IMG/VR virus record: IMGVR_UViG_3300044940_000489
Coordinates: 1-64,000 of that record
Length of the DNA: 64,000 bases
Reading direction: 5' to 3' (one strand)
From: a virus
Part shown: positions 1-64,000 of the stretch, piece after piece
How positions within the stretch are numbered: position 1 is the first letter of the stretch
Layout: every line of letters starts with the position of its first letter
Translations under genes and position numbers: made by a program
The notes under the pieces: model-generated
Databases searched by the model: none
The model's input: only the letters and a program-made list of their open reading frames with translations
Told to the model about the DNA's origin: nothing

Positions 1-1481
1 ATCTCAAAGGTGCCGTTTAGGATAGTTGTTGTCAGACCAGACAAGCTGATCGTCTGGCCTACAGAAAAACTGTGTGGGGCAGAAGTTGTGATTGTAACTA
101 GATCGGAGGTTCTTTGAATATTAGTTACGGTAGCCGAGGCAAGTGCGTTGTCGTCACGTTTTGCTATCCAATAAACGTCTGCGTTAGAAGGCACGCTCTC
201 TGGAGCGGCCTTTGCAATTGTACCTTCGCCAGGGCCCGGAGTCAAGGAATAGACGCCTACACACTTCGACGCCTTAGCGGATGCGGAAGTTGTAGGATAT
301 GCGGTTGAAAGAGTAATGGTTGTTCCAGATACTGTGGCTACTCTGCGCCATGCAGTATCACTATGGGTCTCGGATTTAATCCAGTCGCCAGCCTGAATAC
401 CAGTAATTGTAAGAGCAGCAGTTACAGTGGTTGAGCCTGAAGTAAAAGTAAATGTATTGGCCGGTTGAAAATCTAAATTCCTTTGAAGGTTTAGGTAAAG
501 TACTTCTCCATTGGCTAGAGTCGTAGAGCCCTGCTTGATGGTATAGGCTCGCGGGCCAACTATTGATCTAATGTATAGATCGGTAGTCCAATCTAAAAGA
601 CCTGGTGTTGTGGCACTGTGTTTAAATATTCCCGATCCAGTTAATAGAGATCCTAGCGCATCGTTCCAGGTGTCTGTAAGGTTGACTCCGGTCAGGGAGC
701 TTGAGCCGTTTGAATACCAGAAGGAAGATCCGGTAATCCTCTTAATCTGGCTCATGACAAAATCCATCCAGTCCTTGAAGGTATCAAGTTCCCAGTCGCC
801 ACCAGCAAATGGATCTGGGTCGGACGGTGATGTAGCCGTTAGATTATTTTCAGTGGCAGGTGTGACATTCAATTCATTAGATGGGGAAGGACTTGCTCCG
901 CCCGATCCAAGCCTAAAAAGTCCGCGTTTAGCGTTTTTAATGCTCGTTACGTTATTAGATAAATTAGTCTGAATAACGGCAATTGGAGCCGTGTCGCCGA
1001 AGTCTGTGGTAGATATTACAAATTCATAATTAAGTACCAAGCCACGGGGAACAGTTTTAGTGAACTCCACCTGTGCGTCAACATCCCAGAAGCTGACTAG
1101 GTCAGATGTATTGGGATCAGAAGCTCTCTTGAATCGAACGCCCAAATAATTCGCTTGGTTTGGCGCAAACGCTCCAACAACCTTGGAATTGCTAGTAGAC
1201 AGAGTCTCGTTGGCAGTGCCTGGATCTACTCTCAGAAAGGAGCCGTCTTTATTTGCTGGCACCCACACAACCGCCGAATCTACGACTACTTGAAGGGCAG
1301 TAGCTGGGCCGTTGATTCCGGTCACTGGGATATTGAAGCCCCTAAGAATATAAGGCTCATTGTTTACAAAGCCCCTTACGAGCATTTGGAAGTCGTAGAT
1401 AATAGACGAGTCCAATGCCTTAAGATCGGGCTGGTCCACGCGCTGCTGCTGCAGCCAATTTCTTGACTCTTTTAACGACAT
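1..1481 (-). CDS. Baseplate or tail-fibre protein, C-terminal part outside the window
   Basis: An open minus-strand frame runs from the ATG at 1481 off the left edge, giving about 493 residues with no stop. The N-terminus begins MSLKESRNWLQQQRVDQPDLK. The protein is rich in beta-prone Ser/Thr/Gly segments. Near residues 460-490 it has a repeat of the type TITTSAPHSFSVGQTISLSG followed by LNGTF, the same beta repeat seen in the baseplate proteins at 2007-4058 and 4060-10047. It is the next gene after the baseplate J-like and tube-like genes, so a baseplate-periphery or fibre-attachment role is inferred. No specific family is recognised. A 29-bp candidate promoter lies 52 bp upstream. Confidence 0.75.
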   Translation of the reverse strand, partial: MSLKESRNWLQQQRVDQPDLKALDSSIIYDFQMLVRGFVNNEPYILRGFNIPVTGINGPATALQVVVDSAVVWVPANKDGSFLRVDPGTANETLSTSNSKVVGAFAPNQANYLGVRFKRASDPNTSDLVSFWDVDAQVEFTKTVPRGLVLNYEFVISTTDFGDTAPIAVIQTNLSNNVTSIKNAKRGLFRLGSGGASPSPSNELNVTPATENNLTATSPSDPDPFAGGDWELDTFKDWMDFVMSQIKRITGSSFWYSNGSSSLTGVNLTDTWNDALGSLLTGSGIFKHSATTPGLLDWTTDLYIRSIVGPRAYTIKQGSTTLANGEVLYLNLQRNLDFQPANTFTFTSGSTTVTAALTITGIQAGDWIKSETHSDTAWRRVATVSGTTITLSTAYPTTSASAKASKCVGVYSLTPGPGEGTIAKAAPESVPSNADVYWIAKRDDNALASATVTNIQRTSDLVTITTSAPHSFSVGQTISLSGLTTTILNGTFE

Positions 1482-1532
1482 CTAATCACCATTTTTGGGG
1501 ATTTTAGGAGGGCATTCCGGGAATAATACCGA

Positions 1533-1561
1533 ATATTAAGTTTTTGACTTAAACTCTTGAT
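1533..1561 (-). promoter_or_regulatory. 29-bp conserved intergenic motif, copy 1 (candidate phage promoter)
   Basis: On the minus strand this 29-mer ends in AACTTAATAT and carries TTTAAGTC in its middle. Five other 29-mers in the window share the ending and general layout, all upstream of minus-strand gene blocks. Here it sits between the stop of the tube-like gene (1573) and the ATG at 1481. It is read as a phage-specific promoter, though a hairpin or operator role is possible because TTAAGT and ACTTAA are inverted. Confidence 0.5.
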
Positions 1562-1572
1562 ATCATTCATGT

Positions 1573-2007
1573 TTATGACCCATCCCCAACCTCATTTGAT
1601 ATGAAAATTCCTCTAAAATTAGCCGAGAACGTAATTATGCCTCTGGCTTGGACGGTCCAGCTATCATTTTCAAATAGAACTTTCTGAATAGTATACATAA
1701 CTTTATTGCTGAGTCTATCCACTACTTCTATTACTGCATACTTCTGATAAAAAAATGATTGTATAGTAGATATATCCATGATGCCAGGGCCATCAAGTCC
1801 GCCCTGGTCCCTTACTCTAAGGCCTCCGAGGCTTCCTGATACACTGTAAGTGGTCGGGGCAAGTTCCCTTGCAAACGGATTATCTATCTCATGAATAACT
1901 TTTATATTTTGGCTTCTTGCGAATGACAGTGCGGTAGCGAATCCTACCACAGATCCGTTTATTCTAAGTATTACGCCAGCTCCTGGCTGTAGCTGTTGCT
2001 GTGCCAT
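1573..2007 (-). CDS. Tail-tube-like protein paralogue (possible tube initiator)
   Basis: This 144-residue protein resembles the tail tube protein encoded at 39390-39857. Shared features in the same order are an N-terminal (I/V)NG-x-(V/I)VG-x-x-T stretch, a central GxR-x-x-D-x-G, DR-x-(S/T)NK-x-M/I, and a C-terminal VxAR-x-I. The ATG at 2007 overlaps the preceding stop as TAATG, which supports the start and coupled translation. Its place at the end of the baseplate operon, away from the sheath-tube pair, suggests a baseplate-proximal ring on which the main tube polymerises, comparable in idea to T4 gp48/gp54. That role is inference. Confidence 0.65.
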   Translation of the reverse strand: MAQQQLQPGAGVILRINGSVVGFATALSFARSQNIKVIHEIDNPFARELAPTTYSVSGSLGGLRVRDQGGLDGPGIMDISTIQSFFYQKYAVIEVVDRLSNKVMYTIQKVLFENDSWTVQARGIITFSANFRGIFISNEVGDGS

Positions 2008-4058
2008 TATTCTGGATCTCCTGCGTATACGTATCCTGAAATATCGTGCAGACCAGGATTACTTGGATACGTGACGATAACAGACAAGAAAATGCCTGAT
2101 GCTACAAGCTTCTCTATTAATTTCTGTGCCTCAATCCTTCCGGCAATAGTTCCGGTTAAATAAGCTCCATAGTCTGTGCCGTCCTGCTTAGGCTTGTACG
2201 CTTTTATATTAGTAAGTAGGGCTATGTCTTCTCCAGGCACGTGAGACTTTTTAAATTTATAAGACGGGTCTATAAGCAGGCTGTTGCTTGATGGTCTGCC
2301 GTAGTAGCGTATTGGCCCCTCTTCTGAACTAGTCCCGAATCCAATAATTAAAAACCCCTCTTTGTCAGGGAATTTTGAAGTGTCGGCGCCTACCATTACA
2401 GTTTTAAGCTCGCCAGCACCGATAGTTTCTTGAAGCGTAGTGGAAGTTTTAGCAATGGGGAGCCCGCTTGTTGGATTAAACAGGTATGACCCCAAATACT
2501 GGCTATTAGTATTTGTTTCGTGAATGTGCCAGCTTCCGATAAGTTCCCGCTTCACAATTTTAGTTGTTGCCGGCAGAAACACCACGATTTCATATGGATT
2601 AACTTCGTATACAGTAGCATATCTGTTGAGCTTTAGTAGATCGGTTCTCTGCGGCTTATAAAAGACAACATCGTTTGAAAAATCTTGTGTGTATGTAAAC
2701 GTATTAGCTGTCGTGCCAGTAATAGTAAATTGGCCGTTGAAGCTTGAGTCCTCGACACCAAAAATATTAACAACCTGTCCGGTAGTGTACCCATGATTAG
2801 CAGTAGTGGTAATGGTGGATGTACCCGAAGAGCGGACAGCTCCTGACGATGGAGCAGCTATCGTCGCCTCATGAAGTACAGTGCCACCTCCAGATGACGC
2901 ATTGGGACCTGCCTGTGCATATGTAAAAGTGGTTGGTCCTGCAGTAGCCACAGTGAAGGTGCCATTAAACGAGGCATTGGCCACATCTACTATTCTGATT
3001 TTTTGACCAACGCTAAGGCCATGGGCTACAGTAGTTGTAATTGTTACAATATTTGACGCCCGAACTGCCCCGGTAGGTGCATCGGCCATGGTTATTGAGC
3101 GCCTTACTGTGCCTAACCCTGAATTTGCACTGGCGCCAGATAAAGTTACTGGAGCCTGCGGCTTAAAGAGCGGATTTATTATCTCAAAAAAAGCTGCACC
3201 GACTGAGCCGCCCTGAACATTTTCAATGGTAAAATATCCACGGTTTGCGTCAAGATACGCAGATCCGTATATATTGACATAATCGCCAACATCGACAAAA
3301 TTAAGTCCCGGATCTGGCCCCGAAGTCCAGGTAAATCTTACATACGGCCCATTGAAACTAGTTGTAAATTGAGTATTGATTTTAGGCGAAGCCTGCTTAT
3401 CGGCGGGGAATCTTAGAGAATTCTGGGCCTCGCCGCCTATTACAGTAATGGAGGATTTTGGGCCTTTTGTTCCAGACAATAGCTGAACATATTTTTCGCC
3501 GGTATCGTTGTCTAGAGCGACCGAAGCGGTGAGCGTATATCCCTGATTAAATGCTGCATTAGATATTGCATTGGCGACTTCTTCAGCAGTGGCAAGACCT
3601 ATATTAGAGAAATCTGATTCTTTAAAAGTAACAGTAAGTGGCCTATCGTTAGTATCTACTTTAATAACTAAAGTCATGCCATCATCGAGAATGTACTTTT
3701 CAGGTTTTCCAGAAAGGACATTCGCTCTGGTGGCATCTTCGCCATAGAAAATTTCAAGTACATCTAGGAAGATATTATTAACAAGCTTGGAATTCGTCTG
3801 CTTAATGGCAATTTCTCTAAGCAGTGCGTCGTCAATGCCGACTCCAGGGGGCCGAGTAATGCCTATGCCAGCCAGTAGCTTATCTAGAAAAACTCCTGAG
3901 GCAGTCGCCAGAAATAGCTGCTCTTTAACTGCAATAATATTATTGCGATTAATATCGTCCCCAACAGCAATCGCCTCAAGCAGGCCGTTTGTGTACAGCC
4001 CCTTGATTCTGCTATTTAGAAACTTTCTTAAATCTTTAAAAGAGCCCTGATCTGACAT
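2007..4058 (-). CDS. Baseplate structural protein with repeated beta domains
   Basis: This 683-residue protein begins 2 nt after the end of the baseplate J-like gene and ends in a TAATG overlap with the tube-like gene. The N-terminal 130 residues are alpha-helical. After that come beta-rich segments including two tandem repeats (about residues 325-460) of the form VRxSxxxTITTTxxHG followed by GQxVxI and SFNGxFTV. This repeat type is widespread in phage tail proteins and resembles what databases call E1-FCCH-like domains. It is probably a baseplate wedge or periphery component; the exact counterpart is not recognised. Confidence 0.7.
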   Translation of the reverse strand: MSDQGSFKDLRKFLNSRIKGLYTNGLLEAIAVGDDINRNNIIAVKEQLFLATASGVFLDKLLAGIGITRPPGVGIDDALLREIAIKQTNSKLVNNIFLDVLEIFYGEDATRANVLSGKPEKYILDDGMTLVIKVDTNDRPLTVTFKESDFSNIGLATAEEVANAISNAAFNQGYTLTASVALDNDTGEKYVQLLSGTKGPKSSITVIGGEAQNSLRFPADKQASPKINTQFTTSFNGPYVRFTWTSGPDPGLNFVDVGDYVNIYGSAYLDANRGYFTIENVQGGSVGAAFFEIINPLFKPQAPVTLSGASANSGLGTVRRSITMADAPTGAVRASNIVTITTTVAHGLSVGQKIRIVDVANASFNGTFTVATAGPTTFTYAQAGPNASSGGGTVLHEATIAAPSSGAVRSSGTSTITTTANHGYTTGQVVNIFGVEDSSFNGQFTITGTTANTFTYTQDFSNDVVFYKPQRTDLLKLNRYATVYEVNPYEIVVFLPATTKIVKRELIGSWHIHETNTNSQYLGSYLFNPTSGLPIAKTSTTLQETIGAGELKTVMVGADTSKFPDKEGFLIIGFGTSSEEGPIRYYGRPSSNSLLIDPSYKFKKSHVPGEDIALLTNIKAYKPKQDGTDYGAYLTGTIAGRIEAQKLIEKLVASGIFLSVIVTYPSNPGLHDISGYVYAGDPE

Positions 4059-4059
4059 A

Positions 4060-7000
4060 TTATGTTGACAATGATACTGTAATATTATTGATATTAGTAA
4101 CCACTGCCTTCTCGTCCTCGTTAATGACTATTTGAAGGTTAGTCTGGTCGTAAACAGGTGCTGAGATCGCCATTGCCTGGACCCCGTTAAGTTCCTGTAC
4201 GACAGAGATTACTCTAGAGAAAATAACTGCTTCCCCGGTACCCAGGCTGTTAATATAGGCAGCTACCGCAGACTGAACTCTTGATTTAATTGTAGAGAAG
4301 GGGATGCCTGACAGGTTCTTTACTACGATGGACATAGTAATTTCGCGTGGAAGCGGTGATGTGATCTCGATGTAAGATCCTGCTGCCGCAACGCCTGGGA
4401 ACCCAACTGGGTCTTCTGCTTGGCCGCGAATCTTCTTCCCTACTGCGCTGATTAGTCCTCCGTAATATTTGTAGGAATCTTCGCCAGTTTGAACTGTAGT
4501 TTTGAACGCAAGCTTGCTTATGGCAGATACGGAGCCTCCTACTGAAGGCGCGACCTTGTTTGCGACTCTGTCAGTGTCCAGAATCAGTGTTACAGCATTT
4601 GCATCCGTAGGATCTTGTGCCATATTAATAATCTTGCGAACGCTTTTAAATGTAGATTTCTCTGACACAGTAACATTATTAAAATTAGTTCCTAGTGCCA
4701 CAGGACCTGCGACTGCAGGGAAATTCACAGTTACGTCGAACTGCGTTGCAGTCGGGAATGGGGTGTCTTTAACCGTATAAGTGCCAATATTTAGGGCGCC
4801 CAGAACATCGGAGGCGATAATAAATTTATCGCCAGGCATCACGGAATCATAGCTATAAAGTGCGATATTGGAGTTTGCCGATAGAACCACTTCCTCTTCT
4901 ATAGCGGAAGCATTCTCTATATACAGACTATTTGATCCGAATACTCTTAGTACCTGGAATATGCCCTGATTAGCTACACTGAAAGCGCCTGTAATCCTTA
5001 ACCAATCGCCCTCTTGAACCCCTCCACCGGTAAAGTTAGGAGCCGTGCCAGTTCCTGTGTGCGACAGGCAAACATATTGGCCCTGTTTTGAGATTTTAAT
5101 CTGAGTCGTGTTGTTGCCAGAATGTGTCCTTGCAGTTTGGAATGTTCCGCTAACTGATCTTGTGACGCGACCAAACGCACCTGGGTTAGAAAGCTGAATC
5201 TGAGTAGTTCCATCGAAATCCAGATCTTTTGCCTGTACCGCTGTATTTGATAATTCAATATACTGACCAGTCTGGAAGCCCGACTGGTTAGCCTTAGCAA
5301 TGTTGATCTTCGCAAAAGGAATCGCGACAGTTCCGCCACCAGAGAAGATTGAGGTGATCGAGCCAGACCCAGTAGAAACTGAAGTGACGGTGCCGCCGCC
5401 AGAAGTAGCGTTGGGGCCTGCATTGGAGTAGTCAAAGGTAGTAGCAGTAGCGGCAGTTACGGTAAACGTGCCGTTGAAGCTTGTGTCAGCCACGCCAGAG
5501 ACTACTACTTGATCTCCCACAACAATATTATGTGCCGCAGTAGTTGTGATCGTAGCCACACCGGATGACCTGGACGCACCAATTGGTGACGCAGATATAA
5601 CTGGATTTCCAATTGATGTATTTACTGTAAACTGAGTTGAAGTCGGAGTTGAAACAACTAAATAGTTTCCGTTAAAGCTGCTGTTAGCGATACTTCCGAC
5701 AGTAACTCTATCTCCAACTATTAATTTATGTGGCGTTGTTGTATTAAACGTAATGACACCGGCAGACCTCGTAGCTCCAGATGGAGAAGCTGCAATGGAA
5801 GCGTATGTATACGTTTCGGAGTACTGGAAGGTCTTAGCTGTAATGGAGGTTATGACAAATCTTCCGTCAAAATTTGAATTCTCGCATCCGCTAATAATGA
5901 CAGTGTCGCCTACAGCAAGGTCATGCCTGTCTGTGCATGTTACAGTTACGGTTGATCCGGTCCTGCTTATGCCGTTGGGCTGATCTTCAATATTGGCTTG
6001 ACCCGTAGCCGATCCAGCAGTGGTAACCGCACCTGAGGCTTCGTTAGCGGCTCCGCCAGATACCTGTACTGCACCAGAGGTACCGAATAGGTTACTGTAT
6101 ATCTGGATTTTGCCTGCATCAGTAGAGGCGTTGATGTTAGCCAAAGACGAAAGCCCAGTAACGGCAAACTTATTAAGGAAGCGCACGATTGCGCCGGAGC
6201 GCACTGGGATTAAATAAAAATATTCGCCAACTAATGTATAATCTGGATCTGACTCTGGAAGTGCGAGGTTTTCTTTCAAAGTGAAGCTGTTAACTGGTAC
6301 TGATGTGGTGCCGATATTAGAAGTTAATACCCAGTTTTCGCCGTCATCAAGCTGGTAGAAAGAGTTCGCCCCGCTAGTGTCGTCCCAAGTAGATGTCTCA
6401 ACAACTCCGGCGCCCGACTGAAGCTGCTGCACGCTAATATAATCAGCGAGATTATTATTGACATAAGTTCCTATTAAATTCGCAGTATTAGCTGCGGCAA
6501 CAAGAGGATAGAATCTTAGCTCTGATGCAGAATTTAGTTGAATATTATTTTCTAATACTCCATCAAAATTCGAGATTTCAAACCAGTTGGCCGTAACAGC
6601 AGTAACTTTATAGAGTCCCGTGTTGTCTTGGTTGAAGTCAGAGGAGACAGAAATATTAACGATATCTCCAACTAAGATGCCAGCACCCGTAAAGTTAGGG
6701 GCTGTGCCAGTGCCATTCCAAGTATAACGATAGGTATTGGCTATTGGATTTGTTACGTCAAACTGAGTAGTATTGTCCCAGGCTCCTCCCAGCCGTTCTG
6801 CGCCTGAGGACAGGAAGACTTTGATGTCCGTATGTTTTTTAACTTGAACAGTGTGGGTCAGAGCGGCAGATGGGGATGCTGGGTAGTCGATACCAAATCG
6901 GATCTTTTCTCCGATGGGGCCGTACTTAGCGGCCCGGATGAGCATTTTATTGTTAGGGCCCGTCGGGTCCACAATCTGTCGTGCACGCAAATGTACCTTA

Positions 7001-10000
7001 AAATCATTAAAGTCAAAGTTGTCGCCGAACTGATCTGGGAAGTTGGCGGTCGGACCTGCATCTGCATCGTAGGCATTAAACTGATTCGCAGAGACCGCAA
7101 CGGAGACTTGGCCCTTGCGACCCATTGGGATATTAAACGCCTTATTGACGCCGTCCCTATCTATAATAGCAACAAGGCTATCTAGTGCCGCAAAATTAAA
7201 GGGCTCTGCTACAAAATATCTATCGCCCGCCAGAAGTTCCTTAAGGCGACTTTCTGCCCTAAGAGTTACGTTAGTGCCTGAGATATTAGCAATCTGAGCT
7301 TCGACATTTTTATTATTAGACTCATCTCCGTATCTGTCTAGGAAGGACACAAGAGCATTTCTGCTTGCGCCATTTGTCAATAGGTTGATGCCAGAAGTGA
7401 AGTTAAGGGGCGGAATTGCAGTTGTGCCAGTAGCAATGGCGTCGTGTATGAAGGAGGGAGTAGTCAGCTCTGATCTTCCAGATTCGGAGAAGGCCGTGTG
7501 AGTTATTGTTGCATCATCTTTATCGCCAGGCAAGAAGCCAAGTCCATCTGCGTTTGCAGAGACTCCGGCTATCATTATAGAGCCGTTCAGGCCATATGTA
7601 TTAGAGGATATGTTTATAAATTTCCCATTAGAGACTGATGCGCTGCCGCCCTGAAGCTGAGTATTTATATTATTTGTTATGGCAGTTAAGGTATTTAGTC
7701 CAGTCAAAAGATTGATTGGCTGAATAGTTCCAGTTGATCTCACAAATGTAATCTTCTCAGTTCCCAATAGCGTAAGGGCGCCTGATGCCGATACAAGAGA
7801 ATCAGTAATCCTGATCTCGAACCAAGAATTCGATTTATTAATTACTCTAAAGTGGCCGATGAAATCGATATCGTGTGTTCTGATTGCGTTGTCGGCTATT
7901 ACCACCCAGTCGCCTGGCAAAACGTCTACAAAAGCACTGGTATTTGATGAAGTAAATCTCCAGATGTTAGTAGATGGGGACGTTATTGTGATCGTACTGC
8001 CTACCGTTGCTCCATTGGGGATATATTCTGCTTCTGTATCGTCAAGAATTACCCACATTTTGGGAGCTACTGTAGTTCCCGATCCGGCTGGCAAAGTAAT
8101 TGAGCCTGCAGATATTTCTGCTGAAGTAACAAAAGCTTTTGTGTTCTTAGAGCCTGCCGTAATATTGTCGCCTGCGGACAGTGGAGTTGCTAGCTGTATC
8201 TGGCCAGTAGACCTGTTAAGGGAGTAATCTGATGCTCTGCCGAGGTCTTCTATGGTTCCGGTGCCGGGGAATATTAAAGTACGAAGTGTGCCGCCCTGAA
8301 TAGAAATTTTTGCATTATTGGAGGCCCCCTTATTGGAAACAAGCTTAATCTGATTGCCCTGGACAGTCGCGGTTATGCCAGGAATAATAGCATTGAACAC
8401 GTTTGCCCAAACTGAAAGCGGGACAGTTTCCGACATTACTGCATATCCAAAGGGGACGAAATCGGCGTCTTGGAATGTGTAAGTGACTGGGCTAGACTGT
8501 TGGTCTAATTGCACGATAAGCGTTTTAGAGCCAGATATAATGCTCCACAAGCTTTGTGGTTTTGTAAAGATCGTGGGCACTTCCCCGTCTTTAAGAAGAA
8601 GTACGTCATTTTTGTACAGCCTAAGGGAGTACGTGAGATTTTCTGCAAAGCCCATATAGTCGTTCGCGTTAATGGCATTACTATTTGCAGGGCTTACGAC
8701 TTTTATGTCTTCATTTTCAAATGACTTGGCGAACAGAATAATATTCTTGCTGTTCTTAGATGCTCTGGCGCTGAAAAGTAGTGAGGTATTGGAGTTAATA
8801 GAATTAACGACTTCAAATGTATCTGCTGCATTTTGAGTAGCAAAATCTGAATTCTGGAACGTGTGCTCGGACCGTACTCCGCCAACCTCTACTGCCAGTA
8901 CATAGCTGCCAGTAATGGCAAATGGTGCCGTGAACGATGTCTCCACAAGGGCCTTGGTAATGTCTTCACGCTGAAGCTGGAGAAATTTTTCGCCGCCATT
9001 TGCATTTTCGATTACTTGCTCAAAACCACGGCCACTGAAAATGGGCTGGTACGCGGTTCCATCGTCGATGAAGAGAATGGCGGGCTCATTGCGCTGAGCT
9101 GGTTTTCTGAGCTGAGCTGAGGCCACTGACTTATTATCATCAGTAGACTGTGTTCCAACCGCTGCGGACCTAATAGCAAGATCAGTACCCTTGGTCTTAT
9201 TCTGCTCAAAGTTCTTAATTAGTAGGCGATAGTCGATGTCGGACATCTTGTCGCGACCGGTTACGTAGGCAGTCGGGTTAGTGACGCCAGCACCTGGGAA
9301 TGGGTCTGTTGCAAATTCTGATATGGCACCGGCTGCGACGTTTCCTATTGTTCCGATCTCTGTGCACGAAACGGCAATATCAGATAGTGAATCTTCGCCA
9401 TCAGGCAAGGTCACAGTATTAACTACTAGGAAGGTGACTGAAGGGGAGGTAGCATTTTGCTTTGTTTGAACAATAGTCCCTGCAGATACGACCTGATCGC
9501 CACCCTGCGCCAGCACTACTGACTCATTCAAGTTGTGATTTTTTGTAGTTGGAGCAGTAAGGGTCATTTGGAAATAGCTTCCAACTGGAGTGATCGCAGA
9601 ATAGTTAATAGGCCCTTCGACGTTATTAGAGCCGCGACCAATGTATACGGCCCCAGAGTTCGGGAAGCCGTCTTTAGCCGAGATGTTGATAGTTAAAGAT
9701 CCGATTGGCGGAGCTGCAGCACCAGCATAAATCTTAGTGGCTACTTTAGTTGTGTTTAATCTTTTGATAGTTACAAAACCAGTCGCGGCCAGGGCCTGAG
9801 GTCGGGTTACGCCCTTTGCAATACCAATATTATCCAGATCGGCCCCTTCGGCCCTATCAATATCAATTGAATTAAGGGCGGCGATTATATTAGCCTGATT
9901 CTTAAAATCTACAAGGGCTGCAGATTCCAGAATAGATCGGATAACGGAACCTGGGGTCAGATCGTTGACGCCTGTCTTTGCGACAAACGTCTGAATCATA

Positions 10001-10047
10001 CCTTTTTCTATTTCTTGATAGCTTTTAGGCTGTGGCGTATTAGGCAC
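4060..10047 (-). CDS. Giant baseplate J-like protein
   Basis: This 1995-residue protein has the N-terminal pattern of baseplate protein J (P2 gpJ / T4 gp6 family): a DLTPGSVIRSILES segment, then IDRAEGADLDNIGIAKGVTR and an ATGFV stretch within the first 100 residues. The C-terminal 200 residues (GAVIFSRVISVVQELNGVQ-like) also fit the family. Typical J proteins have about 300-600 residues, so most of the length is inserted beta-domains, including three or more HG...VGD...SFNGxF repeats around residues 1380-1560. The start used is GTG at 10047. The role is baseplate wedge assembly around the hub. Confidence 0.85.
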   Translation of the reverse strand: MPNTPQPKSYQEIEKGMIQTFVAKTGVNDLTPGSVIRSILESAALVDFKNQANIIAALNSIDIDRAEGADLDNIGIAKGVTRPQALAATGFVTIKRLNTTKVATKIYAGAAAPPIGSLTINISAKDGFPNSGAVYIGRGSNNVEGPINYSAITPVGSYFQMTLTAPTTKNHNLNESVVLAQGGDQVVSAGTIVQTKQNATSPSVTFLVVNTVTLPDGEDSLSDIAVSCTEIGTIGNVAAGAISEFATDPFPGAGVTNPTAYVTGRDKMSDIDYRLLIKNFEQNKTKGTDLAIRSAAVGTQSTDDNKSVASAQLRKPAQRNEPAILFIDDGTAYQPIFSGRGFEQVIENANGGEKFLQLQREDITKALVETSFTAPFAITGSYVLAVEVGGVRSEHTFQNSDFATQNAADTFEVVNSINSNTSLLFSARASKNSKNIILFAKSFENEDIKVVSPANSNAINANDYMGFAENLTYSLRLYKNDVLLLKDGEVPTIFTKPQSLWSIISGSKTLIVQLDQQSSPVTYTFQDADFVPFGYAVMSETVPLSVWANVFNAIIPGITATVQGNQIKLVSNKGASNNAKISIQGGTLRTLIFPGTGTIEDLGRASDYSLNRSTGQIQLATPLSAGDNITAGSKNTKAFVTSAEISAGSITLPAGSGTTVAPKMWVILDDTEAEYIPNGATVGSTITITSPSTNIWRFTSSNTSAFVDVLPGDWVVIADNAIRTHDIDFIGHFRVINKSNSWFEIRITDSLVSASGALTLLGTEKITFVRSTGTIQPINLLTGLNTLTAITNNINTQLQGGSASVSNGKFINISSNTYGLNGSIMIAGVSANADGLGFLPGDKDDATITHTAFSESGRSELTTPSFIHDAIATGTTAIPPLNFTSGINLLTNGASRNALVSFLDRYGDESNNKNVEAQIANISGTNVTLRAESRLKELLAGDRYFVAEPFNFAALDSLVAIIDRDGVNKAFNIPMGRKGQVSVAVSANQFNAYDADAGPTANFPDQFGDNFDFNDFKVHLRARQIVDPTGPNNKMLIRAAKYGPIGEKIRFGIDYPASPSAALTHTVQVKKHTDIKVFLSSGAERLGGAWDNTTQFDVTNPIANTYRYTWNGTGTAPNFTGAGILVGDIVNISVSSDFNQDNTGLYKVTAVTANWFEISNFDGVLENNIQLNSASELRFYPLVAAANTANLIGTYVNNNLADYISVQQLQSGAGVVETSTWDDTSGANSFYQLDDGENWVLTSNIGTTSVPVNSFTLKENLALPESDPDYTLVGEYFYLIPVRSGAIVRFLNKFAVTGLSSLANINASTDAGKIQIYSNLFGTSGAVQVSGGAANEASGAVTTAGSATGQANIEDQPNGISRTGSTVTVTCTDRHDLAVGDTVIISGCENSNFDGRFVITSITAKTFQYSETYTYASIAASPSGATRSAGVITFNTTTPHKLIVGDRVTVGSIANSSFNGNYLVVSTPTSTQFTVNTSIGNPVISASPIGASRSSGVATITTTAAHNIVVGDQVVVSGVADTSFNGTFTVTAATATTFDYSNAGPNATSGGGTVTSVSTGSGSITSIFSGGGTVAIPFAKINIAKANQSGFQTGQYIELSNTAVQAKDLDFDGTTQIQLSNPGAFGRVTRSVSGTFQTARTHSGNNTTQIKISKQGQYVCLSHTGTGTAPNFTGGGVQEGDWLRITGAFSVANQGIFQVLRVFGSNSLYIENASAIEEEVVLSANSNIALYSYDSVMPGDKFIIASDVLGALNIGTYTVKDTPFPTATQFDVTVNFPAVAGPVALGTNFNNVTVSEKSTFKSVRKIINMAQDPTDANAVTLILDTDRVANKVAPSVGGSVSAISKLAFKTTVQTGEDSYKYYGGLISAVGKKIRGQAEDPVGFPGVAAAGSYIEITSPLPREITMSIVVKNLSGIPFSTIKSRVQSAVAAYINSLGTGEAVIFSRVISVVQELNGVQAMAISAPVYDQTNLQIVINEDEKAVVTNINNITVSLST

Positions 10048-10113
10048 TGTCTAAACCTTCGATAATATTAAGTTTTATGGGGTTTTTTAAGACAAAAGAG
10101 GGGTGTACTCAAA

Positions 10114-10142
10114 ATATTAAGTTTCCACTCTAAGTTATTGTT
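10114..10142 (-). promoter_or_regulatory. 29-bp conserved intergenic motif, copy 2
   Basis: This is the 29-mer ending in AACTTAATAT on the minus strand, in the roughly 105-bp gap between the gp25-fusion gene (stop at 10155) and the baseplate J-like gene (start 10047). A second, half-length match (AAACTTAATATTAT) lies at about 10061-10075, closer to the GTG start. The gap has no gene and no clear terminator hairpin, which fits an internal promoter for the distal baseplate genes. Confidence 0.5.
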
Positions 10143-10154
10143 TTTATTCATAAA

Positions 10155-12680
10155 TTATTCTGTGAGCGGTATCGTGATTGGCAATATCCCGTTCCCTCTT
10201 CGCACAGAAGCCGCAATGGTCATGACAACAGAATCCCCGTTAGGCACAATGTCAATAGCAGATGGGGCGTTAAATCTGGGGTCTGACGCAAAGGATGTGT
10301 TTATTCTGTTAATGATCCCGTCAATATCTAGCTCGGCCATGCTTGATCCTACTTCGACGCCGCCGCCGTATTCTGGATGAAGCAGATTTGTTCCGGCTAT
10401 TGTTGCCATCTTAAGTTTAGCGGCTTGCAGCAGGTTTGTTTTGCCAAATGCCAAATTAGCAAAGCCGTCTGATGTAATGGCAAGATCAAAATTTGAGTCT
10501 AGTAGTAGGTCGATTTTTGAGAACTTTACCATTTCTGGATCATCGTCAATAAATGTAATGGGCCGCGTTTCCAGATTGCTTGCGTCTGGGGAGCCATCCG
10601 CTGGTATGTATACTTGCCGCATGCTATTTATAGTATTTGGCAAATATGCTCGTATTTTTGCATTATCGGCGGTTGTCCAGTTTGCCAGATCAGGTTCGCC
10701 GTCAACTACAATCTGATAATTAGTGGCCGTAATTTTATTAATAGCTTGAATTTTTCTACGAGACGATTTTTGAGTATCGCTCAATAGAAAAATAGTTTGA
10801 TTGATCTGTAGATTGGCATTTGTTGCGATATTAAAAGAATTATTCGATCCGTTAGCGATAAAGTTGTAAGTAAATCCGTCTTCATCAACATAAGGATATT
10901 GCAGGCCGTTTAAGGCGGCGATTTCTTGCCATCTTAATGGTGTACCGAGATAGGCTGCGGAAAGCTCCTCTAGCGTTGACCTGAAGGGGAAGGGCACAGC
11001 AAACTTGCTAACTGGCTTAGTAAAATCTATGCCTGCTGCCTGCGTGCTCCCTTCCCAATAGTCTAGGGCGTTGAGGGCCCTAGATGGATTGCCATTGGCA
11101 TTTTCGTTTGATGACAAGCTGTTTCTCTTACTGCCGTCTGCAATAGATGCCAGTAATTCTGCAATCGCGTCCTGAATGGCATAAAGAATGTCCCACTCTT
11201 CATCGGTCGCGGCCTTAAGAGATATGTCGATTGACAAGGAGTTAGACAGGGCTTGAAGCTCTTCCGCCAAGGCGATATAGTCGCTCTCATCGAGGAGGAG
11301 GGCCGATTCGATAGCTTCCTGCAAAGCATTAATTTGAGAATCGGTGAGAGGGAGTGAATCTATTTCTATTGCATCAGTAAGATCTATGCTGTCTAGCGAA
11401 GAAGACTTCAAAAGCTGCTGCGTGCCTGTACCTGCAAAAGGCAGAGCTGAACCAGATCCGTTAACTGATAGGGCAATGGCCCGCATTTTGCCATCAAATA
11501 GTTTCCTTAGCTCTTCATTTGTTCTGGACAGGGAGTCCCAGTTAGCGGCCACAGAGGTCTGGAAAGAATCTCTAAGGCTTTTAGGGAAATCGGCTATTGT
11601 TTTTGGAATAGAAAGGACTTCCTTTGTTCCAATTATAATATTATTTATGGGACCGTAAATATTGGATTCGACATCCGCACGCGCATTTGAGATAATATTT
11701 TTAAATTTAGACGCGGTTTTCCTGAAGCTTCTAAGTGCATTGAAAAGTCTTCTAGTCGCTCCGATATCTGATCTGATGGCGCCGACGCCCGGATCTACCG
11801 GCGAAACCCCGGATCTTCCTGATATATCGACCGCTGACCATGCGATCATGTTGAGGCTGTACTGGTACTCCATGGGGCTACTAGCGCTTTTTCTGGTTGT
11901 AAATGCTTGGGGAGTAACAAGATAAGTCTGCTTATCTTTCACCATTTCAAATGCCAGCCTGTAGGCCTTGCCTGCAGGACTCTTTTTGAGTTCGGCATAG
12001 CTTTCCAAAAACATTCTGAGCATATGATATTGGAAGTAACCAGTTTGTCTCAGGTCTCCTGATTGCGCAGGGTCTACACTGTTTCTGCCCTGACTTCCTG
12101 AACCTATTTGCCCAAATGCGGAAACCGTATTTTTAACGCTGCTTACGAATGACTGTGCTGCAGAAATAGTGCCAGCAAAAAGAGTCCCGATGATGCTAGT
12201 ATTAGGGTTTTTGGCATCATTTTGCAATCTTCCAAGAAAAATTCCAGTAGTGGCGTTAATATTGATCTGCTTAAGAGGGATTCCATTGTGCTCTTCAAGA
12301 ATCCCAAGGCTAGTTACTGTTACCTTGGAAGCGAACTGTGAATTAATAACTAAATCCTGTGGATTGATTGGAAGCCTAAAGCTTGCTACGGATGCATAGC
12401 CACTGCCAATAACCTGCAGGACATGGAGCACATAAGGAAAATTTTGATTCCAATCTAATCTAGATGTTTCGTTAAACTTTTCTATATTAATGGCCCGGCC
12501 CATAAGGCTTGAAGATATGAAAGTCTGCTGCCCCTCAAGAGACTGTATTTTCCTTATTTGAGAGAGATCATCTCCTTCCAATTTGTTGCCGATACCGACT
12601 CCGCTGGCGAGATCCCTCAGCTGTCTGGGGAGTTGCTCAGTACTAAAAATTTGCTTACTATTAATATTTCCAAAAGGCAT
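10155..12680 (-). CDS. Baseplate protein with LysM-like region and C-terminal gp25-like domain
   Basis: This 841-residue protein has an N-terminal region (to about residue 330) like tail proteins that bind the hub (FRLPINPQDLVI followed by SQFASKVTV). A middle LysM/gp53-like stretch lies near residues 555-595 (EELSAAYLGTPLRWQEIAAL, then NGLQYP). The C-terminal 110 residues match the gp25/GpW baseplate wedge pattern (GxANLAFGKTNLLQAAKLKM, then HPEYGGG, then a final beta region). These functions are commonly on separate polypeptides. The start follows a good AGAGGT ribosome site. Confidence 0.7.
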   Translation of the reverse strand: MPFGNINSKQIFSTEQLPRQLRDLASGVGIGNKLEGDDLSQIRKIQSLEGQQTFISSSLMGRAINIEKFNETSRLDWNQNFPYVLHVLQVIGSGYASVASFRLPINPQDLVINSQFASKVTVTSLGILEEHNGIPLKQININATTGIFLGRLQNDAKNPNTSIIGTLFAGTISAAQSFVSSVKNTVSAFGQIGSGSQGRNSVDPAQSGDLRQTGYFQYHMLRMFLESYAELKKSPAGKAYRLAFEMVKDKQTYLVTPQAFTTRKSASSPMEYQYSLNMIAWSAVDISGRSGVSPVDPGVGAIRSDIGATRRLFNALRSFRKTASKFKNIISNARADVESNIYGPINNIIIGTKEVLSIPKTIADFPKSLRDSFQTSVAANWDSLSRTNEELRKLFDGKMRAIALSVNGSGSALPFAGTGTQQLLKSSSLDSIDLTDAIEIDSLPLTDSQINALQEAIESALLLDESDYIALAEELQALSNSLSIDISLKAATDEEWDILYAIQDAIAELLASIADGSKRNSLSSNENANGNPSRALNALDYWEGSTQAAGIDFTKPVSKFAVPFPFRSTLEELSAAYLGTPLRWQEIAALNGLQYPYVDEDGFTYNFIANGSNNSFNIATNANLQINQTIFLLSDTQKSSRRKIQAINKITATNYQIVVDGEPDLANWTTADNAKIRAYLPNTINSMRQVYIPADGSPDASNLETRPITFIDDDPEMVKFSKIDLLLDSNFDLAITSDGFANLAFGKTNLLQAAKLKMATIAGTNLLHPEYGGGVEVGSSMAELDIDGIINRINTSFASDPRFNAPSAIDIVPNGDSVVMTIAASVRRGNGILPITIPLTE

Positions 12681-12689
12681 GTTGACCTC

Positions 12690-14201
12690 TTACAGTTCCT
12701 TGTAAAGTCTTGCCAAGTCGCCAACTTGGTAAGTATTGGGAATAGGGCTATCCAGTTTTACCTGATTGGTACCCATAATTTGAATAATAACTCTTTTAAT
12801 GATCGGCTGTGTTTCTGACACAATAAATACTTGGTCACCAGCTAATAGGCCAGTGTTTGACTTAAGTTGAAGTATTGGAGTATCATCAACCGCCGTTATC
12901 TGTCTTGTTAAAAAATATTGGTCATATTCACCAGAAAGCGCAGTATTACTATTTTTTAATTCCGAAAGTGCACCGCTTGACTGTTCTGCAGCATAATATC
13001 TTCTAAGGCTACCTGTTGCGCGGTTAATTCTAAAATTTAGCCATTTATACCTTAAGTAGTACCTGTTTGTTTGATCTGTAGCCGTGAATTCATTTCCAGT
13101 CTGGGACAGTGAGGCTCCTGAGCTAGTGCCGAGAGCCGCTTCGATCTGGGTAATTCTTGTAGGAATAAAAGCAAGTCTAGCTGATACCTCTGCCATTAGA
13201 GGAGCCATGCCTGTAGGGGTATATTTAGCTCCAACGCCAGTATTGGGAAGGGCCTGCCATGTGTCTATTATTGCCTTGGCGTTCTGTACACCGAGCAGTG
13301 CCGTAGCGTTCTGGTTTTTAAACAAAGTTCTCTCTTCTTCATGTCCAGTCAAAGCGGTTATTTGGGCATCTATTTTGCCCTCCCACTCAGTTACCAGAGA
13401 GTTGATAGTATTTGTTATAGTGGTTAGCAGCTCTTGAAATAATGAAGAAGTTAAGTTTTCTCGCTCAGTGGTAGTAAAGGCTGCGACCGTGTTATCTAGG
13501 GTCGGTGAGGATATACCCAAAGCCGAAGGGATGACGCTTGCCACGGTGACTGAGACGGATGGCACGATAGCGGTAACTTGATATAGGCCGCTTGCGGCTC
13601 CGGCATAGGCATAGACCAATTCGCCCACAGCCAATCCAGTAGTAGTAGCAGCTGGGAGTACGGTTCCAGTAGTGGGCCCAGCAGGAAGGGTTCCCGTTGT
13701 TGTAATTAGAGCGGGAGTTCCGCCGGTAATGCCGTTAGATAGCCTAAACTCCATCTGCTGCAATCCTTCAGACACTACGGTATTATTCAGAATATTAAGC
13801 TCTCTGCGTGAGTCGGTTGATGTTGGATGAAATCTGCCCCTTACTCGGTTATTAGTAAAAGGACCGCTTTGAATGAGTGGAATATTATATAAATAAGCGG
13901 GCGTGGGGCTAGTAGGGAAAAAGAAATGCGAGGTTGGAGTTTGAGCAGCGGCTGTGACATCTGTATTAGTGTAGGTGTCGGCCACTTGCCCGTCCATCTG
14001 CCTAGCTTCAGATTCGTACTTATTTACTTGGGTTGAATAGAAGGTATAGAAAATATTATTAGAATTGTCAACCTTCTGAAGCTTCTGCTTCTGCTCGTTA
14101 AAAGAATCCTCTGACTTTGTAAAAGCCTCGTTTTCCGTGGCAATATTGACTTGCCTACGAGTAATGGTCTTTTTATCTTCATCAGAGAATGCTATCGGCA
14201 T
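12690..14201 (-). CDS. Tail/baseplate protein of unknown function
   Basis: This 503-residue protein lies between the spike gene and the gp25-fusion gene. The N-terminal 80 residues are charged and probably coiled (EDSFNEQKQKLQKVDNSNN). Two short beta segments of the TGLxxGDxVF type occur near residues 195 and 455. A helical stretch around residues 250-300 contains FQELLTTITNTINSLVTEWE. No family is recognised. Position in the baseplate operon and its composition support a structural role, perhaps a trimeric connector between spike and wedge. Confidence 0.6.
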   Translation of the reverse strand: MPIAFSDEDKKTITRRQVNIATENEAFTKSEDSFNEQKQKLQKVDNSNNIFYTFYSTQVNKYESEARQMDGQVADTYTNTDVTAAAQTPTSHFFFPTSPTPAYLYNIPLIQSGPFTNNRVRGRFHPTSTDSRRELNILNNTVVSEGLQQMEFRLSNGITGGTPALITTTGTLPAGPTTGTVLPAATTTGLAVGELVYAYAGAASGLYQVTAIVPSVSVTVASVIPSALGISSPTLDNTVAAFTTTERENLTSSLFQELLTTITNTINSLVTEWEGKIDAQITALTGHEEERTLFKNQNATALLGVQNAKAIIDTWQALPNTGVGAKYTPTGMAPLMAEVSARLAFIPTRITQIEAALGTSSGASLSQTGNEFTATDQTNRYYLRYKWLNFRINRATGSLRRYYAAEQSSGALSELKNSNTALSGEYDQYFLTRQITAVDDTPILQLKSNTGLLAGDQVFIVSETQPIIKRVIIQIMGTNQVKLDSPIPNTYQVGDLARLYKEL

Positions 14202-14204
14202 TTT

Positions 14205-15311
14205 CTATGTACCTACCAAAACAGTGGATGAGCCTGTTACAATATTAGAGACTACTGGAGCGCCGAGATTACCAACGCCTATACAAATACTGACTCCAGC
14301 CACGGCCACTGGAAGTGCGCCGTTTCCTATAAGATTAAGATTGCCCTTAAGCTGCGCTATTCCGTTTGACTCAATAATTGCATTAGTGCCAGCCTTAATC
14401 ATGGCGTTTCCTTGAATCTGTACGTTCCAATTACCGCCTGACTTAACATTCATGTTACCAGTAGACTCTTGTTTTAAGTTGGCCTGTGATGAAAGCTCTA
14501 AGTCGGACTTAGACTTAAAGGACCCCTTGCCGCCAGCATCGATAGCAGTGTCCTTAGCTGAGGATTCTTTGATGTTCCCAGAGGAATTCATGCTGATACT
14601 TTTGGCAGCCTTATCTATTGTAATAGATTCTGCGCCGTTAGTCCACACCGACTTCTTATCTTTTCGGCTGATTTCCCAGCTTTGGTTTTCATTGTCTGAA
14701 ATTTTAATCCCGCCGTCCTTATCAATTTTAATTTTAGTACCGGCGGCTGCGGAATTAGTTTTATTGCCGTCTGCATCGAGTAGGCTATTAAACTCTAAAG
14801 TATATTCGCCGTCTTTATTAATATTAATATTTATTCCATTAAAGTTAAAGTCGTAAAACTGGCCATCGTCTTTTGAGTATTTTTTCTTAAATTGTGGACT
14901 AGTAAGTCCTCCAACAATTACGGCGTTTCCTGCATCTGGCTTCCCATCTATACAAAGCAGTAGTACTTGGGAGCCCTTTACGTAAGTGCCCTTAGCGTCC
15001 TCAGCCGGAACTCCTGGGGCCATAGTTACAGTAAGCGAATTATTTTGAGAGCCAAAAAGATTATGCGCTTTACAGCTTTTATAGACAGAAATATTAATGC
15101 CGACTTTCTGATCTCCGTGGGCAACAAGCACATCGTACTCGATCTGAGTTTTAGTGACTGACCCAGGTTCGTCTGGATACGTAATTCCGATAACATGACC
15201 AATCCTAAGGGCGTAGTTTGATTGCCTAAGGTTAGTTATGTCTATTCCACCTCCAACTTTTAAGTTGGAGGGCACCATTGTTCCGTCATCTAATTCGTTT
15301 GGATTAAACAT
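14205..15311 (-). CDS. Baseplate spike protein, gpV-like (OB fold plus beta-helix)
   Basis: This 368-residue protein has the gpV/gp5-type organisation. An N-terminal OB-fold region (about residues 30-130, with RIGHVIGITYPDEPGS and KGSQVLLLCIDGKPDAGNAV followed by GG) precedes a repetitive beta-helical stalk (residues 150-320, many SxGNxxxxSxxxxxIDAxG repeats). It ends in a hydrophobic Gly/Val-rich tail (GVSICIGVGNLGAPVVSN). The spike would sit at the tip of the tube and pierce the outer membrane. The start overlaps the hub stop by one base (TAATG). No lysozyme domain is present. Confidence 0.8.
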   Translation of the reverse strand: MFNPNELDDGTMVPSNLKVGGGIDITNLRQSNYALRIGHVIGITYPDEPGSVTKTQIEYDVLVAHGDQKVGINISVYKSCKAHNLFGSQNNSLTVTMAPGVPAEDAKGTYVKGSQVLLLCIDGKPDAGNAVIVGGLTSPQFKKKYSKDDGQFYDFNFNGINININKDGEYTLEFNSLLDADGNKTNSAAAGTKIKIDKDGGIKISDNENQSWEISRKDKKSVWTNGAESITIDKAAKSISMNSSGNIKESSAKDTAIDAGGKGSFKSKSDLELSSQANLKQESTGNMNVKSGGNWNVQIQGNAMIKAGTNAIIESNGIAQLKGNLNLIGNGALPVAVAGVSICIGVGNLGAPVVSNIVTGSSTVLVGT

Positions 15312-17134
15312 TATTTATTACCTGAATTGTCTGTTGCTTTGTTTTTAGATACTAAAGGTTGGCCATTTTCAAGAACGGCTGTATCTGTAAATCCTGGAGC
15401 TATCTGGTCCGGCATATCATCTCGTCTATTGGGCTGCGTTATATTGTAGCTGTCTTTTCCGTCTGCAAGTACTCCATTTGAGAGCTGTATAGTAGTATAG
15501 AAGCCCTTTTGGCCAGTATTTTCTTCTACATTATACACATGGGAAACGCCTTCGATATGAAAAAGCCTGCCGTCAAATTCTAGATTATCGCCGATACAGA
15601 TCGGAAGCTGTATGCCTGGGGTTGTAATGGACCCATTAAGTTTAAGGTGGCCGTTATGGTAGAAGTCCCCTATTAATGCGGTCCAGTCCCTTATGGAGAG
15701 AAGAGTGCTCCCCTTAACGAGGTCCAAATTAGTATTTAGAACTTGCATTTTTACGCCATGACGTGCGATATCTATTCTGTCGTCCGAATAATTCCCATTA
15801 GCTATTTGTGCTTGCATGCTTCTAGCCGGATCAGCGCCAGGATATTCCAGAAGTGCTCCGTATACCTGTACAAAGTTGAATCTCAAGGAATCTGATGTTC
15901 CTATGTTAAATGAGCTAATCGGATAGTCCTCTGCAAGTACCCATCTTGGAAGCTCGGCAAAGGCGGTGTGCTGCTTAATTTTATTTTTAAACTTTTTAAT
16001 AAGCTGCTGGCTTGTAAACGGAATCTGTCTGGCGACTAGCGTCGGAAACAAATCGCCGTTTGCATTAGGCTTGATGGCCACATACATTTCGTTAAGATAG
16101 CTGTTCAAATGTGATTGTATAATTTGCCATATACTCTGACCGCTAAAGCTTTCTGGAAGCGCCAAGTATGCGCCCTTTATAGGTGCCTTACAAAGTGATT
16201 CCCCCTGATTTACAGCAAAAGTGGCATTGGAGGGGAGATACGAATTTTGGTATTTCTGAATACCTATAATGCGCCTTAAAATTTGTGCATATTGAACAGT
16301 AGCTCTGGTTACGGACAACCCGAGCATCTTGGCTACAGATGCAGGAATTATGAAAGCCTCAGATGGGCTTTCTTGTGGACTGGATTTGCCTGGACCGAAG
16401 CCGAGGAAAAGGTTCACAAAAAAGGGCACCAGTTTTTGGGGGCTCAGGATGAGTTCGCCCTTACTCGGTATAAGAGATTTCCATGCGTTAGAAATCCTAG
16501 CTATAAACGCCAAGCCAGATATTTGTTTTTGCAATTCCGAACTTGGTGCATTCGCTCCGTCTGCTGCACCGCCCCTTTCGTTGGGCTGATAAAGTAGCGG
16601 GTTGTAGTATATCTGAGACTGAAATTCAGAAAAGCCCTTAAGTGTGATTAGAAATCTAATCGTCTTAACGCCACTTGGCATCATTCCATAAACTGCTCTA
16701 ACAGAATTGACCCTTCCGACAAACTTAAGGCCTGAGTCGTACTCGTTGGCTTTTTTATTTTCTCTTATCCTGATGCTTAAATCATTCATCTTTTGTCTGT
16801 CATTCAGTAGCCAAATCAGGCAGTGATCGCCTGGCGAAAGAATAGACATATAATTAAGATCTCCGGATGCCAAGGTCATTTCTGCGGATATAATCGGGGA
16901 TGTCTTTGAGGACGCTACGGTAATATTTAATATATCATTAGTCACGACATATTCTACGGAGGCAGTCTTGGACACTGATCTCTTGGCATTAGTCTTTGAA
17001 TCTATGGTGTCACTACCGTATTTAGTATCCTGGTCCCTATAAACTATGAATTTAACAATAGCATTTGGCTGGGATTGATGACTATCCTGATGACTCTGCC
17101 CAATCAATTGTCGCTGCTCATTCTTAAATATCAT
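15311..17134 (-). CDS. Baseplate hub protein, gpD/gp27-like
   Basis: This 607-residue protein lies between the tape measure and the spike genes, the normal place of the hub. Beta-rich N-terminal segments (AEMTLASGDLNYMSILSPGDH, GLKFVGRVNSVRA) look like the tube-type domains of gp27/gpD. A later part reads QSIWQIIQSHLNSYLNEMY and contains LKLNGSITTPGIQLPICIGD near residues 510-530, as in late-control gpD proteins that bind the spike. The C-terminus is polar. Homology is judged from pattern and context only. Confidence 0.7.
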   Translation of the reverse strand: MIFKNEQRQLIGQSHQDSHQSQPNAIVKFIVYRDQDTKYGSDTIDSKTNAKRSVSKTASVEYVVTNDILNITVASSKTSPIISAEMTLASGDLNYMSILSPGDHCLIWLLNDRQKMNDLSIRIRENKKANEYDSGLKFVGRVNSVRAVYGMMPSGVKTIRFLITLKGFSEFQSQIYYNPLLYQPNERGGAADGANAPSSELQKQISGLAFIARISNAWKSLIPSKGELILSPQKLVPFFVNLFLGFGPGKSSPQESPSEAFIIPASVAKMLGLSVTRATVQYAQILRRIIGIQKYQNSYLPSNATFAVNQGESLCKAPIKGAYLALPESFSGQSIWQIIQSHLNSYLNEMYVAIKPNANGDLFPTLVARQIPFTSQQLIKKFKNKIKQHTAFAELPRWVLAEDYPISSFNIGTSDSLRFNFVQVYGALLEYPGADPARSMQAQIANGNYSDDRIDIARHGVKMQVLNTNLDLVKGSTLLSIRDWTALIGDFYHNGHLKLNGSITTPGIQLPICIGDNLEFDGRLFHIEGVSHVYNVEENTGQKGFYTTIQLSNGVLADGKDSYNITQPNRRDDMPDQIAPGFTDTAVLENGQPLVSKNKATDNSGNK

Positions 17135-17143
17135 ATATTATTA

Positions 17144-19459
17144 TTACTCATTTGTTGCCGGTAAAGTGGCAGAAGCTCTGGCTCCGAACGCGCCTCTTGG
17201 TCCGATAGGCTGTGCATTGATTTGTTCAATTTTCTTAGTTAATTTATCAAGAGCGTCTGATAGCTTTTTGACCCCGTCAACTGTAAGATCAACGGCTTGT
17301 CCAAAATCTTTCGTAGCTTCCATTTGTTTATTAAATTCCTCAATATAGGAATCCATGTTAGTCCTAAGGCCCTGGATATCTTTTTCTGTTGCCCCCATGC
17401 CACGGAATCTTGCAGACTCTGCCTTTGCCTCTGCCGTACCGCCTCTTGCTGCAGCTTCCTGTTGAGACTTGAACGCATCTAAATCGGCTCCTGTTGGCTG
17501 ATCCAGTATACCTTCTCTAGTTAGAGCCATTCTGGCAGCTGATGCTGCTTGATCTGGGCTCATTTTATCTTGAGCTACCATGGTCATGGCAACGCCCATA
17601 ATATCCTGCTCTGTTATAGGCTGCCCTCTCTGCTTTTTCTTGCGGAGCGCCTCTATTTTCCCGCGCCCCTCTCTTGAGGTGACCGTTATGCTCTTGCCTG
17701 TCTCCTCAAGCATGGAGCGAAATTGCTCCTGGGCGCCGGGATCGGTAATGCCCAATACTTGCATGCCCTGCTCAGATAGCAGCTCTTCTCTCGACATTCC
17801 ACTAGCAGCAAGCAAAAAGTCTGTGCTATTGATACCCTGTTTCGCCATGAAGCCTTGAATGCCGCGCATTTTCTCAAAGCCTCTGTAGCCGCCCTGATTA
17901 AACATATTGGACAATGCCTGCTGTGCGCTTGCTGCTGCTTCTATAGTTCTGGCGTTAACGTCAGGTCCTACTCCCGACAACATTTCCTGTGCTATTCTGC
18001 CGGATTGGGTGGCAACGCTCTGGCTTTCTTGGTAGGCGGTTACAAGCTCAGTTACGCGCTCAAGAAGTCCTGAGTCTTCAATCCCCTTAGCTAGGCCGGC
18101 TGACATAATTTTTTCTAGATTATCACGCGCTTGCTGGGTGCCGCCTTGGCCTGCAAAGCCCAAGCGTCCGATAGCCTGCTGGGCCCCCTGTTGAGAAAGT
18201 CCTAGCTGAATAGCCGCAAAGGAAGACTGTGTGGCCATGTCGGCTGCGGCCATATTTCCGAATCGGCCTCTAAAACCGAGTGCCATCTGCTGAATCTGCT
18301 GAGGGTCCATCATATTGTTAATCGCAGACATGCGCATGGCAAATCCTGAAGAATCTCCCATTTGCAGCAAGCGATTAGTTTGATATGTTTGCCCCTGCTG
18401 AGCCCTAAACTGATTATAAATATACGGGTCGATCGACTGGGCTTGCGCAATCTGAACGCCCTCTTGAAATTTTGCTAATCTAAAGGATTCCCTGTCTCCA
18501 GGGTTAAGGAAATATTTTGCTGTATTAAGTGCAGAGCTTCCGGCCAGCGCCGCTCCACCAATGCCTATGGCACTGCCTACTATTCCACCGGCTAGTGTTC
18601 CTAATCCGGGAAAAACTGATCCTATAGCTGCACCTACCTTTGCTCCAGTAGCGCCTGCTCCAAGCATTGCTGCAACTCCTCCGGCCAGTCCAGCTACTCC
18701 GGTAAGTGCCCTTGCTGCGTCCTCTTTTGCAAGTTGAGATTTTGCATAGGACATCGCCTTTTCGTCCTGGCGATTTTTTACATTCATTATTGAAGTAAGT
18801 AAGTTCCCCTCGCGTGCTTCTATTTTACGGCCAACTAGCAGGGAGCCCGCTGATCCCGTATACTGTGCGTTAGTGGCCTGCGCTTGCTGAAATGCCCTAA
18901 CGACAGCAGATCCTCCTCCGGCAACTGCAGCTACTAACTGAGCTATGCCCATAGGCCCGCCCAGGGCCGATGAAATGCCTCCGCCTCCGCCTGATCCTAC
19001 CAGCTGCGATAGGCCGCGCACTTCAGACAGTTTCTCCTGTCCCATGCCAACTGCTTGGCTGATGCGAGACTCTTGCTTTTTGATTACGTCCTCTGAAGCA
19101 CCCATTCTTTTTAGGCGATCTAGGGCGCGAATTTTAAGCTCGACTTTTCTTGAGATAGCATCTAGCTGCTTCTCTGACTCTTTTAGATAATCTTTAGCAA
19201 TGTTCTTGGCGGCCTGACTGACTTTATCCCAAGACTTAGATGTTTTAACGCCTATTCGGTCAAGCTCTCGCGACATTTCAAGGATCTTTTTGACTGTATC
19301 ATTGATGCCGCCTGGTGCATTTGGCGAAGAAGCACCTGAACCGCTACTGCCGGTAGCGACTCCACCAGTTTTTTTGGTTAAAGCGTCCTGCATCCTCTTA
19401 ACGTCTTTATCGTCAACTTTAAGCCTAATTAATATATTCTTTACTATATCGTCGGTCAT
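17144..19459 (-). CDS. Tail tape measure protein
   Basis: This 771-residue protein is directly downstream of the two tail-chaperone-like genes, the standard order. It is largely helical, with Ala/Gln-rich stretches and a central glycine-zipper hydrophobic region at about residues 250-310 (LTGVAGLAGGVAAMLGAGAT, then GAAIGSVFPGLGTLAGGIV) suited to membrane passage on DNA injection. The start ATG overlaps the chaperone stop as ATGA. With the usual relation of about 1.5 angstrom per residue, the tail would be roughly 115 nm; this is an estimate. No peptidase motif was seen. Confidence 0.85.
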   Translation of the reverse strand: MTDDIVKNILIRLKVDDKDVKRMQDALTKKTGGVATGSSGSGASSPNAPGGINDTVKKILEMSRELDRIGVKTSKSWDKVSQAAKNIAKDYLKESEKQLDAISRKVELKIRALDRLKRMGASEDVIKKQESRISQAVGMGQEKLSEVRGLSQLVGSGGGGGISSALGGPMGIAQLVAAVAGGGSAVVRAFQQAQATNAQYTGSAGSLLVGRKIEAREGNLLTSIMNVKNRQDEKAMSYAKSQLAKEDAARALTGVAGLAGGVAAMLGAGATGAKVGAAIGSVFPGLGTLAGGIVGSAIGIGGAALAGSSALNTAKYFLNPGDRESFRLAKFQEGVQIAQAQSIDPYIYNQFRAQQGQTYQTNRLLQMGDSSGFAMRMSAINNMMDPQQIQQMALGFRGRFGNMAAADMATQSSFAAIQLGLSQQGAQQAIGRLGFAGQGGTQQARDNLEKIMSAGLAKGIEDSGLLERVTELVTAYQESQSVATQSGRIAQEMLSGVGPDVNARTIEAAASAQQALSNMFNQGGYRGFEKMRGIQGFMAKQGINSTDFLLAASGMSREELLSEQGMQVLGITDPGAQEQFRSMLEETGKSITVTSREGRGKIEALRKKKQRGQPITEQDIMGVAMTMVAQDKMSPDQAASAARMALTREGILDQPTGADLDAFKSQQEAAARGGTAEAKAESARFRGMGATEKDIQGLRTNMDSYIEEFNKQMEATKDFGQAVDLTVDGVKKLSDALDKLTKKIEQINAQPIGPRGAFGARASATLPATNE

Positions 19460-19932
19460 TCTTCGCTCTTCTTATCTTCCTGATTTATTATTTCGCCGAT
19501 CTTATTAAGCTTATCACTGAAGTTCTTTACAAACTCATCAGTTTTGGCGACTAGCTCTGCCTCCGCTTTAGCCTTCTTAGCGGCTTCCTGCTTCCTAAGC
19601 ATTTCGTTCTGCATAGCTATCCATGACTCATCGTCAAGTGCTTCCTGCTCCGACTTAAGCTTTTTAATGTCTCCTGAAAGTACGGGCAGCCATTTATTAT
19701 AAAGCTCTTCTTGGTGCTCCTGTAACTGCTCAGGCGATAGCCCTTCCATCATGTCTTCAAAATAATAAAGGGCCACCTCTTGCGGCGTCAACTCTTCATA
19801 AACTTTTTTTAGAGGAGTATGGTAGGTCCTTGAGTAGTAGCGATAGCAGGTCTCAATGAACCTGGCAACGGTTTCGCTCTTTACATTATGTAGAGCTATT
19901 TTTTTAAGATTTTGAAGGTCCTTCAACAACAT
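19456..19932 (-). CDS. Tail assembly chaperone, downstream frame
   Basis: This 158-residue helical, highly charged protein (QEALDDESWIAMQNEMLRKQ, then EAAKKAKAEAELVAKTDEF) sits just before the tape measure gene. Its frame overlaps the upstream gene by 29 nt and is displaced by +1 relative to it. The ATG at 19932 has only a poor ribosome site (GACGCAGAAA). It could be made as a separate protein or as a frameshift extension, as for lambda G/GT and P2 E/E'. The role would be to bind tape measure protein and recruit tube subunits. Confidence 0.65.
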   Translation of the reverse strand: MLLKDLQNLKKIALHNVKSETVARFIETCYRYYSRTYHTPLKKVYEELTPQEVALYYFEDMMEGLSPEQLQEHQEELYNKWLPVLSGDIKKLKSEQEALDDESWIAMQNEMLRKQEAAKKAKAEAELVAKTDEFVKNFSDKLNKIGEIINQEDKKSEE

Positions 19933-20311
19933 TTTCTGCGTCTACCTGATTTGCCTGTTCTTCTAGCCTTTTTGACCAGTCCTGCTCGGCCTCGTTACAT
20001 TTAATTAATAGCTGATAGAGAGGTTCACGGTCGATAAGGAGCTGACCGTATCTTGTGCCATTCCACCACTCTGGGCCATCAACAATACGAACAGAAAGCT
20101 CTGCAATCGTAGAGGCCCTGAGCTTGGCATCTTCAGATGTGTCACTTGTAGTTCTTGGGAGAAGTTGGGAGTACATTCGCTCAATAGCAATCACGTCTGC
20201 GTGAGTAAGCACCGCCTTAATCCTAAAGGTCCCCATAAACCTAGATTTAGTTTTTTCACCAATAACATCCAATACAATGGACATTATTGTGTCAGGAATT
20301 TTACCTATCAT
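19904..20311 (-). CDS. Tail assembly chaperone, upstream frame
   Basis: This 135-residue protein starts the tail-distal operon. It ends 29 nt inside the next gene. The N-terminus reads MIGKIPDTIMSIVLDVIGEK and the middle holds EWWNGTRYGQLLIDREPLYQ. Position immediately before the tape measure pair identifies it as the likely lambda-G-equivalent chaperone. Its end is followed by an A-rich string (TCT TAA AAA AAT), where a +1 or -2 slip would join the two frames. A candidate promoter lies 65 bp upstream. Confidence 0.65.
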   Translation of the reverse strand: MIGKIPDTIMSIVLDVIGEKTKSRFMGTFRIKAVLTHADVIAIERMYSQLLPRTTSDTSEDAKLRASTIAELSVRIVDGPEWWNGTRYGQLLIDREPLYQLLIKCNEAEQDWSKRLEEQANQVDAENVVEGPSKS

Positions 20312-20375
20312 TTTCTCCTCAATTTTAAGGGTTTTATAGAGGGGCTCAGGGCCAAGGAAGTGTGGGGGTATATTT

Positions 20376-20404
20376 ATATTAAGTTTTAGGCTTAACTATT
20401 TGAT
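20376..20404 (-). promoter_or_regulatory. 29-bp conserved intergenic motif, copy 3
   Basis: On the minus strand this copy reads ATCAAATAGTTAAG, then six bases, then ACTTAATAT, 65 bp before the tail-chaperone ATG at 20311. It is nearly identical to copy 6 at 52213-52241, with two differences. It lies at the head of the operon that encodes chaperone, tape measure, hub and spike. Confidence 0.55.
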
Positions 20405-20476
20405 TTTATTAATATTTTATATGTTTTATTTTAATAAAAATAATAGTTGGCAAACAATAAAAATAGATGGTATTAT

Positions 20477-20762
20477 TATAAGGTCAAAAGAAAACTCATG
20501 CCTTTAGGCGTGGGATGGATTTTGAAACAAGGTAATATATAATAAGTTTCTTCAAAGTGATGCATAAATTAGTGACAGAGAAACAAATCACTAATTTATG
20601 CATTGAAGACAAAAGTCTTCAATATAATGAAGAATGTTGTATTAAAACAACAACTTGGTGGAGAGGGCAGCCTATCAAGTATAAATAAAGCCTGTGGAGC
20701 GATCAACGGTAGTTGGAGCAATGAAGCAGGAACCCCATGACTTTAGTCGTGGGAGCTGTCAG
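20477..20762 (+). mobile_element. Short IS200/IS605-type derivative (PATE-like), omega RNA-bearing, copy A
   Basis: This 286-bp element is about 90% similar to the one at 35282-35567. The left end follows an ATTAT target and begins TATAAGGTCAAAAG with a small hairpin around CTCATGCCTTTAGGCGTGGG. The interior has a 14-bp perfect stem (20562-20575 with 20588-20601) and a second 9-bp stem (20602-20610 with 20615-20623). The last 130 bp match the 3' end of tnpB (coding ...GGEGS...INKACGAINGSW...) and the right end CCCCATGACTTTAGTCGTGG, then GAGCTGTCAG. No transposase frame remains. By analogy with ISDra2, this 3' segment could give an omega RNA whose guide begins at 20763 (ATTGATTGATATTCATAATA). 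Confidence 0.8.
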
Positions 20763-20798
20763 ATTGATTGATATTCATAATAGGGTCAGGGGGCCTGC

Positions 20799-21080
20799 TT
20801 GTTAGAGGCGATTGTTATAGGAATGTGCCTAAATGGGATAGCGTGTACGACTGTGAGCCAGGCATACTATGCCCAGAATAAGCCGCTTCAGGAATTTGTA
20901 CAGGATATGGGGAGGCGAGCGGAAAAGCGTTTGGGCCCAAATACAATGCAGGTGCTGGTCTATACCTTACCGGCAGCCATGCTGGCTTCCGGACAAACTG
21001 GGGTGGCCAGAGTTGGGAAGCATTTTGCAATTGAAGCCAGTAGGGATGTCAGTAAGCTATTATTTGAGGTGGCATTTTGA
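20799..21080 (+). CDS. Small membrane protein, unknown function
   Basis: This 93-residue frame starts at TTG 20799 just after a GGGTCAGGGGG ribosome-site-like stretch. Hydrophobic segments occur at residues 1-16 (LEAIVIGMCLNGIAC) and about 50-65 (VLVYTLPAAMLASGQT), with a charged connector. The cysteine after the first segment might suggest a lipoprotein but the lipobox is poor. It is the first gene of a plus-strand accessory island placed right after an IS derivative, and its stop overlaps the next start (TTGA). Function is not recognised. Confidence 0.5.
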   Translation: MLEAIVIGMCLNGIACTTVSQAYYAQNKPLQEFVQDMGRRAEKRLGPNTMQVLVYTLPAAMLASGQTGVARVGKHFAIEASRDVSKLLFEVAF

Positions 21081-21307
21081 AGAAGAGACGTAGCCTATCC
21101 TCAAAATTCTATCCACAATTACATGAAGCGTGGCCGGCGCCGCACGATAATTGGGCTAGAAATGTGCTGTATCGCCATTTTTATAAGTCCAATCTTAAGC
21201 ACAGGCAATTGATTAATTATATTTGGGAATCTCTTGCGCTAAAGCCAGACCCTAGGTCCATGGTCATTGAAACACTATCTAAATCGATGCATGAAGAAAC
21301 GAAATAA
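21077..21307 (+). CDS. Small basic protein, unknown
   Basis: This 76-residue frame starts at TTG 21077, overlapping the TGA of the preceding gene. It begins KKRRSLSSKFYPQLHEAW, resembling the MKKR starts of several small genes in the two plus-strand islands. It is rich in aromatic and basic residues, with no transmembrane segment and no recognised domain. Its end overlaps the next small gene, whose ATG lies at 21291. Confidence 0.45.
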   Translation: MKKRRSLSSKFYPQLHEAWPAPHDNWARNVLYRHFYKSNLKHRQLINYIWESLALKPDPRSMVIETLSKSMHEETK

Positions 21308-21521
21308 TCTACTCGAATACTTTGAGAATAGAGCGGGGGTCGCCATGAGCTTGCAAAGCGGGAGCGATTCTGTTGATGCAGACGGCTATAGAACCAGAAT
21401 ATTCACATACTGGAGCCTTGATACTAAACCCGCGTTAATTACAGCTAGTGTACTAAAGAATACTCCACAATATGTGGGAGTAAGACTTCTAATAAAGCGG
21501 GCCATATTGCAATGCGAATAA
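21291..21521 (+). CDS. Small protein with SVDADxYRTRI motif (intact copy of a duplicated gene)
   Basis: Translation from ATG 21291 gives 76 residues starting MKKRNNLLEYFENRAGVAMS. A second, frameshifted copy lies at 22585-22892. The two share KRNxLLEYFxNxAGxAMSL and SVDADxYRTRI, with mostly synonymous differences between them, which argues that this frame is or was translated. A later internal ATG at 21345 has a better ribosome site (GCGGGGGTCGCC) and might be the true start of a 58-residue form. Function unknown. Confidence 0.5.
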   Translation: MKKRNNLLEYFENRAGVAMSLQSGSDSVDADGYRTRIFTYWSLDTKPALITASVLKNTPQYVGVRLLIKRAILQCE

Positions 21522-21730
21522 GACGGAAGCTAAGCATGAATCACTATAAAGACTTTACTATGAGTTTATGTCGCATTATACAGTCGCAGATAACTCGCCA
21601 TACAAGAATTAAGACACGGTTTCAGGTTAGGCGTGAGCTTATTGAGCTTATTGAGCTTATTGCGCTTAATCACATATATAAAGTTAAGTTATTTATTAAT
21701 AATATGCTAGCATTTAATAATATTAAATAA
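21512..21730 (+). CDS. Small basic protein, unknown
   Basis: This 72-residue frame overlaps the end of the preceding gene by 10 nt. It is Arg/Lys-rich in the first half and carries an internal direct repeat (GAGCTTATT three times, coding IELIELIAL) at about 21637-21665. No domain is recognised and the ribosome site is weak, so the call rests on tight packing and compositional plausibility. Confidence 0.35.
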   Translation: MRIRRKLSMNHYKDFTMSLCRIIQSQITRHTRIKTRFQVRRELIELIELIALNHIYKVKLFINNMLAFNNIK

Positions 21731-21790
21731 GATAATAGGGCGCCAATATAAGCTCCCTAATAATTTATTAATAGAATGGAGGGAACAAAA

Positions 21791-22129
21791 ATGAGTAGAC
21801 CTAAAGATAAACCGGAACAAGTTGAACAAAAACAGAGCCTTAGCTATGAAGAGAATGCAAGACTATCTGCTATATCTTCATTAAGCTATGCCAACACCAG
21901 GGAAGCTTTAGCCATAATGGACATTAGCAAAGATTCGGAGTTTTGGAGTCCTGCGTTTGAAGACGTTAAGAATGCTATTAAAAGAGAAGTATTATTAAGA
22001 GAAAAGCTGACAAAGTTAAAGCGGTTATTGTTGCTAGTAGACCCAGCGGTTGATAACGAGCCAATGAATGAGCTAACTAAGCGCCAATGGGCTGAGTTTG
22101 TAAAAGCTTTTCCTGATGAAGATTTGTGA
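21791..22129 (+). CDS. Small acidic/helical protein, unknown
   Basis: The ATG at 21791 follows an excellent GGAGG ribosome site at 21779-21783, so it is preferred over the in-frame ATG at 21776. The product is 112 residues beginning MSRPKDKPEQVEQKQSLSYE. It is predicted to be helical (NAIKREVLLREKLTKLKRLL) and ends in EFVKAFPDEDL. No membrane segment and no recognised family. It is the best-supported small gene of this island. Confidence 0.65.
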   Translation: MSRPKDKPEQVEQKQSLSYEENARLSAISSLSYANTREALAIMDISKDSEFWSPAFEDVKNAIKREVLLREKLTKLKRLLLLVDPAVDNEPMNELTKRQWAEFVKAFPDEDL

Positions 22130-22209
22130 GGTTGATGTCACGAGTATGTTCAAAAAGTTTCTAGGTATTTTTGAGCTTTTATGGTAGTCTTAAAAGGACC
22201 GGAGGATTT

Positions 22210-22572
22210 ATGGATTAAAAAACTGTTTTAGATGCTCATAAGTTGTGGCTAGAGACTAATGGTGCAAACGGCGAAAGAGCAATTCTTAGGGGCGCAAATC
22301 TTGAGGGCGCAAATCTTAGGGGTGCAAATTTAGCATTTACAATAATAAAAGCATTTTATATTAGCAAATACTTTGGATTTGCATGGATAAAAGACAAAAA
22401 AGAGATTATAGTTAAAATAGGATGTTTAGAGCATAATATTGATTATTGGTTAAAAAATGTAAAATCAATTGGGCAGAAGTACGAATATTCAAAATCAGAA
22501 ATTGACGACGTAAGAATCATACTAACTGCGATCAAAAAAATAATGGAAAAATCACTAAAAAGAAAAAAATAA
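22210..22572 (+). pseudogene. Pentapeptide-repeat protein with in-frame stop at codon 3
   Basis: A GGAGG site precedes ATG 22210, but the frame reads ATG GAT TAA AAA ACT GTT, i.e. MD-stop-KTVLDAHKLWLETNGANG followed by GERAILRG, then three A-N-L-x-G type repeats (EGANLRGANL). The reading M-D-x-K-T-x-L-x-x-H-K-x-W-L before the repeats looks like a normal N-terminus for short phage pentapeptide proteins, so the TAA is probably a nonsense mutation. Translation might restart at TTG 22243 (109 residues). The C-terminal half (EIIVKIGCLEHNIDYWLKNV) is unlike the repeats. Confidence 0.6.
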
Positions 22573-22584
22573 TATTAAATAATG

Positions 22585-22892
22585 ATGAAAAAAAACGCAA
22601 TAAACTACTCGAATATTTTAAGAATAAAGCAGGAGCAGCCATGAGCTTGCGAAGTGGCTGCGATTCTGTTGATGCAGACAACTACAGGACCAGAATATTA
22701 GCAGTGCCCAAAAAGCGAATTAAACCTACTATTTTATGGACACGTTTAATTGATATAACACATGATGCCCTTAGCAAAAAGACCATGCTTGCTAGTGTGG
22801 ATTTTATATTAAGCAAAGAGATGAGTTTTGTATATGGCATTAAGGGCACAATTCAAGAGTCTATTAAAATTCGGACGCACTCAAAATACTAA
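22585..22892 (+). pseudogene. Frameshifted second copy of the SVDADxYRTRI gene
   Basis: The region matches the gene at 21291-21521 from its MKKRN start to the RTRI motif. The poly-A run after ATG 22585 has eight A residues where six would keep the frame (ATG AAA AAA CGC). The downstream frame is open to 22892 and an internal ATG at 22641 with AGGAG ahead of it could still produce 83 residues. The C-terminal part differs from the first copy. It is read as a decaying duplicate, or a homopolymer sequencing error. Confidence 0.5.
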
Positions 22893-22893
22893 A

Positions 22894-22928
22894 AATACTA
22901 AAGTCAGGGACTTTCTTTTGGTATTATC
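22894..22928 (-). mobile_element. Solo left end of the IS200/IS605-type element
   Basis: Read on the minus strand, a TTTAT target at 22929-22933 is followed by GATAATACCAAAAGAAAG and a short hairpin. This matches the left end of the copy at 30222-30531 (GATAGAACCAAAAGAAAG). No right end follows at lower coordinates, so this is a remnant. It lies just after the frameshifted gene at the end of the first plus-strand island. Confidence 0.55.
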
Positions 22929-22939
22929 ATAAAGGCCCA

Positions 22940-23231
22940 CGCCCACTGCGCATTCCCAGCCGTAACCCCTTTGGCTTTATCTCGAATTGGGAATTGCATT
23001 GTATCTCAGATATTGATATCAAATCAATAAGGCGGCCAACGCGGGCCAGCTCACAACTTCGTCAAAATTACCACTCAGTATGTACGAGTATTTGACTTTA
23101 GGCTTAGCACCAGAGGGCTGTTAGCGGCAGTGCTCCCCTGAAGTGACATACTAATCAATCGCGCTAATCGATGGGGCATGTGACTCCCCCGCTTCTTATT
23201 ATTTAAAGTCTGTAGAAGCCACAGACTTTTT
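22940..23231 (+). ncRNA. Candidate structured non-coding RNA (about 290 nt)
   Basis: No credible gene lies between 22893 and 23291. The stretch is less AT-rich than the island beside it and can fold: a stem pairs 22950-22958 (GCATTCCCA) with 22988-22997 (TGGGAATTGC, one bulge), enclosing an AGCC/GGCT hairpin. Further short stems include GGCC...GGCC near 23034-23047 and GGGG...CCCC near 23173-23190. The plus-strand transcript would end at a terminator-like hairpin at 23205-23231. No known RNA class was recognised. It could equally be untranslated decayed sequence. Confidence 0.3.
23205..23231 (+). terminator. Intrinsic terminator, plus strand
   Basis: Nine-base-pair stem AAAGTCTGT / ACAGACTTT with loop AGAAGCC, followed directly by T residues (TTTTT across 23227-23231). 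It lies between the converging plus-strand island and minus-strand lysis-like genes, a sensible place to stop plus-strand transcripts. The stem is AT-rich, so strength is uncertain. Confidence 0.6.
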
Positions 23232-23290
23232 GCTGGAATGTTTAGGACTCCGGTCTGGTTTTTAGCCAGGTATCGCTTAGGAAGACGATA

Positions 23291-23608
23291 TCAAGACTCT
23301 TTCTTTGAGTCAACCTTCTCGTCGAGTTCTGATTGACCGTTAGCATTTCTGCCAATACGGCGGCCCCAATAGAGACCTGCACACGCGATAAAAAGATTGA
23401 ATGCGCTGTTCACATCAACGCCACCCAAAGATCCAGACCATTTCCCAATGATTCCAGCCACACAAAGATTGAATGAAATAAAAACAAGAGTAAGAGATAC
23501 GGAGCCCTTTTGTGATTCAGGGTCTTTCAGCACGGGAATCGGAATTCCTAGACGATTGCATTCGGAAACTAAGTTCCGCCACTTTGCTGTTATTTCTCTT
23601 AGATTCAT
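23291..23608 (-). CDS. Holin-like small membrane protein
   Basis: This 105-residue protein has a polar N-terminus (REITAKWRNLVSECNRLGIP), then two hydrophobic segments at about residues 38-57 (SLTLVFISFNLCVAGIIGKW) and 66-86 (NSAFNLFIACAGLYWGRRI), and a charged tail (SELDEKVDSKKES). The layout fits a class II holin or small phage membrane protein. Its ATG overlaps the stop of the upstream peptidase gene (ATGA). Pairing with a peptidase supports a lysis role, though no spanin or classic endolysin is seen nearby. Confidence 0.5.
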   Translation of the reverse strand: MNLREITAKWRNLVSECNRLGIPIPVLKDPESQKGSVSLTLVFISFNLCVAGIIGKWSGSLGGVDVNSAFNLFIACAGLYWGRRIGRNANGQSELDEKVDSKKES

Positions 23609-24120
23609 CCGATCCTCTCTCTTTTATGGAAGAGCTCCAGCAGTCCATCCTCGATGTCGCTTGGTTTTATTAAATGTCTTGGCTTGTCTATTTTAATTCC
23701 TAGGTCTTCTTCCAAAAACTCAGCGACAAGTTCTGAGCATACGTATCCTGGACCGTCATGCGTTTTGGGGACATTAGCGCCCCACCTCTCAGCTATGTCG
23801 CACAATAATATTTTTAGTAGATTCAGGTAATCATATCTTACATTAGATAGCGACATGCATCTGTTTATCATTTTTAGTCGAGTGGCCCGGTCTATTGGTA
23901 TTTCGTACTCTATCAAGACCTTGTTCTTTTTTAGAAAGTTTTCCTCAGACATAAAATGAACAGTGCCGCCTGCTGCATGGTAGATGCTAGTGATTATATT
24001 TTGGCTTTCAAATTTAATATAGACATGAGAATACGGCCTGTTCTGCCACTCTCTGATAGCATATGCCGCTATATTAAATTTAATCGGCGTAGAAAAACCT
24101 ATTAAAAACTTTGATTCCAT
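23605..24120 (-). CDS. Permuted papain-like (NlpC/P60, YiiX-type) cysteine peptidase
   Basis: This 171-residue protein shows the circularly permuted NlpC/P60 pattern. An early His lies in RPYSHVYIKF (about residue 32), and a later Cys lies in GYVCSELVAEFLEE (about residue 128). That order is typical of YiiX/YaeF-like peptidases and amidases. A signal peptide is absent. It is coupled to the holin-like gene, so peptidoglycan cleavage at lysis or during infection is plausible; deconjugating or lipid-directed activities are also known in the fold. Catalysis is inferred from motif positions only. Confidence 0.6.
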   Translation of the reverse strand: MESKFLIGFSTPIKFNIAAYAIREWQNRPYSHVYIKFESQNIITSIYHAAGGTVHFMSEENFLKKNKVLIEYEIPIDRATRLKMINRCMSLSNVRYDYLNLLKILLCDIAERWGANVPKTHDGPGYVCSELVAEFLEEDLGIKIDKPRHLIKPSDIEDGLLELFHKRERIG

Positions 24121-24121
24121 A

Positions 24122-24586
24122 TTAAATTAGCTTGCTATGAATAAGCTGATACCATGAATCAATCATGGACTGAGTGACAAAACCGCTAGGAGTTTTCTGC
24201 GAAAGCCTGTATAGTGCGGTTGGCCACGCACCTTCTCTAATTCTAATTAAAACATCTTGGTATTCAGAAAACATCTCATCTGACTGTTGAGCCGTAATTC
24301 CGAGCAGAGTGTTTTGGGTATACAGGTCCCTAAGAAGGGCTGGGGCCATTTCTTGATAATGTTGAATTTTAGCTCTAATTATTGACTCTAGGCTAACCGT
24401 CTGGCCAGGAGGAGGCTGGAGCATATTATTTTTAAGCTTCCATCCTACTTGAGGTTTTATTAAAAGATCTTCTACGTTCAGAATTAGAGTATAATCTCTT
24501 ATTTTATTCTGGTACTGTTCTTCAGTCAGAGTCATTACTGCGACTACTTCATCGCCCACTAGGGCAGCGTGTAACCTTGCGCTCAT
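24122..24586 (-). CDS. Small tail-fibre-associated protein, unknown
   Basis: This 154-residue protein lies between fibre-type genes and the peptidase. It contains DLLIKPQVGWKLKNNMLQPP, the W-x-x-x-x-G/N...PP style seen in some fibre assembly or capping proteins, followed by a helical C-terminus (FSEYQDVLIRIREGAWPTAL). A role as a fibre chaperone is a guess from position and this pattern. Start ATG 24586 follows the neighbouring stop closely. Confidence 0.45.
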   Translation of the reverse strand: MSARLHAALVGDEVVAVMTLTEEQYQNKIRDYTLILNVEDLLIKPQVGWKLKNNMLQPPPGQTVSLESIIRAKIQHYQEMAPALLRDLYTQNTLLGITAQQSDEMFSEYQDVLIRIREGAWPTALYRLSQKTPSGFVTQSMIDSWYQLIHSKLI

Positions 24587-24587
24587 A

Positions 24588-25139
24588 TTATATATCCTGT
24601 TTTGTTATATCAAGGAATTCCACATCGTTTCTTAATCTAATAATACTGTCGTAAACACCCAAATGATTAACGTAAATTCTATCACGATATGTCGTGCTAG
24701 ATCTTATAGCAGTGGCCTCAATCATTAGGGTAGTGTCGCCGTCAAGATTAGTGCCAGTCAATAGACTTACGCTTATATCAACAAAATAATAGCCATTCGG
24801 CTGCAAAACTCCAGTTAGTGTCGTTATTAACTGGTCATCCCACTTGGGGCTAGTTATATCGGCTACTTTGTATACTTTAAAGTTTATTGATGAGGCGCTA
24901 TCAATAGATCCACTGGATGAATTATACAAATAGCCTATTATTCTGATCTTATCTAAGGTTGACGTATCGAGCTGTGCTGCTATTTTTAATACCTGGGCAC
25001 TGTTTGTTAGGGCAGAATTGGGCCCAAACAGAAACTGCCAGTCCTCCATGTCGTTAACAATATAACGAGAAGAGTGGTCTACCTTCAGCCACTGGTTATC
25101 GTCATTATCATCTTGTGCGACTAATCTTCTTACTGGCAT
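24588..25139 (-). CDS. Structural (fibre/adhesin) protein, unknown
   Basis: This 183-residue beta-rich protein begins MPVRRLVAQDDNDDNQWLKV and continues with alternating hydrophobic segments (KIRIIGYLYNSSSGS, TTLMIEATAIRSSTTYRD). Its start overlaps the stop of the Ig-repeat gene as TAATG, so the two are probably translated together and act in one particle. No domain is identified with confidence. Confidence 0.5.
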   Translation of the reverse strand: MPVRRLVAQDDNDDNQWLKVDHSSRYIVNDMEDWQFLFGPNSALTNSAQVLKIAAQLDTSTLDKIRIIGYLYNSSSGSIDSASSINFKVYKVADITSPKWDDQLITTLTGVLQPNGYYFVDISVSLLTGTNLDGDTTLMIEATAIRSSTTYRDRIYVNHLGVYDSIIRLRNDVEFLDITKQDI

Positions 25140-26497
25140 TAATTACCTAAAAGTGTAAAGCCCTTAACGGCTACGATATTTTTTCCTGCCACTGATATAG
25201 TTACTGTTACGGTATAATGGGTCAGGTCAGTCAACAGGATCGCGCTAACTGGGGTTGTGTGGAACAAGCCGTTTGCATCGGCGGCTATTCCCGATTGTGT
25301 GAGTCCAGCCACAGCTACGCCGTCTTTATCATATACGGTATAGCTAGCAGTACCGAGTATTGAAGTGGGCGCGATCTGGTCGTTCTTAGTAGCCCAGAAG
25401 GTAGCTTTAAGCTGGTTACTAGCGTTAATCGAGAATACAGCCCTGCAGGTATACTCGGCCAAATCACCATTAAGAATAATATTTTTTGATCTGAGAATTC
25501 CGTTTACTGTAATATTGGCTCGAATAATAAAATTCTTGGACAGATCTATCGATTGAGGAAGAGCAAACGGGGTGATTATAAAATATCCATTGGAGTCTGC
25601 CGATATGCCAGATTCAGTTACACCAGCTATAATAGAACCGTCTGCGTTGTAAAACTGATAGGAGGCAGTGCCGAGGTTTGTAGTTAATATTTTCTCGTTC
25701 TTTTCTGCCCAAAGGCTTCCGATTATATTATTAGAATTATTGAGGCTGAAGACTCCGTTGATTTTAATATTTTCAACTTCATCATTTAGTGGTATAAAAT
25801 TGACTCTGTCTTCGCCGTCAACGTCAATGGTGACCCGGACGGTATAGTGATCGTTAATACGGTCAGGATCTATTGTATTGGCTATAGGAGTAGCGATATA
25901 GAGCCCCTGAGTATTGGGAGTCGCCACCGACCCAGACATTCCAGTGACAGGGAGTCCTGCCTTGTCGAATACCTGAAAGCTTGCAGTTCCCATAACTGCA
26001 CCTGGCGCAATAGCAAGACTCTCGTTTTTGTCAGCCCACATAGTGATATGAAAAAGATTATTGGAGCTTATTGAGAAGGCGCATTTTGACTCATATACAT
26101 CAATAGAAGTTAGAACACCGGTAGAGATCACGTTTAGGGATACGGTATTGGTATCCCTATTGCTTAATGCATCAACAGCTCGTACTCCCACATAATAAGT
26201 GGTACCATTTACCAGGAAAGAGCCGTCTGGCAATGTGAATATGTCATACTGTAGCTTATCTGTAATAGCAATTATATTAGCCGTATTAAATAGGTTGGTT
26301 GGAGTAGTGGCCTTAATATAGACCTCATACCTTATTGGAGTGTTTGGGTCCGAAGCGGCTGGCCATCCGGCCCGAATTTGACCCCTAGATTCTACATCTA
26401 GAAAGTTGATGCCCGCAAAAGTTGGCGGCGTCAGATCGGCAACGCATGCGTCTGAAGTGGGCATATAAAAATTATCGGCTATAAAAATGTCTGGCAT
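25139..26497 (-). CDS. Tail adhesin with FnIII-like domain and three tandem beta repeats
   Basis: This 452-residue protein opens with an FnIII-like domain (about residues 20-125, with GWPAASDPNTPIRYEVYIKA and TYYVGVRAVDALSN). It then has three repeats of roughly 105 residues, each beginning with a (C)xFS(I/L)xxxN segment, followed by (W)AxKNExI, GTASYxxYDxDG and ending VTVxVxGxxR. Such arrays are typical of receptor-binding or decoration proteins on phage tails. The upstream intergenic gap holds a long hairpin (26526-26561). Confidence 0.6.
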   Translation of the reverse strand: MPDIFIADNFYMPTSDACVADLTPPTFAGINFLDVESRGQIRAGWPAASDPNTPIRYEVYIKATTPTNLFNTANIIAITDKLQYDIFTLPDGSFLVNGTTYYVGVRAVDALSNRDTNTVSLNVISTGVLTSIDVYESKCAFSISSNNLFHITMWADKNESLAIAPGAVMGTASFQVFDKAGLPVTGMSGSVATPNTQGLYIATPIANTIDPDRINDHYTVRVTIDVDGEDRVNFIPLNDEVENIKINGVFSLNNSNNIIGSLWAEKNEKILTTNLGTASYQFYNADGSIIAGVTESGISADSNGYFIITPFALPQSIDLSKNFIIRANITVNGILRSKNIILNGDLAEYTCRAVFSINASNQLKATFWATKNDQIAPTSILGTASYTVYDKDGVAVAGLTQSGIAADANGLFHTTPVSAILLTDLTHYTVTVTISVAGKNIVAVKGFTLLGN

Positions 26498-26525
26498 TTA
26501 ATCTCCAACATAAAACATTATTTTT

Positions 26526-26561
26526 GTCCAGTGCCTAGGCGCTTCTTCTAGGCATCTGGAC
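26526..26561 (-). promoter_or_regulatory. Long hairpin between two fibre genes
   Basis: A 13-bp stem with one bulged base (GTCCAG-A-TGCCTAG pairing with CTAGGCACTGGAC on the minus strand) encloses a nine-base loop. It is not followed by a T run on either strand, so it is not a standard terminator. It lies 30 bp upstream of the ATG at 26497 and downstream of the stop at 26594, where it might act in RNA processing or 3'-end protection. Confidence 0.4.
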
Positions 26562-26593
26562 AAGGTGCAATATCGCCTACTTTTTCTCATGCG

Positions 26594-29215
26594 CTAGTCA
26601 TTTCTAATAGACGGTCTAATGTCTACCCCAGGAGGGCTTGTAAATGTATATCTAACTAGCGTTCCAACAGTGTTCGGTATGGTTCCAAGTGGTAGCCATG
26701 TGGTTCCATTATCTGTTGAATACTGGAAATTAGACGCATTGGCTGTAGTATTGTGATTCACTAAAAGCACGTTGGACAGGTCTCTTGCCCTAAAAAACAA
26801 TTGGGGCACAACTGTTGGGTATGCCTCTTTTAATCTGAAGGCCACTCTGGACGGAGTGTTATTATCTGACCACTCATCAGAAATTTCCCAATTGTCCACA
26901 TTTTCATTGTCTGGCTGAACAATAACCCTTATTTCTGATACCTGCGCGCCGCGTGCGTGTGATGACTCAAAAAGAGGGAACAGGCACTTAAATTGTATTT
27001 GCGTGGCGGAAGGCACAGAACTCATGTCATTATCGGTCGGCAAATCTGTCCAGCCGCCTGTGGGAGTGGCAAATCCGGAAGTCCGGTACTGTATTTTAGG
27101 TCTACATGTTTCTCCAGGAAGCTGGCGCTGAACATGTGCCGCTATAAACGATCCCGCAGGCACGTTGATTACTCTAGTAATAAAACCGTCAGATGGTGTA
27201 GACGCGGTATCGATGGCATCAAAAAATGCATCAGCTTTGAGGTCTGCTACCAGCGCGCCTCTTTGGTTAATACTAGTAAGTGGCAAGATAAGCCAGCCGT
27301 TACGAACTTCTGGATTAGAAGTCGCTACGCCGCCCACTTCTTGTCCGTCTAGTGGGCTTGCGGCTACTCCCGCCTCTAGGGCGCGGTTATTTGCTACGCC
27401 AAAAACGAAATCGGCCTCAGTATTAACCACTCTTTTAATAATAAACCTAGATGGACCAGATGCTACTGTTGTTGTGGATACCACTCTGTCTAAGTATTGT
27501 GACCAGTTTGCAAATAATGTTACAGGAGCAACAGTATTGTTGGCCGTGTTTGGAAGATTATTTTGAACTAGAAGGCTGGGCCAAGTCGAAGCACCTGATG
27601 TCAATTCACTGATCCTGCCCAAGAAATGTGATGTGGACGAGCAGAAATACACGCAAGGGAAGCCGGCATTGGAAGTATGATTAGGGGTAGCAAAATCTGC
27701 AGCATTGGCTATTGTTGCTCCGGTGAATCCAGAAATAGCGTTGGTACTGTAGTCAAATAGCTCAGCTGTTTGGCCTAGGGCGTTATAGGCATAAAAGTTC
27801 CCGGTCGCAGTCAATCCAATTGTCAGAGTTCCAGTAAACGAGCCAGGCGATATAGCTGTTCCATTCGGAGTGGCAGAAACCTGAACGGTTGACCCAGACT
27901 GTGCAACGACCCAATAATCTGTGTCTGCCGATATGCCAGATGGGAATGTGCCAGTTGACCAGAATCTTACTCTTGATCCAACAACTAATGCCGTTGTTAC
28001 TGCGCTACACGTAATTGTAGTGCCAGAAATAGTCGTAACAGTATTATTTACCGCAGATATACCTGGGGAAGACAGTGCTGACGCATACTGAAAGGTGTTC
28101 GCGGCTAAGTTGGCATTTGAGACGAAGAACTGGTTTGATGCGGCTGTGTGCCCTACTGGGAATAGCCCCACAAAGGCCTGCCCTGTAAAAGATCCTGATG
28201 TAGAGATAGAGGGTCCTCCAACTGTAGTTGACAGCTCAAAAGTAGTCGAAGTTAAGCCAGACGACCTGACATAATAGTTTGTTGCCACTGCCACTCCAGT
28301 GGGCAGTATGGCCGCTCCAGCTGTATGGAACACCTGGACCCGCTCGTCTGCTTGAAAACCATGAGCATTTGCCGTTGTAAAGGTTGTGGTGGTTCCCGTT
28401 GCTATGCTGGTTATTCTGGGAGGAAGTGCAGTTACGTGGTCGTTAACTAGCCATCCGTGTGCAGTAGCATTAACAATATATCCGGTAGCTCCGCGATTCT
28501 GCCAGTTAGTTATTAAAATGGGATCTTGTGTCTGGGTATTAGTATAATCAAAGCGGTACCATCTGGTTGTTGTTGCAGTGGGAACTGTCATGCCCCACAA
28601 TTTATTACCATCAACAAAAGATCCAAAATTTGTAGTAAGGGTATGCAGGGAGGAGTTTCTGGTCTCAACTATATGTTGCACTGCAAAATTCTGATTCGGT
28701 CCTGCCGCAAAGGGAACTACCCGACCTCCGGAAGGCTGAAAGTCGGCCAAATCGCAAGTCACCAAATATAATCCGCCAAAAGTTACGTTTGAAGAGTTGA
28801 CGATGCCAATTGAAATTTTAAAGTTTGTGGTCCCCGCGTCGTTAAGGGCTTCTAATGACCTTAATGTATTGGTCCCTACTGCAGATATTGAGGCCTGCAG
28901 CCGCCCCACATAAGTTGTGGCCCCAGTATTGAGGTTGAAATTGTACAGCACGATGTTAACGAGGCCCGCTCCAGCAATATTTACAAAATACAGTCTACCG
29001 TTTGGTGAACAAAAAGTAAGTGGCGCTGAAGCGCTAAAGGACACTGCGCCGCTCGTATCAGTAAAAACGTCAACAAATTTTGGCAAGTATGGCCCGATTG
29101 CATCCTTGCCATTTAATAGAGTCTTTACGTGAGCTCTACCCAAAATTGTGGTATGGTTCTGGTTGTATGTACCTGATACGGTATCCAATAATTTTGCCGA
29201 ATATGCCTTTGGCAT
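26594..29215 (-). CDS. Tail fibre protein with repeated HG-type beta domains
   Basis: This 873-residue protein has an N-terminal propeller-like region rich in short hydrophobic strands (residues 50-260). A block of four or so repeats follows at about residues 255-480 of the kind TxxAHGFxxDERVQVF followed by NYYVRSSG, TTFELSTT and GSFTGQAF. The C-terminal 200 residues are beta-rich (AFRLKEAYPTVVPQLFFRAR). An AGGAG site precedes the ATG. It is likely a receptor-contacting or fibre-shaft protein. Confidence 0.6.
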   Translation of the reverse strand: MPKAYSAKLLDTVSGTYNQNHTTILGRAHVKTLLNGKDAIGPYLPKFVDVFTDTSGAVSFSASAPLTFCSPNGRLYFVNIAGAGLVNIVLYNFNLNTGATTYVGRLQASISAVGTNTLRSLEALNDAGTTNFKISIGIVNSSNVTFGGLYLVTCDLADFQPSGGRVVPFAAGPNQNFAVQHIVETRNSSLHTLTTNFGSFVDGNKLWGMTVPTATTTRWYRFDYTNTQTQDPILITNWQNRGATGYIVNATAHGWLVNDHVTALPPRITSIATGTTTTFTTANAHGFQADERVQVFHTAGAAILPTGVAVATNYYVRSSGLTSTTFELSTTVGGPSISTSGSFTGQAFVGLFPVGHTAASNQFFVSNANLAANTFQYASALSSPGISAVNNTVTTISGTTITCSAVTTALVVGSRVRFWSTGTFPSGISADTDYWVVAQSGSTVQVSATPNGTAISPGSFTGTLTIGLTATGNFYAYNALGQTAELFDYSTNAISGFTGATIANAADFATPNHTSNAGFPCVYFCSSTSHFLGRISELTSGASTWPSLLVQNNLPNTANNTVAPVTLFANWSQYLDRVVSTTTVASGPSRFIIKRVVNTEADFVFGVANNRALEAGVAASPLDGQEVGGVATSNPEVRNGWLILPLTSINQRGALVADLKADAFFDAIDTASTPSDGFITRVINVPAGSFIAAHVQRQLPGETCRPKIQYRTSGFATPTGGWTDLPTDNDMSSVPSATQIQFKCLFPLFESSHARGAQVSEIRVIVQPDNENVDNWEISDEWSDNNTPSRVAFRLKEAYPTVVPQLFFRARDLSNVLLVNHNTTANASNFQYSTDNGTTWLPLGTIPNTVGTLVRYTFTSPPGVDIRPSIRND

Positions 29216-29224
29216 GTTAGCTCC

Positions 29225-29995
29225 TTAAATGATGCTCCAAGTAAGAGAATCTCTTCTATATCTATTTCCAACTAAAGTATATGATAGGGTAAGCCTTGCC
29301 GTATATCCTGGCCCAGAACCAACGCTTGGCGAAGTATAATCTATCTGCGTAACTCTCTGATCTTTAGTGCCAAAATCAGCGTATGTTATATTAGCCGTTC
29401 GATCTTTTCCAGCAAGTATCTGCAGGCGCCTGTTATTTACAAAGGCAAACTTTGGCCCATTGCGTGTACCGTCCTCTGAGCCTGCGGTAAGTACGTTGTC
29501 GGGGTTTGCTTGGTTAGCCGGCAGCAGCGCGTCCAGATCAACAGAAAGTCCCGAAACGGATACCGCTGCGTCAACCGCAAGCCTGGTCTTGCCGTCATTG
29601 CCCGTTACAGTGTCAATGGCCTGGCCAAACTTATTAACTTGTAAGGTTCTCAAGGCCACTGCCGGGTCTCTGGCATAAACGGCCTGTATTATTTCGTCAG
29701 GCTTTAATACGGGCTTTACTTGCTCGGATGCAGTTATTTTGGCCGCATCTGCGACTGTGTATGCAGACACATCCTCATATGGGCCGTTGAACGGCGTTCC
29801 TGGGCGTCCTACTTGAATTGTTGTAGGAGTAACTCTGCGGACCTCGAGCTGAAGTGCGGGCTGGGTATTTGAAGTTAAAGTGACCTTTTGCTTTGCGTAA
29901 AATCCAGAAGCGTCGGCTACGGTGATAATTCCCTGAACTGTACCGTTAGCCGTAAAAAGCTGAGATACCGCATCGAATGATTTTTCGATAGCCAT
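29225..29995 (-). CDS. Tail/fibre structural protein
   Basis: This 256-residue protein is the first gene of the minus-strand fibre block. Beta-rich N-terminal half (GIITVADASGFYAKQKVTLT, LEVRRVTPTTIQVGRPGTPF) has the form of a tail attachment domain. The C-terminal end reads GPGYTARLTLSYTLVGNRYR. The upstream region is occupied by IS ends at 30062 and beyond, so any native promoter is not obvious. Function inferred from position. Confidence 0.55.
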   Translation of the reverse strand: MAIEKSFDAVSQLFTANGTVQGIITVADASGFYAKQKVTLTSNTQPALQLEVRRVTPTTIQVGRPGTPFNGPYEDVSAYTVADAAKITASEQVKPVLKPDEIIQAVYARDPAVALRTLQVNKFGQAIDTVTGNDGKTRLAVDAAVSVSGLSVDLDALLPANQANPDNVLTAGSEDGTRNGPKFAFVNNRRLQILAGKDRTANITYADFGTKDQRVTQIDYTSPSVGSGPGYTARLTLSYTLVGNRYRRDSLTWSII

Positions 29996-30061
29996 AGCAA
30001 AATGTCCTAACCTGTATACCTACTTACTGGCCCGTGCCAGCAAGATCCGCCATTAGATTGA

Positions 30062-30107
30062 CTGACAGCTCCCACGCCTAAAGGCATGGGGTTCTTTTGG
30101 CTTTATC
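30062..30107 (-). mobile_element. 46-bp minimal IS200/IS605 derivative (left end fused to right-end hairpin)
   Basis: On the minus strand a TTTAT target (30108-30112) is followed by GATAAAGCCAAAAGAA, the left-end signature. This joins directly to the right-end hairpin CCCCATGCCTTTAGGCGTGG then GAGCTGTCAG, ending at 30062. No tnpB or internal stems remain. It could be the product of an internal deletion that kept only the two ends. Confidence 0.6.
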
Positions 30108-30221
30108 ATAAAAATTAGGTTTTTAAGCTAAGTGCTTGTTTTTATTAAGATTTTATATGGTTATTTATGATACTATTTATTTTTAGAGCTTGTAATTTGC
30201 ATTAAATTTAGGTACTATTTA
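30108..30221 (-). repeat. 114-bp segment flanked by IS ends, copy 1
   Basis: About 90% similar to 37640-37754. In both places it lies between a right-end hairpin on one side and a left end on the other, with the segment starting TAAATARTACCTAAATTTAA on the minus strand. It has no open frame longer than a few codons and is very AT-rich. It is either original flanking sequence carried by duplication, or cargo moved between IS ends. Confidence 0.6.
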
Positions 30222-30531
30222 CTGACAGCTCCCACGACTAAAGGCATGGGGTTCCTGCTTCATAGCTCCAACTACCGTTGATCGCTCCACAGGCTTTATT
30301 TATCCTTGGAGGGCTGCCCTCTCCTCCAAGTGTTCGCGTTAATGCGAATTGTTTTATATTATTTGCTGCTAGTATATCCCTATCATGGGTAGTACCACAT
30401 TATATATTATATATTATATATTATATATTATATATTATACTACACCAAACTTATTAACGCCACTAACATATTATTAAGTTTTTAAAAATTCATCCCACTA
30501 CTAAAGTCGTGGACTTTCTTTTGGTTCTATC
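30222..30531 (-). mobile_element. Internally deleted IS200/IS605 element with tnpB remnant and heptamer repeat
   Basis: 310 bp with a complete left end (GATAGAACCAAAAGAAAG plus hairpin, after TTTAT at 30532-30536) and right end (GAGCTGTCAG at 30222). The start of tnpB and its middle are gone. What remains matches its last 50 codons (CGTTHDRDILAA... to EAGTP). The junction is a run of about six ATTATAT heptamers at 30396-30440. The 3' part is intact enough to encode an omega RNA; its guide would be TAAATAGTACCTAAATTTAA. Confidence 0.75.
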
Positions 30532-30557
30532 ATAAATTAGTCAATAGAGCGTCAAAG

Positions 30558-30689
30558 ATGCATTATAATTGCCGGAATAACATTAAGGAAGTAGTGACTT
30601 GGTTTAATATTTTAAAGGGATCTGGTTTTAGCGGCGAAGATGTATTATACGTACTTGAGTTTGATTTGGATCAGCGCTCCAATATGTAA
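30558..30689 (+). CDS. Small protein (43 residues), unknown
   Basis: ATG 30558 to TAA 30687-30689 encodes 43 residues beginning MHYNCRNNIKEVVTWFNILK and ending in LDQRSNM. The composition is balanced and acidic near the end (GEDVLYVLEFDLDQ). No strong ribosome site is visible and no family is recognised. It would be the first gene of the second plus-strand island. Confidence 0.3.
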   Translation: MHYNCRNNIKEVVTWFNILKGSGFSGEDVLYVLEFDLDQRSNM

Positions 30690-30717
30690 GTATTAGGACA
30701 GAATAGGGGGATTGTTT

Positions 30718-30906
30718 ATGAAGAAGCGTAAGCAGTTGTGGGATAAGTTGCGGTCTCAGTTGGAGGATAAGTTGCAGTCTCAGTTGGCGTATCAGTTGGA
30801 GTATCAGTTGGGGTATCAGTTGGGGGATCAGTTGGGGGATCAGTTGGGGTATCAGTTGGGGGAGCAGCTTTATAAAGGCATGAAGCATTATTATGAAGAA
30901 GCGTAG
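30718..30906 (+). CDS. Small QL-repeat protein
   Basis: ATG 30718 follows AGGGGGA, giving 62 residues beginning MKKRKQLWDKLRSQLEDKLQ. The central part is a tandem 12-nt repeat (CAGTTGGGGTAT and variants) at about 30777-30870, coding (Q-L-G-x)n with x being Tyr, Asp or Glu. The predicted form is a single helix with a regular four-residue pattern. Such repeat tracts change length easily by slippage. Function unknown. Confidence 0.5.
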   Translation: MKKRKQLWDKLRSQLEDKLQSQLAYQLEYQLGYQLGDQLGDQLGYQLGEQLYKGMKHYYEEA

Positions 30907-31039
30907 AATATTAATTAATTTCTTGGGCGCAGTATTATTTAATAGGTTTTATTAAAAATTGGGAAGTCCGTGCCGTTTATAATTTTTCTTATTATATATT
31001 AAATGGCAATATTTATGAAGCAATAGGAAAAAGCAATTC

Positions 31040-31237
31040 GTGGCCATAGCGAAGAGGAGTAAACAATCTCATAAACCTCATTTAGAGGTATGCCATGATC
31101 TGCTTTGGCAGTATATGATGAATCTAAAAATACCTATTGACGTTAAAACGCTTATATGGTCTAAGAGCGTTTTTTATGAAAACACTCAATTAAAAAAGAT
31201 GCTTCGTAATAAAATTAGTGATATTATTAATTATTAG
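31040..31237 (+). CDS. Small basic protein, unknown
   Basis: GTG 31040 is preceded by AGGAAAAAG. The 65-residue product starts MAIAKRSKQSHKPHLEVCHD and includes DLLWQYMMNLKIPIDVKTLI, then a Lys-rich end. It has no membrane segment. It sits between the QL-repeat gene and a Lys-rich small gene in close order. No family is recognised. Confidence 0.4.
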   Translation: MAIAKRSKQSHKPHLEVCHDLLWQYMMNLKIPIDVKTLIWSKSVFYENTQLKKMLRNKISDIINY

Positions 31238-31246
31238 GAGACTCTA

Positions 31247-31411
31247 ATGGCAAGAGACATTAAGTATATCCGGCTTTTAATAAAGCAGACGAATAAATAT
31301 ATTAATAACCAAACAAAACCTCTTTTTGTGGATCAAATAGCCCGTCTGGAGGCTCAGGAGAAGGCCCTTGCAAAAAAACCAAAGCACAAGCCTAAGAAAA
31401 ATAATAACTAA
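31247..31411 (+). CDS. Small Lys-rich protein (54 residues)
   Basis: ATG 31247 follows a clear TTAGGAG ribosome site. The product begins MARDIKYIRLLIKQTNKYIN, then has LARLEAQ-like acidic helix and a Lys/Pro tail (KKPKHKPKKNNN). It overlaps the start of the PDZ gene by 44 nt. The good ribosome site and packing support it. Function unknown; the tail could bind nucleic acid. Confidence 0.45.
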   Translation: MARDIKYIRLLIKQTNKYINNQTKPLFVDQIARLEAQEKALAKKPKHKPKKNNN

Positions 31412-31994
31412 GCTGGGGCTACTGTCTTTATTGGCTAGCATTGTTATTCATGCATGTTCGATCTTTATTATGCCGTCAATTATGCCCGCTCCACAAAATA
31501 TGCAGCATGAATCTAGTAAGCAAGGCGGGAACAGCAAGCAGGGGTCTCAAGAGGGCAAGGGCAATTCTAATGCTGTAGAGGTTCGGATTTTGCCGCCAAG
31601 TGGCGCAAAAAGCAATAATAAAGATGTGGCAAAGAATAATAAAAGCGATGTAACGGTTACCGAAAATAAAAATAATAAAAACAAGTCGTCTACCGGATAT
31701 TATGGAATTGGCGTATATGTCATGTATTCGCATGGCCCATTCGTATCTGAAAAATATGGATCATATAGTATGGGCAATAAAATTTGGGATGTCGTGCCAG
31801 GATACCCCGCTGAACAAAACGGTTTGAAAAAGGGAGATATTATTCTGGAAGCCGATGGCGGAAGACTTGATAATGGTGATGACTGGGTTACCAGTAGTTC
31901 TCCATCTGAGATTCATCTGCTAATTTATAGGGATGGAAAATTCCTAGAATTTCGATTTATGCGAGCTTTTATTGAGACAAGCCGTGGCCCCTAA
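31368..31994 (+). CDS. Membrane-anchored PDZ-domain protein
   Basis: Starting at TTG 31368 after CAGGAGAAGG, the 208-residue product has a basic N-terminus and one transmembrane segment (about residues 16-37, LGLLSLLASIVIHACSIFIM). A Lys/Asn/Gly-rich linker (residues 45-105) leads to a C-terminal PDZ-like domain (residues 108-205: YYGIGVYVMYSHG, then VVPGYPAEQNGLKKGDIIL and LLIYRDGKFLEFRF). PDZ domains bind C-terminal peptides. No protease domain is in this protein, but a trypsin-like protease with its own anchor is encoded 1.7 kb downstream on the same strand. Confidence 0.65.
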   Translation: MQKNQSTSLRKIITKLGLLSLLASIVIHACSIFIMPSIMPAPQNMQHESSKQGGNSKQGSQEGKGNSNAVEVRILPPSGAKSNNKDVAKNNKSDVTVTENKNNKNKSSTGYYGIGVYVMYSHGPFVSEKYGSYSMGNKIWDVVPGYPAEQNGLKKGDIILEADGGRLDNGDDWVTSSSPSEIHLLIYRDGKFLEFRFMRAFIETSRGP

Positions 31995-32190
31995 GAAAAT
32001 ATTAAGAAAAGCCAATATATTAAATGGGCTTGGCATACGGTATTTTTCAGCTCAATGGCAGCGGCTCCCGCCCAATATTAGGTCGCAAATAATGCAGATG
32101 AAATGCAAGGTAACTGAGTCGGCCCTGGCAACACTTTATGGGGGGATTAGATTGGGTTATGGGTATCCTAATAAAAATGAAAAACAATAA
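31972..32190 (+). CDS. Small basic protein, unknown
   Basis: The 72-residue frame overlaps the end of the PDZ gene. Possible starts are TTG 31972 and GTG 31984, the latter with GAG seven bases ahead. The product (VAPKKILRKANILNGLGIRY, then FSAQWQRLPPNIRSQIMQMK) is basic with Trp and Pro residues and a Gly-rich end. No family is recognised; it could be a DNA-associated peptide. Confidence 0.35.
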   Translation: MRQAVAPKKILRKANILNGLGIRYFSAQWQRLPPNIRSQIMQMKCKVTESALATLYGGIRLGYGYPNKNEKQ

Positions 32191-32275
32191 ACATCCCAAA
32201 AATAAACGTATTATTTTGTTGCTAATATTATTATTTGTGTTACTATTACAGGTATATGTTGGAAAAGGCATTTGA
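32177..32275 (+). CDS. 32-residue single-span membrane peptide
   Basis: ATG 32177 encodes a very basic N-terminus (MKNNKHPKNKR), then an uninterrupted hydrophobic span (IILLLILLFVLLLQVYV) and a short end. The layout is that of an N-in small membrane peptide. It overlaps the next gene's start. Too short for any homology call; hydrophobicity is the only evidence. Confidence 0.35.
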   Translation: MKNNKHPKNKRIILLLILLFVLLLQVYVGKGI

Positions 32276-32849
32276 CATAGAACTAAACGAACTTGAGCTA
32301 AAATATCGCGCTGACGATATTAGCCTTACCGACTTCATCAGTCTAATGGAAACTATGGCCCCAGAGCGCAAGCTGGAAGTATCCTCGTGGGACGTATATT
32401 ACGCAGGGAACAAATACGGCCTCCCATTTGACTTCATTCGCCATCGCAAGGGAGACGTGCCTGAGCTTACTATAAAAATAAGGAACAGCGAGAAGAACAA
32501 CCAAGATAGGTTTGAGCTTGACCTTAAAATTCACAATAGCATGTCCAGTCGTATTGTGGCCAAATTTGCAAATATGATTGGCTTTGAGGAGAACTTTAGG
32601 ATATACAAAGATTGCACTATTTACTGGCTACAAAAAGTAGATTTAGTGTATTACATTGTGTATGATAAGGACAAAAAAGAAAAGGCCCGCTTTATTGAGA
32701 TAGAGGCCCGAAAAGATGTAACATTCAACAGCCCCGAAGAGGCATGGGGTCTACTTAAAGAAACTGAGGCCAAGCTTGCCGTTCTTGGGATTACGCCACA
32801 ATCGCGCATGAAGAAGTCTTTGTGGGATATGTTTAAGAAGGATACATAA
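32256..32849 (+). CDS. CYTH-domain protein (triphosphate tunnel metalloenzyme-like)
   Basis: From ATG 32256 the product has 197 residues. The CYTH signature is visible: ELELKYR at residues 9-15 (ExExK), DVYYAG near 40, RHRKGDVPELTIKIR (residues 55-69) and a late FIEIEA (ExE) near 150. The family (ThTPase, inorganic triphosphatase, CyaB-like) hydrolyses or cyclises triphosphate substrates in a metal-lined tunnel. Neighbouring thymidylate kinase suggests nucleotide metabolism. Substrate cannot be read from sequence. Confidence 0.6.
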   Translation: MLEKAFDIELNELELKYRADDISLTDFISLMETMAPERKLEVSSWDVYYAGNKYGLPFDFIRHRKGDVPELTIKIRNSEKNNQDRFELDLKIHNSMSSRIVAKFANMIGFEENFRIYKDCTIYWLQKVDLVYYIVYDKDKKEKARFIEIEARKDVTFNSPEEAWGLLKETEAKLAVLGITPQSRMKKSLWDMFKKDT

Positions 32850-32851
32850 AA

Positions 32852-33043
32852 ATGATGATCGAGCTGATAGGGTACTTTTTTGCTGGGGTTGCTGCTACTA
32901 TAATGTTGTCATTATTTATGCTTTTTATTATGGCAGTCCGGGCTGCGGGTGAATTGTTTAAAATCGCGGTTTATGGTGTTATTTTAGTATTTATGATAAC
33001 TACTTTGGGGCATTCTGTATTCAAAGCACTGGGGGGATTTTAA
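32852..33043 (+). CDS. Small membrane protein with two spans
   Basis: 63 residues with two hydrophobic segments (IGYFFAGVAATIMLSLFMLF and FKIAVYGVILVFMITTLGHS). Starts 2 nt after the CYTH gene and its final TAATGG overlaps the kinase start. Tight coupling suggests co-expression with both. Function unknown; a holin-like or anchor role is possible but unsupported. Confidence 0.45.
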   Translation: MMIELIGYFFAGVAATIMLSLFMLFIMAVRAAGELFKIAVYGVILVFMITTLGHSVFKALGGF

Positions 33044-33690
33044 TGGCGGCGACTCTTGTGGATATTGAGGGGCTAGATGGATCTGGCAAAACTACTGCGA
33101 TCAAAACCTTGTGTTCTGCATTGCTAGAGATGGGCTTTAGGGTACTTGAGACTCGTGAAGTTGGATCGCAACATGTTCCTTTTGCTTCCAAGCTGAGAGA
33201 AATAGTTTTGGACCCAGCCAATAAGCTGGATGGAACTACAATGGAGCTTTTGTTTGCGGCAATGCGCATTGAAAGCCAAAAAGAGTACCGTAGAGTTTCC
33301 GAGGATTATGATTTTATTGTGTCAGACAGGGGATACTTGTCTCACCTGGCATATACGGATCATAACGTAAACGAAGATTTTACAAAAGATTTTTATCTAA
33401 CTCTACTAAACAAGTACCTGCCTGCAAAGCCGGATCACGTTTTATATTTATCAGTAGATCCGGAAGTAGCCCTTAGGCGCCGCATGAGACGAGGAGAAGT
33501 GCCGGATGCGATTGAGATTAAGGGCGTCCAATTCCAAACGATGGTTGGGAAAAGTTTTAAAAAGTACTTACGTCAGGAAATGGGAAATATTGATGTATCA
33601 ATTATTGATGCGAATAAAACGGCGGAAGAAGTTCGCTCAATGATTTTAGAATATGCCAGCTTTTTAGCTCGCGGGAAGGCAATGTCATGA
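33043..33690 (+). CDS. tmk: Thymidylate kinase-like protein
   Basis: The 215-residue product has the P-loop IEGLDGSGKTT at residues 8-18, the DRGYLSHLAYT motif (DR(Y/F)..S type) near residue 95, and a LID-like Arg-rich segment ALRRRMRRGEVPD near 145. Length and order fit bacterial and phage thymidylate kinases, which phosphorylate dTMP to dTDP. Deoxynucleoside kinases share the P-loop, but the DGSGKTT form and DR motif favour dTMP kinase. Coupled with both neighbours by overlaps. Confidence 0.8.
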   Translation: MAATLVDIEGLDGSGKTTAIKTLCSALLEMGFRVLETREVGSQHVPFASKLREIVLDPANKLDGTTMELLFAAMRIESQKEYRRVSEDYDFIVSDRGYLSHLAYTDHNVNEDFTKDFYLTLLNKYLPAKPDHVLYLSVDPEVALRRRMRRGEVPDAIEIKGVQFQTMVGKSFKKYLRQEMGNIDVSIIDANKTAEEVRSMILEYASFLARGKAMS

Positions 33691-34433
33691 TTTTAAATTT
33701 TTTAGTAAATGCGCTTAAGCTTGTTTCGCGCCCAATCTCGCTGTTTCTCGCAGTAACAGCTTTGACCATGGCTATCGCGGCGTCAATTCAAGTTGTATTA
33801 TGGATAAACCAAACATTTTTTTCTGTTAGCGATCTGCAATACCGCGACAATCTACCGGCTTTTGAGTCATCAGACGCACAAGGTCCTCAAGCGGGGCGCG
33901 AAGCGCTGATTAGGCTTACGAACTCCAAAGGTCAGCACATTTGCTCCGCTTTCGTAGTCAGCAACAGATATGCCATTACAGCTGCACATTGCTTAGACGA
34001 AGCGAGTGGGATCTTGACTAGAAAAAAGTTTAAGGTTTTTGATATCGAAAGAAAAGATACAGGAATTGAGGTAGAGGCGGTCGGTCTCGTTAATAGAATG
34101 GATATGGGTTTGGTAATGGGAGACTTCTCTGGCTTTAAAAAGCTCTCTCTTGATAGCCCCCCTAAGGGCTTTTTAGGGCGAGAAAGCTCCGTCTTTGCTG
34201 CATGCGGATTTCCTATGGGCGACAAAGAGCTATGCATACCTCAATTAGTAGGTCCAAATATTTATTTCATGGTGCAAGTTGATAGGCCAGTATACCCAGG
34301 AATGAGTGGCGGGCCCGTAATTGACTTGAAAGATGGAACTGTAGTCGGAATTATAAGCAGCACGGAAAGGGGCGGGTCATTAATGGCTCCGATTGTGTCC
34401 ATCTGGAGCGCTTTTGGAATTGAACAAAAATAA
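33687..34433 (+). CDS. Membrane-anchored trypsin-like serine protease
   Basis: 248 residues. An N-terminal transmembrane segment (about residues 18-40, ISLFLAVTALTMAIAASIQV) precedes a chymotrypsin-fold domain with the complete triad: His in AITAAHCLDE (about 106), Asp in NRMDMGLVMG (about 147) and Ser in YPGMSGGPVIDL (about 214). The fold is that of HtrA/DegP proteases but without a PDZ domain. A separate membrane PDZ protein lies upstream. The predicted topology puts the catalytic domain in the periplasm. Start overlaps tmk by 4 nt. Confidence 0.75.
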   Translation: MILNFLVNALKLVSRPISLFLAVTALTMAIAASIQVVLWINQTFFSVSDLQYRDNLPAFESSDAQGPQAGREALIRLTNSKGQHICSAFVVSNRYAITAAHCLDEASGILTRKKFKVFDIERKDTGIEVEAVGLVNRMDMGLVMGDFSGFKKLSLDSPPKGFLGRESSVFAACGFPMGDKELCIPQLVGPNIYFMVQVDRPVYPGMSGGPVIDLKDGTVVGIISSTERGGSLMAPIVSIWSAFGIEQK

Positions 34434-34450
34434 AAATAGGAGGAGATAAA

Positions 34451-34816
34451 ATGAAGAGAGTAAAATTTTCGACTAACACTGAGACAGGCATTAAGTATAC
34501 AAAAACGGTGGACTCATCAAGCGGTCCGGTCTATGCGGAATACAACCCATCTACAAATTTAGTTAGAGTTGTATCGGCAGCTAGCGGAAGCACAGTATTT
34601 GCTCCGGGTACTGATGTGGGCCTGGCGCTTCAGATTATTGAAGGCGGGGGACAGACTCCATCTGTTGTCGCTCGTGCGCTACTTGTTAAGGCTGGGGTTT
34701 CATTTGACCGCGAAACTAGAATTCGTAGATCAGTTGATAATTTTGGAGCAAGTGCAGTATTGCCAGGCACGGCGGCCTCACTAGTTACAGGGAGCCTGCT
34801 GGAAACCTTGGATTAA
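34451..34816 (+). CDS. Small protein of unknown function
   Basis: The 121-residue product follows AGGAGGAGATAAA, one of the strongest ribosome sites in the island. It is beta-rich at the N-terminus (KRVKFSTNTETGIKYTKTVD, VYAEYNPSTNLVRVVSAASG) and has Ala/Leu helices later. No membrane segment, no recognised family. A terminator-like hairpin follows. Strong translation signal suggests a major product, perhaps a small structural or inhibitor protein. Confidence 0.55.
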   Translation: MKRVKFSTNTETGIKYTKTVDSSSGPVYAEYNPSTNLVRVVSAASGSTVFAPGTDVGLALQIIEGGGQTPSVVARALLVKAGVSFDRETRIRRSVDNFGASAVLPGTAASLVTGSLLETLD

Positions 34817-34836
34817 AATTGTTGCTTGGTAGATTT

Positions 34837-34866
34837 AAAAGCGGCTCTCTAAGGGGTGCCGCTTTT
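34837..34866 (+). terminator. Terminator-like hairpin
   Basis: Nine-base stem AAAAGCGGC / GCCGCTTTT with a 12-base loop, ending in TTTTGAATTT. The T run is short. It lies 20 bp after the stop at 34816 and overlaps the 5' region of the next small gene, so it may also affect that gene's translation. Confidence 0.5.
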
Positions 34867-34873
34867 GAATTTA

Positions 34874-35119
34874 ATGGGACACATGAAAAAACGTATTATT
34901 ATTGATTCCTTCTATCTTTCAAGCGATGAGGGGCTTGAGCGCGGCCAGCAAATTACTGGTTTACCGAAATCAGAGCTGATTGAGCTGGTTGGCATATTTG
35001 GACGCCAAAGCTCTCGAGCTGGATTAGTGCGCGGTGAAATCGTAGTGTACGATGACGGCAGTGGTGTTCTGAGGCATCACTTTAATAAGAAGACAATACT
35101 TAAGTTTAATCATGAATAG
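34874..35119 (+). CDS. Small protein, unknown
   Basis: Product of 81 residues if started at ATG 34874; ATG 34883 (MKKRIIIDSF) and GTG 34856 are alternatives, none with a clear ribosome site. Contains YLSSDEGLERGQQITGLPKS and a C-terminal VVYDDGSGVLRHHFNKK. The end overlaps the next small gene (ATGAATAG). No family recognised. Confidence 0.4.
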   Translation: MGHMKKRIIIDSFYLSSDEGLERGQQITGLPKSELIELVGIFGRQSSRAGLVRGEIVVYDDGSGVLRHHFNKKTILKFNHE

Positions 35120-35258
35120 CCGAAGAAGAATAGACCACTTCAATACTTGTCTGACGATTCTTAGTGAGGGGGAGAATTTTAATCATTTAGTGCGCAACAC
35201 AAACTTCACAACAGTATCCTCAAGGGAGCACAATCTAGCGATCCCGATTGACTTTTAA
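35112..35258 (+). CDS. Small protein (48 residues), unknown
   Basis: ATG 35112 overlaps the previous stop (ATGAATAG). The product begins MNSRRRIDHFNTCLTILSEG and ends in LAIPIDF. No ribosome site is needed if coupled. An IS derivative begins 24 bp after the stop, so the downstream context may have been altered. Function unknown. Confidence 0.3.
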   Translation: MNSRRRIDHFNTCLTILSEGENFNHLVRNTNFTTVSSREHNLAIPIDF

Positions 35259-35281
35259 ACCTATGTCGGGTTAGAATTTAT

Positions 35282-35567
35282 TATAAGGTCAAAAGAAAAC
35301 CCATGACTTTAGTCGTGGGATGAATTTTGAAACAAGGTAATATATAATAAGTTTCTTCAAAGTGATGCATAAAATAGTGACAGAGAACCAAATCACTAAT
35401 TTATGCATTGAAGACAAAAGTCTTCAATATAATGAAGAATGTTGTATTAAAACAGCAACTTGGAGGAGAGGGCAGCCCTCCAAGGATAAATAAAGCCTGT
35501 GGAGCGATCAACGGTAGTTGGAGCTATGAAGCAGGAACCCCATGCCTTTAGTCGTGGGAGCTGTCAG
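35282..35567 (+). mobile_element. Short IS200/IS605-type derivative (PATE-like), omega RNA-bearing, copy B
   Basis: 286 bp, close match to copy A at 20477-20762 across the whole length. Follows a TTTAT target at 35277-35281. The left-end hairpin is around CCCATGACTTTAGTCGTGGG, then the 14-bp stem (one mismatch here: AAAATAG versus CTAATTT) and the ATTGAAGAC/GTCTTCAAT stem, the tnpB 3' remnant, and the right end CCCCATGCCTTTAGTCGTGG then GAGCTGTCAG. A guide would start at 35568 (AAAGCTATACGTGATTAAAT). Confidence 0.8.
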
Positions 35568-35585
35568 AAAGCTATACGTGATTAA

Positions 35586-35825
35586 ATGGATAGAAGCAGA
35601 GGCCAACGCGTGAAGACCGGATATCTTGTTGTATATTTGGACCAAGAGTTCGACGAGGCGCTATTGGCTGGGCAAATTTACCCAACGCGACAAACCGCAA
35701 TAGATTTTCTTCAGAGGCGGGCCAACCTGCTAAACTCTATGCAGCACGCCGAGATATATTGCATTGTATTAGAGGACAAAACTGACGCTAAAATAATGCC
35801 AATTACAAAAAGGAGCCACAATTGA
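35586..35825 (+). CDS. Small protein, unknown
   Basis: 79 residues from ATG 35586, 18 bp after the IS derivative. Contains TGYLVVYLDQEFDEALLAGQ and an Arg-rich helix (FLQRRANLLNSMQHAEIY). The TGA overlaps the next TTG start. No ribosome site is clear, perhaps because the IS insertion replaced the leader. No family recognised. Confidence 0.4.
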   Translation: MDRSRGQRVKTGYLVVYLDQEFDEALLAGQIYPTRQTAIDFLQRRANLLNSMQHAEIYCIVLEDKTDAKIMPITKRSHN

Positions 35826-36061
35826 GCTACAAGTTAATGTGCGATTGCAAAAAAGCATTTGCCGCTGCAGGAAACCTATCGGGCGACAAGTACAGAAGAA
35901 CGACTATGGTCGTAACTAAGAGCAAGGATGGCGAGACTTGCGATTATTGCGGGTACTATGTTTTTAAAGACTACGGGAATCCAAGAGAGACGATTATTAG
36001 GCCGCTAGACTTCAAAAGAAAAAAAGCCGCCATAACTGACTGGCACCGACAAGACGAATAG
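35822..36061 (+). CDS. Small cysteine-containing protein, possible zinc-binding
   Basis: 79 residues from TTG 35822 after AAAGGAGCCAC. Cysteines are arranged as C-D-C near residue 8 and C-D-Y-C near residue 40 (TCDYCGYYVF), a pattern compatible with a small treble-clef or zinc ribbon. Otherwise basic. Coupled to the previous gene. Function unknown. Confidence 0.45.
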   Translation: MSYKLMCDCKKAFAAAGNLSGDKYRRTTMVVTKSKDGETCDYCGYYVFKDYGNPRETIIRPLDFKRKKAAITDWHRQDE

Positions 36062-36122
36062 AAGGCATAGTGAGATTAGAAATCATCAAAAACTTTTGTG
36101 ACGCATACAGCGATTAAGTATC

Positions 36123-36374
36123 ATGAATAAACGTAAGCAGATAAGGGATATCCTAAATCTCACTGAGGTACGTACTAGTTACGGAGAATCTCTTTTTGCA
36201 AGCTCCGGCTTTTCTAAAAATACAAACGCCACTAAACTTAAGAGATATGTCATATACGGTAACACGAAAGTCAGTAAATCTATTTTAGAATATATTCAAT
36301 TTGAAGTACTGCCATATCCAGTGCAGCGCTGCATAGATTTAATATATCAAACAATACAAGAGTATGACGACTGA
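36123..36374 (+). pseudogene. Small gene truncated by IS insertion
   Basis: The frame starts MNKRKQIRDILNLTEVRTSY, like the other MKKR/MNKR small genes here, and reads 83 residues to a TGA whose bases belong to the IS right end (CTGACAG begins at 36371). The original gene therefore probably extended further and its end is lost or lies beyond the IS. The encoded part looks coding and helical at its end (RCIDLIYQTIQEYDD). Confidence 0.45.
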
Positions 36375-37639
36375 CAGCTCCCACGACTAAAGTCATGGGG
36401 TTCCTGCTTCATAGCTCCAACTACCGTTGATCGCTCCACAGGCTTTATTTATGCTTGGAGGGCTGACCTCTCCTCCAAGTGTTCGCATTAATGCGAAACG
36501 TTTTATATTTTTTGCTGCTAATATATCCCTATCATGGGTAGTACCACATGACGAGCATGTCCAAAACCTGTCTTTCAGGGCTAAACTATCATTCTTAGCT
36601 CCGCAAGTACAGGTTTTTGAACTAGCATCAAACCTACCAATCTGTATGACATTTTTGCCATACCAATCGGCCTTATACTTAACCATACTGACGAATTTTG
36701 ACCAACTAACCGAGCTAATTGACTTGGCTAAACGGCTATTTTTCATCATCCCAGAGATGTTTAAATCTTCAAAGCATAAAGCGGCAATTTGGTTCTCTGT
36801 CACCAATTTATGCGATAATTTATGAAGAAAATCATCTCTCTGGTTGGTTATTTTTTCATATGTTTTTGCTAACTTAATTCTTGCTTTTTCTCTGTTTTGA
36901 GATCCTTTTTGTTTTTTTGATAATTCCTTATGCCTTTTGACAATTTTCTTTTCTGCTTTTTCTAAAAACTTAGGGTTAGGAATTTTTGTACCGTTAGATA
37001 AAACTAAGAAATCTTTAATTCCTAAATCAATACCTAAAGTATTGTTTTCATTGATTTTTTGTTTGTTAGGCAATTCTAAGCCATCTTCAACTAAAATTGA
37101 AATATAGCATTTATTAGTTTTTGATTTAGAAACTGTACAGGTTTTAATGGCGCCTTGAAACTTGCGATCTTTAGCAAACTTAACATATTTCAATTTTGGG
37201 ATGAATACTTGGTACTCTTCAAAATCTACTTTAACTCCTTGTGGAAAATGACAAGATGCCTTACTTCTTCTCTTTGCCTTAAACTTTGGGGAGTCTGAAT
37301 TTTTTCTAAAAAAGTTAATAAATGCTTTATCTAGATTTTTTAAAGATGCTTGCAAACTTTGCGAATAAACATCATTTAACCATCCAAATTCTTCTTGTTT
37401 TTTAAGTTTTGTTAATTTTTTAATTAAATCAAAACAAGATAGATTTGTTTTATCTTGTTGATATTGTTTAGTTTTTTGTTCTAGCCCCCAATTATAAATA
37501 AAACGTGCAGCCCCAAAAAACTGCTCTAGTTTTTTGGCTTGCTCTACAGTTGGGTATATTCTATATTTATAAGATCTAATCATATATATTATGCTGCACC
37601 AAACTTATTAACACCACTATTATATCATTTGGTATTTTC
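36371..37639 (-). mobile_element. IS200/IS605-type element with intact tnpB, no tnpA
   Basis: 1269 bp read on the minus strand. The left boundary follows TTTAT (37640-37644) with GAAAATACCAAA, and the right end is CCCCATGACTTTAGTCGTGG, then GAGCTGTCAG at 36371. It carries tnpB only; there is no Y1 transposase tnpA in the window. Compared with the deleted copy at 30222-30531, about 45 bp including the left-end hairpin are missing after the ACCAAA, so mobilisation by a Y1 transposase may be impaired. The right-end guide would be TCGTCATACTCTTGTATTGT. Confidence 0.8.
36393..37583 (-). CDS. tnpB: TnpB RNA-guided nuclease (IS200/IS605 OrfB)
   Basis: 396 residues. N-terminal helix-turn-helix/WED part (RSYKYRIYPTVEQAKKLEQF, then FGAARFIYNWGLE), then a RuvC-like nuclease with all three acidic positions: Asp in GIDLGIKDF (about 191), Glu in ALCFEDLNISG (about 269) and Asp in THDRDILAAKN (about 353). 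The zinc ribbon is complete (CTCGAKN...CSSCGTT, about 331-350). TnpB cuts double-stranded DNA next to a TAM using an omega RNA from the element's right end. The TAM inferred from the insertion boundaries here is TTTAT. No inactivating changes were seen. Confidence 0.9.
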   Translation of the reverse strand: MIRSYKYRIYPTVEQAKKLEQFFGAARFIYNWGLEQKTKQYQQDKTNLSCFDLIKKLTKLKKQEEFGWLNDVYSQSLQASLKNLDKAFINFFRKNSDSPKFKAKRRSKASCHFPQGVKVDFEEYQVFIPKLKYVKFAKDRKFQGAIKTCTVSKSKTNKCYISILVEDGLELPNKQKINENNTLGIDLGIKDFLVLSNGTKIPNPKFLEKAEKKIVKRHKELSKKQKGSQNREKARIKLAKTYEKITNQRDDFLHKLSHKLVTENQIAALCFEDLNISGMMKNSRLAKSISSVSWSKFVSMVKYKADWYGKNVIQIGRFDASSKTCTCGAKNDSLALKDRFWTCSSCGTTHDRDILAAKNIKRFALMRTLGGEVSPPSINKACGAINGSWSYEAGTP

Positions 37640-37754
37640 ATAAAAATTAGGTTTTTAAGCTAAGTGCTTGTTTTTATTAAGATTTTATATGGTTATTTAT
37701 TGTACTATTTATTTTTTAGGGCCTGTAATTTGCATTAAATTTAGGTATTATTTA
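37640..37754 (-). repeat. 115-bp segment between IS ends, copy 2
   Basis: About 90% similar to 30108-30221. It separates the tnpB element's left boundary from a right-end-like palindrome at 37755-37793. Very AT-rich, no gene. Its recurrence between IS ends at two loci suggests a duplicated tandem arrangement or mobilisation of the segment. Confidence 0.6.
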
Positions 37755-37793
37755 CTGACAGCTCCCATGCCTTTAGGCGTGGGAGCATGTCAG
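37755..37793 (-). repeat. Solo right-end palindrome of the IS element
   Basis: The 39-bp sequence is an almost perfect palindrome: CTGACA...CCCA-GCC-TTTA-GGC-TGGG...TGTCAG. Its minus-strand 3' side (GGGAGCTGTCAG) equals the IS right end and is followed by the 115-bp segment. No left end or tnpB accompanies it on the other side. It sits 21 bp beyond the stop of the homing endonuclease gene. Confidence 0.55.
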
Positions 37794-37813
37794 TCAAAAA
37801 ATGGCATTCAATT

Positions 37814-39298
37814 CTAGGTTAGTGCCAAAGACCAACGCTTCTTGCCGCAATTCCATATTCTAAAATAGCCCTGCTCTAGCCTTAGCTGATGCTCAGTCTT
37901 TCCTGTTGTACGCTCTTGAGCCGTCTTTTTAAGAGATTGCTTGGAGTATCTATTGGGCCCCTTAATGTAGCTATAATCTGGCTTCATGTCTTCTTCCATA
38001 GTGAAGCCGCAAGCCTCGTAGACAGCGCCGTCGCTTATAGAGTTATCGGACCAAGTTATAATGGTCTTGTAGCGCATACGGATCAGACTTGGCACCGAAT
38101 GAGAGATTAATTTCTTGGCACCGCCAACAATACTTATTCCTGATTTAAAGCAGAGGCGATTCAGTACTATTTGGCCCGATCCTGATCCCCTGTGGTGTTT
38201 GCCGTAGGTGACTACGCCGACAATCTCTTCTTTATGTAATAGACCTACGGCATATTGAATTGAATTCGGGGCACCCTGAATATGATACTTGTTGAGAAAG
38301 GCTTTGGCCTCCGGAGCCACTATCTCGCGTGCATCACAATCTCTTGCGTATATTTTTTTATTTATTCCTAGCTTAGAAGACAAGTAGCCCTTTACTTGGT
38401 CTTTTCTGTCTCGCCACTGGTCTTCAAAAATGTGTATAACCTGCTTAATACCATTAGCCTTAGCTAGCTTGTTCTTATTAATGTGATAGTTTGGCCCCTT
38501 TCCCGTAGCTTCCGAATGCCAGTAAAGGCCGTTATACTCGATTCCGATATTGAGATCCGGAATATAAATATCAATTTCTAATTCGCGACCAAACTTTTTG
38601 CGATTTAGTGCATTAATGCCCAAAGAGCGTACCCATTCAAATAGCTCTACCTCACACTCTGATGTGCCAGTCATGTATCCAATGTTTGCGGCGCTAAATG
38701 CCTGGTCCACCATTCCAAGATCTGAAAGATATTTGGCTGCTCCGGAATATTTTTTATTAAACTCATTTCGAGTCTTGCACTCGGCCATCTTGTCTACACA
38801 GACATCGAACGTCCATTTTTTGTTGACAGGCTTGCGCGGAGCTTTCGGGATAATCGCTTGAACTTCAGACAGCATGCCAGCTTTTGAGGCGTACATATAC
38901 GCTTGCCTGTATGTTTGCCTAAAGGCTGTATAGCTCTCACATTGCCTAGCAATATCTAATACAGATTCTTTGGTCCACTTTTTATTGTGTGGTATTTTAG
39001 GGCTGGAGCGGAAGACCGATTTTAATTCTTTTAAATATCCGTTCGCAACAGCATGCTTGTAGGCGCCTGAGTATTTCTGTATAAAATCTGATATATTGGC
39101 GGACTCTTCTGTCTTGGATAGTACTAGGTCTTTTGTCCAATTAGTGACCGCCTGATCCATATGCTGGCACACTTGATTGAGCCACCCATTTCTATGCGCA
39201 GCGGCATAGTATGGCCGAGCACGCTTTTCAAACTCTTTGCGAAAAGAATATTTCTTGGCTTCGATTGCGATAGATTCAAGTGTATATTTTTTAGTCAC
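37814..39298 (-). CDS. Vsr-like (EDxHD-type) homing endonuclease with four N-terminal repeats
   Basis: 494 residues. Residues 10-205 hold four repeats of about 45 residues (EFEKRARPYYAAAHRNGWLN; FIQKYSGAYKHAVANGYLKE; FRQTYRQAYMYASKAGMLSE; FNKKYSGAAKYLSDLGMVDQ), probably DNA-binding modules. A Vsr/PD-(D/E)xK-like core follows: ELEIDIYIPDLNIGIEYNGL, then YWHSE, H-x-x-K and IHIFEDQW (about 235-300). The C-terminal 190 residues (REIVAPEAKAFLNKYHIQG...) form an accessory domain common beside this nuclease in phage proteins. It is free-standing at the end of the tail operon, after a terminator. Confidence 0.65.
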   Translation of the reverse strand: MTKKYTLESIAIEAKKYSFRKEFEKRARPYYAAAHRNGWLNQVCQHMDQAVTNWTKDLVLSKTEESANISDFIQKYSGAYKHAVANGYLKELKSVFRSSPKIPHNKKWTKESVLDIARQCESYTAFRQTYRQAYMYASKAGMLSEVQAIIPKAPRKPVNKKWTFDVCVDKMAECKTRNEFNKKYSGAAKYLSDLGMVDQAFSAANIGYMTGTSECEVELFEWVRSLGINALNRKKFGRELEIDIYIPDLNIGIEYNGLYWHSEATGKGPNYHINKNKLAKANGIKQVIHIFEDQWRDRKDQVKGYLSSKLGINKKIYARDCDAREIVAPEAKAFLNKYHIQGAPNSIQYAVGLLHKEEIVGVVTYGKHHRGSGSGQIVLNRLCFKSGISIVGGAKKLISHSVPSLIRMRYKTIITWSDNSISDGAVYEACGFTMEEDMKPDYSYIKGPNRYSKQSLKKTAQERTTGKTEHQLRLEQGYFRIWNCGKKRWSLALT

Positions 39299-39334
39299 AC
39301 TAATATTGTATTATATAATATTTAATTGAGCAAC

Positions 39335-39365
39335 AAAAAAGGCAGCCCAGAGGCTGCCTGTTTTT
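39335..39365 (-). terminator. Strong bidirectional terminator after the tail tube gene
   Basis: Seven-base GC-rich stem GGCAGCC / GGCTGCC with a four-base loop, at 39341-39358, with a T run on both sides (TTTTTT reading minus, TGTTTTT reading plus). It ends the sheath-tube transcription unit and isolates the endonuclease gene. Confidence 0.85.
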
Positions 39366-39389
39366 GTGTTTATCATGTATTTAGAATAA

Positions 39390-39857
39390 TTATGTTCCGC
39401 TGTTCAGATCTGAAGCTCCAGAAGACTCGCCCTGAGATCCTGATTCATCCTCGCTTCGGAGTCCTAGGAACGAAACTTGGAAGGCGGATATTGACCGAGC
39501 GCTTACGTCAGTTGAGTAGCCTACTGGGCGCACACCAACTACAGTCATGATCTGCTTATTGGTTTGACGATCCAAGATCGACAAGCTGATATCTTCATGA
39601 TTCAACAAGTCTTGTAGCTTAGGCAAGGCGGCTGCTACATATGCCCCGTTATCTATGATACGGAATCCAGTAGCCTGGACACTGATGGCTTCTTGGCCTG
39701 CATAAGTAATCTCTGCAGGTGAGAACCGGCCAAGGATGTAGCTTGGGATTGCATCGTAGGCAACGCCCCAGCTGCAGCTTGTGAAGAGGCCCACAATTTT
39801 ACCATTAACGATTAGCTGGGCTCTTGCACCACTAAGAATTTTTTGAGTAGCACCCAT
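39390..39857 (-). CDS. Tail tube protein
   Basis: 155 residues, directly downstream of the sheath gene, which is the normal place of the myovirus tube. Predicted beta-barrel-like strands include ARAQLIVNGKIVGLFTSCSW, ISVQATGFRIIDNGAYVAAA and SLSILDRQTNKQIMTVVGVR. A Ser/Gly-rich tail follows (SGSQGESSGASDLNSGT). It is paralogous to the protein at 1573-2007. The assembled hexameric rings form the inner tube that conducts DNA. A strong terminator follows the stop. Confidence 0.8.
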   Translation of the reverse strand: MGATQKILSGARAQLIVNGKIVGLFTSCSWGVAYDAIPSYILGRFSPAEITYAGQEAISVQATGFRIIDNGAYVAAALPKLQDLLNHEDISLSILDRQTNKQIMTVVGVRPVGYSTDVSARSISAFQVSFLGLRSEDESGSQGESSGASDLNSGT

Positions 39858-39882
39858 TGTAATGACTCCTTATCAATCTCTA

Positions 39883-42702
39883 TTACGCTGCGCTTGAAGA
39901 CTTGATGCCTTCGATGCTGAGAGTAATTGGAATAAACTTGATCGCGTTAGCGAGTACGGCCACAACTGAAACTTCTAGCACGTTACCGTTAATGTTAACA
40001 TTGATAGATTTCCAGCCGCCTGGGGCATCTTTGGTGCCTACAGTAAACTTAAGCGACAAGAACTCAGCCATTTTTGACTTAACAAATGATACGGCGACTT
40101 GGTCAGTCACGTCAGCCACTGATTCGCCAACGAAAGCATTCTTAAGGCTTTGAGCCAGGCTTAGGGCCATTAGGTCGGCTACGTATACCGCTTGAATGCT
40201 ATTGTATACGATGTTATTGTCCAGGCCGTAAGTGGTTTGGTCCGTAAGGAAAACATACCCGCCAGCTTCTTGGCGCTGGATTGGGATCAATCCTGCCAAA
40301 ATTGCATCTTCACAATCTGTTATGTTTTCATCGTCGAAGTCTCCAGCAGCCTGAATAGCCTTAACGATATTAACCGTCTTGTTGAAGATTGCTTTGTAAG
40401 CACCAGCCGCTTGCATGCCTGCAGCTTTTACTGCGCCCATCCAAGGCTGGAACTGCTCAATATCTCCTTGAGAATTGACATCCGAAACGTCTTGGAAGAA
40501 ATGAGCAATACGGAAGTTGGCCATGCTGGCTGCAGAAGCCTTGGCTACTGCAAATGTACCGCGCTTAGAAACAAAACCCATTCTATGGCGCTTTACTTTA
40601 GGAGTAGACATTGCAATACAGTGAGCCTTAACGGCTGCGTTACAGGCATCTACTGTGTAAGTAGATCCAGCTTCTGTGTCGCCGCTAGCGATGTCTTGAG
40701 CTGCGTCTCTTGAAATAAGGGGCACAACAAAATTGCAGCGGACGCCCTGAAGAGCATCGATAGCTTCTGTAAGCTGAAGCCCAGAGGTAGTGCCCTTGGC
40801 TCCGCCTGACAAGAACGCAAAGTCATTATCTTCAGGAAGGCCAGCCGTAGCGATTTCTTCATACTCAGCTAGTGCAGATGCCTTTGAAGGCGATGCGCTG
40901 GCGCCATTAAGATCCCAAAGGTCGCGCTTTACACGGCCTGGGCGTGCACCCAAATCAGAGCAGATAGTAATCGTCATTTCATCAAGAACAGACGGGCTTC
41001 TAGAAGCCTCAAGAGCGTTGGTCGCTGCTGCAGAATATCCTGGTAGAGCGTTAATTTTGGTGACCAGGTCACTGATTGAAGCAATTTCATCCAAGTTAAT
41101 GTCTTGGTTGGCACCAGCTCCGCCGGTTACAGTAGTTTGAAGGCGCTTGACTCCAGAAACTTTCTGGATTGTCATGGAGGCAGTAGTCCCGTTGTACCCA
41201 ATGCTCAGCACTACGTTTCCGCCGACATTATTGAAGGTCTCTTCCTGGGCTGTAGAGGTACGCTTAAGAACTAGCTTAATACGTCGCTCCGCAGATGAAG
41301 TAAGCAAAGCGCCAATAAATGATGCAGCGCTGTCTACTCCTAATGACTTAAATAGAGTGTTAATGTTAACTGATCCAGCGTTATCCTGAATCTCTAGAGC
41401 TTTGCCCGCACCCTTGATTTGTTTATCATAAATAGAAAGGTCTGTAGCTGCAGCGATAGGCGCTGCGGCCACTGCCACTGGGCTTCCATTGGATAGCCGC
41501 GCAGCCTTAACATAAGCAGACAATGTGGTGTTAGACACTTCTACAATAGAATACCAGCCGACGTTAGCAGATCCAGCGCCCTGGTATGGGGAGCCGGAGG
41601 GGATATACATAATATCGCCAACTCTTGGCTTCTGAGCCCAAAGCGAGCCGCCAGCAAGAGTAGCCGTAAGCTGTGAGCCAGATACGGTAACCGTTAGGTT
41701 TATACCTGTTAGGCCGGTCAATACGTTACGGTTTGTACCGGACATATTGTCGATTCGGATTGATGAATAGCCTACAATATCGTTAGCTGGTGTGCCAGAA
41801 AAAGCAGTAGGGGCTACGTTGGCAGGTGCACCAGAAGTAATTTTCTTTGCAGAAATTTCTGCCAGAGTGGCTGTGTTAGAGACAGCCGTAACCAAGTACC
41901 AGCCGACGTTTTCGTTAGAGCCGCCAGCTACTACTGAGCCAGATGGCACTCTAATGGTATCTCCCACTGCAGGAGAGTTAGCCCAAACGTCTGGGGCAGC
42001 AAGCTTAAACTTTACGTTTTGGCCAGATACTACTGCTACTTCTAACGTGTCTGAAACAGTTAGACCGGCAGTAATGTTGCGGTTAACTCCGCCAACAGCA
42101 TTCAAATTTGACAGACCCACAACCGCAGAAGCAAAAGCTGATGGGGCGGTATCTGCTGAAATGGCAAGCGTTTGCTTAGATCCGCCATTTACGCGCACAG
42201 CCATGGAAGCAGCCGATGCAGATGGCACGTAAGAGAATGTTCCAGTAGTCGGAGCAGCTTCAGCCTGTGAGCTTGTAATCTCCTGCTGAATCTCGTTTCC
42301 GAGCTTGCCGCCTCGCTTAGCGATGAAGGTACCGTGTCCGTCTGCTGTATCTCTCTCGGCCTTGGCTGAGCTGTTGGTTTTTACCAAGATGACTCGCTGA
42401 GCCGATCCCTGAATTCTTGGGGAGGCCGATGGGGCAGACAGGCCTCTAAAGGCATCTACCAATCTTCCTGAACCATATTTTGCTACTACGCGGTTGATAT
42501 CAGTAGGTGAAAATGCGTTATCTGAAAGCTTTTTCCCGTCTGTTTTATCTTGACTCCAAGAAGGCCCCTCGTCAGCCTCACCGACCAGAGCCACTACACC
42601 AGAAGTAGCTAGACCAGCGGGGTTGGTTTCAACAATAATATCAACACTGCTGTCAGGGATAATAAGCTGTGTCCCTGAAGAAGTAACGAATACTGATGCC
42701 AT
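39883..42702 (-). CDS. Tail sheath protein
   Basis: 939 residues, longer than common sheaths (about 400-660). N-terminal SVDIIVETNPAGLATSGVVA, then LVGEADEGPSW, and NRVVAKYGSGRLVDAFRGLS fit the sheath N-terminal region. The C-terminal 230 residues (AVAKASAASMANFRIAHFFQ, ILAGLIPIQRQEAGGYVFLT, then DQTTYGLDNNIVYNSIQAVY) match the conserved C-terminal sheath domain. Two tandem insert domains lie at about residues 170-420, each ending in a (V/I)PSGS...VGWY segment. The contracted sheath drives the tube through the envelope. Confidence 0.85.
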   Translation of the reverse strand: MASVFVTSSGTQLIIPDSSVDIIVETNPAGLATSGVVALVGEADEGPSWSQDKTDGKKLSDNAFSPTDINRVVAKYGSGRLVDAFRGLSAPSASPRIQGSAQRVILVKTNSSAKAERDTADGHGTFIAKRGGKLGNEIQQEITSSQAEAAPTTGTFSYVPSASAASMAVRVNGGSKQTLAISADTAPSAFASAVVGLSNLNAVGGVNRNITAGLTVSDTLEVAVVSGQNVKFKLAAPDVWANSPAVGDTIRVPSGSVVAGGSNENVGWYLVTAVSNTATLAEISAKKITSGAPANVAPTAFSGTPANDIVGYSSIRIDNMSGTNRNVLTGLTGINLTVTVSGSQLTATLAGGSLWAQKPRVGDIMYIPSGSPYQGAGSANVGWYSIVEVSNTTLSAYVKAARLSNGSPVAVAAAPIAAATDLSIYDKQIKGAGKALEIQDNAGSVNINTLFKSLGVDSAASFIGALLTSSAERRIKLVLKRTSTAQEETFNNVGGNVVLSIGYNGTTASMTIQKVSGVKRLQTTVTGGAGANQDINLDEIASISDLVTKINALPGYSAAATNALEASRSPSVLDEMTITICSDLGARPGRVKRDLWDLNGASASPSKASALAEYEEIATAGLPEDNDFAFLSGGAKGTTSGLQLTEAIDALQGVRCNFVVPLISRDAAQDIASGDTEAGSTYTVDACNAAVKAHCIAMSTPKVKRHRMGFVSKRGTFAVAKASAASMANFRIAHFFQDVSDVNSQGDIEQFQPWMGAVKAAGMQAAGAYKAIFNKTVNIVKAIQAAGDFDDENITDCEDAILAGLIPIQRQEAGGYVFLTDQTTYGLDNNIVYNSIQAVYVADLMALSLAQSLKNAFVGESVADVTDQVAVSFVKSKMAEFLSLKFTVGTKDAPGGWKSINVNINGNVLEVSVVAVLANAIKFIPITLSIEGIKSSSAA

Positions 42703-42726
42703 TATGCGCTCCTATAAACTAAAAAA

Positions 42727-42755
42727 ACATTAAGTTAATACTGTAACTATTTGAA
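42727..42755 (-). promoter_or_regulatory. 29-bp conserved intergenic motif, copy 4
   Basis: Minus-strand copy with TTCAAATAGTTA at one end and AACTTAATGT at the other, 25 bp before the sheath ATG at 42702 (ribosome site TAGGAGCGCATA). It lies in the gap after the stop at 42765. It departs from the consensus at the last but one base. Confidence 0.45.
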
Positions 42756-42764
42756 AACACTCAA

Positions 42765-43031
42765 TTAATCTTCGACCGGTATGCCAAAATTTTTAATTCC
42801 GTGAATCCACATCTCAGGCTGATCCAGCCATCCATTTGCCTGCAAATGCGCTTTGCATGCAATTAGATGAATGTCACGACCGTTTTTTACTACCGCAGAC
42901 CAGCAAGCTTCAAAATTAGGCCACTGCTGAACAGGGGCTCGATTTTGAACTTCAATAGGAGACGTAGGAATCACTTCCTTTTCGAGTGGGGTACTGATCT
43001 GAATACTATCTCGTCTCTTTTTCCTGCTCAT
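42765..43031 (-). CDS. Small protein, unknown
   Basis: 88 residues beginning MSRKKRRDSIQISTPLEKEV. The C-terminal part reads WPNFEACWSAVVKNGRDIHL, then ACKAHLQANGWLDQPEMWIHGI, probably a small helical domain. Lies between a coiled-coil-like gene and the sheath promoter. Conserved small genes in this place are often tail-assembly or neck factors, but nothing specific is recognised. Confidence 0.5.
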   Translation of the reverse strand: MSRKKRRDSIQISTPLEKEVIPTSPIEVQNRAPVQQWPNFEACWSAVVKNGRDIHLIACKAHLQANGWLDQPEMWIHGIKNFGIPVED

Positions 43032-43041
43032 ATTATTATCC

Positions 43042-43566
43042 TTACTTTTTATTATGAGGGCTTCTGCGCTGAGACGGGTCCTTAAGGGTTCTTAGGTGTT
43101 CCATCATTTCTTTGGCTTCTTTGGCTGGCATTTTTTGGGCGTGCTCTCTAATAGAGTCCCCGTGCTCGGCTATTTCATGAGCTGCATGCTCAGGTGTGCC
43201 CGGCTTATGAGGCTTGTCGTCCTTTTTAAGGCCCCAAGATTTCTTCATAGCACAGCTCTTAACATATTTAAGAAACTTAGTGCCTGTTTCCGATTTCCAG
43301 CATTTTCCCATCTCTTCCGACAATTTAAGGTTCGGTGACTTAGGGGCCTCCGGTGCCTTAATTTTGGGCGCTCTTTTGGGGGGTGCGGCAGGAGCAATAC
43401 TCAGCCCCTTATCATGGGCCTTATCTAGCAGTGTCCCGGGGAGCTTAGTCTTGGGATCGGCTTTTTTAAGGACATCAATCGCCGCATCGATCTTTTCTGA
43501 AAGCTCTTTCTTCTTAAGCGCCACTATTGCGCCACTAACTTTTTGATAGAAACTCATTTTTTTCAT
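43042..43566 (-). CDS. Lys/Pro-rich protein, unknown
   Basis: 174 residues. N-terminal helix (FYQKVSGAIVALKKKELSEK), a Pro/Lys linker (APAAPPKRAPKIKAPEAPKS), a short CWKSETGTKFLKYVKSCAMK segment and a His/Lys-rich helical end (AAHEIAEHGDSIREHAQKMP). The ATG overlaps the 1229-residue gene's stop as TAATG, so it is probably made together with it. Composition resembles the neighbouring polyvalent-type proteins. Confidence 0.5.
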   Translation of the reverse strand: MKKMSFYQKVSGAIVALKKKELSEKIDAAIDVLKKADPKTKLPGTLLDKAHDKGLSIAPAAPPKRAPKIKAPEAPKSPNLKLSEEMGKCWKSETGTKFLKYVKSCAMKKSWGLKKDDKPHKPGTPEHAAHEIAEHGDSIREHAQKMPAKEAKEMMEHLRTLKDPSQRRSPHNKK

Positions 43567-46500
43567 TATGCCCTCTTAATCTGCTTTAATTTACTCATTA
43601 GATTGCCTAGTACTTTTTTATTAGAGTCATCTGAATTCAAAATAGTAGGACCACTGATTTTCATTGGCTCACTAATGGTAGTTCTATTAACCTCAACTGG
43701 GCCAGAAACTATCCTGGGGCCAATAGCCGCTTTCTGTACTTTAGGTGCAGACTGTTTGGACTGAAAAGGGGTCTGCATTTTGCCGCTCAGATCTGGGTCA
43801 AAAAGCTTTTGCTGACCTGGCTGCGGACTTACAGGCCCGGACGGAGCTGCCGTTGATACTGGTGGCTTGGGTGCGAATTGCTTCTTGGCATGAAATTCCT
43901 TAAGAGCTGCATCCTTTTTAGCCTGCTTCTCAGCTCGCATCTGATGCATCATTTCCTTAAGATATTTATTTTTATTAAGATCTTCACTTTTTTGTGCCTT
44001 TGTCTTCTTGTTTAAAAAACTAAGGATCTTGGCAGCCCTCTTCTTCTGTTGATCTTGTGAAATAGCAATTGGGCCTTTTTTATCATAATTTAAAATTGGA
44101 TCTTTGGTTTTAATATCATCACCGACAGGGTGTCCAAAATGGTCATAGGAGGGGTCGTGATGAACAGAGGAATCCGTACCGCTATCGTGAATAACGACTT
44201 TAGCAAGGGTTTTGTTTTTTATAAAGTTTTTTAAAATTTGAGATTTTTTCAAATTTTCCCCAATCTTCTCGCTTGATGCGAGCTTTTTCGATTGCTCTTG
44301 TTTATATTTAATATAACTTGGGTTTGCTGCTATAGCTGAACGAACGAGCGAATAATCATCATTTACAAGTCTTTCGTAGTGCCTTGGATCTAGATTTGGA
44401 TTTTCTGCTATAGCTGAACGGACGGACCAATCCTCATCATTTACAAGTCTTTCGTGGTGCCTTGGATCTAGATTTGGGTTTTTTGCTATAGCGAAACGAA
44501 CGGACCGCTTCTCATCATTTACAAGTCTTTCGTAGTGCCTTGGATCTAGATTTGGATTTTTTGCTATAGCTCTACGAACATCCCCATCCTCATCATTTAC
44601 AAGTTTTTCGTGGTGCCTTAGATCTAGATTTGGGTTTTCTGCTATAGCTCTACGAACCTCCCTATCCTCATCATTTACAAGTTTTTCGTAGTGCCTTGGA
44701 TCTAGATTTGGATTTTCTGCTATCGCTGAACGGACGGACCAATGCTCATCATTTACAAGTCTTTCGTAGTGCCTTGGATCTAGGTTTGGGTTTGCTGCTA
44801 TAGCTCTACGAACATCCCCATCCTCATCATTTACAAGTTTTTCGTGGTGACTTGGATCTAGGTTTGGGTTTGCTGCTATGGTTCTACGGACGAGCGAATT
44901 ATCATCATTTACAAGTCTTTCGTAGTGCCTTGGATCTAGATTTGGATTTTTTGCTATAGCTGAACGGACGTACCAATCCTCATCATTTACAAGTCTTTCG
45001 TAATGTCTTGGATCTAGATTTGGGTTTTTTGCTATAGCTCTACGGACGTACGAAACATCATCATTTACAAGTCTTTCGTGATGTCTTGGATCTAGATTTG
45101 GTTTTTCTGCTATAGCTGAACGAACGAGCGTATCATAATCATTTGCAAGTCTTTCGTAGTGCCTTGGATCTAGGTTTGGTTTTTCTGCTATAGCTGAACG
45201 AACGAGCGTATCATAATCATTTGCAAGTCTTTCGTAGTGCCTTGGATCTAGGTTTGGGTTTGCTGCTATAGCTCTACGAACTTCCATATCCTCATCATTT
45301 ACAAGTCTTTCGTGATGTCTTGGATCTAGGTTTGGATTTTTTGCTATAGCTAAACGAACATCTTTATGCTTTTCAGGCAATTTAACGCTTCCAGACAAGA
45401 TTTTTTCTATTCCCTCATTGTCCAAAACAACTAAACCAGGATTGGCCAGCTTGACCTCTTTTTGCAATTTTGGCGATAAATCGTTAAAATCAAAGTTCTT
45501 TTCAGATTCGTAGCCCCCGCCAATAACGCCTTTAATCCTTTTATCTTTTAGTAGATTGGCGATATCCTGGTGATATTCTTTTGCTGGCTTGTCGTTTCCT
45601 CTGCCCTTCATTTCTCCTAAAAAACCATTATTTGAAATAAAAGTCAAATGCGGTTCATGGTAGATTTTATCCCCAACCTTGTGCTCTGTTCTTAAAGATA
45701 GGATTTTATCCCCTTTGGTCTTAGATGGAACATTTCCGCAATGTCCCATTGCTTTGCCTTCATTCTCGCAAGCACCAACACCTAATCCAAACCAGTGTCT
45801 GTTGGGTTTAGTGCCTTGAACCACTTTTTGGGTTTTTGATGAGGGGCTGACAAGGTTTTTATTTTGTTTAATCCTTTCGTTATACGTGCTGTATGCATCT
45901 TGAAAGATTTTTCTTCCAGAATTCAAATCATGCTCTTTATCAAATCTGACTTTAGCCACCTCTGGGATATGAGTAGAACCCCCAAAGTGCTCCAATTCTT
46001 GCTTCACTTCTTTAGTAAAATCGCCGGGATTATTTCTATAATGCCTAGCGGCCCAAATCTGCCAGTTTTGATTTGGTAGGGCTTTTGAAGCCCAATCCGC
46101 GAATTCATGATGATGGGGTTCTGGCTGAGTACCCATCATTTGAAGAATATCTTTTTTACCCTTCTCTAATGGTTCAAAATTTGTTTTTAAGTTTTTTTCA
46201 ATCTTTTCAGGCAAATTCTTGCCCTTAGACTCTTTGTTCCAATGCTCTACAGCTTTTTTGCCGCCCAAAGCCTTCGTCCCGGCAGATGTATTTGCCCATC
46301 TTCTTTGTGCTTCCGAAGAATAAGGCTTCATTAGTGGCTTGTGCTTTTCGCCAGAAATATCCGATTCAGGAAGTCTTGGTTTTGACCCTAGAGATTTTAG
46401 AATTTTACTGGCACTTACTTTTGCGCACGACCCCTTTGAGTACGGCTTTTTGCCTGGAACTGGCGCATAACCCTCCCAGCATCTTTTGTTAAGTCCCTCT

Positions 46501-47255
46501 GACTTACTGCATTTCCAGCGCTTTAGGGCTGCACCTTTTGGGGTAAGCTTGCCATCTTTTGAAGTTGGCCCCTTTACTCCTGACATTCTTGCACAGAAGC
46601 TCTTTCTTCTTTTTGCTGCCTTGCTTCCCGGTTTTACTTTGCCAGTTACTGGACGCTTGAGATTAGAGCCTGTTTCGCGATTATATTTTTTTCTATAGGA
46701 ATCCTTCAGGCCGCCAGACTTAGAGTGCTTATTCTCGTTGTATCCGTGGAATGGCTTTTCTTCTTTTGCAAGGTCAGACTCTTCAAAGTCTGCCATTTCA
46801 ACTTTAATAAACTCTTCGATAGTGTCATTGGATATATCTGATCCCCACAGAAGATCTGCGGTGCCATCTGCGTGCTTTACTAAGACAATCTCATCTGACT
46901 GCGGCATCTCGCTTTTAGGCAGCGGCAGGGGTCTCTGCCTCTTAAGAGCCTCTAAAACCTTTCTAGCTTTTACTTTTGCTATCTCAGCATGTTGCTTGGG
47001 CTCAAGTACTCTGGCATACCCATGTGATATAACGCCAGTCTGGCTGGGGTCAGCTCTTCTGGCTTCTATTCCGATGTCTGAAACACCTGGCCTAACTGTG
47101 CTGACCATTCGCGAGACGGGATCTGGTTGAGAAAACTTTTCTCGCTCTGATCTCAGCTGCCTTTTTGATTGTGGCGACAGCCCCTCATCCTCTCTGGCCT
47201 TAGAGAGTGCTTCAAGTAAGTGCTTTAATTTGTTATTAAAGTCTTTTAATTTCAT
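43566..47255 (-). CDS. Large protein with PcfJ-like domain and thirteen HEAT/LRV-type repeats
   Basis: 1229 residues. Residues about 200-260 hold KRRKSFCARMSGVKGPTSKD, the pattern of a small phage domain (DUF6321-like). Residues about 310-340 hold QRRWANTSAGTKALGGKKAV, and residues 470-610 resemble PcfJ: EGKAMGHCGN, ILSLRTEHK, EPHLTFI, EMKGRGNDKPAKEYHQDIANL. From about 635 to 985 come thirteen 26-residue repeats (NPNLDPRHYERLVNDEDWYV, then RSAIAK), like leucine-rich-variant repeats. The C-terminus is Lys-rich with a Pro linker. Likely a multidomain protein packaged or delivered with the virion; that is inference. Confidence 0.7.
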   Translation of the reverse strand: MKLKDFNNKLKHLLEALSKAREDEGLSPQSKRQLRSEREKFSQPDPVSRMVSTVRPGVSDIGIEARRADPSQTGVISHGYARVLEPKQHAEIAKVKARKVLEALKRQRPLPLPKSEMPQSDEIVLVKHADGTADLLWGSDISNDTIEEFIKVEMADFEESDLAKEEKPFHGYNENKHSKSGGLKDSYRKKYNRETGSNLKRPVTGKVKPGSKAAKRRKSFCARMSGVKGPTSKDGKLTPKGAALKRWKCSKSEGLNKRCWEGYAPVPGKKPYSKGSCAKVSASKILKSLGSKPRLPESDISGEKHKPLMKPYSSEAQRRWANTSAGTKALGGKKAVEHWNKESKGKNLPEKIEKNLKTNFEPLEKGKKDILQMMGTQPEPHHHEFADWASKALPNQNWQIWAARHYRNNPGDFTKEVKQELEHFGGSTHIPEVAKVRFDKEHDLNSGRKIFQDAYSTYNERIKQNKNLVSPSSKTQKVVQGTKPNRHWFGLGVGACENEGKAMGHCGNVPSKTKGDKILSLRTEHKVGDKIYHEPHLTFISNNGFLGEMKGRGNDKPAKEYHQDIANLLKDKRIKGVIGGGYESEKNFDFNDLSPKLQKEVKLANPGLVVLDNEGIEKILSGSVKLPEKHKDVRLAIAKNPNLDPRHHERLVNDEDMEVRRAIAANPNLDPRHYERLANDYDTLVRSAIAEKPNLDPRHYERLANDYDTLVRSAIAEKPNLDPRHHERLVNDDVSYVRRAIAKNPNLDPRHYERLVNDEDWYVRSAIAKNPNLDPRHYERLVNDDNSLVRRTIAANPNLDPSHHEKLVNDEDGDVRRAIAANPNLDPRHYERLVNDEHWSVRSAIAENPNLDPRHYEKLVNDEDREVRRAIAENPNLDLRHHEKLVNDEDGDVRRAIAKNPNLDPRHYERLVNDEKRSVRFAIAKNPNLDPRHHERLVNDEDWSVRSAIAENPNLDPRHYERLVNDDYSLVRSAIAANPSYIKYKQEQSKKLASSEKIGENLKKSQILKNFIKNKTLAKVVIHDSGTDSSVHHDPSYDHFGHPVGDDIKTKDPILNYDKKGPIAISQDQQKKRAAKILSFLNKKTKAQKSEDLNKNKYLKEMMHQMRAEKQAKKDAALKEFHAKKQFAPKPPVSTAAPSGPVSPQPGQQKLFDPDLSGKMQTPFQSKQSAPKVQKAAIGPRIVSGPVEVNRTTISEPMKISGPTILNSDDSNKKVLGNLMSKLKQIKRA
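44320..45345 (-). repeat. Coding tandem repeat, thirteen 78-bp units
   Basis: Each unit encodes 26 residues beginning (A/K/E)NPNLDPRH(Y/H)E(R/K)L. Units are highly similar at nucleotide level; two adjacent ones (residues ANDYDTLVRSAIAEKPNLDP repeated) are almost identical. Variation concentrates in the four residues after VND. Unequal recombination can readily change the copy number. It is inside the PcfJ-like gene and keeps the frame throughout. Confidence 0.9.
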
Positions 47256-47650
47256 TTTTCCCAGTCGCCATTATGGAAATGATTCAAAATATCTCGAACC
47301 GCTTCTCTAATATTTGCGTACAGCTTATGTGACTTGCCTTTATGGCTTCCGTCGTGCCCATGCACAGCAACAGTGATGTGCGGTTCGCCTTGGGCCAGTC
47401 TTTGCATATTAACACACATTTTATAGTGAGGCTGCCCTTCTTTGCCAGTTCCAATTACATGAGTAATATAGCCCGGCGCCCCGAGGTATTGCCCCACATG
47501 CTTAAGAGAGTCCTGCTCTTGTGGGGCAAGCGGCTCGGCCTTGGTAACTTTTGCCTTCGGCTTGTTCATCTGCCTAACCAAAAGGATGGCCTGCGTCAAG
47601 TCCTTGACTTTTCTTAGCTTTTCCATGATTTGGGTTTTGAGATCAGACAT
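47252..47650 (-). CDS. Small His-rich protein, unknown
   Basis: 132 residues, overlapping the next gene as ATGA. N-terminal helix (TQIMEKLRKVKDLTQAILLV), then a beta-rich part: GQYLGAPGYITHVIGTGKEG, YKMCVNMQRLAQGEPHITVA, VHGHDGSHKGKSHKLYANIR. No recognised family. The candidate promoter motif ends only 9 bp before the ATG, leaving almost no leader. Confidence 0.5.
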   Translation of the reverse strand: MSDLKTQIMEKLRKVKDLTQAILLVRQMNKPKAKVTKAEPLAPQEQDSLKHVGQYLGAPGYITHVIGTGKEGQPHYKMCVNMQRLAQGEPHITVAVHGHDGSHKGKSHKLYANIREAVRDILNHFHNGDWEK

Positions 47651-47658
47651 ACATTCTT

Positions 47659-47687
47659 ATATTAAGTTAGCGACTTAAAGTACTGTT
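47659..47687 (-). promoter_or_regulatory. 29-bp conserved intergenic motif, copy 5
   Basis: Minus-strand copy with TTTAAGTC in the middle and AACTTAATAT at the end, filling the 38-bp gap between the stop at 47689 and the ATG at 47650. If it is a promoter, the first transcript would be nearly leaderless, which is a caution against a simple reading. Confidence 0.45.
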
Positions 47688-47688
47688 T

Positions 47689-48729
47689 TTACTCATTATT
47701 TTCGTCGTCTTCAGTGTCGTATTCTTTGTCGGCTTCCATCTTCCAGCCCTGCTTTTTTACCTGATCGTAATAAGCTCCGGGCGGAGTCTTTGTGGCGGCA
47801 ATTACGGATGAGCTAGTAACAGATTGATCTACATTAGCATCGATCAGTAGTTCTGGGGATATGCCTTCAATTGCCGCGCTAGTTGACTCAATAAATGTAT
47901 GCTGCACTCGACCTCTTACGTTTAGGTCGCGGGCAAATAATAAGTTTGTGTCGTCTGATGGGTTCGGAATATATACTGGAGAATACGAATAGGTCCCGAT
48001 CTCGAAGTTTCTGGCTTCAAATAGGGTTTTCTTATACCTTCCAAAAATATAAAGGCATAGGGAGTAAAGGAACATAAGCTCGTTTGGTTCAGTGCTGATG
48101 CATGTAATTGTGTAATCTTCGTAAAACCATATGGATTTTTTATTATGCCTTACTATGTCTCTAGTCGGCCTAATAGTCATATTAGTAAAATCCGCTTTAA
48201 GATCCGTGTCTATTAGTAGTGTATGCTTATTTAGGACTATTTGAATTTCGTATGCCTGTTTATTAACTTCATCGTAAACGAACTGCCCCTCAAAAACTTT
48301 ATCAAGGGATACGTCATCTGGAAAAACTAGTTCGCCCGTTGCTGGATCGTAAGATTCTGGTGTCACTGGACCCAGAATAATATTAGGGCTAGGATATGCA
48401 CCGCCCAAAGTAGCTGGATCTACGGATTCAAAGTGGTCTGAATCACCTAGCCCCTGCTTCTGGGGGTCCTCGCTGCCTCCGCCAATTTTAATAACGATAG
48501 CGGGAAGCTTCGAGAGATCTGGCAGCCTAGTTTCCATTACTATATTGATTTGTTTTTTGGCAAGAAAATCTTTGAATCTATCAATCTGCTGCTTACCCCA
48601 GCTATCTTTTAAGTACCTATCTTCCATAAATTGGCACATGATATCATCAATAAGATATGGATTGCGGCGAATATCGGCCAGGCCAATTCTAATGGCAGTC
48701 AAAATGATGGTATCTGTTGCGGCTATCAT
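47689..48729 (-). CDS. Neck or tail-terminator-type structural protein
   Basis: 346 residues, between the tail-completion-like gene and the PcfJ-like block. The N-terminal 60 residues are helical (DTIILTAIRIGLADIRRNPY). A long beta-rich middle follows (QAYEIQIVLNKHTLLIDTDL, SIWFYEDYTITCISTEPNEL) and the C-terminus is polar and acidic. Such size and order suggest a neck or tail-terminator component. No motif decides it. Confidence 0.5.
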   Translation of the reverse strand: MIAATDTIILTAIRIGLADIRRNPYLIDDIMCQFMEDRYLKDSWGKQQIDRFKDFLAKKQINIVMETRLPDLSKLPAIVIKIGGGSEDPQKQGLGDSDHFESVDPATLGGAYPSPNIILGPVTPESYDPATGELVFPDDVSLDKVFEGQFVYDEVNKQAYEIQIVLNKHTLLIDTDLKADFTNMTIRPTRDIVRHNKKSIWFYEDYTITCISTEPNELMFLYSLCLYIFGRYKKTLFEARNFEIGTYSYSPVYIPNPSDDTNLLFARDLNVRGRVQHTFIESTSAAIEGISPELLIDANVDQSVTSSSVIAATKTPPGAYYDQVKKQGWKMEADKEYDTEDDENNE

Positions 48730-49496
48730 TTCAAAATATCCTTAATCATTTCGGACCACATTTTATCGACTTCATCGGAAACTTCATCGAAAATTTTAGC
48801 GCCATCATAGCCCTTGGTTTCCCAAAGCCCTGATCCCTTGTGCTTGGAAGAGATTGTTCTGAATGTAAAAATATCCCTCTTAATCTTAGTCTTGCCAGAT
48901 GCCGTTTTGACTTCGCGCTGGTATATAGTTAAGCCTGCCAATAGTGGCTTGTTGAACTTGCTGATAGGCTGGTTTTTATCGTCTATCTTCACTGTAGCAA
49001 CTTTTCCAAGCTTTGGTTTTCCAGCTCCGTCTGTAATAATCTTATCGAGACCCTGCTTTTTGATTTGAGATTTTGCGTAATTTGCAATCCTAACTTGGAC
49101 AGCAGACATATCTGACTTGGGCTTGCTATGTTCAAATGGAATGGTCTTGTATTCAGAGCCGTCCTTTGCTTTTTTGGGGGGCTTACCATTGTTTAGAATT
49201 CGTTCTACCATACTGCCAGCAGGGTAGCCCTCTTCAATCCAGCCTGCGTCTTTTTTTAAGGACACTGACCATATTTCTTGGTCCTCGCCGCTATATATCT
49301 TATCGACGCTTAGGTTTTCAAGGTATTTTTTGCGAGTGGCGTTTAGCTTAGATTGGGCCTTCTGAAGTATTAGCGCGTGCGTTTGAATCGCGAGAAGCTG
49401 CACACCCTCTCGAGCACGCTTAACGGCCTCATCTGTCAGTTTTTTGACATCCTGGCCGATTTCTGCTAAAGCTTCTTCAACGGAATAGGATTTCAT
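48726..49496 (-). CDS. Tail-completion-like protein (HK97 gp10-like pattern)
   Basis: 256 residues. N-terminal helix (GQDVKKLTDEAVKRAREGVQLLA) and NATRKKYLENLSVDKI then WSVSLKKDAGWIEEGYPAGS resemble gp10-type head-tail joining proteins, in which helix alpha1 precedes a beta-sandwich with a (W/A)xxxExG motif. The rest (about 100-220) is Lys-rich. Starts with AGGAGTAGGACATC ahead and overlaps the next start by ATGA. Confidence 0.5.
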   Translation of the reverse strand: MKSYSVEEALAEIGQDVKKLTDEAVKRAREGVQLLAIQTHALILQKAQSKLNATRKKYLENLSVDKIYSGEDQEIWSVSLKKDAGWIEEGYPAGSMVERILNNGKPPKKAKDGSEYKTIPFEHSKPKSDMSAVQVRIANYAKSQIKKQGLDKIITDGAGKPKLGKVATVKIDDKNQPISKFNKPLLAGLTIYQREVKTASGKTKIKRDIFTFRTISSKHKGSGLWETKGYDGAKIFDEVSDEVDKMWSEMIKDILK

Positions 49497-49502
49497 GATG
49501 TC

Positions 49503-50684
49503 CTACTCCTGGACTTTAGGTTGTCCTGAAAAGGTTCGCCATTGGCCTTCTTCGGTCTTCTGCCTGGCTTTTCCAGGTGCATACTGCCTGATAGAGCCGG
49601 GTGCATAGTGGGGGAGCGGATGAGTGACGCGCTTATCCTGATGCGTTCTTACTGGATGCACCTTCTCATTTTGAAGATGGTGCTCAATCTCCGCTTGACC
49701 CATATGCGATTCTACGTTTTCGCCAGTCTGCTTTTGCAGCATGCCGGAAAGTATTTTAACTAGCGCGGCAAGTGCCGGGCCCACATTGGGATTCTTAAGG
49801 TGCATGTCCTTAAATTTATCCTTGTTCATATGAACAAGCTTCAGCGCCTCTATTGCTTTCTGCTGTAATCCCTGAGGCACTTTAGCTTTTTGCAAAGCTG
49901 AAGCTTCCTCATCTGGATTGCCAGTACTAGACCGGTCATAGCTAGATTTAGCAATGACATCATTATTATCAGACTGGATTCCTTCATGGCTGTCCTCTTT
50001 ATTTTGCCGTATAGCTCTTAAAATGGCTTTTTCTTTTTCATTAATATATTTTTTCTTATGATCTTCTAAAGTTTTGTTAATATCTGATACAACTCTATCG
50101 GACGCTTTTTCTTCGCTGGCCTTGCTAGCTTCGATCATTTCTGCGATAGAAGATATAATCCCAGCTATACCGGCGTAGGCCTCTGGAGAAGTTTCTTTAA
50201 TCTCTTCAATTGCGTCTTTGTTCTGCTGAATAGAGGAAAGGATTTCCGCAATCTGAGCTTTTTCTTGAGCGCTAAGGTTCATGTCCTCTGACTTAAGCAT
50301 CTCATCTTCTTCTGAAACTGCTACGGTCTGCTCGCCAGTTCGGATATCCGGAGTGTACACTTTTATGGCTTTTTTCTGATCTACTGCTACGGATAAAGCT
50401 TTGGAAGCCTCTAGCGTATCTTCGCCAACGCCAATATGAGCTATTAGCCTATATTTATCTGTTAAGATATCAGATATATCTCGCAAGACCTCAGCCTTAT
50501 CGTATGGAAGCTCAGCAGCAACGTCGCCCTTAATAGTAGTGACAATTTGTCCGCCAGCTTGTGAGATGAGGGCGTGAATAGTTCTGGCTGCCGACTCATG
50601 AACTTTAGCTACTTCTTTTAGGTCTTCGGCGTCGTGGTAAAGTTTACCATCGTCAAATCTAATTAGGGCTATAATGTTACTCAT
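49503..50684 (-). CDS. Protein with palm-fold nucleotidyl-cyclase-like N-terminus
   Basis: 393 residues. The first 115 follow the strand order of cyclase/GGDEF/GTP cyclohydrolase III palm domains: NIIALIRFDDGKLY (strand 1 with Asp), helices, GGQIVTTIKGDVAAELP (beta hairpin with GD), and YRLIAHIGVGEDTLEASKAL (strand then helix). Residues 120-230 are helical and charged (coiled), and 230-393 are low-complexity with His/Lys/Gln. The order is suggestive only; catalytic activity is unproven. It overlaps the neighbouring stop by 8 nt in the neck region of the genome. Confidence 0.45.
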   Translation of the reverse strand: MSNIIALIRFDDGKLYHDAEDLKEVAKVHESAARTIHALISQAGGQIVTTIKGDVAAELPYDKAEVLRDISDILTDKYRLIAHIGVGEDTLEASKALSVAVDQKKAIKVYTPDIRTGEQTVAVSEEDEMLKSEDMNLSAQEKAQIAEILSSIQQNKDAIEEIKETSPEAYAGIAGIISSIAEMIEASKASEEKASDRVVSDINKTLEDHKKKYINEKEKAILRAIRQNKEDSHEGIQSDNNDVIAKSSYDRSSTGNPDEEASALQKAKVPQGLQQKAIEALKLVHMNKDKFKDMHLKNPNVGPALAALVKILSGMLQKQTGENVESHMGQAEIEHHLQNEKVHPVRTHQDKRVTHPLPHYAPGSIRQYAPGKARQKTEEGQWRTFSGQPKVQE

Positions 50685-51780
50685 GGCCCCTCGCTTTTTT
50701 TAGTGACTGGTAGAAGGCGAGGATTGTAGCCTTGTCCCAGTCAGATTCAAAATGAATTTGATAGCTTCCGTCTTCGGACTTAGATACTTTTGGTTTTGAT
50801 AGTGCCTTAAAACACAAGCAATGCGACACTGCATGGCCGCAATCTGAGCACGAACCATTCATTTCGCTCTTACTGACTTTAAGGTAAGGATTTTTTACTG
50901 ACGTTACTGGTTTTTTATTGAGATCGCTATGGGCAGTTTTATCCCCATGAATTCCGGCTCTTGTGATTCCTTGACTGCCGCCCACTTTAGTTCCCGCTCC
51001 AGGAGGAGACGGCATCTTGGGCATTTGACCGGCTTTTTTAAGGACCTTCTTTACTGTTTCAGGAAGTCCTTTGTCTTTAGACGCTTTGTCTTTAGACGCT
51101 TTGTCTTTAGACGCCTTGTCCCATTCGACCACTGCATCTTTGCTGACAAGAGATTGTTTTCGTGCCGAAGTACGGGTCCATGTTTTTTTCTCTTTGGATT
51201 TGTGGGATTTTTTAAGCTCTTGTTGTGGTGCCGTTTGTACAATCACTTGGGGCTTGCTATTGGCAGCCAGTAAGAATAGCTGGTCGATTTTTTTATTAAG
51301 TTCATCTATCTGAGCTTGCAAATCTTTTGGCAAATCCGACTTAACCTTGGATTGCTCTTTGGGCTGCTCTATTTTTGATGCTTCTTCCGAATCTGCTGAT
51401 AGGGGCGATTCGTCATAAAGCTCAAAAGTACTTAGCAAGTGGGCTGACAATTGTGGTATTGAGCACTGAGAAAACTCGTGAACAATCTTGCCATCTCGAA
51501 CGATATGACCTTTGTATTGATCGGCCTCAAGTTTATTGACAAGGATCATGGCGCCTTCATCAAAAGGCAGCTTTATTTCCTTGGGCTCGCCAACTTTCAT
51601 GTCTCGCACTTCCTTCATTAGAAATGCAACGACAGACTTTGGGGCCATCTGGAGAGCATCGTGGGCTTCAGTAATGTCTACTACTGTTTTGGAATTTAGT
51701 TTTTGAATGGCCTTGCGAAGAGCCTGGTAGGCCTCTTCGCCCAAAACGGCTTTAATGAGTTTTGCCTGCTTGGGTGCCAT
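50677..51780 (-). CDS. Multidomain protein with C-terminal Cys cluster, unknown
   Basis: 367 residues. The N-terminal 120 residues are globular (VLGEEAYQALRKAIQKLNSK, VGEPKEIKLPFDEGAMILVN), then a coiled helix (DLQAQIDELNKKIDQLFLLA) and a Lys-rich linker with a perfect repeat of DKASK (KASKDKASKDKASKDKG). A Cys/His cluster (CSDCGHAVSHCLCF, about 315-328) suggests a small zinc site. The C-terminal part (YQIHFESDWDKATILAFYQS) looks folded. No family recognised. Confidence 0.5.
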   Translation of the reverse strand: MAPKQAKLIKAVLGEEAYQALRKAIQKLNSKTVVDITEAHDALQMAPKSVVAFLMKEVRDMKVGEPKEIKLPFDEGAMILVNKLEADQYKGHIVRDGKIVHEFSQCSIPQLSAHLLSTFELYDESPLSADSEEASKIEQPKEQSKVKSDLPKDLQAQIDELNKKIDQLFLLAANSKPQVIVQTAPQQELKKSHKSKEKKTWTRTSARKQSLVSKDAVVEWDKASKDKASKDKASKDKGLPETVKKVLKKAGQMPKMPSPPGAGTKVGGSQGITRAGIHGDKTAHSDLNKKPVTSVKNPYLKVSKSEMNGSCSDCGHAVSHCLCFKALSKPKVSKSEDGSYQIHFESDWDKATILAFYQSLKKARGHE

Positions 51781-51789
51781 ATTGGAATA

Positions 51790-52185
51790 TTAACCTTGGT
51801 TGTCGTCGATATTAAGTCGCGTATCGTCTTGAACTAGATAGCATGCCAGAGTCGCTGCATTCCCAATGATGTTCATCTTGGTGCCAGTATTCAAGTATAT
51901 GTACGAATTTGGCGGAACCGCAATGCCATCACTAATGCCGGTAGGGGCAGATTGGGATTCGCCTGGGGCGAATGTACGAACAAATCCAACTGTACCTGAG
52001 TTGTTATAGATCCAAAGAGAGGCTCCGATGCCTACTGACCTGACCACGTTTAGGGCTCCGATAATGGTCAGTGCGGGGCCAACCGGAATATGCTTTTTGC
52101 CGCCTGCCAAAACATTATGCTCAACGGAAGTGATCGCACCTTGATCTAGAGCGCTTCTGTTGATATTACTTCTTTTTACTGCCAT
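51790..52185 (-). CDS. Probable head/tail decoration-type protein
   Basis: 131 residues, beta-rich: KKHIPVGPALTIIGALNVVR, ASLWIYNNSGTVGFVRTFAP, VPPNSYIYLNTGTKMNIIGN. Such small jelly-roll or beta-sandwich proteins with VPPxSYIYL segments are typical of decoration or fibre-tip units. It has its own promoter motif and an AGAGGG ribosome site, so is probably made in quantity. Confidence 0.45.
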   Translation of the reverse strand: MAVKRSNINRSALDQGAITSVEHNVLAGGKKHIPVGPALTIIGALNVVRSVGIGASLWIYNNSGTVGFVRTFAPGESQSAPTGISDGIAVPPNSYIYLNTGTKMNIIGNAATLACYLVQDDTRLNIDDNQG

Positions 52186-52212
52186 TTGCTAACCCTCTTA
52201 AATTACTATCTA

Positions 52213-52241
52213 AAATTAAGTTTTAGACTTAACTATTTGAT
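52213..52241 (-). promoter_or_regulatory. 29-bp conserved intergenic motif, copy 6
   Basis: Minus-strand copy ATCAAATAGTTAAG, then six bases, then ACTTAATTT, 28 bp before the ATG at 52185 and just after the stop at 52252. It differs from copy 3 (20376-20404) at two positions. Wide separation of near-identical copies indicates selection for the sequence. Confidence 0.55.
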
Positions 52242-52251
52242 TTTATTAGAT

Positions 52252-53184
52252 TTATCTGGGCCCTACGTTGCCGCCATCATCCTCTGTATCTAGCTGTGCA
52301 TCTATCTCATTGGATTCAGGGGTCCTTCTGTCCAGGAATACAAAATCTGCCACGATTGCCACTGAGGTAGGGCCTGGGGTGTACTTTATCTCTCCGTCCG
52401 GCTTAACTTCTAGGCCGTTGACTAGATCGCCTTGCTCATTAAACGTAGGGGTGATTCTTATGTCATGCGCGAGTTGTCGTACATAGAATGTCGGCTTGTA
52501 CTTGTAGCGAACTGCGATTACCCTGCTCTTGCCTGTCGCGGGGTCTATGCCTGGGCGGTTTGCCGTGCCGGTATCTATCCAGCGTAGGTAGCCTTTTTCT
52601 AGCTTGTAATCTTTGCCCTGAACATATTCCTGGCCCCTACTATCTACTACATGTTCAATTTCGCATGCTGGGAATTGTAGCCTATTAATCCCGGTGGGGT
52701 TAGCTAAAGTCTTTTCCCAGTTGACGCTAAAGAATTCGGAGCCCGATATGCATGGTATAAGTTTATCGAATTCTGCGAATGATGCATACTTATTGGTGCC
52801 CCGGTAGTACCGGTTAAACGTAACAAAAGCGCCAGACTCAGAATATAGGCCGGAAGCAATTTCCCTGAAACTTTTATTATTTCCCTGAAAAATGCCCCAT
52901 ACTTGACCTGCGTACTTATACAGAAAACCATTCTCAATGAAATCAAAATTCTTTGAGTTCACAAATTCGTTAGAATCTTCCTCATGGAAAGTTCTTCTAA
53001 GGTCGCCAATATTGGCTTCATGTATGACATTGGGAATGGCGACATAGTGATTAAAAACTATGCCTAACCCAGATATAAAGTTATTGGTAGCGTCATTATT
53101 AGGTATAACCGCATCCCATGGACTATTATAGTCCATAAGAATATTAACGTGGGTATCTGGTTTTCTATCAGAAGTTTTTGACAT
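52252..53184 (-). CDS. Head-tail connector or structural protein, unknown
   Basis: 310 residues. N-terminal acidic (SKTSDRKPDTHVNILMDYNS), middle with SGLGIVFNHYVAIPNVIHEA and later AKYKYKPTFYVRQLAHDIRI; beta-rich near residues 150-240 (QFPACEIEHVVDSRGQEYVQ). The C-terminus is acidic with Asp/Glu/Gly. Position between polyvalent-type and neck-type genes suggests a virion component. No family recognised. Confidence 0.5.
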   Translation of the reverse strand: MSKTSDRKPDTHVNILMDYNSPWDAVIPNNDATNNFISGLGIVFNHYVAIPNVIHEANIGDLRRTFHEEDSNEFVNSKNFDFIENGFLYKYAGQVWGIFQGNNKSFREIASGLYSESGAFVTFNRYYRGTNKYASFAEFDKLIPCISGSEFFSVNWEKTLANPTGINRLQFPACEIEHVVDSRGQEYVQGKDYKLEKGYLRWIDTGTANRPGIDPATGKSRVIAVRYKYKPTFYVRQLAHDIRITPTFNEQGDLVNGLEVKPDGEIKYTPGPTSVAIVADFVFLDRRTPESNEIDAQLDTEDDGGNVGPR

Positions 53185-53189
53185 ATGAC

Positions 53190-53837
53190 CTACTTAGTCC
53201 AGGCTTCTCCGATTCCAGAGATATTTGGAACTCTTTCATTGGGATTGTTTTTGGCGTAATTGCGTCTCCATGCTAGCTCTAAATTATATGAATCAATAGG
53301 TTTATAGGAAACATCCAGATCTTTGTGCTGGGCCATATTCTTAGAATGATGCTCCAGAGCTGACTTGTGATCCATTCCGGACATTTTATAATGTTTTAGT
53401 GCCTCATCCGCATGGTACAAAATCTTCATATTCTGGTTATGACGCTCTGCAAAATCATCAGGCGTTGGTTTTTGGGCTTCAATGCCAGCATGATGAGAAT
53501 GCCATTGTGCAAGCTTATAGTGATTTTCTGGAGTAGATAGGGACTCCCAATGCGCCATATGATCTTGACCGGAAGCTTTTTTAATCTTTTCGTACTCGGA
53601 CTGCGATTCCGATTTAAAAAGATTGCTGTGCCAGTTGATATTTTTTTCTACTTGCTCTGCCCTGAATCTTGCAATGCCGGGATGTGGCCCAGTACCCAAA
53701 ATCTTCAGATCCCCGCCGCGAGTTTTAGCGACAATCATTGACAGGCCACCCTTGGTGAGTACGTGCATGATCTCGCCTTTATCGCAATCGCCAATCTTTT
53801 CCATTTTTTCAATATCTTCTTTAGATAGTTTATACAT
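53190..53837 (-). CDS. His-rich helical protein, unknown
   Basis: The ATG at 53837 overlaps the previous stop (ATGTATAA) and has AGAGG seven bases ahead, so it is preferred to the longer in-frame start at 53885; the product is 215 residues starting MYKLSKEDIEKMEKIGDCDK. Residues 25-60 look like a small beta domain (IMHVLTKGGLSMIVAKTRGG). The rest is His-rich helical (HWESLSTPENHYKLAQWHSH). It resembles domains scattered in its large neighbours. Confidence 0.5.
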   Translation of the reverse strand: MYKLSKEDIEKMEKIGDCDKGEIMHVLTKGGLSMIVAKTRGGDLKILGTGPHPGIARFRAEQVEKNINWHSNLFKSESQSEYEKIKKASGQDHMAHWESLSTPENHYKLAQWHSHHAGIEAQKPTPDDFAERHNQNMKILYHADEALKHYKMSGMDHKSALEHHSKNMAQHKDLDVSYKPIDSYNLELAWRRNYAKNNPNERVPNISGIGEAWTK

Positions 53838-56400
53838 CTGATACCTCTTTTGCCAAATTAGGCCCCTCAGTCCACAACATATCAATTATGTCGTCTGGAT
53901 TTGGAGAAACATTGATTAACTTTGTAACTAATAGCCATCTCGCTATTACTGGTTTTGGATCTAAATTATATTTTTCTAGTATAGTGGCCAATTGCTTCGG
54001 ATCTACGTTATTTAAAAAAGCTCTAATATTGTCCTTGGCCTTTTGTGATGTGGTCCTTGGCATTCTATCATATTTCTGTTCGGTACTCATCTTGTCTTTT
54101 ATTCTGCCGACCCTGAGGAAGTACGGAATAAATATATTTTCGTCTTCCTTGGGATTAAAATCCATTCCGGCAAATGCCGAACCATGATCTATAAGCTTGA
54201 TGGTTTTGCCATCGGTTAATATATTTTGTCCATGAGCATCGGCTTCACCAAGTATATACAAAACTCCGGCAAGTTTATGGATATATCCAGACTCTAACAT
54301 TGGAGCCAGAGTTCTCAGGAGCTTGTGCTTATCTTGAGAGTATACTTCCGAAGCTGGCTTAAATTGCTCGGGATACATTTTAATAGCTACAGCTGGAACT
54401 TCTTGTTTATTTTCTGTTAAAAGTTTTCCATAAACTGCTTTTGGGGTATAATTCTCAAGCCCAAAAATATCTTTGGCGACTTCATAGAATGCGGCCTCTT
54501 TTGCCACTTGGCTTCCAGAAAGAGATTCTACGGCAGGTCTATTCGGAACATCTACCTTTACAAGCCAAGAATTTTCTGGATCATATCCAACCACAAAAGA
54601 CTGATGTGTAAAATGACCCAGATTTTTTAGGCTATGGGTATGGCCGGCGCGCATTAATTCACTTATTTGTTTGGATATGTCAGAGTCTTTTTCAAAAGTT
54701 GATCTGAATTCTTCAAATTTTTGCCCGTTTTCTGACTTATTAAGTTTAGTATCTGAAGCCGTGCTTCTTGGATTTTCCAAAGCCAGCATTTTTCGATATT
54801 TATTAAACTTCTGGACATAAGGATGTGCCGCTATATCTTCCGGATGTTTTCCAAGAGTACCCGTAATTCCATTCAACCAAGCATGAGCCATGGCATTCTT
54901 GTCGCCATCAAATCTTCTCTCTAGCCTGTTCCAATGGGTGTTGGCTAATTCTCTTTCTAGATTGGGATTTGAAAGAACCAATTTATGTATTTTATCATGG
55001 TCATTAACATGATGCAGATTTTTAAACTCAGGATATTTTTCTCTTAGGGCAGGGCTTTTATTAATAATCTCAAGAGCCTGTAAAGGCATTATTCCAAATC
55101 GCCCAATAGCCTTAGTGCCGCGATTCAGGCCCGATGTAACAAGCGGGTGCTCTAATTTTTTGCCGCCCGAGCTTTCAATTTGCTTGATGGCATAAAGATC
55201 AGGGTGTAAGCTTACTTGCTCAACTGGCTTAATAATCTTGATACTATCTTTGGGGTTAATTGCGACTGTGGGTGCGGGAGCCATCGACTGCAGTGGGACG
55301 CCTAAATTGGCAGCGACGGCGCCTGCGGTAATCCATTTTTTAATGGCGCCCTTCTGCAGTTCTTCGTACGGTATGTCGTACTCATTTGCAGCAAGCTTCT
55401 TGCTTACCCCCCTAATATTCCCGGGTTTAGCTGGTGCCGCCATATTAGAGGGATCTTTAAATGAAATGTGCTGTGGTTTAACAGAGATTTTAGGATCTTT
55501 ATGTGCAAAAACGAGCTCTTTTTCTTCTGGGTGTGCACTTTTTTGGCCGTGAACAACAGAGTGCGTTCCAGAGTGCAAGATGTCTTTGACTGGCATCCAT
55601 CTACTAATTACTATGCCATGCCCTGCTTCTTGACCGGGAATCTTGTCTCCCCTCTCATGAGCAAACCGATTGGCCATATCCCAATCGCTTGTCCAGGACG
55701 ATAGCGGCGCTACAGGAATCTTGAGATGCTTATTATCGACTTCATTAGAAATATGATCGTGAGCCAAAGCATTTTTTATGTGTTTTGCATAATTGCCGCC
55801 AACCCCACGATGAACTAGTACATGAGGCTCTCCACCGATATTCTTTTTTTTCAGAAAATCGTCATTCATTACGTGGCGCTGGACTTCTTGGGCATAAGCT
55901 TTTAAATGCGGCAGAATATGGGACTCAGATTCTCCTGTATTGCCGCGATGATCTTTAATAGATTCATGGGCTCCTGTCAGCATTGACTTAACAGTGGCGA
56001 AATGCTTGGGGTCTACGGCCTTTTCATATCCATTCCACCAATCTGCGGCCTGCTTAAGTGGCTCATACTGCTCTGTATATTTAAAGTTGGGATGCCCCAT
56101 AAACTTTTCTTGCTCATAATGAGAATCTCTAGATGCATACGCCAATCTATTTAAGGTTTCTGCACTTAGATTTTCAGGCAAATTACTAGCAAGCTCAAAA
56201 AGAAACCCGGTTCCCAAATCTGGCTTACGCTCAATCCTATTTAATACCATGTTAATTGCGTATTCAGGCATTTCTCCCGAGGACGGCAGCCTTTGAAGGG
56301 CATCCCAGTTAGTTGGCAGGCGTAATGCAGTGTTTATGGCACTATCCCAATCGCCGTTTTCAATATGCTGATACATTTGTTTTTCTAAGTCTCTATACAT
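53830..56400 (-). CDS. ADP-ribosyltransferase-like, lytic transglycosylase and kinase-like fusion protein
   Basis: The ATG at 56400 (TAATG overlap) is preferred, giving 856 residues. An ART-like domain at about 190-310 shows HVLVHRGVGG (Arg), LSSWTSDWDMANRFA (S-T-S position) and HPEEKELVF (ExE), the R-S-E order. A lysozyme-like transglycosylase lies at about 400-540, with catalytic Glu in AIKQIESSGG and GRFGIMPLQA. A kinase-like C-terminal region (about 570-800) includes GEADAHGQNIL (catalytic Asp, metal Asn) and LIDHGSAF. Three enzymes in one chain would suit a protein injected into the host; that is inference. Confidence 0.65.
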   Translation of the reverse strand: MYRDLEKQMYQHIENGDWDSAINTALRLPTNWDALQRLPSSGEMPEYAINMVLNRIERKPDLGTGFLFELASNLPENLSAETLNRLAYASRDSHYEQEKFMGHPNFKYTEQYEPLKQAADWWNGYEKAVDPKHFATVKSMLTGAHESIKDHRGNTGESESHILPHLKAYAQEVQRHVMNDDFLKKKNIGGEPHVLVHRGVGGNYAKHIKNALAHDHISNEVDNKHLKIPVAPLSSWTSDWDMANRFAHERGDKIPGQEAGHGIVISRWMPVKDILHSGTHSVVHGQKSAHPEEKELVFAHKDPKISVKPQHISFKDPSNMAAPAKPGNIRGVSKKLAANEYDIPYEELQKGAIKKWITAGAVAANLGVPLQSMAPAPTVAINPKDSIKIIKPVEQVSLHPDLYAIKQIESSGGKKLEHPLVTSGLNRGTKAIGRFGIMPLQALEIINKSPALREKYPEFKNLHHVNDHDKIHKLVLSNPNLERELANTHWNRLERRFDGDKNAMAHAWLNGITGTLGKHPEDIAAHPYVQKFNKYRKMLALENPRSTASDTKLNKSENGQKFEEFRSTFEKDSDISKQISELMRAGHTHSLKNLGHFTHQSFVVGYDPENSWLVKVDVPNRPAVESLSGSQVAKEAAFYEVAKDIFGLENYTPKAVYGKLLTENKQEVPAVAIKMYPEQFKPASEVYSQDKHKLLRTLAPMLESGYIHKLAGVLYILGEADAHGQNILTDGKTIKLIDHGSAFAGMDFNPKEDENIFIPYFLRVGRIKDKMSTEQKYDRMPRTTSQKAKDNIRAFLNNVDPKQLATILEKYNLDPKPVIARWLLVTKLINVSPNPDDIIDMLWTEGPNLAKEVSDV

Positions 56401-59400
56401 TAGGCCCACCTGTGGGTAGAGTACTTAATTATATCATTCCATGGCATATCTATGTCAACATTTTCTACATTTTCTAGTAGATTTTTAAGCTTTTCAATTT
56501 GATCTGGGTCCAATTTTTCTTTCTTTTTGAGAGTATCTGACCAAGTTGATTTGCCCTTAAGATATGGGTTGTGCTGCGTTTCAAGTTCGCCGTATTTAGA
56601 GGGCTTATAGCCCATCTTTTTAGGGTGCTGATTATAAGTAAATTGCATATGGGCTGGCACTGGCATAGGGAAGGATATTGGGTAAGATTCAATTTCAGAT
56701 TCACTCAGTAGGGGCCGCTGCTGTCTTATAATTTCTTTTGACTTGGCTTCCCAGTTTTCTGGAGTCATGCCCTGCTGCTTAATCCAGTTTTTGGCGTGGT
56801 TGACCGTTGCCGGGGGAAGTCTATCGCCAACAGATAGATCATTATTGATTATTTTTCCAATGTCCTGTAAATTGATGTACCCGGAACTTGACATTCCTGA
56901 CAGATCAGCTTTTTCTTTACTGTCCCAAATGTGAACCTTACTGCCAACTCGATTATTGTCTCTTAAGTGCTGCAGGAACGCCTCATGGAGTATTTCATTT
57001 GGATGCTTGTTATTAAAAAGTATCTCATTTATTTTATTATAATGCTCTTCTGGCCACTTGGCATGCGCGTTTGCGTAAGCTTGCTCGGCCTGCTGTTGGT
57101 TAATTTGGCCTGAGCTTAATGCGTCCTTTATCTGCTTTTGTGCCTGCTTGATAAATGACTGACCAAAATCAGACTGAATTTCATCTATATGTGTATTGCC
57201 TTGTTGATCTTGAGTATAGCGAACCCATCCAATAGTATTATCAAGAACTGGATGTTTTGAGCGCTTCGATGCCTCTTGCATGTTCTTAAAAGTTCCCCAA
57301 ACTCCCGACTCTTTCATCTTGTCTGCATGTTCTTTTGTGAAGTTTAACTGAAATACCTCAGATGGCTCATATGTATGGCGCTGCTCTTCCAGGGCATTCT
57401 CATATGCCTGCTCGTGCGTTACACCGTAATCGCCAGAATCGAAGTTGTCCATATGGCGATCTTTGGCCGATTGAACTTCGCGCTCATAAGAATCTTTATC
57501 TAGATACTTGTCGTCCTTCTCTGCCAAATAATCGTAATCATCTAAATTGAAGCCGTCTTCCCAGTCTCGTCTGGCATCGTCTAGCGCCTGTTCATATTCT
57601 TCATGAGAGTCGAAGTCAGTCTCGTCAAAATCCGGCTTAAATTGTTTATTATGATATTTTTTGATTTTACCATAATCAAGAAAATCACTCTTGTGTACGC
57701 CATAATCTTCTGGATTAAAAGCTTCTAAGTGATCTGACAGCATATCCTCAAGGTATCGAGGGCTATCTTCTGAGCCATAGCTCGTTTTACTAAAACCAAA
57801 TTTCATCTTGGGCTGAGCGTCTATGTGCCTCTGAATGTCTTCGTGATGAATATGTCCGGTGCCATCCAATAGATGCGATATTCCTAGGGCTTGCGGGGAG
57901 TGTCCGGCCAGCTCCAGATCTTTTTTGTGCATTTTCCCCTCGGAACCATTATTTATAATGTGGTCTCTTGCTGACCTAAGTTTATTAGTTCCTAAGGCAA
58001 ATTCAACTTGGTTTGGATCTGTATATATTCCTCTTTCTCTTAGTTTCTTGGACAAGTGCGTCCTATAATGTGGGCTTACTTGGCGATGAGCAAGCATCAG
58101 CTGATCCTCAGTTGTTTTGGGATTGTTGCCAAGCTTAAGCCAAAACGAATCGTCTTTATAGGGATGTTTTCGGGCCAAAACAGTATTAATTGCCTTTTCA
58201 ATATGTCTAGGCTCGGCATTAGGGTGATTAATAGCGTAATTGTTTGCTCTAGTGTCGCCGTGCGAAGCCAGCCAGTTGAGCTGCCAATCATCAAGATTTG
58301 CATCCTCATGCACGGGAACGCTTGAGGGTAGGGCTCCAGAGCTGGAGCTGAGTGCCTTCTGTACTTTGGCTATCCATGCAGCACGGTCCCTATCGATCGC
58401 TGGCTTTATGTGCCTGCTATGTTCTGCATTGGGGTGTATATGTATGCTTTTTCTAATATCTTCATCTGAGTGAGAAGCAATGACATCTAGTACTTCTGGA
58501 GAATACTTGCCTCGATACGTTGGATTGTCTAGAAGATCATGTAGCCTTGCTTGAGCCTCATCTTTTTCCCAGGAAAATTCTAAATTTTTAAGCGGCTCTA
58601 ATTTTTGATAAAGATCATTTAATTTACTCTCAAATAATTCTGGATCTTGAAATGTTCTGGCTGAGTGCTCTGGCATCGGCCATCCGTTACGGACCCTTGT
58701 TGCGGCTTCGTCTTTTATTAAGTCCTCAGTCTTATAGAGGTACGCCCTTAGCTTTTTAACATCTGAAGCCATAGCCCTATTGGGATCTGGGCTACCCATA
58801 GGTTTAATAGACAGATTAACCGACGGTAATCCATTTAAGTTTTGCCAAGCCTTATGGGCGTTCTGAGATACCGCGTAGTCGCTTTCTAGTCTGCCGTGAT
58901 GCGCCAAAGCAGCTGCGTATGCGAGCTTACCGTGACCGTGCCCAGCATGTTGTGGATTTACGTGAGACTCTGTGACTATTGGTTCATTTGTGTATGGCTC
59001 GATACTAACTTGGACTCTCGCCATATGAGTATCGTGTGGATGCTTAGAATCCGAAACAGCGTGATAAAAAATAGGAGATTTTTCTGGGCCATAATGTCCA
59101 GCAAAAGTATGATGATACAATCCGTTTTTAAGCTGCTTTGAGGACACGTGTTTATACGATTTAGGTATATCGTGCCAGCCGTCAAAGGACTCTAAGTTAG
59201 TGTTCTCAACCGGTGCCTTTTGTAGCTTCTCAAACTCCATATCAAAGTCTGCATCGTCAATTGACTTTTTAAGCTTAGGGGGGCTTAGGTCAATCTGATG
59301 TCCGTGATTCTCAGATGCAGGGGCCTCTTTTAGCGCAGAATCGTGGCCATAAACGGGCATGCCATAGCCTTCGTTCATAATTTCCTTGGCAGACATGCGA

Positions 59401-62246
59401 GCGGCCACAAGATTAGCATTATGCTTCTGCTCTTTCTCTTCTGGATTCATTCTTTTAAACCCAGAACTTGATCCCTCAATGTAACTAGATACTGAAGGAT
59501 AGTTCCTTAGGGCATGTGTGGGGTCTAAATTAGAAAGCCGCTGATGGTGCTCACGAAACTTTGTCGTATGGTGATCTGCTAGTTTTTGGTGCAAATCAAT
59601 GGTATCTGCGTCCATCGGAACGCGCCGATCGGATATTCCAGCCATAGGCGGATAGACTTTGGCTGCAGCTAAATTTTTATGAGCCTGAGCCAGCCAAGCG
59701 TGCGTATCCATTCCTGCTGCATGATCCTCAAGGAGTGCACCGACTGGAGTTCCAGTTGTTTTTCTTCCAATCTTTTTACGGCCCCCTTCAGTAAGGGGAA
59801 GCTCTTTATTATGGACTGGCTTAAAGCCCATAGATCTAGGCACTTTCTGGTAGCTCTCTTTATACACCGTATGCACTTTGTCAGCATTTGTGTGAGATGC
59901 CTTAGATTCTGGCGAGTGAGTGGATATTATGTTCACTCCGTTATCTTTGGCCATCGAAATTACTTTGTTGATAAGAGCTTCTCGCCAGTTCTTATGGTAA
60001 TTAATAATCTTGTTGACGTGCTCGGCCTCTTCAGACTTATCATTTTGATCCAAATAATCTCTGGCTGCAGATCCGAAATCTGACTGAACTTCATCAATCA
60101 TCCAGTGTCCTGGCTCATGAGTATCTACTCGTGCCCAAGCAATCGTATTAAGATTAGTGGGATGACCGGATCTTTGCGATACTTCTTGAATTTTTTGAAA
60201 TATTTTGTACGTGTTTGGATCTGCCTTAATTGGAGCAATAGACTCATTTGAGTGGTCTAGGCGAACGACAACCTGATCTCGATTGTTAATATTCTGCATC
60301 TTACTGCCATCCCATACTCCGTAAGAAATATTATAGTTGGTTTTAGGAATGGAGTCGCGAATCTTCTGCAATTCTTGTGAGGATAGTTTTCCTTTTTCTC
60401 CAAAGATCTTTTTCCAATTATCTTTAATATTTGGATGTATTTTATTTAAATGTCCAATATCAATAGAGCCGCCATTAGCGTCCGCATAATGCTGTGCCAA
60501 TTCTAAATGATGCTGTAGATCACCGTAAGCGTGCGTATTATTGCGATTTGGTATCAGCTCATCAAGTTTAGGTTTTAATGCAGCTTCTTTTTTAGCGGCC
60601 TCTAGGCGGGCCCTCTCTTCGGCAGTCCGTTTTTTATTTTCAATGTGCTCATTAACAGCCGGGAGCTTATCTTTCAGATGTTCAGGGAGAAAATCATAGT
60701 CTAGGTGCGCATTCTCCATTCTTTCGTCATGCATTCTTCTGGCTATTCTAGACACATCATCGGATATTGATTCTGAATGGCCTTCATAAATTCTATCCAT
60801 AGTCCGATCATCTAGGTGATCTTGTGGATTGGCACGCCTGGCCTCTAAAGCAGAATTATAGGCTTCCTGGGCCTCATCTCTTCGGGCATCATAATCGGGA
60901 TGGTCTTCAATGGAGTACGTGAAATCGTCGTCATCTGTTTGCCAATTATAATTTTCAGCAAGATGATTGTTGATCCATTCGTCTTGTTCCATTCCATCCA
61001 TTAGATCTGAGTCTTCTACGTTGTCTCTTATGTATTCACTTAATGGGTACTCTTCTTCTGCCTGATCTCTGGCATCTTCATAATAGTAATCATAGCTATT
61101 CTGAAAATCGTTTTGATTTTGAATCTTTGTTTTAAGCTGTTCTAAATCGTATCCGTGCTCATGGTTATCGTTTGCCCATTTATTGTGCATTTCAATTTGA
61201 TGTTGTGGGTCTATATGCTTATTATGAAATAATGCCCATTTTTGCTCAAAATTGCCATGACGTTTAATATAATCAATATGTTCTGGCGTTAAATGTGGCG
61301 AATTCCTAAGTATTTCCTTAGAAATGTCCGTTTTATATCCAAAGCCCGGGCTCATTAAATTATAATTTGTATCCGGCGAAGAGGCCATCTCTTCCGCATC
61401 ATCTATATCATATAGCTTAGCACCTTCATGCCCTATATATTTAGATATTATAGAATTTCTGTATGAGTGATCTTCTTCTCCAAGTAAATTTTTTGATGGT
61501 TTAATGGATGACAGTAGTTGTGGGAAAGCAGTAGCTCCTGCTTTGTTGTTATCTAGTATGTGCTTAATGTGCCTATTTTCGAGCAGATTTTTGGATGGGT
61601 CATTATGTTTTGAGTATTTATTAAGTGCTGCAACATCATTAGATTTTAATTTGTAATTAGTATTATATATAAGATGGTCGGCCAAGTCTTTATCGAAGAG
61701 CTTATGATTAATAAATTGGGATAAATCAATGTCCTTATCGGCACCGGTCTTAAAAATTTTAATTACATGATCTTTATTTAAGTTTTTTTGATCCGCTAGT
61801 GGAGTCAGATGCTCTCGGTAGGTTGAAATTGGAAATGAATCATGATTATCAATTATATGATGAATTGCCTCTGAAGATATTGGATAATCATTAATAATGT
61901 GCCGCAATCTGCCTTCATCAATATCCACATGTTTTGAGGTGGGTTTAACGCCGCCTTGCGACTGCGCAATGTGCGACAAAACTTTAGCCAGAGCCAAATC
62001 ATTATTTTTCTCGTTATTGTGTCTAGACTCATTTAGGTATTTTTTTAGTTGTGATATATCAAAATCGCTATGTCCGTAAGCGCCGGCCAATAAGTTGATA
62101 TATTCTTTATCGGTCATTTTGTGTCGGAAATACGCCGGGATGGCAGTATCGTCTGGTTTCCAAATAGCTTCGCCACTCTTGTCTTGTAGTGTGGGGTGCT
62201 TCAATTTGGCAATATATTTTGGTTCTGGAACTTTAAATTTAGCCAT
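56400..62246 (-). CDS. Giant polyvalent-type protein (1948 residues) with duplicated DE(V/I)QSDF domain and GNAT-like module
   Basis: Residues 1-560 are helical with His- and Asp-rich repeats (NSPHLTPEHIDYIKRHGNFE type). Two copies of a domain follow, at about 690-790 (NTIAWARVDTHEPG, WMIDEVQSDFGSA) and 1665-1730 (NTIGWVRYTQDQQG, HIDEIQSDFGQSF). Each has a later MGFKP or MGYKP segment. Between them, about 1040-1130, lies a GNAT-like part (VNPQHAGHGHGKLAYAAALA). IDE(V/I)QSDF is typical of phage polyvalent proteins. The start ATG overlaps the previous stop (TAATG). Confidence 0.6.
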   Translation of the reverse strand: MAKFKVPEPKYIAKLKHPTLQDKSGEAIWKPDDTAIPAYFRHKMTDKEYINLLAGAYGHSDFDISQLKKYLNESRHNNEKNNDLALAKVLSHIAQSQGGVKPTSKHVDIDEGRLRHIINDYPISSEAIHHIIDNHDSFPISTYREHLTPLADQKNLNKDHVIKIFKTGADKDIDLSQFINHKLFDKDLADHLIYNTNYKLKSNDVAALNKYSKHNDPSKNLLENRHIKHILDNNKAGATAFPQLLSSIKPSKNLLGEEDHSYRNSIISKYIGHEGAKLYDIDDAEEMASSPDTNYNLMSPGFGYKTDISKEILRNSPHLTPEHIDYIKRHGNFEQKWALFHNKHIDPQHQIEMHNKWANDNHEHGYDLEQLKTKIQNQNDFQNSYDYYYEDARDQAEEEYPLSEYIRDNVEDSDLMDGMEQDEWINNHLAENYNWQTDDDDFTYSIEDHPDYDARRDEAQEAYNSALEARRANPQDHLDDRTMDRIYEGHSESISDDVSRIARRMHDERMENAHLDYDFLPEHLKDKLPAVNEHIENKKRTAEERARLEAAKKEAALKPKLDELIPNRNNTHAYGDLQHHLELAQHYADANGGSIDIGHLNKIHPNIKDNWKKIFGEKGKLSSQELQKIRDSIPKTNYNISYGVWDGSKMQNINNRDQVVVRLDHSNESIAPIKADPNTYKIFQKIQEVSQRSGHPTNLNTIAWARVDTHEPGHWMIDEVQSDFGSAARDYLDQNDKSEEAEHVNKIINYHKNWREALINKVISMAKDNGVNIISTHSPESKASHTNADKVHTVYKESYQKVPRSMGFKPVHNKELPLTEGGRKKIGRKTTGTPVGALLEDHAAGMDTHAWLAQAHKNLAAAKVYPPMAGISDRRVPMDADTIDLHQKLADHHTTKFREHHQRLSNLDPTHALRNYPSVSSYIEGSSSGFKRMNPEEKEQKHNANLVAARMSAKEIMNEGYGMPVYGHDSALKEAPASENHGHQIDLSPPKLKKSIDDADFDMEFEKLQKAPVENTNLESFDGWHDIPKSYKHVSSKQLKNGLYHHTFAGHYGPEKSPIFYHAVSDSKHPHDTHMARVQVSIEPYTNEPIVTESHVNPQHAGHGHGKLAYAAALAHHGRLESDYAVSQNAHKAWQNLNGLPSVNLSIKPMGSPDPNRAMASDVKKLRAYLYKTEDLIKDEAATRVRNGWPMPEHSARTFQDPELFESKLNDLYQKLEPLKNLEFSWEKDEAQARLHDLLDNPTYRGKYSPEVLDVIASHSDEDIRKSIHIHPNAEHSRHIKPAIDRDRAAWIAKVQKALSSSSGALPSSVPVHEDANLDDWQLNWLASHGDTRANNYAINHPNAEPRHIEKAINTVLARKHPYKDDSFWLKLGNNPKTTEDQLMLAHRQVSPHYRTHLSKKLRERGIYTDPNQVEFALGTNKLRSARDHIINNGSEGKMHKKDLELAGHSPQALGISHLLDGTGHIHHEDIQRHIDAQPKMKFGFSKTSYGSEDSPRYLEDMLSDHLEAFNPEDYGVHKSDFLDYGKIKKYHNKQFKPDFDETDFDSHEEYEQALDDARRDWEDGFNLDDYDYLAEKDDKYLDKDSYEREVQSAKDRHMDNFDSGDYGVTHEQAYENALEEQRHTYEPSEVFQLNFTKEHADKMKESGVWGTFKNMQEASKRSKHPVLDNTIGWVRYTQDQQGNTHIDEIQSDFGQSFIKQAQKQIKDALSSGQINQQQAEQAYANAHAKWPEEHYNKINEILFNNKHPNEILHEAFLQHLRDNNRVGSKVHIWDSKEKADLSGMSSSGYINLQDIGKIINNDLSVGDRLPPATVNHAKNWIKQQGMTPENWEAKSKEIIRQQRPLLSESEIESYPISFPMPVPAHMQFTYNQHPKKMGYKPSKYGELETQHNPYLKGKSTWSDTLKKKEKLDPDQIEKLKNLLENVENVDIDMPWNDIIKYSTHRWA

Positions 62247-62857
62247 TATTCTTTACCAAAAGCTCTACCTAAATGATATAAAAACATGTGATCGTGGTGC
62301 CCAATTTTTTGGGCATGATCTTTAGCCTCTTGTATGGCTATTGATCTATTGTGTCTGTGCGCTTCCTGAAGTCGCCTAATTTCATCAGAGACGATTCCTA
62401 GTTCTTTATCCCACTCGCTCTTTTTAAGTTTATTAGATTGATCTCCAAAATTAAAGTTTAACTTAAAGTGAACTGGACCTTCGTCCGTGTGCATGACAGA
62501 GTGGTCTCCATCTGGTTTTTCTTTATAAAACTGCACTCCACTTCCATGCACAGAAGTACCAGCTTGAGGTCCATTCAAATATTTAAGTTCGTGTTTATTG
62601 TCCATTGAATGTATGACTGACTCCTGCCCTAGTTGTCTAGCCATTTCAGTCAGTCCTTTTACATTCTTTGGGTGCCTGACAAGAATAGAGCGCTCGTGCT
62701 TCCCATCATAATGACCATGCAAATCTAGTGCATCCTCTCCTGATTGCCTTAGAAACTTTACGGCCTCTTCAGTGCTGGGTACGCCGGAAGCGGTCACCTG
62801 ATGCTTCGGATTTTCTACAGAGAAAATAAAATAATGTCCAGGCAATACATGCTTCAT
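62246..62857 (-). CDS. DUF3293-like protein
   Basis: 203 residues. N-terminal FSVENPKHQVTASGVPSTEE, then DALDLHGHYDGKHERSILVR and ARQLGQESVIHSMDN (about 78-105) follow the DUF3293 layout: NP near the start, an E-x-S-x-x-V strand, then an LA-x-x-xGQ-x-(A/S)-V helix-strand. The C-terminal 75 residues are helical with His (RRLQEAHRHNRSIAIQEAKD). It overlaps neighbours as ATGA and TAATG, so is translated with the giant protein. Confidence 0.5.
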   Translation of the reverse strand: MKHVLPGHYFIFSVENPKHQVTASGVPSTEEAVKFLRQSGEDALDLHGHYDGKHERSILVRHPKNVKGLTEMARQLGQESVIHSMDNKHELKYLNGPQAGTSVHGSGVQFYKEKPDGDHSVMHTDEGPVHFKLNFNFGDQSNKLKKSEWDKELGIVSDEIRRLQEAHRHNRSIAIQEAKDHAQKIGHHDHMFLYHLGRAFGKE

Positions 62858-63999
62858 GGCATTTCCTCTCTGTGTACTGGAATGCTATGGAACAATGCGA
62901 CCACATTAGGAAGTGTACTTTTAGAGTTGTAAAACCCGTGATAGCCTGCGTCTCTTATTTTGCCTAAAACCATGTCTGAATTGTAAGCCCCATTATTTGC
63001 GTCAACAGCCGCCTTAATGTGTCCCTCATGGTCATTTGCAAGATCATAGAGCTTATGCGTTTCAGGCAAAGTTACATGATATTTGCTTACTGCACCTTGA
63101 GTTACCAAATGCTCTGGCTCAGAATCGGCCCTATAGAAATAGCTTCTGCGTACTTCTGGAACTCCGTGCCTCGTTTCTTGGGACGGAGCGCCTGTTCCCA
63201 TGTAATTGGGGTCAATCTGTTTGAGGCCCTTAACTCTTGAGAAATGTATTAAATTTACTGGAGCGGATTCGCTTCTCTGGAGCTGTTCTGTGGCCGGCCT
63301 AAAATTATTAAGCAAGAATCCAGCTTTAGGGTGATACCTAAGCAGTCCTTCCTCAAGCATTTTAATGACCAATTGCCCCTCCGGAGAATTCCTATTATTT
63401 AAGGATTCGTGCCCATGACTGCCGCTATGCCTAACCATTATATCGCTAATTGGCTTATTTTTCAAATATTTAGATTGATCTTCTTTAACGTATGGCGTAA
63501 CTAGATGTTTGTGATCGTGATAGGCTTTAGACCAATGTGGACGACTATCTTCTAGTAAATGTTGGACAAGATTTAGCTCTGCGTTTCCTCGCCCTGGATA
63601 GCCACTTTGTCCTGCAGGATTGCCATTGCCGCTTCGATCTCTTCCTCGCTCCAAATCATATTCAAGTCCTGGCCGTAAGCCTCTACTACGGATCGGATCT
63701 CTTCCTTGGTCATCTCTGATACTTTTTTGGACATTTGGTGACTCCTTTATATTAAAAATGAAGTCTGTTGGTCCTGTAGCAAGTCCGTGCCGCTGCTTAG
63801 CCGTAATCTTCAGTTGATTGGGCTTGCTTGTATCTATATTAAAGTTATCATCGTTTAAAAGCAAGCTTTTTAGGTGTCTGGCTCTCAAAACGTGACGGTT
63901 CTTTTCGCGGTCATGGGTCGGTATAACGTGCCTATTGGGGTCTTTTTGTATTCTTTGAATTACTGCTTCCATAGCTTTTTTATGCTGCGGAGTAGGCAT
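62854..63999 (-). CDS. Polyvalent-type protein, C-terminal ART-like candidate domain
   Basis: 381 residues beginning at ATG 63999, one base from the window edge; the AATG there suggests a TAATG overlap with an upstream gene but the true start could lie outside. The N-terminal half is basic and low in structure. The C-terminal half (about 245-380) has LIHFSRVKGLKQIDPNYMGT, then GVPEVRRSYFYRAD and KIRDAGYHGFY, a domain often found in phage multidomain proteins with an ADP-ribosyltransferase-like fold. That assignment is tentative. Confidence 0.5.
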   Translation of the reverse strand: MPTPQHKKAMEAVIQRIQKDPNRHVIPTHDREKNRHVLRARHLKSLLLNDDNFNIDTSKPNQLKITAKQRHGLATGPTDFIFNIKESPNVQKSIRDDQGRDPIRSRGLRPGLEYDLERGRDRSGNGNPAGQSGYPGRGNAELNLVQHLLEDSRPHWSKAYHDHKHLVTPYVKEDQSKYLKNKPISDIMVRHSGSHGHESLNNRNSPEGQLVIKMLEEGLLRYHPKAGFLLNNFRPATEQLQRSESAPVNLIHFSRVKGLKQIDPNYMGTGAPSQETRHGVPEVRRSYFYRADSEPEHLVTQGAVSKYHVTLPETHKLYDLANDHEGHIKAAVDANNGAYNSDMVLGKIRDAGYHGFYNSKSTLPNVVALFHSIPVHREEMP

Positions 64000-64000
64000 T

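What the first reader, a model, noticed from the sequence alone, without database searches (positions are those of the whole stretch)
31368..34433. Possible split HtrA system: a membrane PDZ protein and a membrane trypsin-like protease as separate genes
HtrA/DegP proteases normally hold the protease and PDZ in one chain. Here an anchored PDZ protein (31368-31994) and an anchored protease with an intact His-Asp-Ser triad (33687-34433) are encoded on the same strand 1.7 kb apart. They could meet at the inner membrane and cut host envelope proteins or block other phages.
Basis: partly seen in the sequence, partly recalled or inferred. Interest (0 to 1): 0.6.

Follow-up and report, generated by a model that had tools for sequence, protein, structure and literature searches.

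The report
Phage TonB-like PDZ protein, exported protease
A virus of bacteria carries a membrane protein that combines the motor-docking end of the bacterial envelope proteins TonB and TolA with a peptide-grabbing PDZ domain, and often also an exported trypsin-like protease, which suggests that it taps the host's envelope motors; it looks only superficially like a protease (HtrA) split in two.

Summary
The window belongs to a 119.5-kb phage contig related to Myxococcus phage Mx1. A membrane-anchored PDZ protein lies at 31368-31994 and a membrane-anchored trypsin-like protease with an intact triad (H101, D139, S207) at 33687-34433.

The reading 'split HtrA' is only partly supported. Among 30 Mx1-like contigs of at least 100 kb, the two genes occur together more often than chance (6 both, 2 PDZ only, 4 protease only, 18 neither; p=0.007). 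In one relative they are adjacent and overlap. But the proteases are of several types, mostly lie elsewhere, and also occur without the PDZ gene; one phage has PDZ and no detectable protease.

The new finding is the PDZ protein's N-terminus. In all eight family members the only membrane helix carries Ser-x3-His, the pair by which TonB and TolA dock on ExbB/TolQ. Seven of eight then have the core of the TonB 'D-box' (exact in five; 0.2 expected). Of eight invariant residues in the family, two are this Ser and His.

Best reading: a phage-encoded TonB/TolA-like transducer (or decoy) capped by PDZ instead of the TonB/TolA domain. Function is inferred; motor binding is untested.

The parts
31368..31994 (+). 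PDZ protein (208 aa): one TM helix with SxxxH, disordered linker with D-box-like strand, C-terminal PDZ
   Evidence: ORF; Pfam; AF2; family alignment
31413..31472 (+). TM helix, residues about 16-35
   Evidence: AF2 helix 6-34; hydropathy
31437..31451 (+). Ser24-x3-His28 in the TM helix (equivalent of TonB Ser16/His20, TolA Ser18/His22)
   Evidence: motif definition PMC12215075
31575..31595 (+). VEVRILP, D-box-like stretch (residues 70-76)
   Evidence: D-box definition PMC10907165
31689..31970 (+). PDZ domain, residues about 108-201
32235..32849 (+). 204-aa protein of unknown function, conserved in G002, G003 and G008; follows the PDZ gene also in G008
32852..33043 (+). 63-aa, very hydrophobic membrane protein
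33043..33690 (+). thymidylate kinase; overlaps the protease start by 4 bp
   Evidence: Pfam 7.2e-32
33687..34433 (+). membrane-anchored trypsin-like protease, 248 aa, no PDZ
33720..33806 (+). N-terminal TM anchor of the protease
33987..33989 (+). catalytic His101 codon
34101..34103 (+). catalytic Asp139 codon
34305..34307 (+). catalytic Ser207 codon (GMSGGP)

Best explanation
The PDZ protein is built like the bacterial force transducers TonB and TolA. A single inner-membrane helix with Ser-x3-His would dock on a host ExbB/TolQ-type proton motor, a D-box-like strand would be caught by ExbD/TolR, a disordered linker of about 50-100 residues reaches into the periplasm, and a C-terminal PDZ domain, in place of the TonB/TolA domain, captures the tail or an edge strand of an envelope protein. 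It would either borrow the motor to pull on that client or occupy the motor and weaken TonB/Tol function during infection. The exported trypsin-like protease works in the same compartment and is probably a companion in the same envelope-remodelling programme rather than the missing half of one enzyme. Shown: architecture, motif conservation, export signals, intact triads, co-occurrence. Inferred: motor binding, client capture, benefit to the phage.
For: Ser and His of SxxxH are two of only eight invariant residues in eight family members whose identity to the window protein is 18-27%. Of 427 ORFs with an N-terminal hydrophobic segment in five of these phages, six have SxxxH: the three PDZ proteins then known and three ORFs judged spurious. 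The exact D-box pattern lies between TM and PDZ in 5/8 (0.21 expected in shuffled linkers, 0 of 5000 shuffles as high), its core in 7/8 (1.45 expected, 0 of 5000). AF2: TM helix 6-34, disorder 40-105, folded PDZ. One member (G008) also has a TolA-II-like Ala/Lys/Glu-rich stretch. Published work: the Ser/His of SHLS contact ExbB/TolQ (PMC12215075); transducers with a different cap (vWA) are known (PMC12204202). Co-occurrence p=0.007; adjacency in G035; in the window phage the core protease site is empty while another protease type sits in the PDZ block.
Against: The TM segment is too short for a significant sequence match to TonB or TolA. The Leu and last Ser of SHLS are not conserved (last Ser in one of eight by eye), though the Ser-His pair is the conserved part. 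No MotA/ExbB-type protein was found in the five phages searched, so the motor must be the host's, and the host is unknown. The eight proteins are homologues, so conservation is not eight independent events; the D-box regular expression was set here, allowing Ala/Gly in hydrophilic and Pro in the last position. No binding or force data.
Confidence: 0.58

Rival explanations
1. Split HtrA: the PDZ protein presents substrates in trans to the separately anchored trypsin-like protease, together doing what DegP/DegS do in one chain.
For: Co-occurrence in 6 of 8 PDZ phages and in all three PDZ clades, Fisher p=0.007; one gene block in the window phage and overlapping genes in G035; the protease is HtrA-like in fold (low-confidence model) and lacks a PDZ; both window proteins match different parts of one phage family, phrog_11383, PDZ 1.3e-5 and protease 0.042.
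Against: Motor-docking motif unexplained; PDZ matches Prc/S41 models in 7/8 members and degP_htrA_DO in 6/8; proteases of several types, in G002, G007, G008 and G010 far from PDZ; protease without PDZ in G029, G036, G046; PDZ without detectable protease in G037, whose core region is present.
Confidence: 0.17
2. Lysis or envelope-breaking module: PDZ protein and protease help disrupt the outer membrane at the end of infection, as a replacement for spanins.
For: In G035 the pair lies next to a phage lysozyme (Pfam 3.9e-35) and a TM+coil protein; in G002 the PDZ gene is near a weak M15-peptidase match.
Against: No lysis gene recognised beside the pair in the window; elsewhere the PDZ gene follows or precedes an aminotransferase-like, demethylase-like or phosphatase gene.
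Confidence: 0.12
3. Two unrelated accessory genes, a moron PDZ protein and a moron protease, with the Ser/His a by-product of shared ancestry.
For: Both sit in a variable accessory block not shared with Mx1; three PDZ clades are few events.
Against: Ser/His survive where overall identity is 18-27%; the D-box-like stretch adds a second, separate match; co-occurrence p=0.007.
Confidence: 0.13

Closest known systems
TonB / TolA force transducers (ExbBD, TolQR motors)
   Same: Single N-terminal TM with Ser-x3-His, D-box-like strand, disordered linker, globular periplasmic C-terminal domain
   Different: C-terminal domain is PDZ, not TonB_C/TolA_C; no motor genes alongside; encoded by a phage
vWA-capped transducers (PMC12204202)
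   Same: TonB/TolA-like front end with an unrelated cap
   Different: Cap is vWA, adjacent to motor genes, bacterial
HtrA/DegP/DegS family
   Same: Trypsin-like fold and PDZ, exported
   Different: Two genes, different anchors, PDZ also Prc-like, several protease types
S41 C-terminal processing peptidases (Prc/CtpA)
   Same: Best PDZ match by fold search, and by NCBIfam in 7 of 8 members
   Different: No S41 catalytic domain
MarP (Rv3671c) membrane-anchored protease
   Same: HtrA-like protease domain on a membrane anchor without PDZ (from general knowledge); fold match
   Different: Other anchor; a bacterial protein
phrog_11383 (phage family, 462 positions)
   Same: Holds a stretch like the protease and a stretch like the PDZ in one chain
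   Different: Fused; members and function not examined here; the protease match is weak (0.042)

Membership tests
TonB/TolA | Single N-terminal TM with Ser-x3-His (SHLS) | tested here: met
   8/8 members for Ser-x3-His; Leu and final Ser of SHLS not conserved
TonB/TolA | D-box/motor-box strand after the TM | tested here: met
   Exact in 5/8, core in 7/8, against 0.21 and 1.45 in shuffles; sequence pattern only, binding not tested
TonB/TolA | TonB_C/TolA C-terminal domain | tested here: not met
   PDZ in 8/8; no TonB or TolA model in Pfam at E<=1
TonB/TolA | Binds and is driven by ExbBD/TolQR | not testable with these tools
   Needs experiment; no MotA/ExbB-type gene in the five phages searched
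HtrA | Trypsin-like domain with intact triad | tested here: met
HtrA | PDZ in the same chain | tested here: not met
   Separate genes in every phage where both occur
HtrA | PDZ regulates or feeds the protease | not testable with these tools
   Only indirect: co-occurrence and one adjacency
HtrA | PDZ of HtrA type | tested here: inconclusive
   prc model matches 7/8 members, degP_htrA_DO 6/8; the window member itself matches degP best; fold hits CtpA first, then DegP/DegS
GspC (T2SS) | T2SSC domain together with PDZ | tested here: not met
   No T2SSC match among Pfam results at E<=1

The most novel reading that the evidence does not exclude
Phages encode their own envelope force transducers: a PDZ-capped TonB/TolA-like rod that plugs into the host's proton-driven motor and pulls or presents envelope proteins, in many cases to a phage-encoded exported protease.
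Probability: 0.25. Interest if true: 0.85.

Novelty: new variant of a known kind. Interest (0 to 1): 0.6.

Why it matters
Motors of the TolQR/ExbBD type power outer-membrane upkeep, nutrient uptake and gliding, and many phages and bacteriocins exploit them from outside. A phage protein that carries the motor-docking handle with a new cap would be an inside hijack or decoy of these motors. It would extend the set of transducer caps (TonB, TolA, vWA) to PDZ, and it gives a simple prediction: two residues, Ser24 and His28, should decide its function.

Tried and rejected
Direct searches with each window protein found only the same population in viral contigs and nothing in 50,697 phage records. 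A genome scan with the TnpB gene to guess the host gave one Bacteroidota MAG at 48%, so the host stays unknown. No MotA/ExbB-type gene in five phages. The only hit of a PDZ member among phage records is an S41 peptidase on an unannotated fecal contig. Plasmids: none. A better PDZ profile (A6) added no further PDZ phages. 'Spanin pair' and 'GspC' readings found no sequence support. Absence of protease in G003 was discarded as evidence because its contig lacks the region where relatives carry the gene. Literature searches found no phage PDZ-protease pair and no phage-encoded TonB/TolA-like protein in the held library. The protease model is of low confidence (pLDDT 61), so its fold match is only supportive. 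Searches were errors, one search was an empty placeholder and a report with a format error.

Full report
CHECK. The window is the first 64 kb of a 119,536-bp IMG/VR virus record. They lie in a plus-strand block of small genes with a thymidylate kinase, a conserved 204-aa protein and a 63-aa membrane protein. The PDZ start is TTG with AGGAG seven bases upstream; the protease ATG overlaps the stop of the kinase gene.

WHICH PHAGE. The tail sheath matches only Myxococcus phage Mx1 among 50,697 phage records (41%); structural and replication genes match Mx1 in many places but the plus-strand block does not. A scan with the capsid protein found 69 Mx1-like loci in IMG/VR. The host is unknown.

RELATIVES. 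The PDZ protein has homologues in seven of 49 searched Mx1-like records (G002, G003, G007, G008, G010, G035, G037). Trypsin_2 proteins occur in ten (G002, G006, G007, G008, G010, G026, G029, G035, G036, G046). In a capsid tree the PDZ gene falls in three clades, each of which also has the protease. On contigs of at least 100 kb, window phage included, the table is 6 both, 2 PDZ only, 4 protease only, 18 neither (Fisher p=0.007); at 150 kb and above 4, 0, 3, 13 (p=0.007). These p-values treat contigs as independent; by ancestry there are only three PDZ clades. Of the two PDZ-only records, G003 lacks the whole gene cluster where relatives carry the protease, so it says nothing; G037 has that cluster but no protease in its 137 kb. 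G006 starts inside its protease gene, the closest match to that of the window (36%), so a PDZ gene could lie off its end.

WHERE THEY SIT. In G035 the protease (134035-134730, -) and PDZ gene (133553-134038, -) overlap by 4 bp. In the window phage they share one block. In G002, G007, G008 and G010 the protease sits in a replication cluster beside an SbcC-like endonuclease gene (in G002, G007 and G008 directly before a RuvC-like gene), tens of kb from PDZ. In the window phage that site is empty (between 95155 and 95156 of the record) and a different protease type is in the PDZ block. By inspection, all proteases whose N-terminus is present have export signals: TM anchors (window, G010, G026), Sec signals (G002, G007, G008) or lipobox-like signals (G029, G035, G036, G046). 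None has a PDZ.

WHAT THE PDZ PROTEIN IS. All eight members have one N-terminal membrane helix containing Ser-x3-His: SIVIH, SAIAH, SILLH, SMITH, SCILH, SVIFH, SLALH, SLLIH. In the eight-member alignment (18-27% identity to the window protein) only eight columns are invariant; two are this Ser and His, the other six lie in the PDZ part. As background, among 427 ORFs with an N-terminal hydrophobic segment in five of the phages, six have SxxxH; three are the PDZ proteins and the other three look spurious. TonB Ser16/His20 and TolA Ser18/His22 form this pair (the first part of the SHLS motif) and contact ExbB and TolQ in cryo-EM structures (PMC12215075). After the helix TonB has the D-box, hydrophobic and hydrophilic residues alternating with a final hydrophobic pair, that ExbD captures as a strand (PMC10907165). 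The pattern occurs in 5/8 linkers (window VEVRILP, G002 VTVDLIT, G003 VEVALIE, G007 IDIEIVE, G035 MEVTVVD; Ala allowed in a hydrophilic place and Pro in the last) against 0.21 expected in shuffles, its core in 7/8 against 1.45 (0 of 5000 shuffles as high in both). AlphaFold2 gives a helix 6-34, disorder 40-105 and a folded PDZ. Six of eight have a Cys just before the PDZ and one near the C-terminus, and the window and G008 members lack both, so they look like a disulfide pair gained or lost together. The PDZ matches S41/Prc models in 7/8 and degP_htrA_DO in 6/8, and CtpA, then DegP/DegS, by fold.

MECHANISM. Shown here: architecture, motifs and their conservation, export, intact triads, co-occurrence. 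Inferred: the TM docks on a host ExbB/TolQ-type motor (the phages searched encode none), the D-box engages ExbD/TolR, and the PDZ holds a client. TonB and TolA caps bind by strand addition (PMC12204202), and PDZ domains do so too (general knowledge), so the swap is mechanically plausible. Whether the protein pulls or only occupies the motor cannot be told. The protease is best seen as a companion in the same compartment; exported subtilases also occur in G035 (Pfam 1.5e-54) and by motif in G002.

KNOWN OR NEW. Membership in TonB/TolA fails on the C-terminal domain; membership in HtrA fails on the single chain. A 2025 survey of transducers describes vWA caps and does not mention PDZ, and the held literature shows no phage-encoded version. 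It is therefore a new variant of a known kind. Cellular homologues could not be searched for in the likely host phyla, so an origin in bacteria is open.

Noticed in passing
36393-37583 (-), with end-like copies near 20473-20763, 30060-30300, 35458-35570, 36370: TnpB-like gene with IS-type ends and several short copies of its end sequence (about 88-99% alike), possible non-autonomous elements; nearest genome hit is an Ekhidna MAG at 48%.
   Followed up: partly
30712-30906: Small ORF made of a repeated QLxYQLG/DQLG-type unit.
   Followed up: no
44474-45478: Degenerate tandem repeats of about 175 bp in the gene of the 1229-aa protein; the two near-identical contigs break here.
   Followed up: no
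37814-39298 (-): Homing endonuclease/HNH-type ORF (PHROG 1.7e-84) inside the structural region, next to the small conserved gene after the tail sheath.
   Followed up: no
L119:1998-2590 (-), L120:2001-2566 (-): In G003 and G007 an exported thioredoxin and a ~70-aa Cys protein directly precede the PDZ gene, in members whose PDZ has the Cys pair.
   Followed up: partly
L124:419-1405 (+): In G037 a haem-dependent N-demethylase-like gene (Pfam 5.5e-11) overlaps the start of the PDZ gene by 4 bp.
   Followed up: no
L140:12756-13595 (-): Exported subtilase (Peptidase_S8) 4.7 kb from the PDZ gene of G035; a subtilase-like motif also in G002 at 55636-56502.
   Followed up: partly
record 89234-91996 (+), outside the window: GroEL-like gene of 920 aa in this phage, larger than Mx1's and those of relatives (about 600 aa), C-terminal part about 60% like them.
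   Followed up: no
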